64,000 nt of DNA from Flexilinea flocculi (GTDB taxonomy: Bacteria > Chloroflexota > Anaerolineae > Anaerolineales > Anaerolineaceae). How positions within the stretch are numbered: the stretch's first letter is position 1; every line of letters begins with the position of its first letter. Location of the stretch: NCBI RefSeq assembly GCF_001192795.1, contig NZ_DF968181.1, positions 1,169,101 to 1,233,100 on the forward strand, given 5' to 3'. The notes beneath the pieces are model-generated. The model searched no databases and was not told the origin of the DNA. It worked only from the letters and a program-made list of their open reading frames with translations. Of the stretch, positions 1 to 64,000 are shown piece after piece. Position numbers and translations under genes: made by a program.

Positions 1-2
1 AT

Positions 3-410
3 AAGATAACAGCTTTTGATCATTGGATTGCTTTCTTTCTGCTTGGGTTAATTGGTTTTAATATGATTAAAGAATCACATAACAATGGATGTGAAGTTTC
101 AACTTCACAGGAGTCATGTGAAAATGCAGATGCTTCATTAAATTTTCGAACGATGTCTGTTTTGGCAATAGCAACAAGCATCGATGCATTGGCTGTGGGT
201 GTTTCTTTTGCATTTTTAAAAATTGATGTGTTACCTGCAGTTTTATTTATTAGGATCATAACCTTTACGTTATCAGTGATCGGTGTGATGATTGGCAATA
301 TTTTCGGATTAAGATACAAATCCAAGGCAGAATTAACAGGCGGAATCATACTCATGTCGATTGGATTGAAGATCCTATTGGATCATACAAATATTCTTCT
401 TGTTCAGTAA
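3..410 (+). CDS. mntP: MntP-type manganese efflux pump, C-terminal part
   Basis: The gene enters from the left edge, so its true start is outside the window. The visible 135 residues carry the family hallmark IDALAVGVSFAFL followed by hydrophobic segments, as in the second half of MntP (DUF204), a small six-helix membrane protein that exports Mn2+. A hydrophilic loop of about 25 residues separates the helices. The stop codon TAA at 408-410 lies within the first bases of a family A repeat (CAGTAATTC from 405), so the repeat supplies the stop. Assignment rests on the IDALAVG motif and the membrane topology. Confidence 0.8.
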   Translation, partial: KITAFDHWIAFFLLGLIGFNMIKESHNNGCEVSTSQESCENADASLNFRTMSVLAIATSIDALAVGVSFAFLKIDVLPAVLFIRIITFTLSVIGVMIGNIFGLRYKSKAELTGGIILMSIGLKILLDHTNILLVQ

Positions 411-525
411 TTCGGAATTTTCACTTATCTTTCTGATTTTAAGATTAATAATGTAGTTGTTACCCAAAGCGCGACAACTACATTTGATTTTCTCCTGAGT
501 TTCTCACTTTTTGAAACAAAGTCCC
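405..525. repeat. Family A palindromic element, partly eroded
   Basis: The left terminal repeat is CAGTAATTCGGAATTT at 405-420. The hairpin has 10-bp perfect arms at 451-460 and 474-483 around a 13-nt loop. The right terminal repeat is no longer clear. It begins at the last codon of the mntP-like gene. Confidence 0.6.
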
Positions 526-594
526 TTTTTACTCTCAAATTTGGAGGTTTCAGGGCACTAAATCGAGATACTCAGTGGTACACACATGGCAATT

Positions 595-728
595 TGTCCT
601 TGCGAGGAGGGTATAAACCCGACGAAGCAATCTCTTTTCGGGTGGCACATTTTACTCAATACAGCGTGGAGATTACCACGCCCCTGCGGGGCTCGCAATG
701 ACAAAAGTTGTTTGGCTCGCAATGACAG
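595..728. repeat. Family B palindromic repeat (copy 1)
   Basis: It starts TGTCCTTGCGAGGAGGG, continues through GACGAAGCAATCTC and GGAGATTACCACG, and ends twice with CTCGCAATGACA (to about 702 and about 728). The ends and the inner GAAGCAATCT/AGATT blocks are inverted repeats. This repeat type (TCATTGCGAGG...GAAGCAATCT) is, from memory, common in unrelated bacterial genomes. Apart from this repeat and the family A element, 411-759 holds nothing recognisable. Confidence 0.75.
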
Positions 729-759
729 AGTCCACAACTTATGATTTCCAATTTTTTTA

Positions 760-1833
760 TTACTGGTTATTTTTTCGAAACCTTTTTAAAAAAGCGGTTG
801 AATAAGACAGGGTTTCTGTTGTACAAACATCCACACAATGACCGCAGCCGACACATCGCAGCGAAGTGACCGGTTCTCCCTTTAACGCTTGGATTTTTAT
901 ATCAATGGCCATTGGACATGCGATATTGCATTGATTGCAACCAATGCATTTGGTTTGATTGGTAATGATTTTCTGCCCGGCGAATTTCCCGAAAATTCCC
1001 AAAAGCGTGCCGAGCGGACAATAATAGCAATATCCTCTGCCCGTAAAAACGATCCAGAAAAACATCATCATCAATAATTCGGCGCTCAGATATTTGTAAT
1101 TCTCCAGCTTACCGATCAGAAGATAGTCTTTAAATACAGTTACACCCAACAATAAGAGAATCCAATAAGCTGTAAAAAATAATCCAAGGATTAACATAAT
1201 CCACTTGAGGATCGTTAAAAACCTGACTGTTCTGGGCTGAACTTTTTTCTTTTTGCCGATCAAAGGAAAAGCGGGTGCAAAAACTTCAGAAGCAAAACCG
1301 TTGAAAAGGCATAGCGTTGAACATTGCCAGCGTCTGCCAAATAAAAACGTCCCGATCACCACAATTCCGCTTACCACCAGATAAAATACCAGCGCAGCAC
1401 TGATCCCCGTCAGTCCCCATAGCGGAAATCTGCTGGCATAAAACGATGAATTCTCAAATAATAACTGTAATGGTGCCGTAGTCCAGGGCAAAGGCATCGC
1501 AAAAAAATACAGCTCATTATTACTTAGGATCAACGGAGTGACGATATGAACAACCAGGGCTGCGATGATAAATCCGATCAAATTCCGTTTTACCATGCGC
1601 GTCCGTTTTGTTCGTTTAACGATTCGGATGGTCAGAATACTGGCTGTAATGATCAAAATCGTTTTAATCCAGTTTTCATAAAAGTGCCAGGCCGATGTAA
1701 TAAATTTCGCAACAGGTTCCGGTGCGGTCTTTACATAACTATAATTTAATCCTGCAAGAATAATACATAAAATAATATACAGCCAAAGAATTATTTTAAG
1801 AAATAATACGTCTTTATTTTTTTTATTGGACAT
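760..1833 (-). CDS. NapH/NosR-type membrane polyferredoxin
   Basis: A 357-residue membrane protein with about six hydrophobic segments in the first 280 residues. It carries two CxxxxCPxG-like loops (WQCSTLCLFNG and YCYYCPLGTLLG) and two C-terminal 4Fe-4S clusters (CIGCNQCNIACP and CVGCGHCVDVC). This is the layout of NapH/YccM/NosR-type proteins, which pass electrons across or along the membrane. No FMN-binding domain is present. The first loop lacks the usual proline of CxxxCP. It stands alone on the minus strand, divergent from the AraC-type gene. Its redox partner cannot be told from the context. Confidence 0.8.
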   Translation of the reverse strand: MSNKKNKDVLFLKIILWLYIILCIILAGLNYSYVKTAPEPVAKFITSAWHFYENWIKTILIITASILTIRIVKRTKRTRMVKRNLIGFIIAALVVHIVTPLILSNNELYFFAMPLPWTTAPLQLLFENSSFYASRFPLWGLTGISAALVFYLVVSGIVVIGTFLFGRRWQCSTLCLFNGFASEVFAPAFPLIGKKKKVQPRTVRFLTILKWIMLILGLFFTAYWILLLLGVTVFKDYLLIGKLENYKYLSAELLMMMFFWIVFTGRGYCYYCPLGTLLGIFGKFAGQKIITNQTKCIGCNQCNIACPMAIDIKIQALKGEPVTSLRCVGCGHCVDVCTTETLSYSTAFLKRFRKNNQ

Positions 1834-1903
1834 TCGATAACTCCCTGGTAAGTAAGGTTGAGATAACTATCATACGAACATCATAACGTTTTTTGAATCA
1901 TAT

Positions 1904-2026
1904 CAGTAAATTGGAATTTGCAAAGACTTTTTGAAAAAAGATCGGAATTTGTTGTTGTTTTATTTTGGAGCTTCGCTCCAAAGTAAAACAACAACAAACA
2001 ATCCTCTCAAAATTGAAAAATACAGG
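1904..2026. repeat. Family A palindromic element
   Basis: The left terminal repeat is near CAGTAAATTGGAATTT (1904-1919). The hairpin has 24-bp arms at 1948-1971 and 1975-1998 with one wobble pair and a 3-nt loop. Its arm sequence (ending TTTTGGAGC) differs from every other copy. The right end is eroded. Together with the next element it fills the divergent gap 1834-2262. Confidence 0.75.
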
Positions 2027-2086
2027 GAAACAACCGCTGGGATAAACAGATCCTATTATCAAAAAAAAAGAGCATTCTAAGACAAG

Positions 2087-2209
2087 CAGTAATTTGAAAT
2101 ATCAACTAACATTTCGAATAAAGAAAGAGAGTGTGTTGTTCTTATGGTTTTGCGTTTCACGCAAAACCATAAGAACAACACAGAATTCTTTTCATATTTC
2201 GAATTACTG
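2087..2209. repeat. Family A palindromic element, well preserved
   Basis: Terminal repeats are CAGTAATTTGAAATAT (2087-2102) and ATATTTCGAATTACTG (2194-2209). The central hairpin is a perfect 23-bp stem (2132-2154 with 2160-2182) and a 5-nt loop TTTCA. It lies between divergent genes, so a role limited to termination does not fit this copy. Confidence 0.9.
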
Positions 2210-2262
2210 GATGACAAGTGGATAAGCCACGATGTGTTATTCTTTTGAACGGGAGGTGCAAT

Positions 2263-3618
2263 ATGTATGCTTGGAGAGCAATCCAAAATGTTTTGGACTA
2301 TATTGAAGGAAATTTGTCAGAGGATTTAAAAACTGAGAAGCTTGCCCATGCAGCTGCATTATCTCCATACTATTTTCAACGATTGTTTGGGCGACTGGTA
2401 AAAAAACCGGTTAATGAATATGTGAAGCTGCGCAGGTTGGAAAAAGCTGCGGAAGAACTGAAGAATGAAGCGAGACGAATCCTTGATATTGCTATGGATT
2501 GCGGTTTTTCGGATCATGCCAATTTCACGCGTGCGTTCAAGGATGCATATGGCATTACGCCAGAAGAATACCGAGCTCACCCTGTTGTGCTCAATCATTT
2601 CATAAAACCCGATTTGCTGCTCAAGTATGCCATTGTCGATGAAGATGTTCCTTTCATCACAGATGACATGGTGGTTGAAGTGACTCGGCGAAAGCTGAAT
2701 GAACCATGCACATTTATCGGAATAAAAGGCGAAGTCCCTGTAACAGAATTGGCAGGCGGCAAGACTACCGGCGTCTCTACAGCTGGAATGATTTGGGATG
2801 AATTTCACCGGCAGAAACCAAATATTCCGCAATTATTTCCAGGCGGAAAAGAACTGGGTGTTTTCTACCATGGAGATGCCCGCGAAGGCTGCTGTACCTA
2901 TATGGTTGGAGCTGAAGCCAGTGAAGCTGAGGCGGCAGAGGATTATGTTACTTTTACGCTTCCAGACGGCGATTATGTCGTATGTAGCTTTGAAGCGGAT
3001 AATTTTACTGAACTTATCGGATCGGCGATTTTCAAGGCTTCCTCGTTCATGCAAAACTGGATAAAACAGCACAATTTACGTTGTGGAAAATTCTCTGCTG
3101 AGATCTATTATGATCATAATCCGGAAACAAGCTATATGGAGTTATGGCTGCCATTGAGCCCGTCGTCGCAGAATTTGCCAGAAACAAAAGCGAAATGGAA
3201 CAAAGCCAATGGTTTGCAGAAGCCATCGATGGCACAATTATGCGATTATGTGAATAATCCATTGTTGGAAGACTTGTGCAGCCACATGGAGGCGGAATAT
3301 CAAAGTAAACCGATGTTGGAGTACAGCCGATGTTCCATGCAGTTTGGATGGAATGTCAAATATAAAAAAGCTGGACGTACGCTATGTACGCTGTATCCGA
3401 TGGAGGGATATTATATCGCACTCGTTGTGATTGGTGATCGTGAGAGGTTCGAAACCGAATCGATGCTTCCTTTTTTCACGACCTACACACAGCAGCTTTG
3501 GCTTGAAACGAAAACCGGTATGGGTCAAAAGTGGCTCATGATTCATGTAACAGATCATATGATATTGGAAGATGTCAAGCAATTAATCGCAATCCGACGA
3601 AATAAAAAGAAGAAATAA
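2263..3618 (+). CDS. AraC-family regulator with GyrI-like and DUF3788 domains
   Basis: A 451-residue protein with three parts. Residues 1-105 form an AraC double helix-turn-helix (AAALSPYYFQRLFGRL, then DIAMDCGFSDHANFTRAFKDAYGITPEEYR). Residues about 125-285 form a GyrI-like/AraC effector-binding domain. Residues about 290-450 match DUF3788 (YKKAGRTLCTLYPMEGYYIALVVIG, ending EDVKQLIAIRR). The start at 2263 is chosen because GGGAGG lies at 2251-2256 at correct spacing; an upstream ATG at 2218 would read through the end of the repeat region. It is probably a small-molecule-responsive activator, with ligand unknown. HTH plus GyrI is common in this family; the added DUF3788 tail is less usual. 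Confidence 0.85.
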   Translation: MYAWRAIQNVLDYIEGNLSEDLKTEKLAHAAALSPYYFQRLFGRLVKKPVNEYVKLRRLEKAAEELKNEARRILDIAMDCGFSDHANFTRAFKDAYGITPEEYRAHPVVLNHFIKPDLLLKYAIVDEDVPFITDDMVVEVTRRKLNEPCTFIGIKGEVPVTELAGGKTTGVSTAGMIWDEFHRQKPNIPQLFPGGKELGVFYHGDAREGCCTYMVGAEASEAEAAEDYVTFTLPDGDYVVCSFEADNFTELIGSAIFKASSFMQNWIKQHNLRCGKFSAEIYYDHNPETSYMELWLPLSPSSQNLPETKAKWNKANGLQKPSMAQLCDYVNNPLLEDLCSHMEAEYQSKPMLEYSRCSMQFGWNVKYKKAGRTLCTLYPMEGYYIALVVIGDRERFETESMLPFFTTYTQQLWLETKTGMGQKWLMIHVTDHMILEDVKQLIAIRRNKKKK

Positions 3619-3636
3619 TCTGAAAGGAGCTGTTCC

Positions 3637-3738
3637 ATGCCAATCCTTGATTATAAGCAAAAGGGACAGATATTAACTATTACAACAATGACGATGATCG
3701 TCCTGCTGCTGAAAAGCTTACTCATATTATTATACTGA
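3637..3738 (+). CDS. Possible 33-residue ORF or gene remnant
   Basis: A short ORF 18 bp after the AraC-type gene with AAGGAG at 3624-3629 and ATG at 3637. The product begins MPILDYKQKGQ and ends in a hydrophobic stretch. DYK near the start recalls the opening of GyrI-like domain proteins, and the other frame stays open a little further, so this may be the decayed start of such a gene rather than a functional small protein. The ribosome binding site is the main support. Confidence 0.3.
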   Translation: MPILDYKQKGQILTITTMTMIVLLLKSLLILLY

Positions 3739-3810
3739 TTATATCGTCGTAAACGGAAGGAAAATTAGTACACAATATCCTGTCAGTGATTCTATTTATG
3801 ACAAAAAAAT

Positions 3811-3850
3811 TTTTTTCTTTTTACGCTTTGCACAAAAACACCACAACAAA
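3811..3850. repeat. Eroded half of a family A element
   Basis: Only the loop and right arm remain (ACGCTTTGCACAAAAACACC then ACAACAAAC). The left arm is replaced by a T-rich tract. Confidence 0.5.
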
Positions 3851-3938
3851 CTTTCTCTGTTTATTTGAAATAAAGTCCATACTTCATTCGCTGTCTATTA
3901 ATTGATTCGATATAATGGTTTAGAATTCGAATTATCAT

Positions 3939-4062
3939 CAGCAATTCGTTATATGGGAAGGATTCTTTGTTGTTGTGCTGTTTTTGCGTTTTGCGCAAAA
4001 ACAGCACAACAACAAAATTTTCCCTCTTCATTTGTATAGCAAGCCGATATTTCGAATCGCTG
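3939..4062. repeat. Family A palindromic element, well preserved
   Basis: Terminal repeats are CAGCAATTCGTTATAT (3939-3954) and ATATTTCGAATCGCTG (4047-4062). The perfect 23-bp stem pairs 3966-3988 with 3994-4016 around the loop TTTTG. Arm core is GTTGTTGTGCTGTTTTTGCG. It lies just upstream of the split diguanylate cyclase. Confidence 0.9.
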
Positions 4063-4099
4063 CATATGAATATACCATATTCAAATGAAGGGGAACCTT

Positions 4100-4438
4100 A
4101 TGGAGAAATGGGTAAATCTATTTAGAAATCAAAAAAAAACATATTCACAGCTTGCATCTGACAATTGCTCAGTCATCAGAGCGTACAACGAAAAAATGTT
4201 ATCTTTATTGAGTTTGATGGGCGGATTACTGATGCTCTTGCCGTTGTTGGCAACCCCTTTTAGTAAAACAAAATCTACAGCAATTATCCCATATTTGCTT
4301 TCCGATACATTTTTTTTTTGCGCTGTTCTTTTTATTTCGACATTCAATGATGAAAAAGTACACACTGATCGGATTTTATGCTGCTTTTTCCGTATTCTTT
4401 CTCTTGGCGATATTTCTCAGTGTAATTCACACACCTGA
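4100..4438 (+). pseudogene. N-terminal membrane part of a diguanylate cyclase, shifted out of frame
   Basis: Starts at ATG 4100 with AAGGGGA at 4088-4094. It encodes a cytoplasmic segment followed by membrane helices (LLSLMGGLLMLLPLLATPF, then YLLSDTFFFCAVLF). After the T10 tract at 4310-4319 the frame drifts into a nonsense tail ending at 4438. Removing one T joins it without a stop to the GGDEF frame, giving ...SDTFFFALFFLFRHSMMKKY. It is therefore the front half of the gene ending at 5180, not a separate protein. The cause may be a real mutation, a reversible slippage switch or a sequencing error. Confidence 0.75.
4310..4319 (+). repeat. T10 homopolymer at the frameshift point
   Basis: Ten consecutive T inside the coding region. 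A nine-T allele would restore one ORF from 4100 to 5180. Tracts of this length are prone to slippage in replication and in sequencing. Confidence 0.8.
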
Positions 4439-5180
4439 TATGAGGGCGACAATTTTACTGGGAGTGTTCTGCATCATGCCATTCGGTTTCATCGACTATC
4501 CCCATCGTATGAATCGATTTGTGGCATTCTGGTTTGTGGTGCATACAATTTTAGCTTTTTACTTTAAACCAAAATATGCGCTTGATGATACGATCAACTG
4601 TTTGTGCTTTGCCATTCTTGGTTGTTTTCTCGGCAATATCATGGTTTGGGTTCGTTTAGAAAGTTATGAAGCGCGTCGTCTGTTGACCATTGAAAAAGAG
4701 ACTGATGTACTGACAGGTCTGTCCAATCGGCGCAAGCTGTTTGAAATCCTCGCGAACTTGGAAACGGCGAATATCGAAAAGCCTTCCGGAATCATGATGA
4801 TTGATATCGATCACTTCAAAGAGTTTAATGACAACTATGGTCATACTGCCGGTGACCGATATTTGAATTCTTTTGGCAAGGTGCTGAATGCGTATACACA
4901 GAATTTCCGCCTGCACTTCTATCGTTATGGCGGTGAAGAGTTTGTGGCATTGGCTTATGGATTCGACGAAAACAAATTACTTTCAATCGCCGAAAATCTG
5001 CGGATTGCGATACAAAACATGGAGATGGATGGCTATCGTAAAACCGTCAGTATTGGAGTTGCCTACTGCGGCAATCAACCAGTCCAAAATTATGAAAAAA
5101 TCATCGATCAGGCGGATAATGCTGTCTATGCAGCCAAACATTCAGGACGGAATACAGTGTGTTTGGCGTTTACGAATTGA
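4347..5180 (+). CDS. Diguanylate cyclase (GGDEF), catalytic part of a split gene
   Basis: The ORF has four or so membrane helices (about residues 5-100) and then a complete GGDEF domain (about residues 118-275) with the metal-binding MMIDIDHFKEFNDNYGHTAGD region and active-site motif YGGEEF. It would make cyclic di-GMP from two GTP at the inner membrane. ATG 4347 has no convincing ribosome binding site, in line with it being the back half of the gene begun at 4100. The helices look like the second half of a 6-8 helix sensor module. The XRE gene follows 20 bp downstream. Confidence 0.8.
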   Translation: MMKKYTLIGFYAAFSVFFLLAIFLSVIHTPDMRATILLGVFCIMPFGFIDYPHRMNRFVAFWFVVHTILAFYFKPKYALDDTINCLCFAILGCFLGNIMVWVRLESYEARRLLTIEKETDVLTGLSNRRKLFEILANLETANIEKPSGIMMIDIDHFKEFNDNYGHTAGDRYLNSFGKVLNAYTQNFRLHFYRYGGEEFVALAYGFDENKLLSIAENLRIAIQNMEMDGYRKTVSIGVAYCGNQPVQNYEKIIDQADNAVYAAKHSGRNTVCLAFTN

Positions 5181-5200
5181 AAAGACAGGCAGATTTACGA

Positions 5201-5806
5201 ATGGAATTCAATGAGAAGCTTCAACTTTTACGAAAACAAAAAGGGCTCACTCAGGAAGAATTAGCTGAGCAGTTATTCGTTTCTCGAACTGCTGTTTCTA
5301 AATGGGAATCCAATCGCGGTCTTCCCAATATTGATTCTTTGAAAGCCATTTCAAAATTATTCAGCATTACGATTGATGAATTGCTTTCCGGCGATGAGAT
5401 TCTTCTGGCTGCTGAACAGGAAAAAAACGAAAATGCAAGGAGTCTTCGAACAATTCTGTATGGATTGTTCGATGTGATGAATCTTGTATTCTTTTTTATT
5501 CCGTTATTTGGCGAACAGAATGGGGATTTTATCGAATCAGTTTCTTTGTTTGCGATGAAGTCGTTGGAAAGCTATATGCTGGTTGCCTATGTCGTTATTT
5601 TTGGAATAACATCGGTTTTCGGAATCGTTGAAATTCTTTTACAGGATTGCCAGAATTATTTTTGGAAAAAGAATCACCCTTTTTTTTCCATGGCATTGAC
5701 CATTGCCGCCACCTTATTGTTCATTTTAAGCCAGGAGCCTTATATCGCATTTTTCCAGTTTTGGCTCCTAATCATAAAGGGCTTTTTATACATGAAACAG
5801 CCTTAG
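5201..5806 (+). CDS. XRE-family regulator with membrane tail
   Basis: A 201-residue protein. Residues 1-62 form a Cro/CI-type helix-turn-helix (LRKQKGLTQEELAEQLFVSRTAVSKWESNRGLPNID). After a charged linker, residues about 85-200 hold three or four hydrophobic helices, so the regulator is membrane-anchored. This layout is frequent in Bacillota and related anaerobes, where a membrane signal modulates DNA binding. Start at ATG 5201 (MEFNEKLQ) fits the family; an in-frame ATG at 5159 lies inside the preceding gene. The ribosome binding site is weak, suggesting coupling to the upstream GGDEF gene. Confidence 0.8.
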   Translation: MEFNEKLQLLRKQKGLTQEELAEQLFVSRTAVSKWESNRGLPNIDSLKAISKLFSITIDELLSGDEILLAAEQEKNENARSLRTILYGLFDVMNLVFFFIPLFGEQNGDFIESVSLFAMKSLESYMLVAYVVIFGITSVFGIVEILLQDCQNYFWKKNHPFFSMALTIAATLLFILSQEPYIAFFQFWLLIIKGFLYMKQP

Positions 5807-5929
5807 CGCAATCAATATTTCATATCACTGAAACAAATCTTATGAGGTTTACAGATACTCGAAAACCTAAAAACGATTTCTCTTGAAAAACATTTTTAAT
5901 CCACATATAATGCGATCATTCATAGATAG

Positions 5930-6053
5930 CGGCAATTCGAAGTATGGATGAAACCTTCGAATAACAAAGAGGAAATTTGTTGTTCTTATGGTTTTGCGTG
6001 CCGCGCAAAACCATAAGAACAACGGTTAATTCTTTTCATATTTTGAATTACAG
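5930..6053. repeat. Family A palindromic element, well preserved
   Basis: Terminal repeats are near CGGCAATTCGAAGTAT (5930-5945) and ATATTTTGAATTACAG (6038-6053). The perfect 20-bp stem pairs 5979-5998 with 6004-6023, loop TGCCG. The arm core is the CTTATGG type, as in the copies at 2132 and 37327. Confidence 0.9.
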
Positions 6054-6090
6054 CATGGATAACAGAATCATTGAAGGAGGGTCAAAGATA

Positions 6091-7053
6091 ATGAATGATG
6101 CTGCATTGATTCGTGAAATTGAAATGAAATATCCGAACACCGCAGGGCTGGTAGTTTTGAAAAACGGAAGGCTTATTTATGAGCGGTATTTTGATGGACA
6201 TAACGAGACTGATACGATTCATATTTTTTCGGTAACTAAAAGTATTTCATCTCTTCTCGTTGGAATGGCCCTTGATCAGGGTTTTATTCAAAATGTTGAT
6301 CAGAAAGTTCTGGATTTTTTTCCGGATTATGTTCTGAAAAGAGGGGAGAATTCCATTCAGGAAATCACCCTGAAACACCTGTTGACGATGACTGCCCCGT
6401 ATAAATATAAATCAGAACCTTTCACAAAAGTATTTCGCAGTGATGATTGGACAAAAGCAGGATTGGATTTGCTGGGTGGAAAAGGTACCATTGGCAGTTT
6501 CAGGTATTCAACCGTTGGCTCTCAGATTATCTCTGGTATACTCCAAAATGCAATCGGAAAGTCAATGCTCGAATTTGCCGGAGAAAATTTATTCAAACCG
6601 CTCGAAATTAAACCACCTCAGCCAACAACTTTAGTTGATAAAGAAACACATATCGCTTTCATTAAAAACAAAAATGCTCAAGGCTGGGTTGTCGATCCGC
6701 AGGGGCTGCCAGTCGCCGGCTGGGGATTGACATTGTGCCCGAGGGACATGGCGAAAATTGGACAACTCTGCCTAAATCAGGGCGTCTGGAATGGCAAACA
6801 ACTTGTATCTGCTTCCTGGATACAGGAGAGCACTACTGAGCATAGCCGATGGAATGAATACAGTTACGGTTATCTTTGGTGGATTCTTCGTCAAAATGAC
6901 AGCGGAACTTTTGCTGCTCTTGGTGACAGCGGGAATACGATCTATGTGAACCGTAAAGAGCAAATCGTGGTTGCTATTGCTTGTCATTTTAAACCCCGAG
7001 CGAAAACTCGGATTGATTTTATCAGTCAATACATTTTGCCTGAAATCGGTTAA
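6091..7053 (+). CDS. Serine beta-lactamase-like hydrolase (class C/DD-peptidase fold)
   Basis: A 320-residue protein of the Beta-lactamase (PF00144) superfamily. SxxK is SVTK at residues 47-50 and the Y-x-N equivalent is YST at about 139-141. WWILRQND and the final GDSGNTIYVN region match the C-terminal part of the family. There is no signal peptide, so it is probably a cytoplasmic esterase or amidase-like enzyme rather than a secreted beta-lactamase. Start at ATG 6091 is preceded by GGAGG at 6076-6080; the longer frame from 5977 runs through the repeat and is not real. Substrate unknown. Confidence 0.8.
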   Translation: MNDAALIREIEMKYPNTAGLVVLKNGRLIYERYFDGHNETDTIHIFSVTKSISSLLVGMALDQGFIQNVDQKVLDFFPDYVLKRGENSIQEITLKHLLTMTAPYKYKSEPFTKVFRSDDWTKAGLDLLGGKGTIGSFRYSTVGSQIISGILQNAIGKSMLEFAGENLFKPLEIKPPQPTTLVDKETHIAFIKNKNAQGWVVDPQGLPVAGWGLTLCPRDMAKIGQLCLNQGVWNGKQLVSASWIQESTTEHSRWNEYSYGYLWWILRQNDSGTFAALGDSGNTIYVNRKEQIVVAIACHFKPRAKTRIDFISQYILPEIG

Positions 7054-7060
7054 TGAACGT

Positions 7061-7110
7061 ATCCATCAACAATTTGAAACAGTGTCATATCTTTCAAATT
7101 GCTGATGGAT
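7061..7110. repeat. 50-bp imperfect palindrome after the hydrolase gene
   Basis: ATCCATCA-A-CAATTTGAAA at 7061-7079 pairs with TTTCAAATTG-C-TGATGGAT at 7092-7110 around a 12-nt loop. The inner blocks resemble family A terminal repeats brought together without the central hairpin, so this may be a deletion derivative that could act as a terminator. Confidence 0.55.
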
Positions 7111-7129
7111 GTTGAGTCACCAATAAAAA

Positions 7130-7345
7130 AAGGAGTGAAAATCTAAATCTTGAACTTCAAAAATCAGGAAAAAGCAGTCGATTTTCTAAGAATATTCACT
7201 GACAAATATCAGTTTATTGTCCGATTTTTTTGTATTGATCGATAAAGAAGTCCTTGAATTGAGCCAAAAAAAATATGTATGGGTAACAACGAGATGATTG
7301 AACAATTTATAAAAAATTTCAACAATTTATGTAGAAAAGTCCAAG
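7130..7345 (+). other. Possible decayed short gene
   Basis: AAAAGGAGTG at 7129-7138 is followed by short open stretches in shifting frames. One reads LNFKNQEKAVDFLRIF from a TTG near 7149, a second KEVLELSQKKYVWVTTR, and a third IEQFIKNFNNLCRK. Together they look like a small soluble protein broken by frameshifts. No homology is recognised. The rest of 7111-7504 is very AT-rich and shows nothing else. Confidence 0.25.
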
Positions 7346-7504
7346 ATACTTATTAATGAGAGTAACCCTGATATCAATTCAAAATACTCTTCATATTTAA
7401 ATATGACCGATTTTTTTTTATAAATTTTATTCGTTTTTTGAAAAACAATTAGAATTTAGATCTTGATGATAATTGTCTGCCTAAGCTTAAGGAGAGAAGT
7501 ATCA

Positions 7505-8194
7505 ATGGAAGATAAACCGTCTCTGGTAGAAATAAAAACTCCAACCACAAGGATTGCATGGGTTGATACAGCAAGAGTATTTGCAATATTTTGTGTTGTG
7601 CTCTGTCATGCTGTGGAGACTGTTTATCAGTTCGATATTGATTTTATTTCTCGCTTGACAATGAAATCTCGAGTATTTATGTTTGTATGTTTTACAATAA
7701 GTCGATTGGGTGTCCCCTTTTTCTTGTTTATTACAGGATTTTTACTCCTTGATCGGATATATACACCAGAACAAAGCATGATATTCTGGAAAAAGAATTG
7801 GATCCGACTTTTAATTACTGTAGAAATTTGGACTGTCTTGTATGCATTATTTCTTTGGATTTTCCAGGAACAACCATTCAATTGGATTAATGTTGTCAAA
7901 CAATTGACCTTTATAAAAAGCGTCCCTTTGAGCCACATGTGGTATATTCCGATGATCATTGGTATGTATATATTTATCCCATTGGTGGCTAACATGCTTC
8001 ATTTGACAGATGCCCGTGTGCTTATTTTCCCACTGGTTATTGTTTTTATATTGTCTTTTTTATACCCTTCAATCAATGTATACAACAAAATTATGGGGCA
8101 TGAATCGATTAAGACTGTGTTATCAATTGAATTTAGTGGTGGAATTTATGGATTCTATTTGATAAGCGGTGATTATGCAACCCTTTTTCTGTAA
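7505..8194 (+). pseudogene. Acyltransferase-3 family protein, 5' fragment cut by IS256
   Basis: N-terminal 222 codons of a membrane acyltransferase (acyltransferase 3/OafA-like), which moves acyl groups onto cell-surface sugars. Visible features are IAWVDTARVFAIFCVVLCHAVET with the early His, ISRLGVPFFLFITGFLLL, and HMWYIPMIIGMYIFIPLV. ATG 7505 has AAGGAGAG at 7489-7496. Native sequence ends at base 8170; the last eight codons come from the IS and end in a stop at its inverted repeat. The remainder is at 9485-9907. Joining the two after removing one target duplicate gives an uninterrupted 362-residue protein (...LISG then YLVRKN). Confidence 0.85.
8163..8170. repeat. IS256 target-site duplication, left copy
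   Basis: TAAGCGGT immediately before the IS, repeated at 9477-9484 immediately after it. Eight bases is the usual duplication for IS256-family elements. Confidence 0.9.
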
Positions 8195-9476
8195 ATTAGA
8201 GTCTGAAATATCCATAGATCTTTAAGAATTCATAAACTTGCCAGTACAAAAATGTTTTCCGATCTGCCATTCTTCGCAGGTCTCCATCAGTAATGCCGAG
8301 ACCAACCTGAGACAAGAAGCTTGATTTGGAAACACACCAACCACTCTTGTCCGTCTGCGAATCTCTTTATTAATCCTCTCCAGACTATTGGTTGTTCGTA
8401 TCGTTCTTCGATGTTCCAATGGAAAATCAAAAACCAAAAAACCCTCAAAAAGGTTATTTTCGAGCCAAGATGAAAGCCGCGGAGCAGAAATAGCATACTT
8501 CTGGATGGCGCTCTGCAAGAGCTCTTCTGCTGTCTTTCGATCAGGAGCATTAAATATGGCTCTGATGTCTGCTGCCACTTCCAATCTCATCGATTGTCTG
8601 GGCAGATAAGCTCCGGCATTCTGTTGCAGATGGAACTGACACCGTTGCCAGGGAATACCGCCAAAAACTGCTCTTCTGGCTGCCCCTAGACCTTCATGGT
8701 CATCACTGATAATCAGCTTTATTCCGTGTAACCCTCGCTCTTTTAGACTCTTTAAAAATGCTTTCCAATGTGTTTCATGCTCACTAAGCGAAACTGAAAC
8801 CCCAAGTATTTGCCGTTCGCCTTCTGGCGTAATGCCAGAGGCCACCAAAACCGCTGCATCTCTTACTTGTCCTGCTTCACGAATCTTCTCATATCGGGCA
8901 TCCACAAAGAGATAGCTGATCTCTCCTAATGGCCTTTCACGCCATTCTTGCAGTACTTCGTCCAATTGCGCTGTTGCCCGGCTGACTTGTGTGGCTGAGA
9001 CCTCAATCCCACAAAGCTGTTCCGTAATGGTTTTTACCTTCCGAGTCGATACTCCCTGTACATACATTTCAGCCAGTGTGATCGTAAGGGCTCTTTCACT
9101 TCGCAGTCCCTTTTCCAGAGCACTGGGATAAAAACCACCCTCTCTAACCTGTGGAACTGCAAAGGTAATGTTTCCTATCCTGGTCTGTATCGTCTTCGGT
9201 TTGAAACCATTTGCATGTCCCTTGCGATCCTTTGTGCGTTCGTACTGTTCAGCTTGTAAGTACCTTGATCTTTCTACTTGCATGGCGTTATTTATCAGCA
9301 CTCGCATCATTTCTGGAATTGCTTCCAATCCTTTTTCCGCTATTTCCTCTGCAAAGGTATAATTATTTGGGTGAGTCATTTCTAGTCTCCTTTTATGGTT
9401 TGGTTACTATAAGGATACTTCTGACTCACCTCTTTTGTTAAGGTTCTTTATTTTACAGAAAATATGTTACACCAAC
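8171..9476 (-). mobile_element. IS256-family insertion sequence, copy 1 (1306 bp)
   Basis: It starts GATTATGCAACCC and ends TTACACCAAC. The reverse complement of the right end (GTTGGTGTAACATATTTTC) aligns with the left end over about 28 bp, sharing the core TTTTCTGTAAA. It contains one transposase gene on the minus strand, is bounded by an 8-bp direct duplication, and appears base-for-base the same as the copy at 33851-35156. Confidence 0.95.
8222..9379 (-). CDS. IS256-family transposase
   Basis: A 385-residue Mutator/IS256 transposase. The acidic catalytic residues are D160 in YLFVDARYEK, D226 in LIISDDHEGLGAARRAVFG and E334 in TTNSLERINKEIRRR. The CQFHLQQNA block after the second Asp is also typical. 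The full length and open frame suggest it is active. The gene reads opposite to the acyltransferase it interrupts. ATG is preceded by GGAGACTAGAA on the minus strand. Confidence 0.95.
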   Translation of the reverse strand: MTHPNNYTFAEEIAEKGLEAIPEMMRVLINNAMQVERSRYLQAEQYERTKDRKGHANGFKPKTIQTRIGNITFAVPQVREGGFYPSALEKGLRSERALTITLAEMYVQGVSTRKVKTITEQLCGIEVSATQVSRATAQLDEVLQEWRERPLGEISYLFVDARYEKIREAGQVRDAAVLVASGITPEGERQILGVSVSLSEHETHWKAFLKSLKERGLHGIKLIISDDHEGLGAARRAVFGGIPWQRCQFHLQQNAGAYLPRQSMRLEVAADIRAIFNAPDRKTAEELLQSAIQKYAISAPRLSSWLENNLFEGFLVFDFPLEHRRTIRTTNSLERINKEIRRRTRVVGVFPNQASCLRLVSALLMETCEEWQIGKHFCTGKFMNS

Positions 9477-9484
9477 TAAGCGGT

Positions 9485-9907
9485 TATTTGGTAAGAAAGA
9501 ACCGATTGAAAAGACTTAGTACTATGCTTTGTTTGGTTCTTGCTATAGTATCGATCGGAATTACAGTCGTAATCCAGCTTTATTCCTATCGATATGGAAT
9601 AGCCTATAATGTCTGGTATGATTTTGCATTCTTAATGATTGCTGCGTTGCTGTTATTTGAGATGTTTTCAAGATTTAGAACAATTCCAGTTAAGAATATT
9701 TTCTATCTTCTGTCAAAATATGCATTTGCAGTGTATTTGATCCACAATCCAATTATTATCCTCTTTGCTCCAATGATTGAAAAGATTAAACCGCTTCCTT
9801 TTCAGTTAATTATTTTGACCGTTTTGGTTTTCACAGTCAGTTGGATGATATCATTTCTGCTGGATAAAATTCCAAAAATTGGCAAGTGGTTATTGTATAT
9901 TCGGTGA
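9485..9907 (+). pseudogene. Acyltransferase-3 family protein, 3' fragment after IS256
   Basis: The C-terminal 140 codons of the gene begun at 7505, with four or so membrane helices and the usual late motif YAFAVYLIHNPII. A TSD copy (9477-9484) and an ATG inside the IS end (9464) precede it in frame, so a truncated protein beginning MLHQLSGYLV could in principle be made. It lacks the catalytic N-terminal half and is taken as non-functional. Confidence 0.85.
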
Positions 9908-10298
9908 AATTTGATGTGTCTTAGGAGCACTTTTATTCAGCGATGAGTAATCGCTAAATGATCTGGTTTGCTTTATTGCAGGACGTCTCATTTGGGGAGT
10001 TTTCTAAATTATTCACTGTTTAAGAGGATATTGATTAAAAATCTGTGAAATCCGACAGCAAGTCGATGGATGTCCTTTCTCAACACTGTTTGAAAACTGA
10101 TCAATGAAGTTACATTGAGAAGAAATATTGAATATACCTGTCTAAGTGACTTCCATTGCAGGTAGAACGTCGGATTGAGATAACATATAAAGAAATGCGA
10201 AAAATCCGGATATGCTTAGCAAATTAAATAAGAATATCATTCATATTCTAAATCGCTGATAAAAAATCAGATGATTAAATTTTGTTGGAGTAATAATC
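9908..10298. other. Intergenic stretch without recognisable gene
   Basis: About 390 AT-rich bases with no open frame of note on either strand. CATATTCTAAATCGCTGAT near 10243 looks like a worn family A right end. Nothing else is evident. Confidence 0.5.
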
Positions 10299-10766
10299 AT
10301 GGAGATAAGAAAACTTTTGAATTCAGAAAAGAGAGGTGCGCTGGATCTTGTCTGGCATGTATTCTTAAAGTTTGAAGCGCCGGATTATTGTGATCAAGGT
10401 GTTGTAACTTTTCGCGATTTTCTTGAAAATGAAGAAGCCATTAACGGATTATCATTCTTCGGCACTTTTGAAAATGGGGTTCTGATCGGTGTGATTGCGA
10501 CGAGAAATGAAGGCAGCCATATTGCATTATTTTTTGTGTCTGAAAAGTATCAACATCAGGGAATTGGCAAGAAATTATTTAAAGAAGCCACAAAAAACAC
10601 ATTATCGGAACATATCACTGTCAATTCATCACCTTATGCCGTGCAAATTTATCATCACCTTGGATTCACGGCCACGGATACCGAACAGATCCGAGATGGA
10701 ATTCGATTTATACCAATGATGTTTACTCGACGTGTAATTCTTGATATCGGAAAAACCAACAAATGA
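10299..10766 (+). CDS. GNAT-family N-acetyltransferase
   Basis: A 155-residue GCN5-related acetyltransferase. The acetyl-CoA-binding motif A is IALFFVSEKYQHQGIGKKLFKEA (Q/RxxGxG/A), and the family C-terminal block is SSPYAVQIYHHLGFTATD. The YHxLGF signature is common in YitH/ElaA-like GNATs. Start ATG 10299 follows TTGGAGTAATAATC. The acceptor substrate cannot be read from the sequence or the neighbours. Confidence 0.85.
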   Translation: MEIRKLLNSEKRGALDLVWHVFLKFEAPDYCDQGVVTFRDFLENEEAINGLSFFGTFENGVLIGVIATRNEGSHIALFFVSEKYQHQGIGKKLFKEATKNTLSEHITVNSSPYAVQIYHHLGFTATDTEQIRDGIRFIPMMFTRRVILDIGKTNK

Positions 10767-10897
10767 TTCTCGCACAATATTGAATTACTGCAAAGAAACT
10801 GAGAATTGGCGTTATAAATTCGATGAACTGTATGACTAGAATCGTCCAGGGTTCAGTATAAGTTGAATAATAATTCTACAGATTGAGACATTTTTCA

Positions 10898-11392
10898 ATG
10901 AAAGCAGGTGAAATATTGGCTTTTATCGATTTATCCGACTCTGCTGGAACAAGAAAAATCATGATATTTACTGAAGGAACTATTCTGAAACCGAAATCAT
11001 GGTTTCTTCAGTACCACTTCCGATCTTATCTGCCCATCGGGGATGCTGTCAAAAAAATTCTGAATTGGCAGCAGCAGGGGATGGATATTGTTTATTGCAC
11101 GTCACGCAGAGGTCAACAAGCACGAGTGATTGCAGATCTGCTTTTTATATACAGATTCCCTGGTTCAAGGCTTTATTTTCGGGAACACACACAAAAGTAT
11201 CATCATCTGGTCGAAAATATTCATCCGGAAATTTTAATTGAAGATGATTGTAAGAGTATTGGCGGTAATTGGCAGATGTGCATCACCAATGTCGATCCAC
11301 TCCTTAAAAAAGAAATCCATTCGATTGTTGTTGAGGAATTCAAAGGTATTGATCAATTACCTGCTTCTGTGGAAGAACTTGCAGCGTTTTAA
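10898..11392 (+). CDS. Hypothetical protein, possibly HAD-fold
   Basis: About 164 residues, not firmly recognised. The order of motifs suggests a HAD-like Rossmann fold: a first strand ending FTEGTIL, a middle VYCTSRRGQQARVIADLL resembling HAD motif II (hydrophobic strand then S/T and R), and LIEDDCKSIGGNW resembling motif IV (acidic pair). The catalytic DxD of motif I is absent (FTEGT), so enzyme activity by the usual mechanism is doubtful. The start is uncertain: ATG 10898 lacks a good ribosome binding site, while AGGTGA at 10905-10910 would suit a TTG start near 10916. Confidence 0.55.
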   Translation: MKAGEILAFIDLSDSAGTRKIMIFTEGTILKPKSWFLQYHFRSYLPIGDAVKKILNWQQQGMDIVYCTSRRGQQARVIADLLFIYRFPGSRLYFREHTQKYHHLVENIHPEILIEDDCKSIGGNWQMCITNVDPLLKKEIHSIVVEEFKGIDQLPASVEELAAF

Positions 11393-11461
11393 TAAGTAAA
11401 ATCCTTTTTCTCACAACAATAAAATTCACAGTTTCTGACTGAAATACAGAGCAGTCTGCAT

Positions 11462-11778
11462 CAGCGATTCGAAATATGAGAAGGATTTATTTTTGTTGTG
11501 ATGTTGTTACACGAAGCGCAAAAAAATTATGTGATGAATGATTCATATAGCGATCTGTCATTGCGAGGAGGACGATAGCATGACGTGGCTATCTGTTCCC
11601 ACTTTTGACAGGAGATTGCTTCGCCCCTCGAGGTTGTAACACTGGCAGGTTTCATCCATTTCATTTGACTTGTTATCAAATAATTTCATATAGATCATCA
11701 TTCATTAAGGTAAAAGTCTTTAAACATTTTTGATTTTTTACTGTTTGTTTCTCCTAATTCTCATATTTAGAATTGCTG
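11462..11778. repeat. Family A element interrupted by a family B repeat
   Basis: The left terminal repeat CAGCGATTCGAAATAT (11462-11477) and a worn hairpin arm come first. A family B copy follows, then a stretch with TTTCATTTGACTTG and AAGGTAAAAGTCTTT, and finally the right terminal repeat ATATTTAGAATTGCTG (11763-11778). The segment after B recurs in reverse orientation at about 23590-23725. It occupies most of the gap 11393-11875. Confidence 0.75.
11555..11649. repeat. Family B palindromic repeat (copy 2)
   Basis: Starts CTGTCATTGCGAGGAGGAC and runs through GGAGATTGCTTCGCCCC to an eroded end near ACTGGCAGG. It sits inside a family A element. Confidence 0.75.
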
Positions 11779-11795
11779 AGAAATGAAAAATCCTG

Positions 11796-11852
11796 TTGAC
11801 ATTCCTTAGGAAAAGACATAAAATATAAACATATGAATAATTGTTCATATGT
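11796..11852 (+). promoter_or_regulatory. Promoter and ArsR/SmtB-type operator of the metal-efflux operon
   Basis: TTGACA at 11796-11801, a 17-bp spacer, and TAAAAT at 11819-11824 form a strong sigma-A-type promoter. Immediately downstream, ACATATGAA at 11829-11837 pairs with TTCATATGT at 11844-11852 around a 6-nt centre, matching the ATGAACA-type dyad bound by SmtB/CadC repressors. The dyad overlaps the transcription start, so the repressor at 11876 probably blocks its own operon until metal binds. Confidence 0.8.
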
Positions 11853-11875
11853 TCAAATATTAATGAGGTGATTGA

Positions 11876-12250
11876 ATGGTTCCAAAAATTCAACCGGTTG
11901 AAAGATGTGATTGTGAAGTCATCCACGAGGATACGGTGAAACGTGTACAGGAAAAAATGCCTCTTGAGGAGAATCTTTATGATCTTGCAGAATTATTTAA
12001 AGTTTTTGGCGACACCACGCGAATTAAAATTTTATGGGCACTGGATGAAGCAGAGATGTGTGTATGTGATATTGCAGTGCTATTGAAAATGACTCAATCC
12101 GCGATTTCTCACCAATTAAGATTGCTGAAGCAGGCTGACCTGGTGAAAAGCCGCCGGGAAGGAAAGATTGTTTATTACTCTCTGGAAGATGAGCATGTGA
12201 GACAGATTTTCGATCAGGGTTTGATTCATATTTCAGAAGAAAAGGAGTAA
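11876..12250 (+). CDS. ArsR/SmtB-family metal-responsive repressor (CadC-like)
   Basis: A 124-residue winged-helix repressor. LAELFKVFGDTTRIKILWALDEAEMCVCDIA is the classic ArsR/CadC block with the CVC metal site; an N-terminal CDC (residues 11-13) could complete a CadC-type alpha3N thiolate site for Cd/Pb/Zn. SQSAISHQLRLLKQADLV-type recognition helix and wing follow. The C-terminal DEHVRQIFDQGLIHI resembles the alpha5 zinc site. GAGGTGA precedes ATG 11876. It lies 8 bp before the P-type ATPase gene and behind the operator dyad, so it very likely controls both. Confidence 0.9.
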   Translation: MVPKIQPVERCDCEVIHEDTVKRVQEKMPLEENLYDLAELFKVFGDTTRIKILWALDEAEMCVCDIAVLLKMTQSAISHQLRLLKQADLVKSRREGKIVYYSLEDEHVRQIFDQGLIHISEEKE

Positions 12251-12258
12251 AAAACACG

Positions 12259-14541
12259 ATGGTCCGCAAACAAGTAATTTTGGAAAATTTGAACTGTGCA
12301 AATTGTGCTTCGAAAATTGAAGATGAGGTCAATCAGATTGATGGGCTAAACGCGTCGATGAATTTTATCAGTAAAATTTTAACGCTTGAAGCTGAACCCG
12401 AATATGATTTTTCAAATGCAATGAATCAAGTTCAAACTATTGCTCGCAAACATGAACCGGATGTAGTCGTTGCAGAAAAACTGGATCCCCCATCGGCTTG
12501 GGAGAACGCAACCAACACGGGTAGTTTCCCTTATGAAAATACTATGTTACTTGGTGAACATCGTGACGATACCACTATTCCAGAGATTCGCAGCGGATCT
12601 GATCCTTTCGAAACAACGCATGCCGTTAATCAGGACGCCGGAAAAGCTGCAGCTAACACGAAAAAGAAAATAGGTGAAATTCTTTTTGAAAATACACTCA
12701 GAAAACAGATCATCAAACTGATCATTGGAAGCGTTTTGTTCGCAGCCGGTATGATCCTTCAACTGGGGGATTGGCAGGAATTGATTCTGTTTCTGATCAG
12801 TTATCTGATTGCAGGCGGAACAGTCATCCTGAAAGCAATCAAGGGCATTCTTCGGGGACAGGCTTTCAATGAGAATTTTTTGATGAGTGTAGCGACAATT
12901 GGCGCGTTTTTGATCGGTGAATATCCTGAAGGCGTAGCCGTGATGCTGTTTTATCTGATTGGAGAAATATTCGAGAACCAGGCAATCGGTCAATCCCGAA
13001 AATCAATCAGTTCTCTGATGGATATTCGTCCGGATTATGCCAATCGATTAACCGGTGAAGAAATTCGACGATTATCACCAGAAGAAATTAAGATTGGCGA
13101 TGTGATTCTGGTGAATCCAGGAGAGCGAATACCGCTCGACGGTAAGGTCATCAGCGGGATTTCTCAGGTGGATACAGCTGCATTAACCGGAGAATCAATT
13201 CCTCGAGAATTAAAACCCGGAAGCGAGGCTTTCAGCGGCTTTGTAAATAAAAACGGCGTGTTGACGATCGAAGTAACGAAAACCTTCGGTGAATCGACCG
13301 TCTCAAAAATCTTGGATTTAGTGCAAAATGCAGGCAGCCGAAAAGCGCCGACAGAACAATTCATTACGAAATTTGCCAATTATTACACACCGGCTGTCGT
13401 ATATAGCGCATTCGCATTAGCAATCATTCCTCCTTTACTGATTTCTGGAGCTTCTTTTGCAGATTGGATTTATCGGGCTTTGGTTTTTTTGGTCATTTCT
13501 TGTCCGTGTGCCTTTGTAATTTCCATCCCGTTAGGCTTTTTCGGCGGCATAGGCGGAGCATCCAAAAGAGGCATTCTTGTCAAAGGCGGCAATTTCCTGG
13601 AAGCGCTCAATCATGTAGAAACGGTTATATTTGACAAGACAGGAACCTTAACCAAAGGCGTTTTTGAGGTTGTCCGTGTCAATCCGCAGCCAGGTTTTTC
13701 AATGGATGATTTGATTACCTATGCCGCTTATGCCGAAAGTCATTCCAGCCATCCTATCGCTTTATCCATTCTGAAGGCATATCAGAAAGGAGTTGATTTC
13801 AGGAAAATTCAATCTTATGATGAAATTGCCGGACATGGCTTGAAGGTAACCGCTTTTGGAAAACAAATCATTGCTGGAAATGATAAATTTCTAATCGAAG
13901 AACGTATTCCATTTCAGAACCAGGAATCTTCTGGCACAACCGTTCATATCGCGGTCAATCAGCAGTATGCAGGAAATCTGATCATTTCCGACCAGGTCAA
14001 AGAGGACGCAGCCGCAGCTATCAAAGATTTGAAAGCGCTTGGTGTTCGAAAAACCGTCCTGTTGACTGGTGATAAGAAATCCATGGCTGAAGAAGTTAGC
14101 GCCAAATTGGGCCTGGATGCAGTTTTTTCAGAATTACTGCCGGCAGAAAAGGTGGAAAAGCTGGAAATGCTGGATGCAGAAAAGACCAGAAAGGGCAAGA
14201 TTGTTTTCGTGGGTGATGGTATTAACGATGCTCCGGTATTAGCCCGAGCGGATATCGGAATGGCGATGGGCGGGTTGGGGTCCGATGCAGCTATTGAAGC
14301 CGCTGATATCGTTCTGATGACCGATGAACCCTCGAAAATTGTGACGGCTATAAAAATTGCTAAAAAAACAAGAAAGATCGTTGTTCAAAATTTAGTATTT
14401 GCCTTTGGCGTGAAAATCATTTTCCTGGGGCTTGGTGCATTTGGCGCAGCGACTATGTGGGAGGCTGTTTTTGGCGATACGGGTGTTGCGGTAATTGCGA
14501 TTCTCAATTCGATGAGAATGATGAACACAAAGCGATTGTAA
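12259..14541 (+). CDS. cadA: P1B-type heavy-metal (Zn/Cd/Pb) exporting ATPase
   Basis: A 760-residue P-type ATPase. An N-terminal HMA domain (CANC at residues 13-16) is followed by a roughly 100-residue linker, then the membrane core with the ion site SCPCAF (Cys415 and Cys417), phosphorylation site DKTGTLT (Asp459), the P1B HP motif SHSSHP, TGDKK and GDGINDAPVL. The last helices carry GDTGVAVIAILNSMRM; the Asp-Thr-Gly matches the P1B-2 (Zn2+/Cd2+/Pb2+) subgroup rather than copper pumps. It would pump toxic divalent metals out of the cytoplasm at ATP cost. Same operon as the ArsR-type gene. The symbol is by family; zntA is equally possible. Confidence 0.9.
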   Translation: MVRKQVILENLNCANCASKIEDEVNQIDGLNASMNFISKILTLEAEPEYDFSNAMNQVQTIARKHEPDVVVAEKLDPPSAWENATNTGSFPYENTMLLGEHRDDTTIPEIRSGSDPFETTHAVNQDAGKAAANTKKKIGEILFENTLRKQIIKLIIGSVLFAAGMILQLGDWQELILFLISYLIAGGTVILKAIKGILRGQAFNENFLMSVATIGAFLIGEYPEGVAVMLFYLIGEIFENQAIGQSRKSISSLMDIRPDYANRLTGEEIRRLSPEEIKIGDVILVNPGERIPLDGKVISGISQVDTAALTGESIPRELKPGSEAFSGFVNKNGVLTIEVTKTFGESTVSKILDLVQNAGSRKAPTEQFITKFANYYTPAVVYSAFALAIIPPLLISGASFADWIYRALVFLVISCPCAFVISIPLGFFGGIGGASKRGILVKGGNFLEALNHVETVIFDKTGTLTKGVFEVVRVNPQPGFSMDDLITYAAYAESHSSHPIALSILKAYQKGVDFRKIQSYDEIAGHGLKVTAFGKQIIAGNDKFLIEERIPFQNQESSGTTVHIAVNQQYAGNLIISDQVKEDAAAAIKDLKALGVRKTVLLTGDKKSMAEEVSAKLGLDAVFSELLPAEKVEKLEMLDAEKTRKGKIVFVGDGINDAPVLARADIGMAMGGLGSDAAIEAADIVLMTDEPSKIVTAIKIAKKTRKIVVQNLVFAFGVKIIFLGLGAFGAATMWEAVFGDTGVAVIAILNSMRMMNTKRL

Positions 14542-14554
14542 GCAAAACAGCGCT

Positions 14555-14840
14555 TTGATATTTGCGGAAATACTTATTGTTGTGTTGTTTTTGCGCTTTG
14601 CACTGAGAATTTATATAGTACATAATATATGGATTGATCTGTCATTGTGAAGAGGGCGTTAGTCCGACGAAGCATTCTTTTTCTGCATGATTGAGGATTT
14701 TTGACTCATGTGGCAGGAGATTGCTTCGCCACTATATGGTACTAACAATGACAGGTTTTATCATTAATTAAGGTAAAAGTATTCAAAATTATTCGATAAT
14801 TTTCACTCGCTTCTCCAAATTACCATATTTCGAATTACTG
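14555..14840. repeat. Family A element interrupted by a family B repeat
   Basis: A left hairpin arm (TTGTTGTGTTGTTTTTGCGC near 14578) is followed by a family B copy, then AAGGTAAAAGTATTC and the right terminal repeat ATATTTCGAATTACTG ending at 14840. This repeats the arrangement at 11462-11778. The rest of the gap up to 15181 is AT-rich leader without a recognisable gene. Confidence 0.7.
14639..14755. repeat. Family B palindromic repeat (copy 3)
   Basis: Starts CTGTCATTGTGAAGAGGGC, contains CCGACGAAGCATTCTTTTTC and GGAGATTGCTTCGCC, and ends ACAATGACAGG. The outer ends are inverted repeats. Confidence 0.75.
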
Positions 14841-15181
14841 AAAAAAAGGTATAAAAATAAAGTAAAATTGAATTGAATACTACATTTGTATCCAAATAGC
14901 TACACAATCAGTTCATTTACGATTCATATTCTCTCAATTGATTCGAGGTTTTTCAGATTTCGAAGGGCAGGTGAAGATATATCACTTTGAAACCTGGTAA
15001 CTTCTTCAAAAGACATTATTCAGGGTTAGGTTGTTTTTATGTTCTATGTAAAAACGACAAAACTACGATTCACTTTTTCTGTATTTTGATTTACTGTAAA
15101 GCAATTCAGCCATTTTCAAAGTATTCATCAATAAAAGATTTTCAAACCAGACAGAAGATTCTGCAAAGAACGAGACAGGCT

Positions 15182-18055
15182 ATGCTGAAAAAAAGCCAAA
15201 TCGAAGAAGCTATTCGAAATAATGAGAATCGACCGATACCGAACGGGTGGATCAACAAGAATGAATCCGCGGTAAAAATTTTATTTACTCTGATCGTCAT
15301 ACTTTTGTGCAGTTTCTATCTGCTTTTCGAATGGAATCGATACCAGAAAATTGTCTCAACGGAAGCTATCATTTTGGCAGAGTCTGTTGAATCCTTATTA
15401 GATCCAGTACATATTACTGCTTTGTCCGGAAAAAAACAGGATTTGGAATATTCCGAATATAACAAACTAAAAACCAGCCTGAAGGACCTGGTGGCGATTG
15501 CCAATCCGATTCGTTTTGTTTATCTGATGGAGGAACGCGAAGGAAATCTGATTATTCTGATTGATTCCGAATCTCCTGATTCCCCAAATTATTCTCCACC
15601 TGGACAGGTTTTCGAAGAAGCCACTGAAATTGATTTCAAACCATTCCGCACCGGCAAAACTGTCTTAACGAAACCGACAACCGATCGTTGGGGAAACTGG
15701 ATCAGCGCATTAGTCCCGATCAAGGATCCTCAAAACCAAAATATTATCGCAGTTCTGGGCATTGATTATTCAGCTTCTGACTGGTATGCGAAAATCAGGA
15801 AGTACATGATCCCTGATTTTGTGGTCGTTGTCTGTATTTTGATCCTTTCTTTTGCACTGCTACACGGATGGAAACAGCGTAGACAGCTCAAAACGCTCAG
15901 CAAAAAACTGGCTTATGATGAAGCCATGTTTCATAGCATTTTCGATCAGGCTCCGATTGGAATCGCAATCCTTTCGGATAAGAGTCATGCAATACAAACC
16001 GAATTCGGCGATATAAATATCAATCCGATATATGAAAAAATACTGGGACGTACCAGTTTGGAATTGCAGTCTCTTTCATGGCCGGAAATAACTTATCCGG
16101 ATGATCTGCAAACCGATATGGAAAAATTTGACCGTTTTAAAAAGGGAGAAATCGACAGTTATTCCATGGAGAAGCGTTTCATTCGGGGCGATGGATCCAT
16201 CGTGTGGGTTAATATGACGATTTCACCCTTTCTGGGGCTGCATACCAGGGATGCGATGCATTTTTGTTTGATTGAGGATATTTCCATTCGAAAGCAAATT
16301 GAGACAGAGCTGCGTGAAAATGAGCGGAGTAAAACAATATTGCTTTCTCATCTTCCTGGAATGGCATACCGATGCCGATTCGATCATGAATGGACGATGT
16401 TGTTTGTTTCTGCCGGATGCCTGAAATTGACCGGTTATCAACCGACGAGCCTTATAAACAATCAGGACATCTCTTTTTATGAACTCATCGTTCCCGAGTA
16501 TCGTGAATTATTAAGGATCGAAACAGAACGCGTTTTAGCTCAGAAATCGTCCTTCAAATTTGAATATGAAATCATGACAGCTAGCGGAGAAAGAAAATGG
16601 GTTATTGAATTGGGAGAGGGTATTTATTCTCAATCTGGAGATGTAGAAGCGTTGGAAGGAATCATCATTGATATTTCCGATCGTAAACAATTGGAACAAA
16701 CACTACTGTATCGTAATGAGCATGATCGGTGGACTGGTTTATATAATCGGAATAAATTAGAAAACAAATTGATCAATGATTTTCACGAAGCAAAGGTTGG
16801 AAATAGCGCTTTAATCGGAATTTGTCTGTCAGATATTGAATTAATTACGGCAATTTACGGTTTTCATTACACGCAGAACCTGATTAAAAAAATTGCTGTT
16901 ACACTAAGCCGTTTTTGCAGCGATACTTGTTCTTTATATAACACGTTTTGGGACCGTTTCACCTATTATCTGGAAGATTCCCAAGATACTGATGCCCTGA
17001 ATGTATTTTGTAAGAAAATTTCCACAGAATTGGAATCTTTGTTGAAACCCGAACGAATCAGAGGCGGGATTGGAATTCTTGTAATAGATCAAGATGAAAA
17101 AAAAGATCCGGATTTGCTCTTGAAAAAACTCTTGATTGCTTCAGAAACAGCAAGGGACAAGGAGAAGAAAAATTTCAGTGTCCGTTTTTATGATGAGAAT
17201 ATTGAAAAGAATATCCTTCGAAAAGAAGATATCAAACGGGAGCTTGTCCTGCTCTCGGGCGACAAACAGGATGACTCCCTGTTTCTGCAATTTCAGCCGA
17301 TTCTTAACCTTTATGATAATCGGATCGGTGGATTCGAGGCTTTATCAAGGATAAAAAGCAAAAAATTGGGATTGATTTCTCCTATGGAATTTGTCCCGAT
17401 TGCCGAGGAGACAAAATTTATTATTCCGATTGGCTGGAAGATTTTCCGCCAATCTTTCCAATTCCTCAATCAACTGATTGAAGCAGGATTTTCTGATATC
17501 GTTGTCAGTGTCAACGTCTCTGTGATCCAGCTACTGAGCGACAATTTTGTCGTTGACCTTCTGAAAATTATGCAGGAAATGGGAATCAATCCGAAGAACA
17601 CTGGAATTGAAATAACTGAATCGGTTTTTGCCTCTGACTACACTGAAATAAATCAAATTTTTCAGATATTGCGTGACATTGGCATTCATATAGCGATTGA
17701 TGATTTTGGAACCGGTTATTCTTCCTTTGCACGAGAATTGGAATTATTTGTTAATTGTCTGAAAATTGACAAGTTTTTTATCGATAAACTGCTGAAAGTT
17801 AACCCTGATCAGACGGTAATCTGTGATATTATTTCCATGGCGCACAAAATGGGGCATTGCACGATTGCCGAGGGAGTAGAGGATGAGAGACAACTTCAGT
17901 TTTTAAAAAATTCCGGCTGCGATCGTGTTCAGGGTTATTTGATAGCCAAACCGCTTCATCCGAAAGATGCGCTGGATTTCATCCGGAATTATGCAGCAAA
18001 CGGCATCATGGATGAAAAACCGACTTCGGAGATAACATTACGAACTATGGATTAA
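15182..18055 (+). CDS. Membrane PAS-PAS-degenerate GGDEF-EAL protein (c-di-GMP phosphodiesterase)
   Basis: About 957 residues. A helix at about 25-45 and another at about 210-230 flank an extracytoplasmic sensor domain. Two PAS domains follow (IFDQAPIGIAIL..., then LPGMAYRCRFDHEWTMLFVSAGC...). The GGDEF-like domain has lost its signature: where GGDEF should be it reads WDRFTYYL. The EAL domain is complete: FEALSRI, EITESVF, IAIDDFGTGYSS, LKIDKFFID, IAEGVE and QGYLIAKPL. It should therefore hydrolyse cyclic di-GMP, with the dead GGDEF perhaps a GTP sensor. The ATG at 15182 is preferred over a longer TTG frame from 14987, whose added residues look non-coding. Close paralogue of the protein at 26955. 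Confidence 0.85.
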   Translation: MLKKSQIEEAIRNNENRPIPNGWINKNESAVKILFTLIVILLCSFYLLFEWNRYQKIVSTEAIILAESVESLLDPVHITALSGKKQDLEYSEYNKLKTSLKDLVAIANPIRFVYLMEEREGNLIILIDSESPDSPNYSPPGQVFEEATEIDFKPFRTGKTVLTKPTTDRWGNWISALVPIKDPQNQNIIAVLGIDYSASDWYAKIRKYMIPDFVVVVCILILSFALLHGWKQRRQLKTLSKKLAYDEAMFHSIFDQAPIGIAILSDKSHAIQTEFGDININPIYEKILGRTSLELQSLSWPEITYPDDLQTDMEKFDRFKKGEIDSYSMEKRFIRGDGSIVWVNMTISPFLGLHTRDAMHFCLIEDISIRKQIETELRENERSKTILLSHLPGMAYRCRFDHEWTMLFVSAGCLKLTGYQPTSLINNQDISFYELIVPEYRELLRIETERVLAQKSSFKFEYEIMTASGERKWVIELGEGIYSQSGDVEALEGIIIDISDRKQLEQTLLYRNEHDRWTGLYNRNKLENKLINDFHEAKVGNSALIGICLSDIELITAIYGFHYTQNLIKKIAVTLSRFCSDTCSLYNTFWDRFTYYLEDSQDTDALNVFCKKISTELESLLKPERIRGGIGILVIDQDEKKDPDLLLKKLLIASETARDKEKKNFSVRFYDENIEKNILRKEDIKRELVLLSGDKQDDSLFLQFQPILNLYDNRIGGFEALSRIKSKKLGLISPMEFVPIAEETKFIIPIGWKIFRQSFQFLNQLIEAGFSDIVVSVNVSVIQLLSDNFVVDLLKIMQEMGINPKNTGIEITESVFASDYTEINQIFQILRDIGIHIAIDDFGTGYSSFARELELFVNCLKIDKFFIDKLLKVNPDQTVICDIISMAHKMGHCTIAEGVEDERQLQFLKNSGCDRVQGYLIAKPLHPKDALDFIRNYAANGIMDEKPTSEITLRTMD

Positions 18056-18119
18056 CGTTTCGAACAAGAAGAAAATCATGGTTATAGCGAGCAAAGCTTT
18101 CAAATTAGCAAAGGATATA

Positions 18120-18222
18120 TTGTAAAGATGGCGTTTTTGCACGAAGCGCAAAACCACATTACCATCCAAAATCCTCGATTTTTGGATAAAAGACAACGAA
18201 AAATTCGAATTGCTTGAATACA
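18120..18222. repeat. Eroded family A element
   Basis: A remnant hairpin near 18127-18166 (GTTTTTGC, ACGAA, GCGCAAAAC) and a right end AAATTCGAATTGCTTG near 18206. The left terminal repeat is not clear. Confidence 0.5.
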
Positions 18223-18265
18223 GACGTTATAAGAATGTGAATTTGTAAAAAAAAAAGGAATTTTC

Positions 18266-19405
18266 ATGCAAAACAAAACGAGCCATCTTTCAATAACGAA
18301 CGATATCAGATCGATCAATATCAAACGTATATTTTATCTGACATTGATTTCTATACCCTATAATCTCATTCATATCATAATATTTTATACGAATTTGTCG
18401 AAAGATAATCCCACCGAAATGAAGTGGCGTCTTGGTATTATTTTCTGTCATGCATCACTGGCTGTACTGATGAGTATTTTTGGCGTATGTGCATACATAA
18501 TCAGCAAAAAAGCTCTTGTAGCAACACCGATGCATTTAATGATTTATGCTGCTTTAATTACAGTATTTGTTTTTGGAGTACTGATAACAGCGATTGATCA
18601 ATTGGTTACAGCCAGCATCACTCCGTTTTTGGTCGCTTGTACAATTGTCAGCGTCGTGTTCTTAATCAGACCACTCAATGCTTTTCTTTTTTTTCTGTTC
18701 TCTTATGCAGGTTTTTTCTTTGCACTCAGTACTTATCAAAAAAATCCGTCGATTCTGTTGTCTAACCGTGTCAATGGCATGACAACAGTTGGAATTGGTC
18801 TCTTTGTCTCGATTATGATGTGGAAAATGACCACTTCAAATCTGATTCAAAAACAGTTAATTGCGGAACAGCAGGAAGAGCTGATGAAAAAAAATGGGGA
18901 ACTTGAGCGTCTGGCATTTTTCGATCAATTGACAGGTGTATATAACCGCCGGAAATTTGAAGAATTGCTGAAGAATGAAATTTCAAGAATCAGCCGTTAC
19001 CATCAACCAGCCAGCATCGTATTGATTGACATAGACAATTTTAAACGAATCAATGATCATTATGGGCATCCGGTCGGTGATCGCGTATTGCAGGAATTTG
19101 CCGGATTACTTAAGAATAACATTCGGGATACGGACTCAATTTCCCGCTGGGGCGGCGAAGAATTTCTGATTCTGCTGCCAAATACTGCTTTGGAAGAAGC
19201 AAAAAAAACTGCTGAGAAATTACGGCAGATTGTGGAAAATTATGAGCAGTTAAACCAGGATTCAGAAATCCATCTGACTGCCAGCTTCGGAGTCGCTTCC
19301 TTGCCAGCAGATCGACAGAATGCGCTGGAAATCGCTTATAAAAACGCGGATGATGCGATGTATCTGGCAAAAGAAAACGGTCGTAACCGTGTTGAAGCGA
19401 AATAG
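18266..19405 (+). CDS. Membrane-bound diguanylate cyclase (GGDEF)
   Basis: A 379-residue protein. Six hydrophobic helices (about residues 20-195) are followed by a short coiled-coil linker rich in Gln/Glu/Lys and a GGDEF domain (about 215-378). The active site is intact: IVLIDIDNFKRINDHYGHPVGD for metal and SRWGGEEFLIL for GTP. No RxxD inhibitory site is evident five residues before GGEEF (the preceding residues are TDSIS). ATG 18266 follows AAAAAAGGAATTTTC. It is predicted to make cyclic di-GMP in response to an unknown membrane signal and probably opposes the EAL protein encoded just upstream. Confidence 0.9.
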   Translation: MQNKTSHLSITNDIRSINIKRIFYLTLISIPYNLIHIIIFYTNLSKDNPTEMKWRLGIIFCHASLAVLMSIFGVCAYIISKKALVATPMHLMIYAALITVFVFGVLITAIDQLVTASITPFLVACTIVSVVFLIRPLNAFLFFLFSYAGFFFALSTYQKNPSILLSNRVNGMTTVGIGLFVSIMMWKMTTSNLIQKQLIAEQQEELMKKNGELERLAFFDQLTGVYNRRKFEELLKNEISRISRYHQPASIVLIDIDNFKRINDHYGHPVGDRVLQEFAGLLKNNIRDTDSISRWGGEEFLILLPNTALEEAKKTAEKLRQIVENYEQLNQDSEIHLTASFGVASLPADRQNALEIAYKNADDAMYLAKENGRNRVEAK

Positions 19406-19424
19406 ATACGTCTGCTGGTTCCGG

Positions 19425-21017
19425 TTAGGAAGAAGAATTTTTTGCTATTGATGTTAATGCTTTTTGAGCCGCATCGCCTGCTAATTTCCCGGTTAAAATC
19501 GATATTGGCAGACCGGAAGGACTGAATGTCCATTGTCCGCATTGAAATATGTCGGACATCGGAGTGTAAACGGATTCGTTAATTCTTTTAGCCTGTGAAA
19601 CGGCAGGGATCGGTTGGTTTGTGAACGACCAGCCTGTTATGGCGCCTTGTGTATTTCCTGTTTCCCGTTCTATCGTGACGGGTGTCGAACATAACGAAAA
19701 AAGTATTTTTTCACGAAAGTCAGGGAAAATGGAAGTATTCAATACCTGAATGATGGTATCGATACAAAACTGTTTGAATGTATCATAGCGATCCTCTTCC
19801 AGCATTTGACGCACCAGCGCATAATCCATCAGTGTGCTGACGATCAATCCAGTTTTCCCTTCCGGTGCGAGAGTTGGATCTCTTAATGCCGGACAGGAAA
19901 TTTCATAGGTCGTGCATTCAAGATATGTTTGTATCCATCGGTTTATCGAAAATTGATCCTGATGAATTACATCTTGCCAGGCGGGAAGCGATGAGAGTCC
20001 AATTTTCGAAGGAGTATAGAACGCATGAGCGCCGCAGCGACTTCTGAAATAATCCCTGTCGATATCAGTACCCAAAAATAGTGTCAGAATGGAATCGTTG
20101 CCTTTACTGCGATTTACCAGCGTACGCTGTTTTTCAATAACCGAAGATTGCTGTCCTTGGATTGCATTATACAGAGATTGCTGATTGGCTGCCCAAATCA
20201 GCTTTTTATAACGAAAGCTTTCTCCCTTGGTTGTTTTGATTTCTCTATTTTTCAGATCGATTTGATCAACAATCGTTTCCGTCTTTATCTCCCCGCCGGC
20301 GGCAAGGATCTTTTCCGTCATTTTCTCAGACAGGGTCCCGGTTCCTCCAATGGGGTATTGATAATCGAGATACAGGCTGAAATAGCTCAGGGCAAAAAAG
20401 GACGGTGTGTCCTGAAAAAAGTGCTGCGCAATCATATCCCTTAATGCAGGATTCTGCGTAAAACGCTGCAAACAGGTTTGTATTGGTTCATTCATACGGG
20501 CAGCTTTTCCGATGTTGATCTGATATTTCACCATCCACGGCAGTAATGTCCTGAAGAGATATTTTAAATCTCGAAATTGCCCGTTAAACAGGGGATTGTC
20601 AATGCCATAAATGACATCCATATACCCCATCACTTTTTTAATTTCATTTCGGATTTTCTCAATAGCAGGAGCATCATCCGGGAATATTTTTGTCAGCATT
20701 GCAGCATAATTTCGGAGGCTTTCACACGAGTTAATTACTACCCATTCTTTTTCTATTCCGATCGATACCGGATTTTGAACAAATTCCAGATCGATTTGAA
20801 AATTTTTCAACATAGGGAAAATGATACCTGAATTCTCAAAAGCTCGAATCCCTGCGTCAAAAGCAAAACCATGATGCCAGAAAGTCTGAACCAGGCCGCC
20901 GGTCTTCTCCCTTTTTTCACATAATAGCGTGCGGAATCCATTACGGCATAAACATGCGGCGCTTGTCAATCCTGCCATTCCCCCGCCAGCAATAATCACA
21001 TCATACTCTTGATTCAT
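19425..21017 (-). CDS. CrtI-like FAD-dependent oxidoreductase
   Basis: A 530-residue flavoprotein of the phytoene desaturase/carotenoid isomerase superfamily. The N-terminus has the dinucleotide-binding motif DVIIAGGGMAGLTSAACLCRNG with a following Glu (CEKREKTGG), and then HGFAFDAGIRAFE. Mid-protein YPIGGTGTLSEKM is the family substrate-domain motif. The C-terminus has MSDIFQCGQWTFSPSGLPISILTGKLAGDAA, the second FAD block. GGAGGAACAAC precedes the ATG. No carotenoid genes (crtB, crtE) lie nearby, so the substrate may be another lipid or retinol-like compound. It is a distant homologue of the next minus-strand gene. Confidence 0.8.
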   Translation of the reverse strand: MNQEYDVIIAGGGMAGLTSAACLCRNGFRTLLCEKREKTGGLVQTFWHHGFAFDAGIRAFENSGIIFPMLKNFQIDLEFVQNPVSIGIEKEWVVINSCESLRNYAAMLTKIFPDDAPAIEKIRNEIKKVMGYMDVIYGIDNPLFNGQFRDLKYLFRTLLPWMVKYQINIGKAARMNEPIQTCLQRFTQNPALRDMIAQHFFQDTPSFFALSYFSLYLDYQYPIGGTGTLSEKMTEKILAAGGEIKTETIVDQIDLKNREIKTTKGESFRYKKLIWAANQQSLYNAIQGQQSSVIEKQRTLVNRSKGNDSILTLFLGTDIDRDYFRSRCGAHAFYTPSKIGLSSLPAWQDVIHQDQFSINRWIQTYLECTTYEISCPALRDPTLAPEGKTGLIVSTLMDYALVRQMLEEDRYDTFKQFCIDTIIQVLNTSIFPDFREKILFSLCSTPVTIERETGNTQGAITGWSFTNQPIPAVSQAKRINESVYTPMSDIFQCGQWTFSPSGLPISILTGKLAGDAAQKALTSIAKNSSS

Positions 21018-21040
21018 GTTGTTCCTCCGATCTGATAGTC

Positions 21041-21114
21041 AGTAATTCCTATGAAAATAGAATTCAATTTTCATTATCGGATGTGTAATTTCTTTCATCT
21101 GCTGTTCGAAATAT
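21041..21114. repeat. 74-bp direct repeat, copy 1
   Basis: AGTAATTCCTATGAAAATAG through GCTGTTCGAAATAT. It recurs at 21228-21301 with two differences, and a family B element lies between the two copies. Confidence 0.85.
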
Positions 21115-21122
21115 TGGTTGAT

Positions 21123-21219
21123 CTGTCATTGCGAGGAGGGCATCAGCCCGACGAAGCAATCTATTTCCGGATGGGACTCTGCCCTACACGTAGCGGAGAG
21201 ATTGCCACGCAATGACAGG
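21123..21219. repeat. Family B palindromic repeat (copy 4), best preserved
   Basis: CTGTCATTGCGAGGAGGGC, then CCGACGAAGCAATCT, GAGAGATTGCCACG and GCAATGACAGG. Both the outer ends and the inner GCAATCT/AGATTGC blocks are inverted repeats. Confidence 0.85.
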
Positions 21220-21227
21220 TTCCTAAT

Positions 21228-21301
21228 AGCAATTCCTATGAATATAGAATTCAATTTTCATTATCGGATGTGTAATTTCTTTCATCTGCTGTTCGAAATA
21301 T
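21228..21301. repeat. 74-bp direct repeat, copy 2
   Basis: AGCAATTCCTATGAATATAG through GCTGTTCGAAATAT. Its end doubles as the left terminal repeat of the following family A element. Confidence 0.85.
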
Positions 21302-21410
21302 GGATTGGCTTTTCGAATAAAAAAAAAGAGAATTTGTAGTTCTAATGGTTTTACGCGAAACGCAAAACCATTAGAACTACATAGAATTATTCTCATAATT
21401 CGATTTGCTG
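21286..21410. repeat. Family A element overlapping the 3' end of a flavoprotein gene
   Basis: Terminal repeats at 21286-21301 and 21395-21410 (ATAATTCGATTTGCTG). The 21-bp stem pairs 21335-21355 with 21361-21381 with one mismatch, loop CGAAA. The stop codon of the minus-strand gene (21377-21379) lies in the right arm. Confidence 0.9.
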
Positions 21411-23239
21411 ATCAGAAAGTGGATCACTTCTCTGATTTGAACCGGTTTGCCTTCTTCTTCCAGACAACGACATTCGCTTTCGAATTCAGTCAGTTTGACG
21501 TCATCCACTGGAGCTTTATTCCAACATTTTTGGGCGCCTGTGAAATTACCTGCTGAAACACGGCGCATAATTCCCCGGATATCCACAGCTTCTTCCTTTG
21601 TGCAGGATGGAAACTCACAAAATCGACAGCGCATCGCCGCTTGCATCACGGAATGGGACAGTTCATCATACGATTCGAAAAGACGATCAGTGGTAAACGG
21701 TTTTTCTACGATCCTGACGTAATTTTTCATTGTTTCCTGATAGATATATGGTTCTTTTCCAAGCTTCTTTAGTAATGCATTGGCTGCAGCCAGTCCGGAA
21801 ACCGTAACGGTAGGAGTGCCGGTTCCCATGACGGTTGATTCTCCGCAACAGAATAGGTTGTCCCATTCGGATCGGGTGTGCAGCCGATGGAACATATGCT
21901 GACCGATCATTTGTTTGGGCCCGGCAACGGCTCCGCCATTTTTTAACGTATAGCGTTCGATGGTGCGGGGTGAAGCCAGTTCCACATAGCGAATAGCTTT
22001 AGAGAAACCTGGAAAACGCTTTTCCAACACTCCAACCAATCTTATAATCTCTTTCTCTTTCTTTTTTTGATATTCCTGAGCGTCATCCGTAAGCCATTTT
22101 TCAAAAGTTGGGCCGATGGCTGCAATGGTATGTTCATCTTCCTTGCAGAGGGTTTTGTCATCGATGCTCATGATATAAACGGTTACTTCACTCTCGTCCA
22201 GTTTATCCGGATTGCCGATCAACATCTCGATCGGTGCAGTGTCCTTTGGGATTACATTGCTGCTGACAACCGCATAGAGCACAACACTTGGATAGGTTGG
22301 TATTTGTTTCTGAGCCCATTCCCTTCGCTCCTGTGTCGAAAAGGCAGGATCAATCAATTTTTCATAAAGATTCCACACAGTCCCTGAATAAACAATATTT
22401 GGAGCGAAAATGGATGTGCCATCATTCAATTGAACCCCTGCAGGTTTTCCGTCTCTAAAAATTAACGAGACAACTTCATGCTCGAGCAGCATATCCCCGC
22501 CATTTTCTTCGATGACTTTTTCCAGTTTTCCGGGCAAATAAAGCGTGGAACCTGCCGGATAATAGCTGCCTCCGATATGATTATCGACAAACATAACCGC
22601 TGCAAGAACCGCAGGTGCTTCTTCAACTGTGGCATAACAATATGTCGAAGTCAGTTTGTCGAAAAATTTAAAAATTTCCGGATCTGTAAAGTATTTTTGC
22701 AGCAAATCCTTTGCACTTTTATTGAGGTAACCAAGAAAGCGGGCATAAGAAATCGGATGTTTGAGCATGTTTTTCAATGCGGATTTTCGATCTGTCTCAT
22801 CGGCAGTTGTGTAACTGGGATTTTCAACGAGGACATGCTGGTACATCTTCAGCATGTCGCGATAGAAACGATGGATATTTTCTTTTTCGGCGGGGAAAAC
22901 TTCTGAAAGTTCGTCTGCGAATTGGCTGACATCAGCCCAAAAGCGAATTCTTTTCCCTTTAAAATTGACGCAATACAAAAGATCGTGGCGGATGATATCG
23001 ATCGGTTCCTCAAGCGCATTAAAGACAAAACGATGTGCATTGAAGCCATGTTCGCCAAAGCCGTATAACATGGCTGCACCTTGATCAAATGTGACATGTC
23101 CGCGTTTGAATATACCACAAGAACCGCCCGGATTATAGCTCTTTTCGATAACGGCTACGGAGAGATTTCGTTTTGCCAGTAAACTGGCAGCTGTTAATCC
23201 GGAGAGACCACCACCGATGATGATAACGTCATATTTCAT
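21377..23239 (-). CDS. CrtI-like FAD-dependent oxidoreductase with Cys-rich C-terminus
   Basis: A 620-residue flavoprotein. The N-terminus carries DVIIIGGGLSGLTAASLLAKRN, IEKSYNPGGSCG and VTFDQGAAMLYGFGEHG. SYYPAGSTLYLPGKLEKVIEENGG matches the phytoene desaturase-like middle, and LFCCGESTVMGTGTPTVTVSGLAAAN the C-terminal FAD block. Beyond about residue 510 it has an extra 110-residue tail with clustered cysteines (CRFCEFPSC, CW, CRC), possibly a metal or Fe-S site. GGGGG precedes ATG on the minus strand. The last 11 codons (after FLI) and the stop come from a family A repeat. Same superfamily as the 19425 gene but not adjacent-overlapping; substrate unknown. Confidence 0.8.
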   Translation of the reverse strand: MKYDVIIIGGGLSGLTAASLLAKRNLSVAVIEKSYNPGGSCGIFKRGHVTFDQGAAMLYGFGEHGFNAHRFVFNALEEPIDIIRHDLLYCVNFKGKRIRFWADVSQFADELSEVFPAEKENIHRFYRDMLKMYQHVLVENPSYTTADETDRKSALKNMLKHPISYARFLGYLNKSAKDLLQKYFTDPEIFKFFDKLTSTYCYATVEEAPAVLAAVMFVDNHIGGSYYPAGSTLYLPGKLEKVIEENGGDMLLEHEVVSLIFRDGKPAGVQLNDGTSIFAPNIVYSGTVWNLYEKLIDPAFSTQERREWAQKQIPTYPSVVLYAVVSSNVIPKDTAPIEMLIGNPDKLDESEVTVYIMSIDDKTLCKEDEHTIAAIGPTFEKWLTDDAQEYQKKKEKEIIRLVGVLEKRFPGFSKAIRYVELASPRTIERYTLKNGGAVAGPKQMIGQHMFHRLHTRSEWDNLFCCGESTVMGTGTPTVTVSGLAAANALLKKLGKEPYIYQETMKNYVRIVEKPFTTDRLFESYDELSHSVMQAAMRCRFCEFPSCTKEEAVDIRGIMRRVSAGNFTGAQKCWNKAPVDDVKLTEFESECRCLEEEGKPVQIREVIHFLISKSNYENNSM

Positions 23240-23330
23240 AGAAAGCCCCCTTTTTTTTAAATTTTCTCCTCAGAAAGTTATTTCCGAGGACTATTTTTTT
23301 GTTTATCTATCGTTTCATTTCCTGCGAGCC

Positions 23331-23540
23331 AATTTGATGCTCAGGAATCTTAGCAATGTTCTGGTGGTCATTCGAAATTTTGAATCATCTTGTAGAAAAA
23401 GAGAGAAAAGTTGATGCAGTGTTGTTTTTCATATACTGACCTTGTTTTTATGGTCGTTTTTAGGCTTTACACAAAAACAACACAACAATACAAAACAAGT
23501 TTTCTCGATTGATTCAAAAGGTTGATTCTTAATTCACTTT
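23331..23540. repeat. Eroded family A element(s)
   Basis: ATTCGAAATTTTGAATC near 23371 and a long irregular hairpin with arms GTGTTGTTTTT (from 23420) and AAAAACAACAC (to about 23483), its loop enlarged by extra sequence. It lies in the 670-bp gap 23240-23907. Confidence 0.5.
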
Positions 23541-23589
23541 ATTGATGAGGAAATTCAAATTCAATATCAGAAGATTATAATAGGAACTA

Positions 23590-23802
23590 TGCCTCACAGC
23601 AATTCAAAATATGAAAATCAGGCGAAATGAATGTAAATTGTCTAAGAATATTTAAGACTTTTATCTTTATAAATGATGATCTATATGAAATGATTGGATA
23701 CCAAGTCAAATGGAATGGATGCAAACTGTCTTATGGGCGAAACAATCTCCTGTCACAAGTGGGAATAGATTGCTTCACCCCTGCTGGAATTGCAATGACA
23801 GA
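23590..23802. repeat. Compound A/B repeat in reverse orientation (family B copy 5)
   Basis: Read on the minus strand, this gives a family B fragment (GACAGGAGATTG part, 23726-23802), then CCATTTGACTTGGTATC, ATTTCATATAGATCATCATT, AAGATAAAAGTCTT and a family A terminal repeat near 23597. The order matches 11580-11778 closely. Confidence 0.75.
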
Positions 23803-23907
23803 TCCATCTATGAATCATTGATTATATAAATCTATGGCACGAAGTATAAAACCATAGGAATAATAATGAATTTTTTGATTTTAAAATTAATAGAAAGGTC
23901 AAATCTA

Positions 23908-25155
23908 ATGAAAGTAAGATTAAAGTTGCGTTTTTCACCGGCCGTGACAGTGATTATTCTATTCGGTTTTATCAGCATGTTCGGCGATATCATCTATGAA
24001 TCGGCAAGAGGTGCGAATGGTCAATATTTCAATCTGTTGCATATTAATGCTGCGCAAATTGGGCTTGTTTTTGGGATAGGTGAATTTCTCGGATATTTCT
24101 TACGCCTTGTTTCCGGTGTTTTTTCCGATCGGCGCGGCAATCAATGGCTGCTGATATTTCTGGGATACGGAATGCTGGCAGTCGTGCCGCTCATTGGATT
24201 CACCATGAAATGGAATTTGTTGATTGTGCTGATATTAATGGAACGGATTGGAAAAGCGCTTCGCAGTCCGGCAAAGGATACAATTTTGTCTGCTGTTGCA
24301 GAAAAGCAGGTCGGAATCGGAATGGCATTCGGATTGCAGGAAGCTTTGGATCAAATCGGCGCTTTCATCGGACCGATGATTTTTTCAACAGTCTTTTTCT
24401 TATCAGGAGAAAATAATATCACACAATACCAGACGGGCTATCGTTTGCTGATCATCCCGTATGCGGTGCTGATGCTTTTTTTAATCTTTGTTTATACAAA
24501 AATTAAAAAGAATGAACTTATAACAGAAGATGGAAAAAGGGAAAAAAATACAGAACAGCTCCAACCAATTTTTTGGATTTATACAGCCTTTACCTTTTTT
24601 TGTACACTGGGATTTGTAAATTTCAGTATGGCCGGGTATCATCTGAAAGCCAACCATCTTTTACCGGATGGCAGTATTACAATGTTGTACTCGGTTGCTA
24701 TGATTGTAGATGCTTTAACAGCGCTGGTAATCGGAAAAATTTATGATCGAATAAAAATACGAACAGAAAAACAAACGGGTGGCATACTGGTTCTGGTTGC
24801 AATTCCACTTCTGACCATGTTGCTGCCAATTTTCGTATTAAGCGCTTCACGAATCTGGATTGTCATTGGTATGATCGTTTTTGGCATAATCATGGGCACG
24901 CATGAAACGGTAATGCGCTCCGCAATTGCAGATATTACGCCATTTCACAAGAGAGGTACCGGTTATGGTGTTTTTAATACAAGTTATGGATTGGCTTTGT
25001 TGATCGGAGCTGCAATCATGGGATGGCTTTATGATCAGAATCAAAAAGACCTCATTATTGCTTTAAGCTGTCTTTCGGAATTAATCGCCTTCTTTCTATA
25101 TGCCATGATGAACCGAATGGTGAACAGTAATTCGAAATCTGGAAAAGCCTTTTGA
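23908..25155 (+). CDS. MFS transporter
   Basis: About 415 residues with 11-12 membrane helices. The loop 2-3 motif is SGVFSDRRGNQWLL (GxxxDRxGR-like) and its counterpart in the second half is IGKIYDRIKIRTEK. GFISMFGDIIYESARGANGQYF and RIGKALRSPAKDTILSAVA are typical of a DHA1-like subgroup of unknown substrate. ATG 23908 follows AGAAAGGTC. The final nine or so codons (SNSKSGKAF) are encoded by the left end of a family A repeat, which also supplies the stop. It is probably a drug or metabolite exporter; the substrate cannot be stated. Confidence 0.85.
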   Translation: MKVRLKLRFSPAVTVIILFGFISMFGDIIYESARGANGQYFNLLHINAAQIGLVFGIGEFLGYFLRLVSGVFSDRRGNQWLLIFLGYGMLAVVPLIGFTMKWNLLIVLILMERIGKALRSPAKDTILSAVAEKQVGIGMAFGLQEALDQIGAFIGPMIFSTVFFLSGENNITQYQTGYRLLIIPYAVLMLFLIFVYTKIKKNELITEDGKREKNTEQLQPIFWIYTAFTFFCTLGFVNFSMAGYHLKANHLLPDGSITMLYSVAMIVDALTALVIGKIYDRIKIRTEKQTGGILVLVAIPLLTMLLPIFVLSASRIWIVIGMIVFGIIMGTHETVMRSAIADITPFHKRGTGYGVFNTSYGLALLIGAAIMGWLYDQNQKDLIIALSCLSELIAFFLYAMMNRMVNSNSKSGKAF

Positions 25156-25248
25156 AAAAAAAAGGGAGATCTTGATGTTGTGTTGGTTTTGCGCTTCGCG
25201 CAATACCAACACAACATCAATTATTCCTTTCGATAATTCGAATTACTG
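25125..25248. repeat. Family A element overlapping the MFS gene end
   Basis: Terminal repeats CAGTAATTCGAAATCT (25125-25140) and ATAATTCGAATTACTG (25233-25248). The 22-bp stem pairs 25172-25193 with 25199-25220 with one mismatch, loop CTTCG. The arm core is the GTGTTGGTTTTGCG type. Confidence 0.9.
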
Positions 25249-25301
25249 GATGGTGAAGAGAATTCATCCGGGAAAATAACAGAAGGATAATTCTTAAAAT
25301 T

Positions 25302-25670
25302 ATGAATCTTAAGGAGAAGGCAAAAACTTTAAAATTGGATATTCCTGCTCTTTGTATTGCCATGAAACGATCTGATACACCGATTACTGCCAAAATTCTT
25401 GCCGGAATGACAGTCGGTTATGCATTATCTCCGATCGATCTGATCCCGGATTTCATACCCGTTTTGGGCTTACTGGATGATTTGATTATCCTTCCTTTGC
25501 TGATTATGCTGACTGTAAAAATGATTCCTCAAGAAATCCTGGACGAATGCAGAATCAGCGCAATGGATTTGTGGACCAATGGAAGACCAAAAAAATGGCG
25601 CTATGCAATTCCGGTTGTTATTTTCTGGTTTTTGCTCATCGGGTGGATCGTTTCCCGTTTTCTGTGTTGA
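25302..25670 (+). CDS. YkvA/DUF1232 family membrane protein
   Basis: A 122-residue protein with the DUF1232 core VGYALSPIDLIPDFIPVLGLLDDLIILPLLIML (about residues 45-77) and a C-terminal membrane helix (VVIFWFLLIGWIVSRFL). Function of the family is not established. An AGAAGGA lies 14 bp before the ATG, rather far. It stands alone between two family A repeats. Confidence 0.8.
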   Translation: MNLKEKAKTLKLDIPALCIAMKRSDTPITAKILAGMTVGYALSPIDLIPDFIPVLGLLDDLIILPLLIMLTVKMIPQEILDECRISAMDLWTNGRPKKWRYAIPVVIFWFLLIGWIVSRFLC

Positions 25671-25736
25671 TTCTTTCTTGATGAATCAATTATTGAAAAC
25701 CGATTGACATTTGGAGCAGGTTATTTATTTTTAGTT

Positions 25737-25857
25737 GACCAATTCGAAATATAAACTAACATTTCGAATCATTCGTGAAAACTTGTTGTCGTGATGTTTT
25801 TGCGAGATGCGTAAAGACATCACGACAACAAGTTTTTTTTCTGAATTCCGAATTCTG
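25737..25857. repeat. Family A palindromic element
   Basis: Left end ACCAATTCGAAATAT to 25752. The 24-bp stem pairs 25781-25804 with 25810-25833 with two G-T wobbles, loop AGATG. Right end is near GAATTCCGAATTCTGG (25843-25858). The arm core is the GTCGTGATG type. Confidence 0.85.
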
Positions 25858-25895
25858 GCAAAGTATTCACAATCAGGTTGGAAGGATGAAGTAAG

Positions 25896-26447
25896 ATGAA
25901 AAATTTTTCCAGAACGAACTTAATTTTTTCACTCTGCGGTCTGAATTGCGGATTGTGTCCTATGAAACTGGGCGGATATTGTCCAGGATGCGGCGGCGGT
26001 GCAGGAAATCAAACCTGTGGCATTGCTCGCTGCAGCTTAAAGCATGATCATGTGGAATATTGCTTTCTTTGTCCAGAATATCCCTGCAGCCGTTATTCGA
26101 ACATCGATCCATATGATTCCTTTCTTACACATCAAGGACAATTGCGCGATATCGAAAGAGCCCGGGAAATCGGAATCGAAGCATATAACAACCAATTATC
26201 AAAAAGGATTCAGATTCTTGAACAACTCTTAAGCGATTATGATGATGGTCGGAGTAAGACGTTTTATTGCCTGGCAATGAACCTTCTGCCTTTACCGGAA
26301 ATTGAAATTTTGTTGGAAAGAACTATCCATGAGATTGCTTTTATTGACCTGCCAGTCAAAGAGAAATGCCGGCAAATTACAGGTCAATTTAAGGAACTTG
26401 CTCAAGAACAGGGCATACTGCTAAAACTGCGTAAAAAAGGCAGTTGA
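25896..26447 (+). CDS. DUF3795 family cysteine-rich protein
   Basis: A 183-residue cytoplasmic protein. The first 75 residues carry a cysteine pattern typical of DUF3795: CGLNCGLCPMKLGGYCPGCGGG, then CGIARCSLK and CFLCPEYPC. This suggests a metal-binding site, probably zinc or Fe-S. The rest is helical. GGAAGGATGAAG precedes the ATG. Function unknown in the family; a second DUF3795 protein lies at 37604. Confidence 0.8.
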   Translation: MKNFSRTNLIFSLCGLNCGLCPMKLGGYCPGCGGGAGNQTCGIARCSLKHDHVEYCFLCPEYPCSRYSNIDPYDSFLTHQGQLRDIERAREIGIEAYNNQLSKRIQILEQLLSDYDDGRSKTFYCLAMNLLPLPEIEILLERTIHEIAFIDLPVKEKCRQITGQFKELAQEQGILLKLRKKGS

Positions 26448-26954
26448 AAAAAGACTTCTTTTCTCATAAACTCAAAGAAAGATCGTATTAATCAGTTATT
26501 CATAATCTGGAACAACCATTTTCGAAAAGAAAGCATTACTCGTCGTTTGTTCAAAATACTTCAAATTACTCTGAAGGTGGATTGGTGGGAGACGAAAATG
26601 AATTCATTTTTTTCTAAATTCGAAAAGTTAGTCCCCTGTCCATATTTCGAATCAATGTCATTTTTGGCAGATCATTGTCTCCACACGAATTTCTATTCTA
26701 AATTTATAACAGAGGTTATGAATTGCCATATATATAACCATTATAAATTTGAAAAAATTCTGCTTACCGTTCTTAATATTTGCGCTCTGCGTAAAATCAA
26801 CACCATAGCAAATAATCCTTTTCAAATTTCGAATTGTTTTTACGATATCAGCATATTTTATAATAGTTGTATATAATAAAATATCCTGAATAAATGTTTT
26901 TCCTAATAACAACACGAATTGCCTGCTGTTTGTTTTCAAGAAAGTAAAATAACT
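26448..26954. other. Intergenic stretch with worn repeat traces
   Basis: About 500 AT-rich bases. TTTGCGCTCTGCGTAAAATC near 26781 followed by ATTTCGAATTG near 26830 looks like the right half of a decayed family A element, and CATATTTCGAATCAATG near 26640 like another end. No convincing gene is seen; the open frame 26547-26876 runs through these traces and lacks coding character. Confidence 0.45.
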
Positions 26955-29474
26955 ATGACCATTAAGATATTAATTGTGGATGATTCAGCGGCTGATCGTC
27001 TTTTAATTCAACAGATGTTGGGCGAATATCAGGTTGTAACTGCTAATGACGGTCTGGAAGCAATTCAAAAAATTGAAGCAGACCCTGCGATTAGTCTGGT
27101 GCTGCTGGATATTAATATGCCAAATATGGACGGATTTCAGTTTCTGACCCTGTTGAAATCTGATGAGCGTTATCGAAAAATCCGCACCGTCATCTTGACA
27201 AACTACCAGGACCTGGACAATGAAATTAAAAGTTTGAAATTAGGCGCTGTTGATTATATTCGGAAACCGGTTCAAATGGATTTATTGCGAACCAGGGTTG
27301 CGATTTATATCGAATTGCTTCGCATTCAAAATGCATATGAACAAAAATTGCAGGAACAAGGACTGACGTATGATGTTATTTTTCATCAGGCGCCGATTGG
27401 AATTGCAATTTCTCAACGGTCAGGTATTTCTGACAATGAAGATGACATTCTGATTGATGTAAATCCGATGTATGAGAGAATTACCGGCAGAACGAAAGAA
27501 GAACAAGCAAGAGTTGGCTGGAGAAATTTTACTCATCCGGATGACCTGGAGCGAGATCGTGAGAACCTGAAAAAACTCCGCGAAGGGGAAATTCAAAGTT
27601 ATGCCATGGATAAGCGTTATATCAAACCGGATGAGTCGATCGTCTGGGTGCATATGGTTGTGGCGCCATTAACCTTATCAACCAGTAATCTATTTACTCA
27701 TATCTGTCTGGTTCAGGACATTACCTGGCGAAAAGAAATCGAAGCAAAATTACTGGAGAGTGAGCGCAGCAAATCTGTGCTTCTCTCCCATCTGCCGGGA
27801 CTGGCTTATCGTTGTAATTATGATCGAGATTGGACCATGCAGTATGTATCTACCGGCTGCTATTCACTGACCGGCTATCAACCGGAAAGCCTCATCAATA
27901 ACCGGGATATTTCATACAATGAGATTATTTCACCGGAGTATCGCACTTTGTTATGGAATCTTTGGCAACAAAATCTTAATGAGAAAATCCCATTTCAATA
28001 CGAATATGAGATCATCACTGCGAAGGGCGATCACAAATGGGTGCTTGAAATGGGAGAAGGAATTTATAACAAGAAGGGCGAAGTGGAAGCCCTCGAAGGA
28101 ATCGTAATTGATATTTCTGATCGCAAACAAATTGAAAACACTTTGCGATTTACCAATGAACATGATCCATGGACCGGTTTATATAACCGGAATTTTTTGG
28201 AAAACCTGTTGGAGATGGATGCGAAAGAGCAACAGGAAATAAAACGGGCTGTGATCTCGATTAATCTCAGCTCGGTCCAATCCCTTTCGACAACATACGG
28301 TTATCATTATACACAGGAGTTTATCAGGAGTATTGTCGATGTACTCCTTCCATATTGCACAGAAACGCGGCAGCTTTTTAATACCTATGAAAACCGGTTT
28401 GTTTTCTATGTTAGAGACTATCAAACAAAAGCGGAATTAGTCAGCTTTTGTGAAACAATTCTTTGTTTATTAGATCCGTTGCTCTCTATAGAAAGAATTA
28501 ATTGCGGGATTGGTGTGACTGAAATTAATTCCAGGAATCAATGGGATGTAAATCAATTATTGAAAAACCTATTAATTGCATCCGAACGCAGCCTTGAGCT
28601 TCATGAACGGGATTTGGAAATTTGTTTCTATGACGCAGAAATGGAAAAACGTTTACTCCGTGAAGCGGAAGTGAAACATGAACTTGCAAGAATCGCTTCC
28701 GATGAAAATGATGGCGGACTATTTTTACAGTACCAGCCGATTCTGGATCTGAAAACCAATCAGATATGCGGATTTGAAGCATTGGCAAGGATACAAGGAG
28801 GAAAAATTGGATTGATATCACCACTGGAATTTATTCCAATTGCGGAAAAAACGAAATTGATCATTCCTGTCGGTAAAAAGATTATCACCCAGGCTTCCCG
28901 TTTTTATAAGAAATTAACGGCTGATTCAAATAAAACACTGAACATAGCGATCAACGTTTCAGTAATTCAATTGTTAAATAAAGACTTTTGCAACATAATT
29001 CAGGAACTGATCCATGAAATACCGATTAAGCCGGAATCTGTTTGTCTGGAGATTACCGAATCGGTATTTGCGACGAATTATGAAGAAATCAATTTCATAC
29101 TCGGTCAATTGAAAGAAATTGGCTTTCACATCGCCATTGATGATTTTGGTACGGGTTATTCATCACTTTCTCGCGAACATGAATTAAATGTCGATTGTTT
29201 GAAAATTGATAAAGAATTCATCAACAATCTCATGCAGATGAATCCTGAGTTATCCTTTGTATCGGATATTATATCCATGGCGCACAAGGTCGGACATGTT
29301 GTTGTCGCAGAGGGTGTTGAGTATGAAGAACAGCTTCAATATTTGTATCGATGCGGGTGTGATATGGTTCAGGGATACCTGATCAGTCGTCCAATTCATG
29401 AAGATGCCGCATTGGAACTGGGACGTAATTCAAAGACATTGGATCAAATTTTAGAAAGGAATGGAGCAAAATAG
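26955..29474 (+). CDS. Response regulator with PAS-PAS-degenerate GGDEF-EAL output
   Basis: About 839 residues. Residues 1-120 form a receiver domain with acidic pair D9/D10, phospho-acceptor D52 (LLDINMPNMDG), a conserved Thr in VILTN and Lys in IRKPVQ. Two PAS domains follow (FHQAPIGIAIS..., LPGLAYRCNYDRDWTMQYVSTGC...). The GGDEF-like domain is degenerate (ENRFVFYV at the signature). The EAL domain is complete (FEALARI, EITESVF, IDDFGTGYSS, LKIDKEF, AEGVEYEEQ, QGYLISRPI). It should degrade cyclic di-GMP under control of phosphorylation. No partner kinase is adjacent. ATG 26955 was chosen because MTIKILIVDDS is the natural receiver start. From PAS to EAL it is a clear paralogue of the 15182 protein, which has a membrane sensor in place of the receiver. 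Confidence 0.88.
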   Translation: MTIKILIVDDSAADRLLIQQMLGEYQVVTANDGLEAIQKIEADPAISLVLLDINMPNMDGFQFLTLLKSDERYRKIRTVILTNYQDLDNEIKSLKLGAVDYIRKPVQMDLLRTRVAIYIELLRIQNAYEQKLQEQGLTYDVIFHQAPIGIAISQRSGISDNEDDILIDVNPMYERITGRTKEEQARVGWRNFTHPDDLERDRENLKKLREGEIQSYAMDKRYIKPDESIVWVHMVVAPLTLSTSNLFTHICLVQDITWRKEIEAKLLESERSKSVLLSHLPGLAYRCNYDRDWTMQYVSTGCYSLTGYQPESLINNRDISYNEIISPEYRTLLWNLWQQNLNEKIPFQYEYEIITAKGDHKWVLEMGEGIYNKKGEVEALEGIVIDISDRKQIENTLRFTNEHDPWTGLYNRNFLENLLEMDAKEQQEIKRAVISINLSSVQSLSTTYGYHYTQEFIRSIVDVLLPYCTETRQLFNTYENRFVFYVRDYQTKAELVSFCETILCLLDPLLSIERINCGIGVTEINSRNQWDVNQLLKNLLIASERSLELHERDLEICFYDAEMEKRLLREAEVKHELARIASDENDGGLFLQYQPILDLKTNQICGFEALARIQGGKIGLISPLEFIPIAEKTKLIIPVGKKIITQASRFYKKLTADSNKTLNIAINVSVIQLLNKDFCNIIQELIHEIPIKPESVCLEITESVFATNYEEINFILGQLKEIGFHIAIDDFGTGYSSLSREHELNVDCLKIDKEFINNLMQMNPELSFVSDIISMAHKVGHVVVAEGVEYEEQLQYLYRCGCDMVQGYLISRPIHEDAALELGRNSKTLDQILERNGAK

Positions 29475-29506
29475 CCTGATATTTCCAGTTCATTTTCTTA
29501 AAACGA

Positions 29507-29631
29507 AAGGAATTTAGAATATCGACTCGCTATTCAAACGATGAAGGAAAAAATTGTTATCGTGATGTTTTCTGCGCGAAGCGTAGCAACATATCAATAA
29601 CAAAGGATTCTCCGCATTTTTCGAATTGTTG
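29507..29631. repeat. Family A palindromic element, degraded stem
   Basis: Left end near AAGGAATTTAGAATAT (29507-29522), right end ATTTTTCGAATTGTTG (29616-29631). The hairpin 29554-29603 has several mismatches (TTGTTATCGTGATG against CATATCAATAACAA). Confidence 0.7.
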
Positions 29632-29717
29632 TTCCAAATGAAAGGATTTCTATTTTTTATGGTATCGTGGTTTCAATCGAACTATGTAGGAATGAATAGA
29701 CACAATGGAGGCAAGGT

Positions 29718-31493
29718 TTGATCGATCATAATCCATATTATGAAGCCGTTCACAAGAACTCTTGCGCTTTTGCGTATCATGAGGCTGTTTTTGATGAAAA
29801 CAATCGGATGATTGATTATATATTTTTGGATGTCAATCAATCATTTGAGGAATTAACCGGTTTGAAAAAGGAAGATATTCTTAATAAACGGTATGTACAG
29901 GATGTTGCGCAGGATAAAGACCAGGCGATGAAATGGGTTCATCTTTATGAAAAAGTCGTAACAGAGCAATCGACCGTGGATTTCCAGGAATATTCGACAG
30001 AATTCAGCCGCTATTATTCAGTCATTGCATATTCATCCGAAAAGAGCCGATTTGTTACCATTTTTCAAAATAAAACGATTGAATTGAAAATGCAGGAAAT
30101 TGCTCAATATTTTATCAATAATATCGGCAATCAGATCAATTATGATCAAATAACGAAATTTGCCTATGAAATTTCCGGAGCCGATTATGCTGCATTTAAT
30201 TTGTTTCACGAAAACGGGCGTGATTTTTCGACCATATCACTTTGTGGCGTATCCAATCAACTGAAAAAAATATGTGAGATGCTTGATTTCCAAATCATCG
30301 GCAAGACCTGGGCTTATGATCCTGAGCGAGAAAAAAGAACAAAAGATAAAGATATTACGGTTTTTGAAACGCTGCACGATCTGACAGGAAAGGTGCTTCC
30401 GAAAACGGTCATTATACAACTTGAAAATATTTTCAAACTTGGTATCACTGTAATTGCCAAAATCACAAGAGAAGGGAGAGTACTCGGTGATTTCACACTT
30501 TTTTTTAAGAAGGGTCAACAATTAAAAAATCAGAACCTTCTGTTGTTGTATATTTCGCAGCTTTCCCTTTTCATGGAAAAAAACCGTCTCGATGTCGCAT
30601 TGCAGACGAATCAGAAAATGTTTTATACGCTAGCTGAGTACGCTCCGATCGGTTTTATTTCCTGTGATACCAAAGGAACGATAACCTATGCCAATAAGAA
30701 GCTGATTGAAATTATGGATTCGCCTTCATATGATGCTACAAGAAGCATTAATCTTCTTGATTTTCCCAAACTGAAAGCAGCCGGTTTTTCAGAAAAGCTG
30801 AAGGAATGTATGATAAAAGATCGGCAGATTTCGTTTGAAATGGGCTATACCAGTTTATGGGGAAAATATTGCTGGTTGCGAGTGTTTTTTACTCCTATCA
30901 AGGAAAATGAGAAAATCATCGGTGCGAATATTGTTGTTGATGATATTACTGAGAAAAAGAAAACCGAGGATGAACTTAAAGAGAAAGTACAACGTGACCC
31001 GCTGACTCGGGCTTTTAATCGTCATGCATTAGAGACGATCCTGCTGGAGCGTATTAACGATTCAGCAGAGAAGAAACTCATCAGCTGCCTGGTTGTTTTG
31101 GATGTGGATGATTTTAAGGATATCAATGATACTTACGGACACCTGGTTGGTGATAAGGTGTTGAAGTATTTGGCTACCCGTATCAAACAGGAACTTAGAG
31201 ATGATGATTTAATCATACGAACAGGCGGGGATGAATTTCTAATCTATTTTCACGACATCCAGGATGAAAAGAATGCCCCCAAGTTTATCAACCGCTTGTT
31301 TGACAAGATTTCTGCTGAATATAAAATTGCTCAGGAGCAGGATGGTAACCGCCATACTCTGCATGTGAGCTGCAGTATGGGAATATGTTTTTATCCGAAG
31401 GATGGAACTTCTCTTAATGTTTTAATATCAAAAGCGGATGATGCTTTATATCAAGTTAAAAAGAGCGGAAAGGGAAAATATGCATTTGCTTGA
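29718..31493 (+). CDS. PAS-GAF-PAS-GGDEF diguanylate cyclase
   Basis: A 591-residue soluble protein. The order is an N-terminal PAS (YHEAVFDENNRMIDYIFLDVNQSFEELTG), a GAF-like domain (about residues 125-290), a second PAS (FYTLAEYAPIGFISCDTKGTITYANKKLIEIM) and GGDEF (about 425-590) with intact VLDVDDFKDINDTYGHLVGD and IRTGGDEFLIYF. It should synthesise cyclic di-GMP in response to cytoplasmic cues. The start is TTG at 29718, supported by GGAGG at 29707-29711. A strong terminator follows at 31558. Confidence 0.88.
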   Translation: MIDHNPYYEAVHKNSCAFAYHEAVFDENNRMIDYIFLDVNQSFEELTGLKKEDILNKRYVQDVAQDKDQAMKWVHLYEKVVTEQSTVDFQEYSTEFSRYYSVIAYSSEKSRFVTIFQNKTIELKMQEIAQYFINNIGNQINYDQITKFAYEISGADYAAFNLFHENGRDFSTISLCGVSNQLKKICEMLDFQIIGKTWAYDPEREKRTKDKDITVFETLHDLTGKVLPKTVIIQLENIFKLGITVIAKITREGRVLGDFTLFFKKGQQLKNQNLLLLYISQLSLFMEKNRLDVALQTNQKMFYTLAEYAPIGFISCDTKGTITYANKKLIEIMDSPSYDATRSINLLDFPKLKAAGFSEKLKECMIKDRQISFEMGYTSLWGKYCWLRVFFTPIKENEKIIGANIVVDDITEKKKTEDELKEKVQRDPLTRAFNRHALETILLERINDSAEKKLISCLVVLDVDDFKDINDTYGHLVGDKVLKYLATRIKQELRDDDLIIRTGGDEFLIYFHDIQDEKNAPKFINRLFDKISAEYKIAQEQDGNRHTLHVSCSMGICFYPKDGTSLNVLISKADDALYQVKKSGKGKYAFA

Positions 31494-31557
31494 TTGACTT
31501 ACGCTGCAATATTTTTACAAAAATGGAAAACTGTAGATAATGGCAACCATTTTACTT

Positions 31558-31600
31558 AAAGATCTGTCTGAAAGAATTTCTTTCAGACAGATCTTTTAAA
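31558..31600 (+). terminator. Intrinsic terminator after the GGDEF gene
   Basis: AAAGATCTGTCTGAAAG (31558-31574) pairs perfectly with CTTTCAGACAGATCTTT (31580-31596) around a 5-nt loop, followed by further T. The A-rich left flank could make it bidirectional. Confidence 0.85.
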
Positions 31601-31679
31601 CAAATGTAAAAAGAAATGATATACTATGGTCTTGTTCACTATATACAACATGAAACTAGTGATTCTGATAGGTATATAA

Positions 31680-32066
31680 ATGAAAGAAAACAGTTCGATT
31701 TTTTGTCAAAACAAGAATCAACCGACCGAGAGATTCCTGGAGGTTTGCCTTTTATTGCTTTTACATGAGAAAGATGATTATGGCTATGGTTTAAGCCAGG
31801 AGCTTCCTTTTTTTGGATTTTCAGACAATGAACTTAATGTCAGTACGATGTATCGCATATTAAGAAGGATTGAAAAGATAGATCTTGTCGAATCAACCTG
31901 GGAAGAAAGTGGTCTGGGACCCAGACGCAGAGTTTATCGGATCACAGAAAAAGGGAAAGAGGAATTATCAAAATGGATAGTGATTTTAAAAAATCGAAAG
32001 TTGAATATCCAAAAATTGATTGACAGATTTGAAAGACCCGACCACTATAACCATTTGGAGGAATAA
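31680..32066 (+). CDS. PadR-family transcriptional regulator
   Basis: A 128-residue winged-helix protein. FLEVCLLLLLHEKDDYGYGLSQEL and LNVSTMYRILRRIEKIDLVESTWEE, then GPRRRVYRITEKGKEELSKW are the PadR N-terminal domain and wing. The last helix is a short dimerisation helix. The stop overlaps by one base the ATG of the polyferredoxin gene, so the pair is translated together and the regulator probably senses a condition relevant to that membrane redox protein. Confidence 0.88.
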   Translation: MKENSSIFCQNKNQPTERFLEVCLLLLLHEKDDYGYGLSQELPFFGFSDNELNVSTMYRILRRIEKIDLVESTWEESGLGPRRRVYRITEKGKEELSKWIVILKNRKLNIQKLIDRFERPDHYNHLEE

Positions 32067-32710
32067 TGAAAACTAAAAATATCTGGATTTATATCGTACG
32101 TTACTTTTTTCTTGGAATTTTTCTACTGATTCTTTCGAAGGCGAAACCAATACTCTGGCTGGGTATTTTTGGGATCAGTCTGGTTGCAGCGTTTGTTTTT
32201 GGCAGAGTGTATTGTGGATGGATTTGTCCCATGAACACATTAATGAACCTGGTAGGATTCGTAACAAAAAAGCTTAATATTAAACGGAGAAAATCTCCAA
32301 AACTGATTGTAAATGGATGGTTGGCAATTGTATTATTAATAGTCAGTGTTTTGGTCATGGTGATTGTTAAAAGAATGACAGGAGTCAATATCCCGGTGTT
32401 ACCATTTTTCCTGGTCCTGTCTGTCTTGATTACTTTCGTGTATGAACCGTATGTTTTTCATAATAAAATTTGTCCATTTGGAGTGTTACAGAGAGTCACA
32501 GGGAAATTTGCATTCTTTTCCAGAGGAGTCGATAAAAATAAATGTATCGGCTGCAAGTTATGTGAGAAAGTTTGTCCGGCAGAAGCTGTAACTGTTTCTT
32601 TAGGATCCCAAAAAGCAGCAATCAACTCGGAATTATGTCATCAGTGTTTTGAATGCGAAATTGTCTGTCCTAAAAACGCAATCAGCTACGGACATTCGCG
32701 TCAACGATGA
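32066..32710 (+). CDS. NapH-like 4Fe-4S membrane protein
   Basis: A 214-residue protein. Three to four helices (about residues 7-45 and 88-125) surround two CxxxCP loops (YCGWICPMNTLMNLVGF and KICPFGVLQRVTG) and end in two 4Fe-4S motifs (CIGCKLCEKVCP and CHQCFECEIVCP). It is half the size of the related protein at 760-1833 but has the canonical CGWxCP loop. It probably transfers electrons at the membrane. TTTGGAGG precedes the ATG and it overlaps the PadR stop by one base. Confidence 0.85.
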   Translation: MKTKNIWIYIVRYFFLGIFLLILSKAKPILWLGIFGISLVAAFVFGRVYCGWICPMNTLMNLVGFVTKKLNIKRRKSPKLIVNGWLAIVLLIVSVLVMVIVKRMTGVNIPVLPFFLVLSVLITFVYEPYVFHNKICPFGVLQRVTGKFAFFSRGVDKNKCIGCKLCEKVCPAEAVTVSLGSQKAAINSELCHQCFECEIVCPKNAISYGHSRQR

Positions 32711-32883
32711 AATTGCTGCGTAAAAAATACCGTTGAATTCCGCAGGAAATCTAATATTCTCGAATTCGCTTTTGTTGTTTCAGACTGGAATCCTCCGATT
32801 TCGATGAAAAAAAAAGGAATTCTTTGTATCTCTCATCTCTGTGAATTTTTCGAATCTTTGAGTGTTAAGAGAAATCAGATATG

Positions 32884-32912
32884 TTGACAGATTCGGAGTA
32901 ATTTCATAGAAT
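32884..32912 (+). promoter_or_regulatory. Sigma-A-type promoter of the methyltransferase gene
   Basis: TTGACA (32884-32889), 17-bp spacer, TAGAAT (32907-32912), with the start codon 27 bp further on. The upstream gap 32711-32883 holds only eroded repeat traces. Confidence 0.7.
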
Positions 32913-32938
32913 TTTTTTGTTGGACAGCAATATTCGGT

Positions 32939-33586
32939 ATGATTATTCCTGCAAAGAGGCCTCACTTGACCGATCTATGGCACAGATTTCTATTTAATAC
33001 CATCGCTCCAGTTTATGGAACATTTTATGACCACCAGACAAAACGGTTTTCGGTAGTACTCACAACAGTATCAACCGAAATCAATCTGGATTCCTATAAA
33101 ACAATTGCAGATATCGGTTGCGGTCCTGGAGCTCTCACATCCGTCTTGAGAGACAAGGGTATGCAGCCGACCGGTGTTGACCGTGCTTCGCGAATGCTTG
33201 CAACAGCAAAAAAGAACCCTGGGAACCACAGTATTCCTTTCATCCAGGCTGACGTGCTGGAACAACTCCCTTTTGCAGACAAAACATTTGACGTATCCAT
33301 TGCCGCTTATGTTGCCCATGGCATGCAGAAGGAAGATCGATCCAGATTGTATACTGAGATGAGCCGGATTACCAAAGAAAAAGTGATTATTTACGACTAT
33401 GGCCGGAACTGGGCGGCACTGACTGCCATGATAGAATGGCTTGAACAAAGTGACTATAAACGCTTTATCCACTCCGCAAGAGATGAAATGGTGGATTGCA
33501 GATCGGCGAGAGGCCGTTGTTTTTCAGCGGTTAAAATGGTAGAAATCAGCACACTGGCGGCCTGGTATATTTGTACACCTGTATAG
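32939..33586 (+). CDS. SAM-dependent methyltransferase (class I)
   Basis: A 215-residue protein. TIADIGCGPGALTSVLRDKG is the SAM-binding motif I (GxGxG variant), VDRASRMLATAKK motif post-I, and PFADKTFDVSIAAYVAHGM motif II (Methyltransf_11 type). The C-terminus FSAVKMVEISTLAAWYICTP is typical of a small-molecule methyltransferase group. The substrate is not evident. ATG 32939 has a weak ribosome binding site but sits at a sensible distance from the promoter. Confidence 0.82.
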   Translation: MIIPAKRPHLTDLWHRFLFNTIAPVYGTFYDHQTKRFSVVLTTVSTEINLDSYKTIADIGCGPGALTSVLRDKGMQPTGVDRASRMLATAKKNPGNHSIPFIQADVLEQLPFADKTFDVSIAAYVAHGMQKEDRSRLYTEMSRITKEKVIIYDYGRNWAALTAMIEWLEQSDYKRFIHSARDEMVDCRSARGRCFSAVKMVEISTLAAWYICTPV

Positions 33587-33664
33587 ATCAGATTGAAATA
33601 TTTTCTAAAATTTTGCCATTATTTGATTATCATTGTGCAGCACAGGTTTTCACAGTTTCATCGT

Positions 33665-33719
33665 AGAAAACAAATTTCCTCTCATTATTCGTAACACTTG
33701 TCAATATTTCGGATCGCTG
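33665..33719. repeat. Right half of a family A element
   Basis: AAACAAATTTCCTCTCATTATTCG is followed by a right terminal repeat near ATATTTCGGATCGCTG (to about 33719). The left half and hairpin are missing. Confidence 0.5.
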
Positions 33720-33814
33720 GTTTGATAAAAATTTCTGTTCTATTTCAGGTAAAATGGATTAATATACATTAGAAATAAACAATAATTAAATTGTTTATAG
33801 AAAGGACATTGCTA

Positions 33815-33850
33815 TTGAATGTAGTTTTTATTAAATTTAAACAAGTTTTT
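33815..33850 (+). pseudogene. First 12 codons of the DUF1538 gene, cut off by IS256
   Basis: TTG at 33815 with AAAGGACATT upstream opens a frame reading NVVFIKFKQVF up to base 33850. The same frame resumes after the IS and one duplicate copy at 35165 as FSVLPIVILV. This identifies the original start of the gene now read from 35144. Confidence 0.7.
33843..33850. repeat. IS256 target-site duplication, left copy
   Basis: AAGTTTTT before the IS, repeated at 35157-35164 after it. Confidence 0.88.
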
Positions 33851-35156
33851 GATTATGCAACCCTTTTTCTGTAAATTAGAGTCTGAAATATCCATAGATC
33901 TTTAAGAATTCATAAACTTGCCAGTACAAAAATGTTTTCCGATCTGCCATTCTTCGCAGGTCTCCATCAGTAATGCCGAGACCAACCTGAGACAAGAAGC
34001 TTGATTTGGAAACACACCAACCACTCTTGTCCGTCTGCGAATCTCTTTATTAATCCTCTCCAGACTATTGGTTGTTCGTATCGTTCTTCGATGTTCCAAT
34101 GGAAAATCAAAAACCAAAAAACCCTCAAAAAGGTTATTTTCGAGCCAAGATGAAAGCCGCGGAGCAGAAATAGCATACTTCTGGATGGCGCTCTGCAAGA
34201 GCTCTTCTGCTGTCTTTCGATCAGGAGCATTAAATATGGCTCTGATGTCTGCTGCCACTTCCAATCTCATCGATTGTCTGGGCAGATAAGCTCCGGCATT
34301 CTGTTGCAGATGGAACTGACACCGTTGCCAGGGAATACCGCCAAAAACTGCTCTTCTGGCTGCCCCTAGACCTTCATGGTCATCACTGATAATCAGCTTT
34401 ATTCCGTGTAACCCTCGCTCTTTTAGACTCTTTAAAAATGCTTTCCAATGTGTTTCATGCTCACTAAGCGAAACTGAAACCCCAAGTATTTGCCGTTCGC
34501 CTTCTGGCGTAATGCCAGAGGCCACCAAAACCGCTGCATCTCTTACTTGTCCTGCTTCACGAATCTTCTCATATCGGGCATCCACAAAGAGATAGCTGAT
34601 CTCTCCTAATGGCCTTTCACGCCATTCTTGCAGTACTTCGTCCAATTGCGCTGTTGCCCGGCTGACTTGTGTGGCTGAGACCTCAATCCCACAAAGCTGT
34701 TCCGTAATGGTTTTTACCTTCCGAGTCGATACTCCCTGTACATACATTTCAGCCAGTGTGATCGTAAGGGCTCTTTCACTTCGCAGTCCCTTTTCCAGAG
34801 CACTGGGATAAAAACCACCCTCTCTAACCTGTGGAACTGCAAAGGTAATGTTTCCTATCCTGGTCTGTATCGTCTTCGGTTTGAAACCATTTGCATGTCC
34901 CTTGCGATCCTTTGTGCGTTCGTACTGTTCAGCTTGTAAGTACCTTGATCTTTCTACTTGCATGGCGTTATTTATCAGCACTCGCATCATTTCTGGAATT
35001 GCTTCCAATCCTTTTTCCGCTATTTCCTCTGCAAAGGTATAATTATTTGGGTGAGTCATTTCTAGTCTCCTTTTATGGTTTGGTTACTATAAGGATACTT
35101 CTGACTCACCTCTTTTGTTAAGGTTCTTTATTTTACAGAAAATATGTTACACCAAC
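33851..35156 (-). mobile_element. IS256-family insertion sequence, copy 2 (1306 bp)
   Basis: Same ends, length and apparently same sequence throughout as the copy at 8171-9476, with its own 8-bp target duplication. Two unrelated target sites with intact duplications indicate two recent, independent transpositions. Confidence 0.95.
33902..35059 (-). CDS. IS256-family transposase
   Basis: A 385-residue transposase identical in translation to that at 8222-9379, with catalytic D160, D226 and E334. It reads opposite to the interrupted DUF1538 gene. Confidence 0.95.
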   Translation of the reverse strand: MTHPNNYTFAEEIAEKGLEAIPEMMRVLINNAMQVERSRYLQAEQYERTKDRKGHANGFKPKTIQTRIGNITFAVPQVREGGFYPSALEKGLRSERALTITLAEMYVQGVSTRKVKTITEQLCGIEVSATQVSRATAQLDEVLQEWRERPLGEISYLFVDARYEKIREAGQVRDAAVLVASGITPEGERQILGVSVSLSEHETHWKAFLKSLKERGLHGIKLIISDDHEGLGAARRAVFGGIPWQRCQFHLQQNAGAYLPRQSMRLEVAADIRAIFNAPDRKTAEELLQSAIQKYAISAPRLSSWLENNLFEGFLVFDFPLEHRRTIRTTNSLERINKEIRRRTRVVGVFPNQASCLRLVSALLMETCEEWQIGKHFCTGKFMNS

Positions 35157-36622
35157 AAGTTTTTTTTTCAGTCCTTCCAATTGTCATTCTGGTTCTTTTT
35201 CTTAATTTTACAATTTCTCCAATGGATCCAGTCTATTTACTTCGATTTCTAATTGGATCCTCATTTGTAATATTGGGATTAACACTTTTTTTGCTGGGTG
35301 TTGATATTGGAATCACACCGCTGGGTGATCTGACTGGATCCTCTTTGGCAAAGTCAAACCGGTTGTGGATTGTGTTGATTGCCGGAATAATTCTTGGTTT
35401 TTTTATTTCCATTGCTGAACCTGGTCTGATGGTATTGGCTAATCAAGTTGATCTGGTAACAACAGGACAAATTTCTCGAATCAGCATACTGGTCCTGGTT
35501 TCCATCGGTTTGGCGATCATGCTTTCTCTTGGATTTTTGAGAATTTTCTATAATATCCCTCTGTATAAAATCCTGATTGTGATTTACATTATCATTTTTG
35601 GATTGGCGATTTTCTCTTCTCGAGAAATGCTTGCGATTGCTTTTGATGCATCTGGCTCTACCAGTGGAATTCTGGCCGTACCGTTTATTTTGTCCCTTTC
35701 AGTCGGAATATCAAAACTGAAAAAAGACAGTAGAGCTTCTGAGAAAGACAGTTTTGGTTTAGTCGCGATTTCGTGTACTGGTGCGATTTTGTCGATTTTA
35801 TTTTTGAATTTATTCGCTAAGACTAATGAATTTTCCGGAGTCCTTGAAATCGGATCCTCAGACGCGAATTCCATCTTCAATCCTTTTTTTGTGGTAATTC
35901 CAAAGTTTTTCCAGGAAAGTATTTTTGCAATATTACCATTGTTAATTATTCTGCTGGTATTGCAGAAAATTTCTTTCCGACTGAAGCGACGAGAACTAAG
36001 GAAACTTTTAACAGGATTTCTTTTCGCTTTTATTGGATTATTTGTGTTTCTAATGGGCGTGAATGCCGGTTTTATGGATGTGGGTATCAGTATCGGAAAA
36101 AATCTATCTTTATTGGAGAATAAAGCGTACATTATTATTGTAGCGTTTGTACTCGGATTCGTGACGATGGTTGCAGAACCGGCCGTTTCGGTATTAACCT
36201 ATCAGATTGAAGAAGTAACCAGTGGCTACATCAAACGGATGGTAATACTCATCCCTCTGGCTACAGGTGTCGGATTCGCTGTTGCCCTGTCGATTGTCCG
36301 AATATTGATACCAGAAGTACAATTATGGCATTATTTGTTGCCTGGATATATCCTCTGCCTTCTATTGATGTTTTTTGTCCCCAAATTATTTGTGGGAATC
36401 GCATTTGATGCAGGCGGTGTGGCAACTGGGCCCATCACTGCAACGTTTATTTTGGCTTTCACTCAGGGCGCTGCCCATGCATATGAAAAAGCGGATCTTA
36501 TGGTGGATGGTTTCGGTATGATTGCAATGGTTGCCATGTCATCCATTCTTACGCTAGAAACATTGGGATTACTATTTGCTTTCAAGTCAAAAACAAAAGG
36601 AACTGAGAACAGGAATGATTAA
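35144..36622 (+). CDS. DUF1538 membrane protein, 5' end replaced by IS sequence
   Basis: A 492-residue membrane protein with about 12 helices in two similar halves. AEPGLMVLANQVDLVTTGQ is echoed by AEPAVSVLTYQIEEVTSGY, and AIAFDASGSTSGI by GIAFDAGGVATGP. This is the DUF1538 duplication pattern. It is thought to be a transporter; the substrate is not established. The original TTG start at 33815 was separated by the IS after 12 codons. The IS right end contains an in-frame ATG (35144), so a nearly complete protein starting MLHQQVFFSVL could be made, although no good ribosome binding site precedes it. It overlaps the P-II gene by 8 bp. Confidence 0.8.
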   Translation: MLHQQVFFSVLPIVILVLFLNFTISPMDPVYLLRFLIGSSFVILGLTLFLLGVDIGITPLGDLTGSSLAKSNRLWIVLIAGIILGFFISIAEPGLMVLANQVDLVTTGQISRISILVLVSIGLAIMLSLGFLRIFYNIPLYKILIVIYIIIFGLAIFSSREMLAIAFDASGSTSGILAVPFILSLSVGISKLKKDSRASEKDSFGLVAISCTGAILSILFLNLFAKTNEFSGVLEIGSSDANSIFNPFFVVIPKFFQESIFAILPLLIILLVLQKISFRLKRRELRKLLTGFLFAFIGLFVFLMGVNAGFMDVGISIGKNLSLLENKAYIIIVAFVLGFVTMVAEPAVSVLTYQIEEVTSGYIKRMVILIPLATGVGFAVALSIVRILIPEVQLWHYLLPGYILCLLLMFFVPKLFVGIAFDAGGVATGPITATFILAFTQGAAHAYEKADLMVDGFGMIAMVAMSSILTLETLGLLFAFKSKTKGTENRND

Positions 36623-37283
36623 TCTTGGCAATAAACCGTCGTTTGTATTGATTTATGTGGTTGTCAATTATGGTGTAGGCAGTCGTGTATTGCAGAAGGC
36701 GAAACAATCGGGGATTTCTGGCGGAACCGTACTCCTTGGAAAAGGAACCGTTCAGAATTCCATTTCTCATTTTTTATCGTTATATGAAGTGAGGAAAGAA
36801 ATCATTTTGCTGGAATCTGATCAAAATACTGCGGCTCATGTTTTGCCGGAATTAAATAAGGAATTCAAATTTGAGAAACCGCATCATGGCATTGTTTTCT
36901 GTACCAGTACGCAGGATGTTTTTGGCTCCAGATACAAACCGAGTGAAGGAATCGAAGAAAAGAGAGATGAGATAAAACCTATGTATCATTTAATTTTCAC
37001 CATTGTAGATAAAGGTAAAGCTGAAGATGTGATTGAAGCTGCGACTGAAGCCGGTTCAAAAGGCGGTACCATCATCAATGCCAGAGGTTCCGGTGCTCAT
37101 GAAACCAGCAAGTTGTTCTACATGGATATCGAACCTGAAAAAGAGGTTGTGATGATCCTTTCTAAAGAGGATGTGACGGAATCTATTGTTTCTTCGATAA
37201 GAAAAAAACTGGAAATTGATTTGCCAGGTCACGGAATACTATTTGTTCAGAACGTAACCCAGACATATGGAATTTATGAATAA
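36615..37283 (+). CDS. Tandem P-II-like protein linked to DUF1538
   Basis: A 222-residue protein made of two P-II (GlnB/GlnK-type) folds. Domain 1 (about residues 6-105) has SFVLIYVVVNYGVGSRVLQKAKQSGISGGTVLLGKGT. Domain 2 (about 117-222) has YHLIFTIVDKGKAEDVIEAATEAGSKGGTIINARGSG and ends GHGILFVQNVTQTYGIYE. Each has the strand-GxxGGT-strand start of the P-II ferredoxin-like fold, but the T-loop uridylylation Tyr region is not recognisable. The ATG overlaps the DUF1538 stop region, so the two are translationally coupled. It probably regulates that transporter by sensing a nucleotide or metabolite, as GlnK does with AmtB. This is inference from fold and context. Confidence 0.8.
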   Translation: MINLGNKPSFVLIYVVVNYGVGSRVLQKAKQSGISGGTVLLGKGTVQNSISHFLSLYEVRKEIILLESDQNTAAHVLPELNKEFKFEKPHHGIVFCTSTQDVFGSRYKPSEGIEEKRDEIKPMYHLIFTIVDKGKAEDVIEAATEAGSKGGTIINARGSGAHETSKLFYMDIEPEKEVVMILSKEDVTESIVSSIRKKLEIDLPGHGILFVQNVTQTYGIYE

Positions 37284-37297
37284 TCCTTTTTCCGATG

Positions 37298-37420
37298 TAG
37301 CAATTTGAAATGTTAAAACCTTTTTGGTTGTTCTTATGGTTCTGCGCTTCGCGCAAAGCCATAAGAACAACATATTTTCTTGATTGATTCGAAAAAGACT
37401 ATTCATATTTCGAATTGATC
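37298..37420. repeat. Family A palindromic element
   Basis: Terminal repeats near TAGCAATTTGAAATGT (37298-37313) and ATATTTCGAATTGATC (37405-37420). The 20-bp stem pairs 37327-37346 with 37352-37371, one wobble and one mismatch, loop CTTCG. The following 37421-37603 has a further worn right end (AAATTTCGAATTACTGG to 37560). Confidence 0.88.
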
Positions 37421-37603
37421 GTTTGATTCTTGTAAAAATCCTGACTTTGTAATACTGTTATATTTTATTATTCAAAAGTTTCCTTGAACTGGATGAAAAA
37501 TCAGCGAAACCAAATATTCTCTCTTTGTTCGAAACGGATATCCAAATTTCGAATTACTGGTTTTTTTTCTATATTACTTTGATCATTAAAAGGAGTGTCC
37601 CAC

Positions 37604-38071
37604 ATGATTGATGAGAACCTGATCGCTCCTTGTGGAATGAATTGCATTCTGTGCGTTTCCTATCAGTTCATGAAAGGTGACCTCAACCAGAAAGGATTCC
37701 ATAAAAAGTATTGTCCTGGCTGCAACCCGAGAGGATTGCATTGTCTTTTTATGGGTGATCACTGTGAGTTATTGCGAAATGGTAGAGTCCGATTTTGTTT
37801 TGAGTGTGCAAATTACCCCTGCAAACGACTGAAGGCATTGGACTCACGCTATCAAAAAAAATATCGGATGAGCATGATTGAAAACCTGACAGTTATCCAG
37901 GAACAAGGGCTTCAGACATTTCTGGATCAGCAGGAAACCAGATGGCAGTGTGCAATATGTGGTGCGTTAATCTGCTGCCATATTGGTTTATGTCTCCATT
38001 GTGATTTGGAAAAAATTATTCAAAATAAGAAATATCGAAAGGATCTTAAATCTGATGACGGAATCGCTTAA
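37604..38071 (+). CDS. DUF3795 family cysteine-rich protein
   Basis: A 155-residue protein with the DUF3795 cysteine pattern CGMNCILCVSYQF, CPGCNPRG, C-x-C near HCLFMGDHC, CFECANYPCKRL, and an additional C-terminal set CAICGALICCHIGLCLHC that resembles a rubredoxin-like or zinc-ribbon site. ATG 37604 is preferred because AAAGGAG (37588-37594) has the right spacing. It overlaps the next gene by 17 bp. Function unknown. Confidence 0.8.
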   Translation: MIDENLIAPCGMNCILCVSYQFMKGDLNQKGFHKKYCPGCNPRGLHCLFMGDHCELLRNGRVRFCFECANYPCKRLKALDSRYQKKYRMSMIENLTVIQEQGLQTFLDQQETRWQCAICGALICCHIGLCLHCDLEKIIQNKKYRKDLKSDDGIA

Positions 38072-38549
38072 CCAGGAAATTCAGGAGTACCGCTTACAGC
38101 TGCAAAAGGGATATCTGCAAAAAGCTTATAAAGGAATTATGGCCTTCATGTCGGAGTTGAAAACAATGCTGGGGAAAAAATATCCGGAGTATATTGCTGG
38201 AGCCTTGTATTTAGGTTTTATGGACATGACGTATTTCGCATTTACACCTCCTTCTTTAAAAACTAAAAATTTGAAAATTGCGATTGTATACTTGCACGAA
38301 GAAGGAAGATTTGAAGGTTGGCTTGGCGGGATCAACCGAAAAATTCAAGCTGAATATATCCGGCTTCTATCTCAGAAACAGCATGGCAATTATACATTAT
38401 CACGGGTCCAGCCAGGAGTGGACTCAATTCTTGAATCAATTCTGGTGGATGATCCGGATTTTGATCATCCCGAAGAATTGAAACAACAAATTGAGAGTAA
38501 AATCACACTGTTCATTCAGGATGTTACGATAATCTTGAATGAAGCTTAA
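38055..38549 (+). CDS. DUF7000-like conserved protein
   Basis: A 164-residue soluble protein. FMSELKTMLGKKYPEYIAGALYLGFMDMTYFAFTP followed by LKIAIVYLHEEGRFEGWLGGINRKIQ is a conserved block I associate with the DUF7000 family, often found beside DUF3795 genes. No catalytic residues are evident. The start is ATG 38055 inside the end of the upstream gene (AAAGGATCTTA before it), indicating co-translation. The family name is from memory and could be wrong; the conserved nature is more certain. Confidence 0.65.
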   Translation: MTESLNQEIQEYRLQLQKGYLQKAYKGIMAFMSELKTMLGKKYPEYIAGALYLGFMDMTYFAFTPPSLKTKNLKIAIVYLHEEGRFEGWLGGINRKIQAEYIRLLSQKQHGNYTLSRVQPGVDSILESILVDDPDFDHPEELKQQIESKITLFIQDVTIILNEA

Positions 38550-38554
38550 ATTCT

Positions 38555-38570
38555 ATATTTCGAATTGCTG
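38555..38570. repeat. Solitary family A terminal repeat
   Basis: ATATTTCGAATTGCTG starts 6 bp after the stop of the preceding gene and ends 20 bp before the hydrolase start codon. No hairpin is attached. Confidence 0.5.
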
Positions 38571-38589
38571 TTGTTCCATCAAGGAAATC

Positions 38590-39396
38590 ATGAATACGTT
38601 AAAAGAAGGCATAATTGAACGGGATGGCGTCCCCATCCATTTTTGGACTGGAGGAAAAGCGGATGGTCCCTGGCTGGTTTTCACGCATGGAGCTACAATC
38701 GATCATCATGAATGGGATCAAACCATTGCTATCGCTGAATTTTCATATCATATTCTTACCTGGGATATGCGCGGTCATGGTCAGTCAAGGCCAGGAAGAT
38801 TTGGATTGCGGCAAACTGTTGAAGATTTAAAATCCATTCTGGATTATTTGAAAATTAAGCAAGCTTTTTTTATTGGGCATTCTTTAGGCGGAAATATCCA
38901 TCAGGAATTTGTGTTTTCCTATCCTGACCGGGTAAAAGCGATGATTTTTGTGGGTTGTACCTGGAATTTTCAAAGACTTTCAAAATGGGAATCCATTCAA
39001 GTAAAATCAGCCAAATGGATATTCAAATTATATCCCTATCAAAAATTAGTGGATCAATCACTGGAACTGACTGCAAAATCCGTCGAATCACAAAATATCC
39101 TGCGGGCAGCGATGGGAACCCTCACAAAAGAAGAGTTGATTCAAATTATGCTGGAAGCAGTCCTTTGTCTGCATTATGAACCAGGTTATGTGATATCGAA
39201 ACCGCTTTTGTTATTAGTTGGTGATCACGATCGAACTGGGAATATTCGTAAGATTATGCCGGTCTGGGCAAAACAGGAGCCAGATTGTCGTTTCTATGTT
39301 GTTCCGAATTCCTTACATGCTCCGAACCTGGATAATCCGGTTTTTTTTCAACAGCATGTATTTGAATTCCTGAAATGCTTTGCTGAACATTCCTAA
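38590..39396 (+). CDS. Alpha/beta hydrolase
   Basis: A 268-residue alpha/beta-hydrolase-fold enzyme. The oxyanion region is VFTHGATIDHHEWDQ, WDMRGHGQSRPG follows, and the nucleophile elbow is FIGHSLGGN (Ser). The acid is likely Asp in LVGDHDRTG and the base His in VPNSLHAPNLDNP. It is close to the esterase/lactonase-type group often annotated as 3-oxoadipate enol-lactonase-like. ATG 38590 follows AAGGAAATC closely. It is cytoplasmic. Substrate unknown. Confidence 0.83.
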   Translation: MNTLKEGIIERDGVPIHFWTGGKADGPWLVFTHGATIDHHEWDQTIAIAEFSYHILTWDMRGHGQSRPGRFGLRQTVEDLKSILDYLKIKQAFFIGHSLGGNIHQEFVFSYPDRVKAMIFVGCTWNFQRLSKWESIQVKSAKWIFKLYPYQKLVDQSLELTAKSVESQNILRAAMGTLTKEELIQIMLEAVLCLHYEPGYVISKPLLLLVGDHDRTGNIRKIMPVWAKQEPDCRFYVVPNSLHAPNLDNPVFFQQHVFEFLKCFAEHS

Positions 39397-39401
39397 TACA
39401 T

Positions 39402-39525
39402 CAACAATCCGAAATACGCATTTACTATTTGAATCAATCGGGAAAAACTTGTTGTTGTGATGTTTTTGTGCGATTCGCAGAAACATCACAACAACAAAGA
39501 AACTTCCTCATAAATTGAAATGTTG
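39402..39525. repeat. Family A palindromic element
   Basis: Left end near CAACAATCCGAAATAC. The 22-bp stem pairs 39449-39470 with 39476-39497 with one wobble, loop CGATT. The right end is worn (AAATTGAAATGTTG). Confidence 0.85.
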
Positions 39526-39592
39526 AAAAAATCCACAGTTTAAATATCGAATCATCTACTCTATAATAAGAATAAAAAAGGAGGAGTTGATT

Positions 39593-40051
39593 ATGGAAAA
39601 TGCCAATATCTTTTTATTTGTAATTGTCATTGCTGTGGGACTCATCATTATTTTTTTTGGTATCCGACAATACTTCCAGGCAAAAAATGCTGAGAAAAAC
39701 TGGCTGAATGTGAGCGGTGTGGTACTTGAATCGAATCTTTCATCATTTCGAACTCGAAATTCGCGCGGCAACTACACGACAAAATATCGTCCACATGTTG
39801 CTTATCAATACCAGGTGGATGGACAGACTTTTCATAGCGACAGACTTGCTTTTGGTTCGGAAAGTACCAGCGAATCGAACGGCAGAAAGAAAATTGCGAT
39901 TTATCCTGAAGGATCGCAGGTTACTGTTCATTACGCTCCTGGAAATCCAGCCAAAGCGGTATTAGAGACAAAGGCTTATGGCGTCATTTATAATATTTTA
40001 CTCGGATTATTTTTTATCGCACTTGGAATCCTCGCGATGATTGTCTCATAA
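39593..40051 (+). CDS. DUF3592 family membrane protein
   Basis: A 152-residue protein with an N-terminal helix (FLFVIVIAVGLIIIFFGI), an extracytoplasmic beta-rich domain (WLNVSGVVLESN..., YRPHVAYQYQVDGQTFHSDRL, YPEGSQVTVHYAPGNPAKAVLE) and a C-terminal helix. This is the DUF3592 arrangement; function is unknown. A very strong ribosome binding site (AAGGAGGAG) precedes ATG 39593. Confidence 0.85.
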   Translation: MENANIFLFVIVIAVGLIIIFFGIRQYFQAKNAEKNWLNVSGVVLESNLSSFRTRNSRGNYTTKYRPHVAYQYQVDGQTFHSDRLAFGSESTSESNGRKKIAIYPEGSQVTVHYAPGNPAKAVLETKAYGVIYNILLGLFFIALGILAMIVS

Positions 40052-40270
40052 AAATCAGCGATTTAAAAGATGGAAAGAATGTATTGTTTTTATTCTCTCT
40101 CTCCTCTGTCTCTTTATTCGAATGATATAGTCACATTTTGTATTGCTGTTTGCGGATTAAGTGCAAGAGGCGCCTGAATTTATTGAATTATTCCGATGTA
40201 TTATTCCTAAGTTTTGATCAATGGACTGAATCGTGATGATGAGTGAAGCAATTCGACCGATGAAGAAATT

Positions 40271-42277
40271 ATGCGCTCATCAATTGATTTTGTCACAATT
40301 CCGGATGGCTTGATGCTGAACCAGAATTCTAAACCCCGGGGAAATATCTTTGTTATCGTGTTTCGTGTTCTGAAAAACTATGCAAAAGAAATACTCTGGG
40401 AAAAAAATGAACAACTTGGTTTTTCATTTATCAAGAAATTATGGAATGCCGGCTTCCTTGGCAGAATGGCATTACTTCTGCTCCTCATTGTTCTGATTTG
40501 TACCGTAATTCTATTAAATTTTCCTGAAATTCAACGTTCGAATTATTCCATATTCCTGGGAATTGTCGGAATGATTACCGCATTTTCCTATCTGACAGTT
40601 TTCGGAATACTACAGTCATCCATAATATTTTTCATAATTTCTGCTTACCTCTGCTGGTTTTTACTGCCAGTGGGAATCCGCCTTTCCGGAACATTGATTT
40701 CAGCATTACCAGTATTGTGGCTGTTAATTCTGGGATGGCTAAATACCATTCGAAATCAAAAAACTTGGCAGGAACAACTGGGTTTTTTATTGCTATGTCT
40801 GGGAGCTGGTCAGCTCCTTTTTCGTTCTTTTAGTCTGGACAACCTGATTCCAGATTATTACAGCCTCCTGGCTCGTATCGTTCTTGGCATTCTTTTCTGG
40901 CTGATTTTAACCATAAATTGGATTAAAAATATTTTCAAAAAATTTATTTACATATTCGAGAAATCCTATTTGATTTTTATTCTCAGTCTGGTGATTTATG
41001 GATCGTTTTTGCTTTTGTCGATTCTGAAAGATCAGAAATCAACGACAGAAAATTTACTTCTGACCATGCAGCAAGCCCTGGGATTCGCTGATTTTTTCTG
41101 GTTCTGGATTGGTTGGAGTGTTTTAGCAGGCGTTGTCAAATTCGCTGAATTTGGTGTCAGGCAAAGCGAATTTTTCTTTTCACTACGATGGTTAAAATTT
41201 CTATCTCCTTTTTTATGGGGGATCAGCCTTGTTTTTTGCTGGGTTTCCACCCATCAGATTCCACTTTCAATGCTGCATATTCTGAATGAAATTGGATTTT
41301 TAAAATGGACGTATTCCTGGTCAGATTCTTTCTATTTTTCAATCTACTATTTTACTTGGCTGAATGCAACGGTTTTTGGGATTTCACTGATCCTGGTGAT
41401 TATAAAAAAACTGACTCCTAAAAGCATTCGTATGCTGAATATTCTTTGGATCGGATCATTTTTTTGCATTTTCAGTTTTTATCAAAGTCTGTTTCAAATG
41501 AATACGCTGGATGTCACCGGCGATCAGTCGATGGATGCATGGTCGTCCTTTCTATTGGCTGGTGGAATCCTCTGGCAATTGGCTAAAGATAGTGAGATTC
41601 GCTGGTCTTCGAATTCGAAATCGATTGTATTCTTTTTCTCATCCATTCTTTTATTTATGATCAGTATGATCGCAGTGACACTTGGTGCCAACCTGCCTGA
41701 TTTCGTCAGTCAGCATACTTTTTATTCATTCATGGGTACGCTTTTCCTGGGGTTCCCGTTGGCAATTTATACGTTGCTTCAACAAATAACAGATGTCAAA
41801 CCAGTTGATGGAAAATATTTGTTATTCTATTTTTTGTCAGGATGTTTTTCAGCAATGATCTGTCTGATCATCAATCCATTCACTGGATGGCATTTGATGC
41901 TGGCACCCGTCTTTTGGGGACTGGCGATTTCGATTCTTCAAAAAAAAGCTTTTATTCCTGATCAGGGATTGCAGAGTGTTATATCTGGCGCCGCATTGTC
42001 CCTCGGTTTTTCAACATTTTGGCTTTCTCCTGAGTATATACCGATCCCTTTTTTGTCCGTTATGAATCGACTGCAGCTTCGCTATCTGACAATTCCATTG
42101 GATAGACCGCTTCTTTTACCGCAACAGTTTTATGTAATGTTGAGCGCAGTGGCAATTGGCGCCTTATTTTTCTGGTTGTGGACGCAAAGGCCAAAGACAA
42201 CAATTCGAACGATTAATGTAGCAGTCTCCAGTCTTTTGTTATGGACTTTTTTTTCTTTCTTTTTACCCGCTGCTTGA
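40271..42277 (+). CDS. Large polytopic membrane protein, unrecognised
   Basis: A 668-residue protein with roughly 17-18 hydrophobic helices and short loops. I recognise no family. The first 60 residues are hydrophilic, then helices run nearly without break to the end. FWFWIGWSVLAGVVKFAEF, FYFSIYYFTWLNATVFG and a final FFLWTQRPKTT loop are visible landmarks. It has no lipobox and no conserved charged motif typical of a transporter. ATG 40271 lacks a clear ribosome binding site; an in-frame ATG at 40313 is an alternative. It is monocistronic between repeat-rich gaps. Confidence 0.65.
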   Translation: MRSSIDFVTIPDGLMLNQNSKPRGNIFVIVFRVLKNYAKEILWEKNEQLGFSFIKKLWNAGFLGRMALLLLLIVLICTVILLNFPEIQRSNYSIFLGIVGMITAFSYLTVFGILQSSIIFFIISAYLCWFLLPVGIRLSGTLISALPVLWLLILGWLNTIRNQKTWQEQLGFLLLCLGAGQLLFRSFSLDNLIPDYYSLLARIVLGILFWLILTINWIKNIFKKFIYIFEKSYLIFILSLVIYGSFLLLSILKDQKSTTENLLLTMQQALGFADFFWFWIGWSVLAGVVKFAEFGVRQSEFFFSLRWLKFLSPFLWGISLVFCWVSTHQIPLSMLHILNEIGFLKWTYSWSDSFYFSIYYFTWLNATVFGISLILVIIKKLTPKSIRMLNILWIGSFFCIFSFYQSLFQMNTLDVTGDQSMDAWSSFLLAGGILWQLAKDSEIRWSSNSKSIVFFFSSILLFMISMIAVTLGANLPDFVSQHTFYSFMGTLFLGFPLAIYTLLQQITDVKPVDGKYLLFYFLSGCFSAMICLIINPFTGWHLMLAPVFWGLAISILQKKAFIPDQGLQSVISGAALSLGFSTFWLSPEYIPIPFLSVMNRLQLRYLTIPLDRPLLLPQQFYVMLSAVAIGALFFWLWTQRPKTTIRTINVAVSSLLLWTFFSFFLPAA

Positions 42278-42301
42278 AAAATCTTCATAAATCCAGATGT
42301 A

Positions 42302-42419
42302 TCAATAATGATCCGAAATAAAAAAATGTTGTTGTGTTGGTCTGCAAAAAGTGAAAAACCAACACAACAACAAATACTCCCTCTTTTCTCAAAAGGCTAT
42401 TTCAATTTTCGAATTACTG
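42302..42419. repeat. Family A palindromic element
   Basis: A perfect 15-bp stem (42327-42341 with 42358-42372, GTTGTGTTGGT type) and a 16-nt loop, so the inner part of the stem is lost. Right end ATTTTCGAATTACTG to 42419; left end worn. Confidence 0.8.
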
Positions 42420-42451
42420 ACCGATCAGCCAGCGTCTTGTATTTAAAAATT

Positions 42452-42952
42452 TTACGAAACCTTAATTTCCTTTTTCTCCACAGCAGATTCGATCCACTCT
42501 CCCATATTCTTTTTCCCATTGTCATCGACGTAATCATAAATACTGTCACAAATCTCATCAAAATAAATTGGTTCATTTTGGTCAGTATGACCGATGATTG
42601 TATGGATTTCACCTTTACGAGAGGTTAGTGAAGTTCGCATATTCCTGACATTGTGGATGTAAACACCAATGATCGCGTTACCCCGTTTATAGCTCTCCAT
42701 GATTTCATGTTTCACATAAGGTCTGTTGAGTGTCTCCGTACCGATGAGAACAACTGTCGCAGAAGTGTCAACGAGATGATCATCAATCCATTGATAAACG
42801 GTTTTGTCTCCTGATTGCTTGATTCTTTCGAATTCGGCAGTATCAATGATGTTTGCTTCTTCAATATCATGAAATGCCCAGCTATTGCGTACTACATAAA
42901 ATCGCTCAATATCCTGAACAAAATAATAACTGAAATAAACGCGTCTTAACAT
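42452..42952 (-). CDS. TIR-like (ThsB/DUF1863-type) protein
   Basis: A 166-residue protein of the MTH538/DUF1863 TIR-like group. It opens VYFSYYFVQDIERFYVVRNSW and continues IDTAEFERIKQSGDKTVYQWIDDHL, DTSATVVLIGTETLNRPYVKHEIMESYKRGNAIIGVYIH. Glu83 in KHEIMES sits where TIR enzymes have the catalytic glutamate. In Thoeris defence, ThsB proteins of this group make a cyclic-ADP-ribose-type signal that activates ThsA. No ThsA-like gene (SLOG/SIR2) or other effector is in the window, so it is either an orphan, an accessory copy with a partner elsewhere, or a differently used TIR. It lies between two family A repeats. Confidence 0.8.
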   Translation of the reverse strand: MLRRVYFSYYFVQDIERFYVVRNSWAFHDIEEANIIDTAEFERIKQSGDKTVYQWIDDHLVDTSATVVLIGTETLNRPYVKHEIMESYKRGNAIIGVYIHNVRNMRTSLTSRKGEIHTIIGHTDQNEPIYFDEICDSIYDYVDDNGKKNMGEWIESAVEKKEIKVS

Positions 42953-43011
42953 AATGATTCTCCTTGATATGTTTTATTATATAACTTTTTCCGCTTCAAA
43001 TCTCTGATGCT

Positions 43012-43116
43012 CCATCTATTCGGAATATGATGAGGATTTTTTATTGTGAAGTTTTTACCGAAAGTGTAAACAACATCACAATAATGAGTAATTCTGTTCA
43101 TATCTCGAATTCCTGC
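43012..43116. repeat. Family A element abutting the livF stop
   Basis: Left end near CTATTCGGAATAT to 43027. The hairpin has 9-bp outer arms 43041-43049 and 43076-43084 and a poor inner stem. The right terminal repeat ATATCTCGAATTCCTG ends at 43116, 2 bp from the livF stop codon. Confidence 0.75.
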
Positions 43117-43118
43117 GG

Positions 43119-43841
43119 TTATCCTCCCAGATATGCAGCCTGGACTTTGGGATTATTTCTCAATTCTTCGGCTTCTCCGGACAATGAAATGACACCGGTC
43201 TCAAGCACATACGCTCGATGAGCAATTTTCAGTGCTTGACGGGCATTCTGTTCCACAAGGAGGATGGTTGTTCCATCCTGTTGATTGATTTCCTGAATGG
43301 TTCGAATGATATCGCGCACTAAAACTGGCGCCAACCCCATTGACGGTTCATCAAGAAGCATCAGACTACCATTGGTCATCAGGGCACGTCCGACAGCCAG
43401 CATTTGTTGTTCACCTCCTGAAAGTGTGCCGGCAGGTTGATTCTTCCTTTCTTTTAATCTTGGGAAAAGATCAAAGACTCTTCGAAATGCTTCATCCAGA
43501 TTCTCTCGGTCCTTACGTGTCCATGTCGCCAGTTTCAGATTTTCGAAGACCGTTAAGTTGGCAAAAATGCCTCTTCCTTCCGGAACATGAGAGATTCCCA
43601 TTTCGACAATCTTATGAGCTGCAATTGAATTCAGCGGAACTCCATGAAACGAAATAGACCCTGATTGAAATGCAACAAGGCCGGAAATAGCCCGCAGTAA
43701 TGTCGACTTTCCTGCGCCATTGGCTCCGATCAAGGTAACGATTTCTCCCTTTTGTACCGTCAGGGATATACCCTGCAGTGCGCGGATTCCGTTATAGGAA
43801 ACGATCAAATTATCGACAGTAAGCATCGGAGTATCGTTCAT
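43119..43841 (-). CDS. livF: Branched-chain amino-acid ABC transporter ATPase LivF
   Basis: A 240-residue ABC ATPase. Walker A is GANGAGKST, the signature LSGGEQQML and Walker B LMLLDEPSMGLAP, with the switch His replaced by Q in LLVEQN, which is normal for LivF. It energises uptake of leucine, isoleucine, valine or related amphipathic compounds together with LivG. GAGGAGG precedes the ATG, which overlaps livG by 4 bp. Last gene of the livKHMGF operon. Confidence 0.93.
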   Translation of the reverse strand: MNDTPMLTVDNLIVSYNGIRALQGISLTVQKGEIVTLIGANGAGKSTLLRAISGLVAFQSGSISFHGVPLNSIAAHKIVEMGISHVPEGRGIFANLTVFENLKLATWTRKDRENLDEAFRRVFDLFPRLKERKNQPAGTLSGGEQQMLAVGRALMTNGSLMLLDEPSMGLAPVLVRDIIRTIQEINQQDGTTILLVEQNARQALKIAHRAYVLETGVISLSGEAEELRNNPKVQAAYLGG

Positions 43842-44608
43842 TTGGATTCCTCCTCGCCAAGGTAAGCTTCAATAACACGCGGATTTTTTTGAATTTCAAT
43901 GGGTGTACCTTCTGCGATGGTCTGACCAAAATCGACTACTTTGATCCGTTCAGCAATGCCCATAACGACGCGCATCTGATGTTCAATAAGAAGAATCGTC
44001 AATTGGAATTGTTTGCGAATCATTTGGATCAATTCAATCAAATGTTCAACTTCAGCCGGGTTCATACCGGCAGCTGGTTCATCTAAAAGAAGGAGCTTGG
44101 GTTGAGTCGCCAAAGCGCGAGCGATTTCCAAACGCCGCTGTTGGCCATATGGCAGATTTTTCGATATTGTATACGCCTGATCCTCAAGGTCAAATATTTG
44201 CAATAATTCCATCGATCGCAATCGAATTTTCTCTTCCTCTTTGTGAAATCCTGGTAAATGGAAGATTGCTTCCAACGGTGAATAACAGACACTTGCATAT
44301 TGCGCAATACGAATATTATCCAATACGGAAAGTTCTTTAAACAGCCGAATATTTTGAAATGTTCTTGCGATACCGGAAGTAATGATTTGATTCGTGGGCA
44401 AGCCAACCAGTTCTTTCCCTTCAAAATTGATCTGTCCGGATGTTGGACGGTAGACGCCGGTGATTAAATTAAAAATTGTAGTCTTTCCGGCGCCATTCGG
44501 CCCGATGATTGCGACCAATTCGCCTTTTTTAAGCGAGAGGTTAAAGTCTGTGACAGCCCTGAGACCACTGAACCAGTGTGTGAGATTCGAAATGGTCATG
44601 AGATTCAT
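43838..44608 (-). CDS. livG: Branched-chain amino-acid ABC transporter ATPase LivG
   Basis: A 256-residue ABC ATPase. Walker A is GPNGAGKTT, followed by NLITGVYRPTSG and IARTFQNIRLF, the LivG-type Q-loop. The signature is LPYGQQRRLEIARAL and Walker B LLLLDEPAAGMNP, with switch His in LLIEHQM. GAGGAGGTGA precedes the ATG, which overlaps livM by 4 bp. It pairs with LivF. Confidence 0.93.
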   Translation of the reverse strand: MNLMTISNLTHWFSGLRAVTDFNLSLKKGELVAIIGPNGAGKTTIFNLITGVYRPTSGQINFEGKELVGLPTNQIITSGIARTFQNIRLFKELSVLDNIRIAQYASVCYSPLEAIFHLPGFHKEEEKIRLRSMELLQIFDLEDQAYTISKNLPYGQQRRLEIARALATQPKLLLLDEPAAGMNPAEVEHLIELIQMIRKQFQLTILLIEHQMRVVMGIAERIKVVDFGQTIAEGTPIEIQKNPRVIEAYLGEEESK

Positions 44609-45675
44609 GATTTCACCTCCTCTGATTTCTTGCGATTCCTGTTCTTTTTTGAGAATGGATTCAGACTGATTTTTTGGAATCGTTCAGCTTCCGGGATCAG
44701 AAATGGAAATTCGCGCATTCCCATAATTCCTTTCGGCCGATAAATCATGAGGAAAATCAGCATTAATGGCGCAAACACCTGCCGCCATTCCTGACTGATT
44801 CCGGCAAATTGCAGAATCGAGCGTAAGGCTTCCAGCACGATGGTATAAACGACTGCCCCCATGACTGATCCTCCAATACTGCCAATTCCACCTAAATAAA
44901 CCATAACGAGCATATCCGTCGATTTGGCTATTGTGAATCCTTTCGGATAAATGTATTGCAATTCATGGGCATATAAAGCACCGGCAATACCGGCCAAAAA
45001 TGCTGAAAAGACAAAGGTCAGGACTTTTACCTGGCGTGTATTGACGCTGAGGAGTCCGGCTGCAGTTTCATCTTCCCGAAGAGAAAGCACACCGCGTCCG
45101 AGGTTAGAAAAAATGAAATTACGAGCAAGAAAAATTGTGATACATACCCAGACGAATGTCCAGGGGAGATTGGTCATTTTATCCATACCCATAAAACCGC
45201 GTGGTCCGCCGATTCCATCGATATTCTCAATTGCGCTTTTTATGATCATATTAAAGGCTAATGTCACAATCGCGAGATAGTCTCCGCGCGTTCGGAAAGA
45301 AGGAAATGCGACGATCAAAGCAAAGACACCGGCGATGACACCGCCAATGACAACAGTAAAGGGGAAAAGATAGGGATTCAGACTGTCAGGGATGACCCAT
45401 ACACTCAGAAGTGAAGCTGTGTAAGCTCCCAGTGCCATAAAGCCGGCATGCCCTACGGAAAACTCGCCCATGTAACCGTTTACCAGATTCAAACTGATTG
45501 TCAGAATTATGTTAATACCGATATAAATCAAAACCATGTCTATGTACGGATTGATAATTCCGGTTTTCGGCAGGATATAAGTCAAAGCGAAAATAATACA
45601 TAGAAGAAATTTCATGCACCAACGCGTCCAAAATTTGACGGCAAGCGGCACTTTAACCGATACGGGGACGTCCAT
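44605..45675 (-). CDS. livM: Branched-chain amino-acid ABC permease LivM
   Basis: About 356 residues with 8-10 helices. GYMGEFSVGHAGFMALGAYTASLL and FRTRGDYLAIVTLAFNMIIKSAIENIDGIGGPRGFMGM are standard LivM features, as are VLVMVYLGGIGSIGGSVMGAV and the C-terminal IYRPKGIMGM. ATG 45675 has AAGGAG at good spacing; an ATG at 45693, overlapping livH by 4 bp, is an alternative start. It forms the pore with LivH. Confidence 0.9.
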   Translation of the reverse strand: MDVPVSVKVPLAVKFWTRWCMKFLLCIIFALTYILPKTGIINPYIDMVLIYIGINIILTISLNLVNGYMGEFSVGHAGFMALGAYTASLLSVWVIPDSLNPYLFPFTVVIGGVIAGVFALIVAFPSFRTRGDYLAIVTLAFNMIIKSAIENIDGIGGPRGFMGMDKMTNLPWTFVWVCITIFLARNFIFSNLGRGVLSLREDETAAGLLSVNTRQVKVLTFVFSAFLAGIAGALYAHELQYIYPKGFTIAKSTDMLVMVYLGGIGSIGGSVMGAVVYTIVLEALRSILQFAGISQEWRQVFAPLMLIFLMIYRPKGIMGMREFPFLIPEAERFQKISLNPFSKKNRNRKKSEEVKS

Positions 45676-45689
45676 AGTATTTGTCTCCT

Positions 45690-46601
45690 TCATACTTTCT
45701 GTACAGCCGGTTTTCCAAGGATGCCGGTTGGTTTGAAAATTAGCAGAACCAGCAGGAGTGAAAAGGCGACAAAATCTCGATAGGTGGAGGTTGGTAAGAA
45801 AACCGGTGTGAAGATTTCAATAAATCCGAGAATATATCCGCCCAACATCGCACCGCGAATGTTACCGATTCCTCCTACAACTGCTGAGATAAAAGCCCAC
45901 CAGCCGATTCGGATCCCCATATACGGGTCAATGCTGTAAGCCATACCATATAATGTGCCGCCAATGGCGGCAACCGATGCGCCGAGGATAAAGGTTATGG
46001 AGATAATTGTATCGACGGAAATACCCATCAGCGGTACAGTAAATTTGTCCCATGAAATTGCCCGCATTGCCATTCCGATCATCGTCTTTCGGACAACCAG
46101 ATCCAGCAGAACCATAGCGATTCCGGAAATCAGAATGATCATGATCTGAAGGGTGGAAAATGTCACTCCGGCGATTGAATAATTTCTGGATTCAAACAAT
46201 GCCGGAATAATGCGGGAATCAGGTCCGATCGGTTTAAATGCGACCATAAAATTTTCAAGCAGAAGACCAACTCCCAGAGCAGTAATGACACATGAAATTC
46301 GCGGGGCAGTCCGAAGTGGCTTATATGCCAGTCGTTCAATAAGGACTGCAACCAGCGATGTTCCTGCCATTGCAGCGAGCAGTGTAGCAACGAAGGTGAA
46401 TAATGGCGGCAGATGATGGGTCAATCCAAGAAGTAATGTTGAGACGAAAAACGCGATATACGTACTGACCATGAAGATATCCCCATGGGCAAAATTGATC
46501 AGTGTCAGGATACCATATACCATGGTGTAACCCAAGGCAATAAGTGCATAAACACTTCCTACCTGCAGCGCATTAAGAATTTGCTGAACATAATACTGCA
46601 T
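45690..46601 (-). CDS. livH: Branched-chain amino-acid ABC permease LivH
   Basis: About 303 residues with eight or so helices. ALQVGSVYALIALGYTMVYGILTLINFAHGDIFM is the LivH N-terminal signature, GIRIGWWAFISAVVGGIGNIRGAMLGGYILG the EAA-like loop. ATG 46601 has TTGGAGTCATT upstream; a longer frame from 46637 lacks support. It forms the membrane pore with LivM. Confidence 0.92.
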   Translation of the reverse strand: MQYYVQQILNALQVGSVYALIALGYTMVYGILTLINFAHGDIFMVSTYIAFFVSTLLLGLTHHLPPLFTFVATLLAAMAGTSLVAVLIERLAYKPLRTAPRISCVITALGVGLLLENFMVAFKPIGPDSRIIPALFESRNYSIAGVTFSTLQIMIILISGIAMVLLDLVVRKTMIGMAMRAISWDKFTVPLMGISVDTIISITFILGASVAAIGGTLYGMAYSIDPYMGIRIGWWAFISAVVGGIGNIRGAMLGGYILGFIEIFTPVFLPTSTYRDFVAFSLLLVLLIFKPTGILGKPAVQKV

Positions 46602-46644
46602 AATGACTCCAAATGGTTGAAAAAATATTTGATCCAATCTGCAA

Positions 46645-46743
46645 CAGCGATTCGAAATATGAGAAGGTTTTTTTTTGTTGCATTGTTTTTGCGTGAAACG
46701 TCAAAATTACTTTTTTTTTACATTTTCAAATTTCGAATTACTG
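46645..46743. repeat. Family A element with an internal deletion
   Basis: Both terminal repeats are intact (CAGCGATTCGAAATAT at 46645-46660, AAATTTCGAATTACTG at 46728-46743), but the unit is only 99 bp and the right hairpin arm has been lost to a T-rich tract. Confidence 0.75.
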
Positions 46744-46751
46744 AATCTGCG

Positions 46752-46799
46752 CAGGAAAGTGTCCGGTTTTTTCTGAATGGACACCGCGACACTTTCCTG
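46752..46799 (-). promoter_or_regulatory. Hairpin between livK and livH
   Basis: CAGGAAAGTGTC (46752-46763) pairs perfectly with GACACTTTCCTG (46788-46799) around a 24-nt loop. No T-run follows on the operon strand. It may stabilise the abundant livK message or dampen read-through to livHMGF, a common arrangement after binding-protein genes. Confidence 0.55.
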
Positions 46800-46848
46800 T
46801 AAAGTTTCACGTGTATTTTTGTGTCTTACACATGGCAGCGGACGAAGA

Positions 46849-48012
46849 TTACGGATTTGCAGTCTGGAAGTATTTGAATGTGCCGTCGGTGACCTGGATG
46901 ACTACGGCGCTCTTTACAGGATCACCGGTTCCTTTGAAAGCCATATTACCGGTTACACCTTCATAGCTGGTGATAGCAGCCATGGCATTTCGGACAGCCT
47001 CCCTGTCAACCTTTCCTGCTGCCTGCAGTGATTGAAAGAGAAGTCCAAAAGAATCATAAGTCAGTGCAGCGACATCGTCCGGTGTGGCCTGGTATGCTGC
47101 TTTGTACGCAGCGATGAATCCTTGTGCTTTTTCTGTGGCAATATCTGCCGCATAATGGGTTGTGAAATAGGATCCATCGCAATCAGAACCGCAAAGGGTC
47201 AACAATTCAGCGGAACCCCAGGAATCACTGCCGATAAAACTGCCTTCATATCCCAGTTTTTTTGCTTGTTGAACCTGAAGGGGTACTTCTGAATAGTAGT
47301 TTGGAAGGAACAGACTGTCGGCTCCTGCCTGGACAATTTTGGTAATCTGCGCTGAGAAATCTTTATCCCCGGATGTATAACTTTCAAAGGCTGCGAGTGT
47401 AATGCCAGCTGCTTCGAGTGTGGCTTTGTATACCTCAGCAATGCCTTTATTGTATTCCGATGCCACATCATACAATACTGCCGGTTTGATGGTTTTTAGT
47501 TGATCTAATGCAAATTTTGCTGCAACCTGCCCTTGAAAATCATCGATAAAAGCTGCTCGGAAGACATATTTTTTTGGAGATCCAGATTTTTCATCGATGG
47601 TGGCTTTTGCATTGGTAGACCACGGGCTGATCATGAGCATTTTGCTGGATTCCGCGATGACAGATGCCGGGATTGCATTTCGACTGGCGTTCGGTCCTAT
47701 CATTGCAATAACACCAGCAGTTGCCAATTTCTGTGCGGCTGCTGCGGCTGATTCCGCTTTGTCTTCATTGTCTTCGATGAGAAGTTCAACCGGATATTTC
47801 TTGCCTTTAATGTCAAGCCCACCGGCATCGTTGATTTCTTTTACTGCCAATTCAGCAGCATTTTTACAAGATGCTCCTACCACTGGCACACTGCCGGTCA
47901 ATTCTGCATTCAGACCGATAACAATTTTATTGGATTTACTTCCGGATTGACATCCGGTAAGGATGAGAACCAGGCATAAAAATACTAAAACAAAAGATTT
48001 GATACGTTTCAT
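46849..48012 (-). CDS. livK: Branched-chain amino-acid ABC binding lipoprotein LivK/LivJ
   Basis: About 387 residues. A lipoprotein signal (FVLVFLCLVLILTGC, Cys24 after LTG) anchors it outside the membrane. The mature part is a type I periplasmic-binding fold: IVIGLNAELTGSVPVVGASCKNAAELAVKEIN, LIEDNEDKAESAAAAAQKL, MIGPNASRNAIPASVIAE and DFSAQITKIVQAGADSLFLPNY. Start at ATG 48012 is fixed by the signal peptide and AGAGGG upstream; the longer frame to 48087 is not needed. It delivers substrate to LivHMGF. The true ligand could be leucine, another amino acid, or an amide. Confidence 0.9.
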   Translation of the reverse strand: MKRIKSFVLVFLCLVLILTGCQSGSKSNKIVIGLNAELTGSVPVVGASCKNAAELAVKEINDAGGLDIKGKKYPVELLIEDNEDKAESAAAAAQKLATAGVIAMIGPNASRNAIPASVIAESSKMLMISPWSTNAKATIDEKSGSPKKYVFRAAFIDDFQGQVAAKFALDQLKTIKPAVLYDVASEYNKGIAEVYKATLEAAGITLAAFESYTSGDKDFSAQITKIVQAGADSLFLPNYYSEVPLQVQQAKKLGYEGSFIGSDSWGSAELLTLCGSDCDGSYFTTHYAADIATEKAQGFIAAYKAAYQATPDDVAALTYDSFGLLFQSLQAAGKVDREAVRNAMAAITSYEGVTGNMAFKGTGDPVKSAVVIQVTDGTFKYFQTANP

Positions 48013-48507
48013 AAAACCCTCTTCTAAAAAAACTGAATTCCAAATGATTGGATGAAAACCATTGCAATTTACTTCTAATTGCATCAATTCTTTTTATGAC
48101 AGTCTCTCCTTTCTGGAAGAAATCATCCGAAATAATAGAATAAAATGGCAGGGATACTGTTTCTTTATACGTATCCTGCTCTTGTCAACGAGTTGAATTG
48201 AAAAAAAAAACCGATTAAGTCTTATTGCGGGGGTGTCCCCGTCTTATGCAGCAATTTGTCTACATGATTAAAAATAATAACGAAAAATTTTAACACAATT
48301 TTTTAAACGCAATACTGGTTTTGATAAATTATTACATTTATTTCATTATTGATTTGGCGAATCATGGAATTGTCCCTAAAAAAGGGACAAAAAACAAATC
48401 GAATTCGATTGCAAAACTACAACGAAAAGGCTCGGTATATTATTTGGATATTTGCATAATTAATTGAAAATCAAAAAACATATCTGTAATATTCCTTAAA
48501 ACTGGTA
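48013..48507. other. Divergent control region between livK and glnA
   Basis: AT-rich, with several small dyads: GCAGGGATAC/GTATCCTGC (48148-48179), CGGGG/CCCCG (48228-48241), and TTGTCCCT/AGGGACAA (around 48371-48391). None carries a T-run typical of a terminator. Some may bind regulators of nitrogen metabolism, but I do not recognise a GlnR or TnrA site. Confidence 0.4.
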
Positions 48508-48536
48508 TTGACAACCAAAAAGCACATCCATATAAT
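48508..48536 (+). promoter_or_regulatory. Consensus promoter of glnA
   Basis: TTGACA (48508-48513), exactly 17 bp, TATAAT (48531-48536). It gives a leader of about 115 nt, which contains a small hairpin CACATCA/TGATGTG (48610-48632) 13 bp before the ribosome binding site. Confidence 0.8.
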
Positions 48537-48657
48537 TCGGAAATTATTTTTAAGAATCAGCCCGTTAAAAAATCTGGATTAACAATATCGTAAACTGGAT
48601 GGCGAATAACACATCAGAATATATTTGATGTGAAAATTTATTTTTTGGAGATAAATT

Positions 48658-49989
48658 ATGGATGCAAAAACTCTGATTAAACGTGTTGAAGAAGACCGCG
48701 CGAAATTTGTTTCGCTGCAGTTCACCGATGTGTTTGGGACGGTGAAAAGTGTGGACTTACCTGTTTCAAAATTGCCTGAGGCATTAGACCAGGGTATCAT
48801 GTTTGACGGCTCATCAGTAGAAGGTTTCGCTCGCATCCAGGAAAGCGATATGCATCTCCGCCCCGATTTGGATACATATACTGTCCTGCCATGGACACCC
48901 GAGGATATGCGCCGTTCACGAATCATTTGTGATGTCGAGTTACCTGACGGCAGACCGTATCCCGGTGATCCTCGCGGCGTTTTGAAACGTGTCTGCAATG
49001 AATTGGCTCAGAAAGGGATGATTTATAATGTCGGACCTGAACCGGAATTCTTTCTCTTTCGGGGAAATGGCGGCGGTACACATCCAGTTCCGTTTGACAC
49101 AGGCCGATATTTTGATTTTTCTTCCGATGATACTGCAGTTCGGATTCGCACAAAGCTGATTCTGGCTCTGAATGAAATGGGGCTGGATGTAGAAGTGGGA
49201 CACCATGAAGTGGCGTTAGGACAGCATGAAATTGATTTTCGGTTTGCGGACGCTGTAAAAACTGCTGACAACATTTTAATGATGAAATTTACAGTAAAAG
49301 CTATAGCCGCACAGGAAGGGATTATCGCTTCTTTTATGCCGAAACCGGTATTTGGTGAAAATGGTTCTGGTATGCACTGTCATCAGTCCATTTTTACAAA
49401 AGATGGGAAGAATCTTTTCTATGATGGAACGAAGGAGATGAATTTCTCTGATTTTGCCCGTCATTTCATTGCAGGTCAATTAAAACATGCAAAGGGACTA
49501 ACAGGAATGGTAGCACCTTGTGTAAATAGCTATAAAAGACTGGTGCCGGGGTATGAGGCACCTGTCTATATCGGATGGGCTCAGACGAATCGTTCCGCTT
49601 TAATCCGAATTCCAAGCGCCGGCAATAATCCGAACGCAGTACGGGCTGAATTGCGCTGTCCAGATCCATCCTGCAATCCTTATTTGGCGTTGGCGGCTAT
49701 GCTGGTTTGCGGTATGGAAGGCGTTGAACAAAATCTTGAGCCAATGGAACCGATGAATAATGTCAATGTGTTTGAATTGACCCGACGGCAACGTCGAGAG
49801 ATGGGAATTGAAGAACTGCCTGGATCGTTGAAAGAGGCTCTGCTTGCAATGGAGAACGATCCGCTTTTTGAGAACCTGCTTGGAAAAGACTTGTTTGATT
49901 CTTATACACGCGGCAAATGGAGCGATTGGGATGAATTCCGGACATCGGTTTCTGACTGGGAAATTGACAGGTATCTTTTAACCATCTGA
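48658..49989 (+). CDS. glnA: Glutamine synthetase, type I alpha
   Basis: A 443-residue enzyme making glutamine from glutamate, ammonia and ATP. The beta-grasp has FDGSSVEGFARIQESDM; Arg in this segment corresponds to the feedback-sensing Arg of GSI-alpha. Active-site blocks are GPEPEFFLF, VGHHEVALGQHEIDFRF, GSGMHCHQSIF, NRSALIRIP and RCPDPSCNPYLALAAML. Length and lack of the adenylylation loop Tyr indicate GSI-alpha, regulated by feedback rather than adenylylation. TTGGAG precedes ATG 48658. Divergent from livKHMGF, so nitrogen uptake and assimilation are side by side. Confidence 0.96.
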   Translation: MDAKTLIKRVEEDRAKFVSLQFTDVFGTVKSVDLPVSKLPEALDQGIMFDGSSVEGFARIQESDMHLRPDLDTYTVLPWTPEDMRRSRIICDVELPDGRPYPGDPRGVLKRVCNELAQKGMIYNVGPEPEFFLFRGNGGGTHPVPFDTGRYFDFSSDDTAVRIRTKLILALNEMGLDVEVGHHEVALGQHEIDFRFADAVKTADNILMMKFTVKAIAAQEGIIASFMPKPVFGENGSGMHCHQSIFTKDGKNLFYDGTKEMNFSDFARHFIAGQLKHAKGLTGMVAPCVNSYKRLVPGYEAPVYIGWAQTNRSALIRIPSAGNNPNAVRAELRCPDPSCNPYLALAAMLVCGMEGVEQNLEPMEPMNNVNVFELTRRQRREMGIEELPGSLKEALLAMENDPLFENLLGKDLFDSYTRGKWSDWDEFRTSVSDWEIDRYLLTI

Positions 49990-50122
49990 CAATCGGATTT
50001 TTATGGATTACTTTTTGTTCTAAGGTGGAAAATAGCTTCGTGAAAATCACGAAAGATTCTACATAGACAAAGGAATTTTTATCAATATCATCAGATTAGA
50101 AATACTGGATGACATCTCTATA

Positions 50123-50244
50123 CAGCAATTCATAATATGGGAGTATTCTTTGTTGTTGTGATGATTTTAAGCTTTGCACAATTCCATCACAACAACACGT
50201 TTTCCCATCTTTCTGTGAAACACAAGCCTATATTTAAATTACTG
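50123..50244. repeat. Family A palindromic element
   Basis: Terminal repeats CAGCAATTCATAATAT (50123-50138) and ATATTTAAATTACTG (to 50244). The outer 13 bp of the stem (TGTTGTTGTGATG, from 50151) are perfect with the arm ending 50196; the inner part is mismatched. Confidence 0.82.
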
Positions 50245-50257
50245 TTTTTGATTAAAG

Positions 50258-50300
50258 CATAGGATCCAAAAAATCGATGATGGATCCTATGTCCTTTTTT
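50258..50300 (+). terminator. Intrinsic terminator
   Basis: CATAGGATCC (50258-50267) pairs with GGATCCTATG (50282-50291) around a 14-nt loop and is followed by TCCTTTTTT. It lies downstream of glnA and the repeat and upstream of the ferritin-like pair. Confidence 0.65.
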
Positions 50301-50418
50301 ATCTCAATCCATTTGTTTAATTTGATCCGGATTTCATCCAACCATAAGCCAATAAACTTCTTCACTTTATTCAGAAAGTTGGCAGATATCTTGAATTTCT
50401 CTGTAAAGACTGTTTCAA

Positions 50419-50447
50419 TTGTCTTGAAAATCCAGTACACTTATATT
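50419..50447 (+). promoter_or_regulatory. Possible promoter of the ferritin-like gene pair
   Basis: TTGTCT (50419-50424), 17 bp, TATATT (50442-50447), 69 bp before the start codon. The -35 is weak. Confidence 0.45.
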
Positions 50448-50515
50448 AAATATTTTTTCTTTTTACAGTCTTAATTCAAGTAGTAATAATAAAGAAAAGA
50501 TCGAGAGGCATCCAT

Positions 50516-51001
50516 ATGAATAGTCTGCAATTTGCAATCGAAATGGAACATGAAGGGGAAAAGTTTTATATGGAACAAGCTGAACTCAATAAAAAAAACG
50601 ACTTGAAATTTGTTTGTGAATTATTGGCAGCTGATGAAAAAGAGCATGCGAAAATGTTGACTGATAAAATGAATCATGAGGAGTCACAATTTCCTGAAAC
50701 TAATACGCTTGCTGATGCAAAAAACATCTTTACAGAAATGACACCGATTCAATCAGGAAATGAGGAATTGAAAAGCCAAATCAGTTTCTACCGGAATGCA
50801 TTGGAGATAGAGCAACAAAGTGTTGATTTCTATATGAAGTATCAAAAAGAAACGACCGATGATGGTGAAAAAAAACTGTTTGATTTTCTGATCCAACAAG
50901 AGAAAACACATCTCGCAGTTCTGGGAGAACTCTATTTACTCTTGAAAAATGCAAAAGACTGGGTTGAAAACGCCGAATTCGGTCTGCGGGAAGATTATTA
51001 G
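50516..51001 (+). CDS. Rubrerythrin-like ferritin-fold protein
   Basis: A 161-residue four-helix protein. Diiron ligands are visible as E in MEHEGEKFY, ExxH in ADEKEHAKML, E in LEIEQQSVDFY, and ExxH in QQEKTHLAVL, the two-fold pattern of rubrerythrin/erythrin domains. No rubredoxin Cys domain is attached. It probably reduces peroxide or handles iron under oxidative stress. AGAGG precedes the ATG. It is co-directional with the bacterioferritin gene 63 bp downstream. Confidence 0.82.
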   Translation: MNSLQFAIEMEHEGEKFYMEQAELNKKNDLKFVCELLAADEKEHAKMLTDKMNHEESQFPETNTLADAKNIFTEMTPIQSGNEELKSQISFYRNALEIEQQSVDFYMKYQKETTDDGEKKLFDFLIQQEKTHLAVLGELYLLLKNAKDWVENAEFGLREDY

Positions 51002-51064
51002 CCAGGCGGTAATTGAAATATTGAAGAATCCATTAACCAAAACATAGAGAGGAGATCACAGTAT

Positions 51065-51532
51065 ATGAAGGGAAATCCGGAATTAATAAAGGTATTAAAT
51101 GCACTTCTTTCGGATGAGTTAAGCGCTATAAATCAGTATATAGTTCATTCGGAGATGAATGCAGATTGGGGGTATCAAAAACTCCATGAATATTTTGAAA
51201 AACGCTCCATTGATGAAATGAAACACGCTGAGAAACTGATCGGGAGAATTCTGTTCTTAGAGGGAATTCCGATCGTCACGAATTATCAGCCGATAAAAAT
51301 CGGGAGTGATTTGATCAAACAATTGGAAAACGATCATCATTCGGAAGAAGGCGCGATTCAGGCTTACAATGCAGCCATTGCATTTGCGAGTGAGGTCAGG
51401 GATTTTGCGACAAAAGAGATCCTTGAAAACATTCTAAATGATGAAGATCGGCATATTGATGAGATTGAAGAGCTGCAGGATCAGATCGGGCATATGACTT
51501 TGCCGATCTTCCTGACAACACAAGTCGAATAG
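51065..51532 (+). CDS. bfr: Bacterioferritin
   Basis: A 155-residue protein. E18 in SDELSAINQYIVHSEM, E51 and H54 in SIDEMKHAEKL, E94 in HHSEEGAIQAYN, and E127/H130 in NDEDRHIDEIEEL form the ferroxidase diiron site. Met52 in DEMKHAEK is the haem ligand of bacterioferritins. It forms 24-mers that oxidise and store iron. GAGAGGAG precedes ATG 51065. Together with the previous gene it forms an iron/oxidative stress pair. Confidence 0.92.
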   Translation: MKGNPELIKVLNALLSDELSAINQYIVHSEMNADWGYQKLHEYFEKRSIDEMKHAEKLIGRILFLEGIPIVTNYQPIKIGSDLIKQLENDHHSEEGAIQAYNAAIAFASEVRDFATKEILENILNDEDRHIDEIEELQDQIGHMTLPIFLTTQVE

Positions 51533-51583
51533 TATGTTTTGTGATCAGTAATTCGAAGTTTCGATCGGATTCTGGAATATTTC

Positions 51584-51705
51584 CAGCAGTTCGAAATATC
51601 AATAAACATTTTAAATTAATCGCGTACACTTGATGTTGTGATGTTTTTGCGCTTTGCGCAAAAACATCACAATCATTCGTTAATCCCCCATATTTCAAAT
51701 TGCTA
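51584..51705. repeat. Family A element directly abutting an esterase stop codon
   Basis: Terminal repeats CAGCAGTTCGAAATAT (51584-51599) and ATATTTCAAATTGCTA (51690-51705). A perfect 16-bp stem pairs 51636-51651 with 51657-51672, loop CTTTG. The stop codon of the minus-strand gene is the next three bases. Another solitary end (CAGTAATTCGAAGTTT) lies at 51546. Confidence 0.88.
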
Positions 51706-52482
51706 TTATTTTTGCAGATTGTCAGAATACCAGATGAGATAGTTTTCCACCTGGGATTTCCAATAATCAATGTCGTGTTTCCCTGAATTCAGGATAAAAT
51801 CATACGGATAACCAAGTTTGGATAATTGTTGAACAAAAGCACGAGCCCCGTCCAAATACCCGTCTTCAGTACCGATATCAATTCTTATTTTCGCTTCTGG
51901 AAACAGACCTTTGTTATCCTCAAAAATTCTGAAAACCGTAGAATCAGAAAAGACCCGATCGGGAAGACTGTGCAGACCGATTACTCCAAAAATCGAATAA
52001 TTATGGAATGCAATTTTTTGAGCCCATAAAGCACCGCGGGAAATTCCGCCGATTCCGGTAGATTCCCGCTTATTTCCGATTTGAAATGTTTCTCGAACAA
52101 ACGGTAATAATTGATCTATAATCATCTGATCATAATTCGATTCCTGTAGTAATTCCATATACCGTTCTTCTCGGGGCATCACAACGACCAAAGGCTGAAT
52201 TCTTTTCTCTTGGATTAAGCGGTCAATGGCTTCCAATAATCCATTTTGCTGCCAGATTGATTCATTCTGGCTTTGTCCATGTAAAAGAAAGAGGACAGGA
52301 TATTCTGCATTCTTCTGATAATCTGGCGGAAAGTAAATCTGGAATTTCATAGGTGATGAATAGGAGACAATATTTCCCTTTTTTTCATCATAAAAACCAA
52401 TAACTGATTCGAATAGACAGCCAAAAAGAATCAGGAATAATAAAAATTTTAACTGTATATTGTGATTAATGTTTCTTATCAT
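51706..52482 (-). CDS. Putative esterase, exported lipoprotein
   Basis: About 258 residues of the esterase D/Esterase family (PF00756). A lipobox-like LLFLILFGC lies near the N-terminus. YPVLFLLHGQSQNESIWQQNG forms the oxyanion strand, GIGGISRGALWAQKIA the nucleophile elbow (Ser), DIGTEDGYLDGAR the acid and GKHDIDYWKSQ the base (His). It probably acts on acyl or feruloyl esters outside the cell. ATG 52482 is preferred; a start at 52509 is possible. It overlaps the end of the CapA-like gene, so the two are co-transcribed. Confidence 0.8.
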   Translation of the reverse strand: MIRNINHNIQLKFLLFLILFGCLFESVIGFYDEKKGNIVSYSSPMKFQIYFPPDYQKNAEYPVLFLLHGQSQNESIWQQNGLLEAIDRLIQEKRIQPLVVVMPREERYMELLQESNYDQMIIDQLLPFVRETFQIGNKRESTGIGGISRGALWAQKIAFHNYSIFGVIGLHSLPDRVFSDSTVFRIFEDNKGLFPEAKIRIDIGTEDGYLDGARAFVQQLSKLGYPYDFILNSGKHDIDYWKSQVENYLIWYSDNLQK

Positions 52483-53884
52483 AGCTTTCAGCACAGGAAA
52501 AAATTTCATTCAAGAAATCATAACGTTCTTCATCAGTCATCAGTCTTGGTTGCGCATAGTCCATTAACAGGGCAGTTTTCAATTCCACCTGGATCAGTTT
52601 GCCATCATAAAATACGTAACGATCGAGAAATTCCTGCCGTGTCCCTGTGATTGGGCGATCCATCTGATCAAAGAAAAGATTCCCCAGTCCGTAATGAATA
52701 AAGCGGTCCTTCGACGGAATCATCGTCTGTGCGTAATGGGCTTGCGATCCTGAAATTACGACTGCGCCTGCATCCGATAGCCGCTGAAAGTCAGCTTCCT
52801 GGCGCTCGCTGGGTATTCGAGAATATATTTCATAATACTGCAGTGAGACAATAACCAGATAACCTTGTTCTGTCAGTTCGCGAATTTCCTTTTCCATTTG
52901 GTTAAAATCACAGCGATTGACTCCCGGAAGCTGTTCCGTAACAAAAACATGATCAGGTCCGGCGATATTGCAGCCAAGAAACGCAAATTGATTTCCGTTA
53001 TGCTCGACAAAGAGAACTTTTGCTGCCTCAGTCGGAGTACGCCCGGCTCCATAATAGGGGTACCCTTTTTTTTCAAGCAATGTCAGCGTTTCCAGTAGTG
53101 GAGGCCAATCATAATCTCGGAGATGATTTCCTGTCAGTTCAACAAGATTGATTCCCAGGTAATCAAATAATGATAAATACGTGTCAGGCGTGCAGAATTG
53201 CATGGTTGTTTTCAGTACTGGCTGCGGACATAATGACCAAAATGAAGATTCATTCGAAATATGACGAAGATCTGAATTAAAGAAAACATCCCGCAGTTTT
53301 TCTCCAGGATAATTGATCCCGTTCAGCATCATTTTGTATGCGGTTGTTCGGGTCAGAGCGGTCGTTCCTGTCATAAGGAGCGTAGTGGCTTTTTCCGGTA
53401 AAAATGGAGAAGTGGATTCGTTATTAACAGTCGGAACAGCAAGGGGATCTTTCTGTTGATCATAATCTTTATCCCATGGCGCCGGAAGCCCATCGATGGA
53501 AATCCGCTTCCAATTCGGTTGGAGCGATACAGTTGGAACAATGGCGCAGATACCCTGATCGTTTTGCGATAACTCTTTTTGAATTTGATCGAATGAAGCA
53601 ATTTTTATACGCAAATTTGAGCTTTTGCCAAACTTTGATTCGAAATTCGTACGGGTTGTCGTATCAACCAGCAGCGTTGCAATTTTATCTTCGATAGGAG
53701 TTCCTTTTACCCATAAATTTGTGAATTCTTTCTGACTGATTGAATCAAAAAGTGTGAAAAATGGACAAGCGATCGAGTAAGATGGAACGCTTATTTCCTC
53801 AGGAGGAACAAGGCTGCCTGCAAATGTCATTGCGAATGATACGAGAATGAATCCAGTGATTAATTTTTGTCTTTTTAGAATCAT
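52466..53884 (-). CDS. CapA-family (poly-gamma-glutamate synthesis-like) exported protein
   Basis: A 472-residue protein with an N-terminal signal/anchor (ITGFILVSFAMTFAGS). Residues about 45-135 are a binding-protein-like segment. The CapA (PGA_cap) phosphoesterase-like domain follows: LMTGTTALTRTTAYKM, YLGINLVELTGNHLRDYDWPPL, YPYYGAGRTPTEAAKV, FAFLGCN, VIVSLQYYE, ISGSQAHYAQTM and IHYGLGNLFFDQ. The usual DxxxG and NH metal ligands are partly present (GNH, QAH). No capB or capC genes are nearby, so capsule synthesis is not implied. It is upstream of, and overlaps, the esterase gene. Confidence 0.78.
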   Translation of the reverse strand: MILKRQKLITGFILVSFAMTFAGSLVPPEEISVPSYSIACPFFTLFDSISQKEFTNLWVKGTPIEDKIATLLVDTTTRTNFESKFGKSSNLRIKIASFDQIQKELSQNDQGICAIVPTVSLQPNWKRISIDGLPAPWDKDYDQQKDPLAVPTVNNESTSPFLPEKATTLLMTGTTALTRTTAYKMMLNGINYPGEKLRDVFFNSDLRHISNESSFWSLCPQPVLKTTMQFCTPDTYLSLFDYLGINLVELTGNHLRDYDWPPLLETLTLLEKKGYPYYGAGRTPTEAAKVLFVEHNGNQFAFLGCNIAGPDHVFVTEQLPGVNRCDFNQMEKEIRELTEQGYLVIVSLQYYEIYSRIPSERQEADFQRLSDAGAVVISGSQAHYAQTMIPSKDRFIHYGLGNLFFDQMDRPITGTRQEFLDRYVFYDGKLIQVELKTALLMDYAQPRLMTDEERYDFLNEIFSCAESYDKKH

Positions 53885-54144
53885 ACAAACAAGTATATTC
53901 AGATTCGGTTTTTATGGATCATTTTTCAGGAATTTGCCTGTTTTCTTTTTTTTTCTTTAATGGAAATAATTGCAACTTTTTTAGATGGAAAAAAACTTTT
54001 TCATAAAACAGGGGGAATTTTTTTTTTCACTTCTTGGAGGAACCAAAATAATTCCTCTGTTATTTCGAATCGCTGAGAACTTATGTTATTTTTTACGTAT
54101 ACTAAAAGTGAATTAAGAAGTTAACAAAAGAGGAAGGGCAAGCG

Positions 54145-55548
54145 ATGGAAATGAACAAACGGTTTCATTTGTTTTCAATTATTTTATGTGTTTTTGTCTT
54201 GATGACAGTTTTGTTTATACCCGTTCAGGCAGCAGAATTTGATCAGGATGGACTGCTGGAATCGGATGAAGTGATCGATGATGACCTGTTTATCGGAGGC
54301 GATACCGTGGATATCAGCGGTGAGATAAACGGGAATTTGCTGTCTTCTGGTAATACTGTGACACTGAATGGCAAAGTGAATGGCAACGCTATTATTGTAG
54401 GTAATACCATTCACATTGCAGAGACTGCAGTAATTGACGGGAACCTCTTTGTCGGTTGCGCGGTTTTAATCATTGACGGGCAAGTGACCGGATCTGTTTT
54501 TACAGGTGGCGCATCACTTTCATTGGATAAAACAGCGGAGATCGGAAGGAATGTTTTCTATGGCGGTTATTCGTTAGAAGCTGCAGAAGGCAGCCAAATA
54601 GGAAAAGATCTTTTTGCTGGAATCTATCAAGCGATGCTGAAAGGCAGTATTGAGCGTGATGTAAAAGCAGGTGCTGGCGCATTTGAACTGAGCGGTAATG
54701 TCGGGCGAGATGTGAACGTGGATTTGGGCATCATTTCCAATAAAAATGATCAATCGATGAATTTTATGAAAAATATGCCTTTCATGCAAAATCCTGCCAT
54801 TCCGGATGCAATCCCTGTTGGATTGCGGATTTCTGATGAAGCCGAAATCGGTCGAAATCTTACTTATTCCTGTTCTCAGGATCTGTCAGCAGGAATTCAA
54901 TCTACTCCCGGGGGAAAAATTACTTTCAATGAGGTAACTACAGCGGAAACTGTTGAAAAACATGGCTTTCTTAATCGCTTCTTATTATGGCTGGTGGACA
55001 CAGCAAGAAAGTTTATCACCCTATTAATTCTTGGATTGCTGGCTGTATGGTTGATTCCGCTTTTATTGAAAAAGACGGAAGAGCAGGTTAAAACGCAGCC
55101 TTTACCATCCGCTGGTTATGGCGCCTTGACGATTATCCTTGGCTATCTTGCGGCGATTGTTGCGGCTGGAATTATCTTCGGCGTTGGAATTCTGATCAGC
55201 CTTTTAACACTGGGTGGATTAAGTAAAGTGATATTTGGCGTCGGATTCTCTGGACTTTCTCTGCTTGTCACGATTTTTACCTTCCTGGTATCCTATGGAT
55301 CGAAGATTGTTGTTGCTTTTATGGTTGGCAATTGGATCCTTTCAAAAATCGCTCCATCAGCGAAAGGCCGGAATTATTGGGCGATTGTGATCGGCGTAAT
55401 CCTTTATGTGATCCTGTCCTCGATTCCGCTGGTTGGTTGGATATTTACACTGGCTGCGAAGATTATCGGTATGGGTGCGATGTGGCTTGCTTATCGTGCG
55501 AGGAAAAAAACTTTGCAGATAGCTGAGGAAAATCCACAAACAGTATAA
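54145..55548 (+). CDS. Bactofilin-like beta-helix protein with membrane domain
   Basis: A 467-residue protein. A signal peptide (IILCVFVLMTVLFIPVQAAEF) is followed by a repetitive beta-helix-like region (about residues 35-200) rich in GxVxGN-type repeats (DISGEINGNLLSSGNTVTLNG, GNVGRDVNVDL), resembling the polymer-forming bactofilin fold. It ends with four to five membrane helices (about 290-450). The repeat region would lie outside the cytoplasm, unlike classical cytoplasmic bactofilins. GAGGAAGGG precedes the ATG, with a second ATG two codons on. A strong terminator follows. Possible role in cell envelope structure. Confidence 0.75.
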   Translation: MEMNKRFHLFSIILCVFVLMTVLFIPVQAAEFDQDGLLESDEVIDDDLFIGGDTVDISGEINGNLLSSGNTVTLNGKVNGNAIIVGNTIHIAETAVIDGNLFVGCAVLIIDGQVTGSVFTGGASLSLDKTAEIGRNVFYGGYSLEAAEGSQIGKDLFAGIYQAMLKGSIERDVKAGAGAFELSGNVGRDVNVDLGIISNKNDQSMNFMKNMPFMQNPAIPDAIPVGLRISDEAEIGRNLTYSCSQDLSAGIQSTPGGKITFNEVTTAETVEKHGFLNRFLLWLVDTARKFITLLILGLLAVWLIPLLLKKTEEQVKTQPLPSAGYGALTIILGYLAAIVAAGIIFGVGILISLLTLGGLSKVIFGVGFSGLSLLVTIFTFLVSYGSKIVVAFMVGNWILSKIAPSAKGRNYWAIVIGVILYVILSSIPLVGWIFTLAAKIIGMGAMWLAYRARKKTLQIAEENPQTV

Positions 55549-55564
55549 AATTGCGCATAGATTT

Positions 55565-55600
55565 AAAAAGCGTTTCAATATATTTGAAACGCTTTTTTTT
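55565..55600 (+). terminator. Intrinsic terminator after the bactofilin-like gene
   Basis: AAAAAGCGTTTCAA pairs with TTTGAAACGCTTTTT around a short loop and runs into T8. Confidence 0.92.
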
Positions 55601-55637
55601 AATTCTCTTCATCATAAGGTCTTTTATCAATTGGTAG

Positions 55638-55682
55638 CAGCAATTCGAAATATAGACAAGCTTTCCTCATTACGAATCTCTG
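55638..55682. repeat. Family A deletion derivative
   Basis: Left terminal repeat CAGCAATTCGAAATAT (55638-55653) is followed after 14 bp by a right-end-like CATTACGAATCTCTG. The hairpin is absent. Confidence 0.6.
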
Positions 55683-55754
55683 AATTTGGGAGTTGAAAAA
55701 TAGTAAATAATACTTTATATTATGTATATAATACTTAACAAAAGAAGCGAGGGC

Positions 55755-55973
55755 GTGTTGAAACTCGGAAATTCATTAAGAAAGAAACGATTTGAGTATC
55801 ATGAAATTTCTCAGCAGGATCTGGCGAACGCTGTCGGTGTTTCGAGAATCACGATCCATTCGATTGAAACCGGAAAGTTTAATCCGTCCGCATTGCTTGC
55901 CCTTAAAATTGCCCGATTTTTCAACTTAAATGTAGAAGAAATTTTTTATCTCGTTGATGAAGAGGATATTTGA
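55755..55973 (+). CDS. Small XRE-family regulator
   Basis: About 72 residues, almost only a Cro/CI helix-turn-helix: LRKKRFEYHEISQQDLANAVGVSRITIHSIETGKFNPSALLALKIARFFNLNVEEIFYL. This matches the short regulators typically paired with a membrane protein gene. GCGAGGG fits a GTG at 55755 or TTG at 55758; a longer frame from ATG 55722 lacks a ribosome binding site. A run resembling TATATTATGTATATAATAC just upstream (about 55716-55733) could hold the promoter and a self-regulatory dyad. Confidence 0.82.
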   Translation: MLKLGNSLRKKRFEYHEISQQDLANAVGVSRITIHSIETGKFNPSALLALKIARFFNLNVEEIFYLVDEEDI

Positions 55974-55975
55974 TA

Positions 55976-56872
55976 ATGGAAAAAACGTTGAAGAATATTG
56001 ACGCATGGCTGAAAATCCCGGCTGTCGTGACGGGAATCCTGTCCATTGGGTTTTTTGTTTTTGATTTGATCATTTTATTGCAGCTGCAGCCTAAAATGGT
56101 TCATTTTGATTCACTCAGCGAGCGGGATTTTCAATTAGTCAATTACTCCGGATACGGGCTGATTGTGTTCCTGCTTTTTTGTTTGTTGTCGATCTATCGG
56201 TTGCTGCGATTTCTAAAATATGCGGAAAGGATAACCTTTTTGTCCATCGTTTCGTTGGCTGCGGCAATTGCAGGGTTCCTGCTTATCTTCAGTTTTATTG
56301 GATTGCTGGACGATATCGGTGACCAATATGAGCAAAAATTAAGTCAACCGGAATGGAATTGGTTATATCCGGTCATTGTTCTCCAGATCGCAGTGGCTGT
56401 CTGGTTGGTCTGTATGCATTATTTGGATATGAATCTTGTTCGTCAGGAAAAACAAATTACGCTTGATGGAAATATATTCCTGCTGGTGCATTATACCGGT
56501 TCGCTGTGCGGGTTCTTAGGTGTCGTCTTCTTATTAACAGGCTTTCGATTTGCTTCTGCATGGAACTTATTGATACATTCGACGATTGTTCCAATTATTT
56601 TGTTAATTCCGTATATTCTGATACTGGTGTATTGGTTAATTTGCAAACTTCAGGAAAAATCAAGGACATGGTTTGATGAAAAACAGCTGCAGGATATCGG
56701 AAAATCCGCAATACTGACGCTGATCATTCATTTCCTTATTATGACCGGATTATTTATCCTGAACTATAACAACCTTGCAGGGGCAGTTCGCCTGCTTTGG
56801 CTGCCTATCGATCTTTTTCTGTGTCTGACTTCCTTTTCTGTTTGGAATCTGATTTTCTATACCAAAGGGTAA
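55976..56872 (+). CDS. Polytopic membrane protein paired with an XRE regulator
   Basis: A 298-residue protein with seven to eight helices in two groups (about residues 15-130 and 135-295). The repeating design recalls DUF2975-type membrane proteins, which also pair with small XRE regulators, but the match is not firm. GAGGATATTTGATA precedes ATG 55976 and the stop of the regulator is 2 bp away, so they form one operon. Function unknown. Confidence 0.7.
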   Translation: MEKTLKNIDAWLKIPAVVTGILSIGFFVFDLIILLQLQPKMVHFDSLSERDFQLVNYSGYGLIVFLLFCLLSIYRLLRFLKYAERITFLSIVSLAAAIAGFLLIFSFIGLLDDIGDQYEQKLSQPEWNWLYPVIVLQIAVAVWLVCMHYLDMNLVRQEKQITLDGNIFLLVHYTGSLCGFLGVVFLLTGFRFASAWNLLIHSTIVPIILLIPYILILVYWLICKLQEKSRTWFDEKQLQDIGKSAILTLIIHFLIMTGLFILNYNNLAGAVRLLWLPIDLFLCLTSFSVWNLIFYTKG

Positions 56873-57055
56873 AAGATCAGTTAATCGAAATATAAAAAAA
56901 TAATTGATTATTGTTTTTTTGTTTTTCTCGAAAAAGGACTATTAATACTCCTCCTTATCGTTAGAAATTCCAAAAATTCATAAAATAGATTGACTTTCTT
57001 AATAAAAAAAGAAGCCTCCCTATACGTTCGAATTGCTGTAGAAATACTGGTCCGC

Positions 57056-57084
57056 TTGACATTCCTCATGACTGCTTCTATAAT
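57056..57084 (+). promoter_or_regulatory. Consensus promoter of the sugar ABC operon
   Basis: TTGACA (57056-57061), 17 bp, TATAAT (57079-57084), 46 bp before the binding-protein start codon. A worn family A end (TTCGAATTGCTG, near 57028) lies just upstream. Confidence 0.85.
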
Positions 57085-57130
57085 TTTTTTATACCACAGT
57101 ATGTCCATCATCAAGAAATGGAGATTGAAA

Positions 57131-58384
57131 ATGAGGAAGAATTTTGTTTTGTCTTTTTTGGTAGTTTGTATCTTATTGACTTTGTTTGCAAGTACGGTTT
57201 TAGCTGAGGAAGAAATTGAATTGCGCTTTCTCGGTATGGCACAAGCTGCATATTCGGAGCAGAATGTGAATGATATGACAGCTGATTTCATGAAAGATCA
57301 TCCAAATATTAAAGTATCCACCGAATTTGTCCCATATGAAGAGCTGCGGAATAAGACGATGCTTGCATATGGTTCGAGCAATTCTTATGACGCCGCATTG
57401 GTCGATGATATCTGGTTCGCTGAATATGCAGCCAAAGATATGCTGTTGGACATCACAGCCGATATTCCGCAGGAGTATAAGGATGGTGTTTTGGCTGGCG
57501 CCTGGAATGTAACCACGAAGAACGGAAAAATTCTGGGAGTTCCCTGGTTCCTGGATACCATGTACCTGTTTTATAACAAGGATATGCTTTCAAAAGCCGG
57601 TTTCGAAGATACTCCCAAGAGTATTGAAGAAATGGTTGAAATGGCAAAAGTCCTGAAGGAAAAAGGAATTGTTGAATATCCGTTTGTTTTCAGTATGGCT
57701 CAGGCAGAAGCATTAATTTGTGTGTATGCAAATTTTCTGGAAGCATATGGCCAGTCTTTCCAGGATGCCGAAGGAAATTATATTCTTCAAGACAGCGGTG
57801 TGGAAACGCTCGAATTCCTTGTCAGTCTGATGGATGAAGGATTATTGAATCCTAACTCACTTGAATTTCTCGAAGAGGATGTCCGCCGCGTCTTTTCATC
57901 CGGTGATGCTGCATTTACCCTGAATTGGGCGTATATGTATGCGCTGGCAAAAGATCCTGCTGAGAGTTCGTTGGCGCCGGAGGCAGTGGGAATTATGACG
58001 CTGCCTGGCAAAGAAGGAATCAAGGAACATGCAGCGATGAGTGGTTCGATGGGATTGGGTGTTTTAAGTAAATCAGCTCATCCAAAAGAAGCACTTGAAT
58101 ATATTCTGTATCTTTCCAGTAAGGGTGTTCAAGATACTTATTCAAATCTGCAACTGCCCGTTTGGACAGCATCCTATGATGATCCGCAAATTGCTGCCGG
58201 ACGCGAGGACATGGTGGCAGCGGCAAAACAAGCATTTTCGATTATGAATGTTCGGCCGAGTGAACCGAATTATCAGGAAGCCAGCGCGATTCTGCAAAAG
58301 AACATTCAAAGCGCATTATATGGTGATGTGTCTGCAAAAGACGCTCTGACCAGTGCGATTGATGAAATCAATCAGATAAAATAA
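57131..58384 (+). CDS. Sugar ABC transporter substrate-binding protein (family 1)
   Basis: A 417-residue exported protein. The signal peptide is MRKNFVLSFLVVCILL...VLAEEE with an AxA-like cleavage site and no lipobox Cys. The mature protein is a family 1 solute-binding protein: IELRFLGMAQAAYSEQNVNDMTADFMKDHPNIKVSTEFVPYEEL, YDAALVDDIWFAEYAAKDMLLDIT, GVPWFLDTMYLFYNKDML, and FSSGDAAFTLNWAYM. It captures an oligosaccharide or sugar derivative for the two permeases that follow. ATG 57131 has TGGAG upstream; the longer frame from 56990 covers the promoter and is not coding. Confidence 0.9.
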   Translation: MRKNFVLSFLVVCILLTLFASTVLAEEEIELRFLGMAQAAYSEQNVNDMTADFMKDHPNIKVSTEFVPYEELRNKTMLAYGSSNSYDAALVDDIWFAEYAAKDMLLDITADIPQEYKDGVLAGAWNVTTKNGKILGVPWFLDTMYLFYNKDMLSKAGFEDTPKSIEEMVEMAKVLKEKGIVEYPFVFSMAQAEALICVYANFLEAYGQSFQDAEGNYILQDSGVETLEFLVSLMDEGLLNPNSLEFLEEDVRRVFSSGDAAFTLNWAYMYALAKDPAESSLAPEAVGIMTLPGKEGIKEHAAMSGSMGLGVLSKSAHPKEALEYILYLSSKGVQDTYSNLQLPVWTASYDDPQIAAGREDMVAAAKQAFSIMNVRPSEPNYQEASAILQKNIQSALYGDVSAKDALTSAIDEINQIK

Positions 58385-58387
58385 TTT

Positions 58388-59266
58388 ATGTCCTATAAGC
58401 AAATTAAGGGCAGCTATTCATTCTTGACCATTCCCATGATTTTAATCATGGGAATGGTTATTGGATGGCCGCTCATTCAGACTTTCATTTTCAGTTTTAC
58501 GGATGCTGATCTGCTTGGAATCACAAAGCCAGGTTTTACAGGTTTGAACAATTTCCTGGATGCATTTCAAAATCGAGGCTTTCTGAATTCACTGAAAGTT
58601 TCCGGCATCTTTGCTGTTGTGGTGGTATCAGTGGAGGTGATTCTCGGGACAAGTGTTGCTTTACTCTTGAATCAACCGTTGATTGGCAGCAAAGTTGTGC
58701 GTGTTTTTCTGATCCTTCCCTGGGCAGTACCGACGATTGTTAATGCGATCATGTGGCGTCTGATTTACAATCCTGAGTATGGCGCTTTGAATTCACTCCT
58801 TTACCAACTGGGATTTATTGACAAATATATCAGTTGGCTGAGCAGTGCCGACAAGGCGTTATGGGCTATCATTTTTGCGGATATTTGGAAAAATTTTTCT
58901 TTAGTTACGCTCATCGTCCTGGCATCGCTGCAAAGTCTGCCAGAATCGCAAGTTGAAGCCGCAAAAATTGATGGCGCAAATTCCTGGCAACGTTTCTTTT
59001 ATATAACGATGCCCCACATCATTCCATCTCTTCAGGTTGCGATGGTTTTGCGCATTATTGAAGCCGTGAAAGTTTTTGACATCATTTATGTGATGACGAA
59101 AGGCGGCCCAGCCAATAAGACCCGGACCGGAAGTATATTTATCTATCAGGAAGCTTTTACAAATTCCAGGATCGGCGCCGGATCTTCCTTTGCTATCATT
59201 ATGGTGGCATTCATCATCCTATTAATCCTTGTTTATATGAGGACATTGAGCCAACAAAAGCGATAA
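58388..59266 (+). CDS. Sugar ABC transporter permease (MalF/UgpA type)
   Basis: A 292-residue permease with six helices. The EAA loop is EAAKIDGANSWQRFFYITMPHIIPSL, and VFLILPWAVPTIVNAIMWRLIYNPEYGALNSLL is typical of the MalF group. It begins 3 bp after the binding-protein stop with no clear ribosome binding site, so it relies on coupling. It forms the channel with the next protein. No ATPase gene is in the operon. Confidence 0.9.
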   Translation: MSYKQIKGSYSFLTIPMILIMGMVIGWPLIQTFIFSFTDADLLGITKPGFTGLNNFLDAFQNRGFLNSLKVSGIFAVVVVSVEVILGTSVALLLNQPLIGSKVVRVFLILPWAVPTIVNAIMWRLIYNPEYGALNSLLYQLGFIDKYISWLSSADKALWAIIFADIWKNFSLVTLIVLASLQSLPESQVEAAKIDGANSWQRFFYITMPHIIPSLQVAMVLRIIEAVKVFDIIYVMTKGGPANKTRTGSIFIYQEAFTNSRIGAGSSFAIIMVAFIILLILVYMRTLSQQKR

Positions 59267-59278
59267 TTGGGAATATCT

Positions 59279-60127
59279 ATGAAGAAAAAATTCAAGTTTT
59301 CAACACTGCTGAAATATTTCGCCCTGATTATCCTTTTTGTGTACATTATCAGCCCGTTTTTATGGCTTTTGATTATGTCTGTCAGTTCATCTGCTGAATT
59401 GACACTAAAGCCGCTGCGTTGGATACCGGAAAAAATCGATTTTTCAGCTTTTAAAGAACTGCTTGTAATGGGGCTTAATACCCGCGGTGAATTGTTCTTG
59501 TATGCACTTCGGAACAGCCTGGTTACTGCGATGACAACTGTCCTGTTATCTATGTTGGTGACAATACCGGCAGCCTGGGTGTTTTCCCGTTATTCAGGGA
59601 AAAAGAATGTGATTCTTTCATTGGCAATTTTTACATTTATGCTGCCGCCTGTTGCTTACTGCATTCCATTGTATAAACTACTGGTTCGATTTGATCTGAT
59701 GGATAAATCGCTTGCATTGGCGTTTGTTTACTGCACATTTGTACTTCCTTTTTGTGTCTGGTTGATAAAAAGCAGCATCGATGCCATTCCCTATGAATTG
59801 GAAGAGGCGGCTGTTATTGATGGCGCAGGCTTTTTACAGCGAATTATTCAAATCGTTATGCCCCTGTTACTGCCGGCTCTTGGTACTGTTGCGTTGATGT
59901 CTTTGATTATGGCGTGGGATGAATATTTTTATGCGATGTTATTCACAAACAGCAAGGCAGCAATTACACTGCCGGTTGTGATCGCAAATCTTGCCTCAGG
60001 TCGTCAATCGAACTACAACCTGATAGCGGCAGGTGGTGTGCTGGCTTCTGCTCCTCCGGTAATTATTGGTATGCTGTTTCAAAAAGCTTTGATTAAAGGG
60101 CTTGTTTCAGGAGGAGTCAAAGAATGA
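59279..60127 (+). CDS. Sugar ABC transporter permease (MalG/UgpE type)
   Basis: A 282-residue permease with six helices: YIISPFLWLLIMSVSSSAEL at the first, EEAAVIDGAGFLQRIIQIVMPLLLPAL as the EAA loop, and MAWDEYFYAMLF as the MalG-type late motif. ATG 59279 is 12 bp after the previous stop; an upstream TTG at 59267 is possible. It overlaps the ROK kinase gene by 4 bp. Confidence 0.9.
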   Translation: MKKKFKFSTLLKYFALIILFVYIISPFLWLLIMSVSSSAELTLKPLRWIPEKIDFSAFKELLVMGLNTRGELFLYALRNSLVTAMTTVLLSMLVTIPAAWVFSRYSGKKNVILSLAIFTFMLPPVAYCIPLYKLLVRFDLMDKSLALAFVYCTFVLPFCVWLIKSSIDAIPYELEEAAVIDGAGFLQRIIQIVMPLLLPALGTVALMSLIMAWDEYFYAMLFTNSKAAITLPVVIANLASGRQSNYNLIAAGGVLASAPPVIIGMLFQKALIKGLVSGGVKE

Positions 60128-61038
60128 AAGTTTACTGCGGAATTGACATTGGTGGAACGAGAGTCCGAATTATACTGATCGATTCCTCAAAACAGATCCT
60201 GGCAAAAGATCAGTTTTCCACTTTATCTGGTTCAGGTCCAACAATCTTTATGGAAAAGCTGACAGCAACAATCCAAAAAATCCTGCACCGATCTGGATCG
60301 GATTTTGAGTTGCAGTCTATCGGAATCGGTTGTACTGGACCTGTGGATGAAAATACCGGGGTCATTTTAAATCCTTATACACTGGGTGGTTTGGAAGGAT
60401 TTGGGTTAACGGAAGCAATTAATGCTTGTTTCCAGGTGCCAGTTTATCTTGACAATGATGCCAATACAGCTCATTTAGGTGAAATTGCCGCCATGGGAGA
60501 AGCTGCGCCTCAAAATACTGTCATTTTAACTATGGGAACCGGAGTTGGTGTGTCGATTCGCGTCGGCGGAGAGATATTTCGTGTTCCGGGCGGAATCCAT
60601 CCTGAGATCGGCCATATTCCAGCAGGAATTATTTCGGATGTAACGTGTTATTGCGGGAAAAGAGATTGTCTTGAAAATACAACTTCAGGCACTGCGATTA
60701 ATCGGGATTCCAAGCGATTGTTTGGATTACCTCCTGAAACAGTACTGGATTGCTGTGACACACCCGAAAAGCAACAATTTCGTGAAAATCTCATCGCTGC
60801 ACTGACAAATTCCATTGCGATACTGACCGGAATCTTTAATTGTGAACTGGTTTTTATTGTGGGTGGGATGCAACCGTTTTTTGACAAATATCTCATTAAA
60901 GAAGCTCAGAAACGACTGTCTGGACTGGAAAACATCTTTGGCGGTACCAAAATTTTGTCGAAAGAAACCAGTTCCATTTCCGGCAGTTTTGGCGCAGCGA
61001 TCCTGGCTCAAGACAAATTTGAAAGGAATTATCGATGA
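60124..61038 (+). CDS. ROK-family sugar kinase
   Basis: A 304-residue ROK protein without a DNA-binding domain, so a kinase rather than a repressor. GIDIGGTRVRIILID is the ATP phosphate loop, DNDANTAHLGE carries the catalytic Asp, TMGTGVGVSIRVGG is the second phosphate motif, and GHIPAGIISDVTCYCGKRDCLEN is the ROK zinc site (His and three Cys). It probably phosphorylates the imported sugar or amino sugar. TCAGGAGGAG precedes the ATG, with a 4-bp overlap to the permease. Substrate could be glucose, N-acetylated hexosamine or a glycated amine. Confidence 0.9.
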   Translation: MKVYCGIDIGGTRVRIILIDSSKQILAKDQFSTLSGSGPTIFMEKLTATIQKILHRSGSDFELQSIGIGCTGPVDENTGVILNPYTLGGLEGFGLTEAINACFQVPVYLDNDANTAHLGEIAAMGEAAPQNTVILTMGTGVGVSIRVGGEIFRVPGGIHPEIGHIPAGIISDVTCYCGKRDCLENTTSGTAINRDSKRLFGLPPETVLDCCDTPEKQQFRENLIAALTNSIAILTGIFNCELVFIVGGMQPFFDKYLIKEAQKRLSGLENIFGGTKILSKETSSISGSFGAAILAQDKFERNYR

Positions 61039-62081
61039 TGCAATTATTCGAAAAGTATAAGTCTCTTCTGAAGGACGATGAGGGGCTGAGGGCGATAGAA
61101 GTTGAGATGACAAGACAAAAGTCAGACCTCTATGACACTTACAATACGCAAAAAACAATGATTTATGAAATGGCAGCTGCAATTCAGAAAAGCAGAAATG
61201 TACTATTGTTAGGAATGGGAGCTTCACATTTTGTCAATCAGATCTTTGCATTTCAAATTCGGAAAATGGGGATCGAAGCGAGTGCGATTCCTGCTTCAGA
61301 GTTTCTCTATGATCCAATTCCTGTAAATAACAAAATTGTAATTTTAACCTCTCAAAGCGGTGAATCCATTGAGACAGTAAAATGTCTGCCTGATCTTTCA
61401 AATATTGATGTTTATTCCGTTACATTAACAGCGGATAGTACCATCGCAAAGCAAACGAAATCGGTCATTTGTTCCGGCGGTGGTGAAAAGGCATATGCCG
61501 GTACACGAAGTGTAACGCTTACTCTGGCTGCATTTGCTTTTGTGGCGGAGCGGCTTGGACAGATTCATTTTGACCAAATCCGGCAGGCAATCGAATTTGA
61601 GCAAGCCGATATGGTTGCAATGGAGAAAGCAATCTGGACATTATTCAGCAAAAACTCCATCATTGCGACGGGACGCAGTTTGTTTGCGCCTTTGGCGCAG
61701 TTGTTTGCTTTGGGTTGTGAGGAACTCGGTACAAAACCGGTTTTGTGTAACGAAACAGGAATGTTTCGGCACGGCCCGATGGAAATTTTGGATTCTGACA
61801 CGGTTTTGGTTGTCTTCCGGCAGGAGGGTGAGCTGGGTGAGCTTTGTACCTCCTTTGAAGCTGCTCAGAAACAAAGCGGGTGTTCGTTGATCGTTTTGGA
61901 CAGCTCTGGATTAGCTCCACTGACGGATGCGATTACAATTTCCTGTCCCATTGGTTCGGATATCACGGCGGTTCTCGGAATGATGACAACATTTCAGACA
62001 CTGATGGTTGCTTATGCCTGTGGCAAAAATCCAAGAACTGGATTGCCGCGCTATGGTTCAAAAGTAACCGTCAAGGAATAA
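61035..62081 (+). CDS. SIS-domain sugar-phosphate isomerase/deglycase (GlmS C-half/FrlB/AgaS type)
   Basis: A 348-residue protein with two SIS domains: NVLLLGMGASHFVNQIFAFQIRK and IVILTSQSGESIETVKCL in the first, SIIATGRSLFAPLAQLFALGCEELG and ETGMFRHGPMEIL in the second. There is no glutaminase domain. The E-x(n)-HGP motif is characteristic of GlmS-like aldose/ketose isomerases and of FrlB-type deglycases. It probably acts on the phosphorylated product of the ROK kinase, removing an amino group or amine, for example from an amino sugar or fructosamine 6-phosphate. AAAGGAA precedes ATG 61035 and it overlaps the kinase by 4 bp. Confidence 0.85.
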   Translation: MMQLFEKYKSLLKDDEGLRAIEVEMTRQKSDLYDTYNTQKTMIYEMAAAIQKSRNVLLLGMGASHFVNQIFAFQIRKMGIEASAIPASEFLYDPIPVNNKIVILTSQSGESIETVKCLPDLSNIDVYSVTLTADSTIAKQTKSVICSGGGEKAYAGTRSVTLTLAAFAFVAERLGQIHFDQIRQAIEFEQADMVAMEKAIWTLFSKNSIIATGRSLFAPLAQLFALGCEELGTKPVLCNETGMFRHGPMEILDSDTVLVVFRQEGELGELCTSFEAAQKQSGCSLIVLDSSGLAPLTDAITISCPIGSDITAVLGMMTTFQTLMVAYACGKNPRTGLPRYGSKVTVKE

Positions 62082-62129
62082 TTTAGCTGTTTTTTCCGGA
62101 TCAAGTAAATATATCGAGAGGATTCATCG

Positions 62130-63386
62130 ATGAAAAATCCTTGTCGGAAATTTTTCAGTAATTCGCAATATGAAAAGAATTCTTTATTCGAAAAGTCAAT
62201 CCATATTATCAATTGCTTATTATTTCTGCAATTGATAGTATTTTTCATGATGATCCCGATTCGATCGGTTGGCGCTGAAAACTCGGAATATGATTATTCC
62301 GAATTTCAGCGTGCAAAGAATCTGGCAGTTAAATACCTCAATTCAAAATTAGCAATCGGTGTCCCGATTGCATCGTATGAGACAAAGATCCCTTCTATGA
62401 AAAATGCTGCTTATACCTATGATAACGCGTTAACAGCACTGGCTTATATCGCAGAAGGAAAACATCGAAATGCAGCGAAGATCCTCGATTCATTGGTTCA
62501 AGGAATTCAAAATGACCGTTTTCGACCGGACCGGATTCGGAATGTCTATCTGGCTGGCAACAGTAATTATCCTGCGCACTGGTGGGATGGAGATTGGATG
62601 GAAGATGCCGCTCAGGTCGGGACGACGACTGGTAACAGCGCTTTTGCAGCGCTGGCTTTTTTACAGTATTACCACCGCTGGGGAAACGAAATCTATCTTC
62701 AGACTGCTGAGATAATCATGAATTGGGTGCTTGAAAATTGTCAGGATCAAAACAGCGGTTTTACAGGTGGTTACAAAGGATGGCCGGAGAAGGATCAGAT
62801 TGATGTATTAACCTTTAAATCCACTGAACATAACATCGATGCTTTTGCTGCTTTCCAGCAGCTTTTTTACATCACAGGAGAAGAGAAATATCAGACGGCG
62901 ATGGAAAGCGCCCGTGAATTCATTCGATCCATGTATGATGAGAACGGATATTTCTATATCGGTACTCAATCTGATGGAATCACTCCGACAAAAGGAAATA
63001 TTATTTTAGATGTTCAAGTTTGGACGATTTTAGCTTTGGGAAAAGACTTTTTGCCTGATCCAAGCGTTATTGACATGGTCATATCTATGAAAACGACAGA
63101 GGGTGGATTTCCCTTTCACAAAGAGAATACGAAAGGCGGCTTTTGGAGCGAGGGTACTGCATTCTCAGCCCTGGCATTTCGAAACATGGGTATGGATGCG
63201 GATGCTTTTTCCGCATTAAGATTATTGGAACAAATTCAGTTGGATAATGGCGGATTCCCCGCTGCAACGGTAGAGAATCTCTCAACTGGCGATGGATGGG
63301 GATATAATCAGGACACCCACATTGCTCCCGCTGCCTGGTTTATTATGGCTGTGGATAATTTTTCGCCGTTTGTTTTCATGAAATAG
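62130..63386 (+). CDS. Exported alpha/alpha-barrel protein, probable glycan-active enzyme
   Basis: A 418-residue protein with an internal signal/anchor (IINCLLFLQLIVFFMMIPI) after a long polar N-terminus. The rest is a repeated helical-hairpin (alpha/alpha) toroid: YTYDNALTALAYIAEGKHRNAAKILDSL, GNSAFAALAFLQYYHRWGNEIYLQTAEIIMNWVL, STEHNIDAFAAFQQLFYITGEEKYQTAMESAREF, and GTAFSALAFRNMGMDADAFSALRLL. This fold is shared by several glycoside hydrolases and lyases; no exact family is recognised. GAGAGGA precedes ATG 62130. Bases 62156-62183 match a family A repeat end (one mismatch) and encode SNSQYEKNS in the N-terminus. Last gene of the sugar operon, 48 bp after the SIS gene. Confidence 0.7.
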   Translation: MKNPCRKFFSNSQYEKNSLFEKSIHIINCLLFLQLIVFFMMIPIRSVGAENSEYDYSEFQRAKNLAVKYLNSKLAIGVPIASYETKIPSMKNAAYTYDNALTALAYIAEGKHRNAAKILDSLVQGIQNDRFRPDRIRNVYLAGNSNYPAHWWDGDWMEDAAQVGTTTGNSAFAALAFLQYYHRWGNEIYLQTAEIIMNWVLENCQDQNSGFTGGYKGWPEKDQIDVLTFKSTEHNIDAFAAFQQLFYITGEEKYQTAMESAREFIRSMYDENGYFYIGTQSDGITPTKGNIILDVQVWTILALGKDFLPDPSVIDMVISMKTTEGGFPFHKENTKGGFWSEGTAFSALAFRNMGMDADAFSALRLLEQIQLDNGGFPAATVENLSTGDGWGYNQDTHIAPAAWFIMAVDNFSPFVFMK

Positions 63387-63481
63387 CTCGTTGCAATCAT
63401 ATTATTCGTATTATTCCTTGAAGTTGGAATCTGACTGACCCTTATTTTCTCAATTATTCGAATTGTAGATGGGTATTCTGC

Positions 63482-63605
63482 AGTAACAATTTGAAATAAG
63501 AGGAGGATTCTTAGCAATTGTGATGGTTTTTCGCTTCGCGTAAAACCATCACAACTGCTACTTTCCTTTGTTTATTCGAAAATTAATCCTTATTTCGAAT
63601 TGATG
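63482..63605. repeat. Family A palindromic element
   Basis: Left end near AACAATTTGAAATAAG, right end TTATTTCGAATTGATG (63590-63605). The 22-bp stem pairs 63512-63533 with 63539-63560 with two or three mismatches, loop CTTCG. It is the main content of the gap 63387-63734. Confidence 0.85.
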
Positions 63606-63734
63606 CGTTTAGTATAATTTAATTGCTGCATAAAAAGAGATATTATTGATTTAAAAATTTACTTTCTGCAGATAGTTTTTTCCGGATATTTATCAATCAG
63701 TGATATAAAAAATTCCTTCAATGGAGGCGCGACT

Positions 63735-64000
63735 ATGAGCTATGTAGAAGTTGGGGATAAGATTTACATTATTGGTGACCCGATTGCACAGGAAGGACTA
63801 AATTGCAATCCTTATTTATTGATTGATGAAGGAGAAGGAATTCTAATTGATCCTGGTTCCGTTCTTGATTTTCCCATTGTCCTGGAAAATTTGAAACAAT
63901 TAATTGATATCAGAAAAATATCTCACGTGATTCTGCATCATCAGGATCCGGATTTTTGTTCAGCAGTTCCATTGCTGGAAAAAGAAGGATTAAATGCGCA
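63735..64000 (+). CDS. MBL-fold diiron oxygen-binding (ODP-type) protein, N-terminal part
   Basis: Runs off the right edge with 88 codons visible. YVEVGDKIYIIGDPIAQEGLNCNPYLLIDEGEGILIDPGS is the start of a metallo-beta-lactamase fold, and ISHVILHHQDPDFCSAVPLLEKEG carries the altered metal motif (HHQDPD instead of HxHxDH) seen in ODP-type oxygen-sensing diiron proteins and flavodiiron relatives. In the family the domain is often fused to kinase, GGDEF or chemotaxis outputs, which would lie beyond this window. ATGGAGG precedes ATG 63735. Confidence 0.8.
   Translation, partial: MSYVEVGDKIYIIGDPIAQEGLNCNPYLLIDEGEGILIDPGSVLDFPIVLENLKQLIDIRKISHVILHHQDPDFCSAVPLLEKEGLNA

Follow-up and report, generated by a model that had tools for sequence, protein, structure and literature searches.

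A probable chimeric MITE in Flexilinea flocculi that carries a CGTC-type REP dimer and the putative tail of a GIY-YIG nuclease gene

Few repeats in bacteria are commoner than REPs. Those of the GTAG class have a partner in RAYT, and the question of a dedicated enzyme for the CGTC repeats, which were listed from five phyla and were not associated with transposase genes, is left open in the sections available of the paper on their super-family (Di Nocera et al. 2013, PMC3733652). The bearers named in those sections include Neisseriae, A. lipoferum and S. meliloti, TGTC and CCTC variants of the tag are allowed, and the Neisseria elements are equated with dRS3 (PMC3733652). For the RAYT systems, the available text of another study records four cases in which the 3' end of a rayt gene, together with the DNA up to the downstream REP, became part of a BIME (Nunvar et al. 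2010, PMC2817692). A minisatellite lying within a MITE is known from Porphyromonas gingivalis, according to the part of that report at hand (PMC4596501). The element described here touches on all of these systems, as it appears to combine one arm of a MITE, a dimer of CGTC-type REPs with the tail of a nuclease gene, and one end of an IS.

The window, by which we mean the whole 64,000-nucleotide stretch that was analysed (G000:C3:1169101-1233100, from the 3.51 Mb genome of Flexilinea flocculi, G000 below), contains three copies of the compound element (Table 1). The initial annotation had noticed that family A, family B and an extra segment recur in the same order at these three places, and both the pairwise alignments and the copies found across the genome bear this out. 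Copies 1 and 3 are 74% identical over 258 columns (11527-11781 against 23829-23594, E 9e-40), copies 1 and 2 are 76% identical over 89 columns (14760-14845 on the copy 2 side), and copies 2 and 3 are 75% identical across 81 columns. Some of the details need revision. Copy 2 begins at about 14548, not at 14555, and although the order of parts is indeed present in copy 3, its A-left part lies outside the span 23590-23802 originally assigned to it, at about 23836-23893; the A terminal repeat of this copy has decayed, and the orthologous copy in a congener (L054 in G010) keeps the A arm readable. The sequences CATTTGACTTG and AAGGTAAAAGTCTTT, which had been given as marks of the extra segment, are both present in copy 1, but copies 2 and 3 differ: copy 2 is without the CATTTGACTTG part and reads AAGGTAAAAGTATTC instead, and copy 3 reads AAGATAAAAGTCTTA.

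Table 1. Features of the compound copies and solitary B dimers, in positions of the window
Feature	Position	Strand	Basis
Compound copy 1 (317 bp)	11462..11778	+	ends CAGCGATTCGAAATAT / ATATTTAGAATTGCTG, alignments
Copy 1, A terminal inverted repeat and left hairpin arm	11462..11520	+	alignment with short A copies (46635-46706, 3936-4001, others)
Copy 1, putative degraded remnant of GIY-YIG nuclease gene 3' end (KDLYDE-stop and downstream DNA)	11521..11555	+	
Copy 1, module B, inverted CGTC-type REP pair	11556..11648	+	TGTCATTGCGAG ... GAGATTGCTTCGCC ... CTGGCAG
Copy 1, extra segment, inner part with CATTTGACTTG	11649..11692	+	between-copy conservation
Copy 1, putative parent-IS transposase-side end, reversed	11693..11778	+	alignment with L243 821-905
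Compound copy 2	14548..14840	+	sequence, alignments
Copy 2, putative gene remnant	14605..14639	+	24/35, background level
Copy 2, module B	14640..14754	+	sequence
Copy 2, putative parent-IS end, reversed	14760..14840	+	alignment with IS
Compound copy 3	23597..23893	-	23893 approximate (A repeat decayed); orthologue L054 in G010
Copy 3, putative parent-IS end	23597..23681	-	alignment with IS
Copy 3, module B, shortened, borders approximate	23727..23800	-	
Copy 3, putative GIY-YIG gene remnant	23801..23835	-	28/35 bases equal to compound-copy consensus
Solo B dimer, no compound around it	595..703	+	
Solo B dimer between two 80-bp direct repeats	21124..21217	+	repeats 21041-21120 and 21228-21307, 95% identical

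The arrangement is not a chance pairing of neighbours, as had already been argued, and it recurs well beyond the window. A search of the whole genome with copy 1 returned at least 78 matches at E <= 1e-3, and at least 12 places, the query included, cover at least 250 of its 317 bases; as the best 40 of 417 candidates were scored, these copy numbers are lower bounds. When the right-hand 133 bp of another copy (L002) served as the query and the best 40 of 145 candidates were scored, there were 30 distinct matches longer than 60 bp, and subtraction of the parent IS and of three matches inside tandem arrays leaves at least 26 compound right segments in G000, 24 with B and 2 without it. The proposal of a larger unit thus stands: it occurs in both orientations and genome-wide, and was evidently multiplied as a unit. 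The compound copies are old, with 66-79% identity to copy 1 over the longer matches and 76-88% identity of the right segments among one another. One flank of the orthologous pair formed by L054 and window copy 3 is 91% identical over 1337 columns, and the alignment runs through the element into the opposite flank, so the compound predates the split of the two species. G010 has at least one full compound (best 40 of 202 candidates scored), eight other congeners have none with all candidates scored, and the element seems to have multiplied in the G000 lineage. By its right end, L054 also has about 49 extra bp (1438-1500) with a second A-type end, which is absent in window copy 3.

Family A is a MITE. 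Its end, CAGYRATTCGAAATA, is present at 730 sites of G000 when up to one mismatch is allowed, against 0 for the reversed control, and exact matches are confined to six of 61 genomes (204 in G000, 234 in G010, 26 in G003, 4 in G008, 2 in G027 and 1 in G002): a burst inside part of one genus. Among 65 pooled elements that have both ends (from several genomes, mostly short A copies), the 9-bp flanks agree at 0.525, whereas 200 shuffles averaged 0.281 and went no higher than 0.340; 9 bp is the sole length in excess, the agreement at other flank lengths from 1 to 11 bp being only 0.25-0.31. In the congener G008, whose genome has very few A ends, the perfect 9-bp duplication around one short A copy (L038 1501-1623) suggests that A was recently active there. 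No Rfam model matches the window.

G000 also contains an autonomous IS with the terminal inverted repeats of A and an equal duplication length of 9 bp. This parent IS (L243 821-2452, 1632 bp) has A-type ends, is apparently intact, is flanked on both sides by the 9-mer GCATTCTGT, and has a single ORF of 446 aa for a DDE-type transposase. The first lead to it was a weak transposase match below the cut-off (E 7e-4); the protein matches PF13808 (DDE_Tnp_1_assoc) and PF01609 (DDE_Tnp_1), both below the curated cut-offs, and NCBIfam at E <= 0.01 not at all. A single-sequence structure model reached a pLDDT of 32, and the search for a solved relative gave none, with a best E of 0.42. A search for copies of this transposase found this one alone in G000 and none in 14 other genomes, G010 included. 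The draft genome of G010 is as rich in A ends as G000, yet has no detectable copy of this transposase; there it may have been lost or left unassembled, or another one may act. Assignment of the parent IS to the ISAs1 family was rejected, as NF033564 matched in 0 of six genomes including G000. Other candidate sources of the A transposase were likewise set aside: IS256, on account of ends unlike those of A, and a DDE_Tnp_1 gene (L241) with no A-type end at all. A further DDE_Tnp_1 gene, in G010 (L242, on G010:C83), is cut by the start of its contig and has A-type ends only downstream. The window itself includes two identical stretches of 1307 bp (8170-9476 and 33850-35156), each with an IS256-family transposase gene.

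Alignment with this IS explains much of the extra segment of the compound. Likeness between the copies does extend outside the A and B cores, as the initial annotation held, but the outer part of the segment in question belongs to A's parent IS: its outer 81-86 bp align to the first 81-85 bases of the IS in all three window copies, and blastn gives 83% identity over 84 bases between the IS start and the right segment of L002. The compound evidently ends on the right in the transposase-side end of the parent IS, in reversed orientation. Of the segment in copy 1, the inner 44 bp (11649-11692) are conserved among compound copies and have no match in the parent IS. A search for target duplications around the compound unit, which had been proposed as a check, showed candidates in three of 20 copies, where the 9-bp flanks agree at 7/9 (L009), 7/9 (L002, with an outer end lying 68 bp upstream) and 8/9 (L014, read by eye), and not in the other 17, among them window copies 1 and 3 (copy 2 is outside the sample). 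With 17 of 20 copies lacking a duplication, the case for the compound's own movement is built on those three copies and on its ends.

Module B is an inverted pair, or dimer, of palindromic CGTC-type REP units that begin TGTCATTGCGAG. It has the CGTC/TGTC tag at one end and a stem beginning with AT, which places it in the CGTC class, with a 5-bp outer stem (ATTGC), a mismatch, an inner stem and a tail other than CCA; it is not, then, a canonical CGTC REP with a stem of 8-9 bp, a loop of 4-5 bp and a CCA tail, a form that the units beside the gene discussed below fit better in Azospirillum and Rhizobiaceae. The second solitary dimer of the window lies between 80-bp segments (21041-21307) that carry an A-type left end, as if tandemly duplicated. 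B units also form tandem arrays in G000, and satellite-like arrays of REP dimers were noted at L070 (G000:C3:566500-569500), L071, L072, L129 and L130, with units of about 121-197 bp; in L070, 11.8 units of 123 bp are bounded on one side by an A arm of the compound type with its gene remnant and on the other by a bare A-type end. A literature search with the string CATTGCGAG gave nothing related among the matches listed, in the parts of the records that could be seen.

One of these arrays (L072) encloses a gene whose product is a GIY-YIG nuclease of about 95 aa (PF01541, E 2e-15), and such a gene is also found inside a B cluster of G010 (L075). A conserved spacer lies to the left of B in the compound, with the 35-nt consensus AAAGATTTATATGATGAATCATTCATGGATTAATC, and when it is compared with the last codons of this gene (KDLYDE-stop) and the DNA downstream, 32 of 35 positions agree in L072 and 30 of 35 in L075. 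Three shuffled windows reached at best 21-23 of 35 and the window outside the compounds at best 23. The spacer was recovered at up to 8 edits in 39 in 18 of the 24 B-bearing compound copies; in copy 1 it has 26 of 35 bases in common with the compound-copy consensus, next to 23 of 35 for the best unrelated match in the window. From this correspondence, the spacer beside B is evidently the 3' end of the GIY-YIG gene, brought along with B. The compound would then be a chimeric MITE, made of an A arm, a nuclease/REP module and an IS end, an identification that we consider very probable.

Association of this gene with CGTC-type REPs extends far beyond Flexilinea. The closest named relatives of the protein, among the matches listed, are from Chloroflexota MAGs, several of them Anaerolineales. 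The 95-aa protein was compared with one genome per species, and the best 80 of 498 confirmed relatives, which are not a random sample, were inspected. Of these best 80 loci, 78 have a B motif with up to one mismatch no farther than 500 bp from the gene, and the density is 5.18/kb near the gene and 0.21/kb farther off (403 and 75 matches); the near rate is the higher one in 78 loci and the lower one in 0, with 2 ties. Hairpins of the form [CT]GTC + ATxyz are found within 500 bp in 77 of the 80, and the two loci without a B motif, from Bifidobacterium aquikefiri and a Fibrobacter MAG, have nearby hairpins of the CGTC type that are built on other stems. In 68 loci REPs are present on both sides, and in 53 of these the nearest two have inverted orientations around the gene; the median distance is 64 bp upstream and 48 bp downstream. 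Labels in the protein tree include Chloroflexota, Cyanobacteriota, Ignavibacteriota, Pseudomonadota, Bacteroidota, Spirochaetota, Planctomycetota, Elusimicrobiota, Omnitrophota, Thermodesulfobacteriota and several candidate phyla. This tree, which like the one used below for stem types excludes four short protein rows (L137, L149, L154, L211), separates the clade (92 rows) from a second small GIY-YIG gene (31 rows) with 100/99 support. With groups set by tree membership, none of the 30 second-clade loci has a B motif nearby and one has a hairpin, a control in which most genomes hold few B motifs anywhere; second-clade genes in the B-richer genomes (G000, G010, G037, G043, G047) are also without a B motif nearby. 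Among 16 clade loci of G000, G010 and other relatives, a B motif is near the gene in 8 and a CGTC-type hairpin in 11.

A collection of plasmids gave 34 records that match the protein, from which 16 loci were picked by hand, one or two per genus. Hairpins ([CT]GTC + ATxyz ... complement) lie within 500 bp of the gene in 11 of the 16, with 43 in 16 kb near it and 22 in 48 kb farther away, and the stems go with the lineage: CGTCATCCTCGGGCTTGACCCGAGGATCCAC in Rhizobiaceae, CGTCATCCCCGCGAAGGCGGGGATCCAG in Azospirillum lipoferum and CGTCATTCCCGCGCAGGCGGGAATC in Neisseria gonorrhoeae, where nine hairpins lie within 500 bp of the gene. Four of the other five loci have tagged palindromes beside the gene by inspection, 15 of 16 in all: Novosphingobium and Sphingobium have the CGTC tag with another stem, and a Sinorhizobium and Rhizobium tumorigenes have a CCTC tag. 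The Subdoligranulum locus showed no tagged palindrome near the gene by inspection. The N. gonorrhoeae units are taken as dRS3 on the strength of what is said of Neisseriae in the available text of PMC3733652, rather than of a comparison of letters.

Some of these loci offer occupied and unoccupied versions of a site. Azospirillum lipoferum 4B has the REPs and gene between sufB and sufC, which are adjacent in A. ramasamyi, A. oryzae and Azospirillum sp. B510, where REPs and gene are absent. At the fnrL site of Sphingobium, REP-gene-REP is present in TomTYG46 and TomTYG73 (in the latter the gene looks broken), the REP palindrome alone in TomTYG74 and TomTYG64, and neither in TomTYG72; exact insertion borders are not fixable because the intergenic DNA has diverged. 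On pSymB of S. meliloti Ak57 (L257), a full REP-gene-REP unit has, directly upstream, a REP pair with a 3' fragment of the GIY-YIG gene between its two members. This locus was also tried against Sinorhizobium C101 as a clean unoccupied site and rejected, the alignment around the site being poor, and it supports the gene fragment only.

Each gene lineage may have its own REP type. Fitting the stem type to the gene tree takes 8 changes, against a mean of 12.3 in shuffles, and with two ways of labelling 0 and 1 of 500 shuffles were as low; the test is a weak one, with 89 columns, near copies, majority-stem labels and a poorly resolved tree. Clade genes flanked mainly by stems other than ATTGC were seen at L112, L123, L111 and L109 (ATGCT, ATCCT, ATGCC and ATTCC). 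REP number may also go with the gene: a REP-flanked clade gene is present in four of six genomes with at least ten copies of TGTCATTGCGAG and in two of 31 others (Fisher p 0.003), in a count over 37 genomes with a cut-off picked post hoc and with five GIY-YIG hits of non-UvrC size outside the classification. The exceptions are G047, with 64 B motifs and no clade gene found, and G037, where 50 motifs go with a clade gene that has other stems beside it; either REPs persist after the gene is gone, or the two are not causally linked.

How the parts of the compound came together can be judged from its junctions. The initial annotation had B inserting into A and the compound then moving, that is, B entering one A element as a unit and the nested compound subsequently transposing. 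B is indeed also found alone (Table 1), the left junction coincides with the tip of A's hairpin, and REP dimers inserted in long palindromes are reported in the available sections of Di Nocera et al. (PMC3733652), yet this course of events seems unlikely to us: the right half of the A palindrome is missing and the IS end stands in its place, B did not come alone but with the 3' end of the nuclease gene, and among the 26 right-ended copies there is no uninterrupted copy from before B. Two copies without B, L015 and L250, were considered as such precursors and look like deletions instead, because L015 keeps the nuclease-gene remnant and L250 keeps the first bases of the remnant and the last bases of B. 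Since no precursor was found, we prefer recombination to plain insertion: the REP dimer and the nuclease-gene tail would have joined the A arm at the hairpin tip, with the IS end opposite. It might also be asked whether the nuclease gene acquired its 3' end from a compound copy by recombination, in which case the 'remnant' would not be gene-derived. Gene and compound are present together in both G000 and G010, which speaks for such an exchange, but many of the 80 homologues from other phyla end in a similar C-terminus (D-L-Y/F-D/E-E), probably an ancestral stretch of the coding sequence, so the direction was probably from gene to compound, and we regard the reverse as highly improbable.

The best explanation of the whole, to which we would give a probability of roughly 0.77, is a chimeric non-autonomous transposon of about 290-350 bp that was moved by an IS and carries a REP module from a nuclease system. 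The parent IS transposase would have moved both A and the compound in trans, leaving 9-bp target duplications; movement by this IS we hold with good confidence, the action in trans being deduced from the shared ends. The REP module would first have spread through its own GIY-YIG nuclease gene, for which we see about even odds, judging from the cross-phylum linkage and the occupied and unoccupied sites. In the step of which we are least certain, the nuclease might recognise the REP hairpins and help to copy or move REPs, sometimes with its own gene, as has been proposed for RAYT. RAYT itself was considered as the mobiliser of B and rejected, as PF01797 has no match in G000, G010, G003, G008 and G004 (four in G006). 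The main competitor, to which we assign somewhat less than an even chance, is that the GIY-YIG gene is not the mobiliser, so that the REPs are its homing target or a safe landing site, or a third enzyme carries both. GIY-YIG domains do occur in homing endonucleases, as the accessible text of PMC1564403 states, REPs persist in G047, and some Sphingobium strains have the REP palindrome without the gene at the same site; these points have to be set against the REPs on both sides of the gene, mostly inverted and close to it, against a stem type that tracks the gene tree beyond label shuffles, albeit on a poorly resolved tree, and against gene 3' ends swept into REP units both in S. meliloti and in the compound. 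That the link between gene and REPs is an artefact altogether, REPs being intergenic and the near windows simply richer in intergenic DNA, appears most improbable. Near and far windows were unmatched for intergenic content and the control genomes are mostly poor in B motifs, but the rates differ 24-fold within the same loci, other-clade genes in genomes with at least 11 B motifs (L126, L113, L084, L114, L115, L116, L085) have no motif nearby, and the stems vary by lineage yet remain beside the gene in Neisseria, Rhizobiaceae, Azospirillum and Planktothrix.

A wider reading, on which we are evenly divided, would make the small GIY-YIG clade the missing dedicated enzyme of CGTC REPs, in RAYT-independent REP-gene-REP systems that span phyla and whose dimers may be captured and re-mobilised by MITEs. 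It would cover REPs of the Neisseria type as well as repeats with an ATTGC stem in Chloroflexota, Cyanobacteriota, candidate phyla and others. A gene beside CGTC REPs in many phyla is a concrete enzyme candidate for a class that was reported without one. The link between this clade and CGTC REPs was not found in open-access print among the matches listed, a scope outside which preprints and most subscription journals lie, and it may already be known elsewhere. The compound by itself is a chimeric MITE, a known sort of element.

IS of the ISAs1 type have CAG ends and target duplications of 8-9 bp. The parent IS is like them in its CAG ends, in a duplication of that length and in its weak match to PF13808, but differs in having no match to NF033564 or NCBIfam. 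The B units resemble the CGTC super-family, as described in the available sections of PMC3733652, in beginning with [C/T]GTC, in stems that begin with AT and in forming inverted dimers, and units of the same build stand beside relatives of the gene in Neisseria, Azospirillum and Sinorhizobium. They depart from it in a stem of ATTGC, mismatch and inner stem where 8-9 pairs are described, in the frequency of arrays, and in their association with a GIY-YIG gene, in more phyla than the five of that paper (PMC3733652). With REP-RAYT systems, REPINs and BIMEs, to the extent covered by the accessible text of PMC2817692, the likeness lies in a small gene flanked by inverted REPs, in REPs amplified across the genome, in inverted dimers and in a gene 3' end swept into inter-REP segments; the difference is that PF01797 is absent from G000 and G010 and the protein is a GIY-YIG nuclease here, not a tyrosine (Y1) transposase. 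The minisatellite in the P. gingivalis MITE, as far as the available part of the report describes it (PMC4596501), is like L070 in being a tandem array inside a MITE, but the repeated unit of L070 is a REP dimer. Finally, both A and the compound resemble MITEs generally in being short and without an ORF, in their terminal inverted repeats, in fixed duplications of 9 bp (for the compound, visible in three of 20 copies) and in ends that are also found on an apparently intact IS of the same genome. The compound differs in combining one A end with one IS end and with the module of a second mobile system that includes the putative tail of a nuclease gene; it would thus be the product of two selfish systems recombined, a MITE that carries both REPs and the tail of their own nuclease gene.
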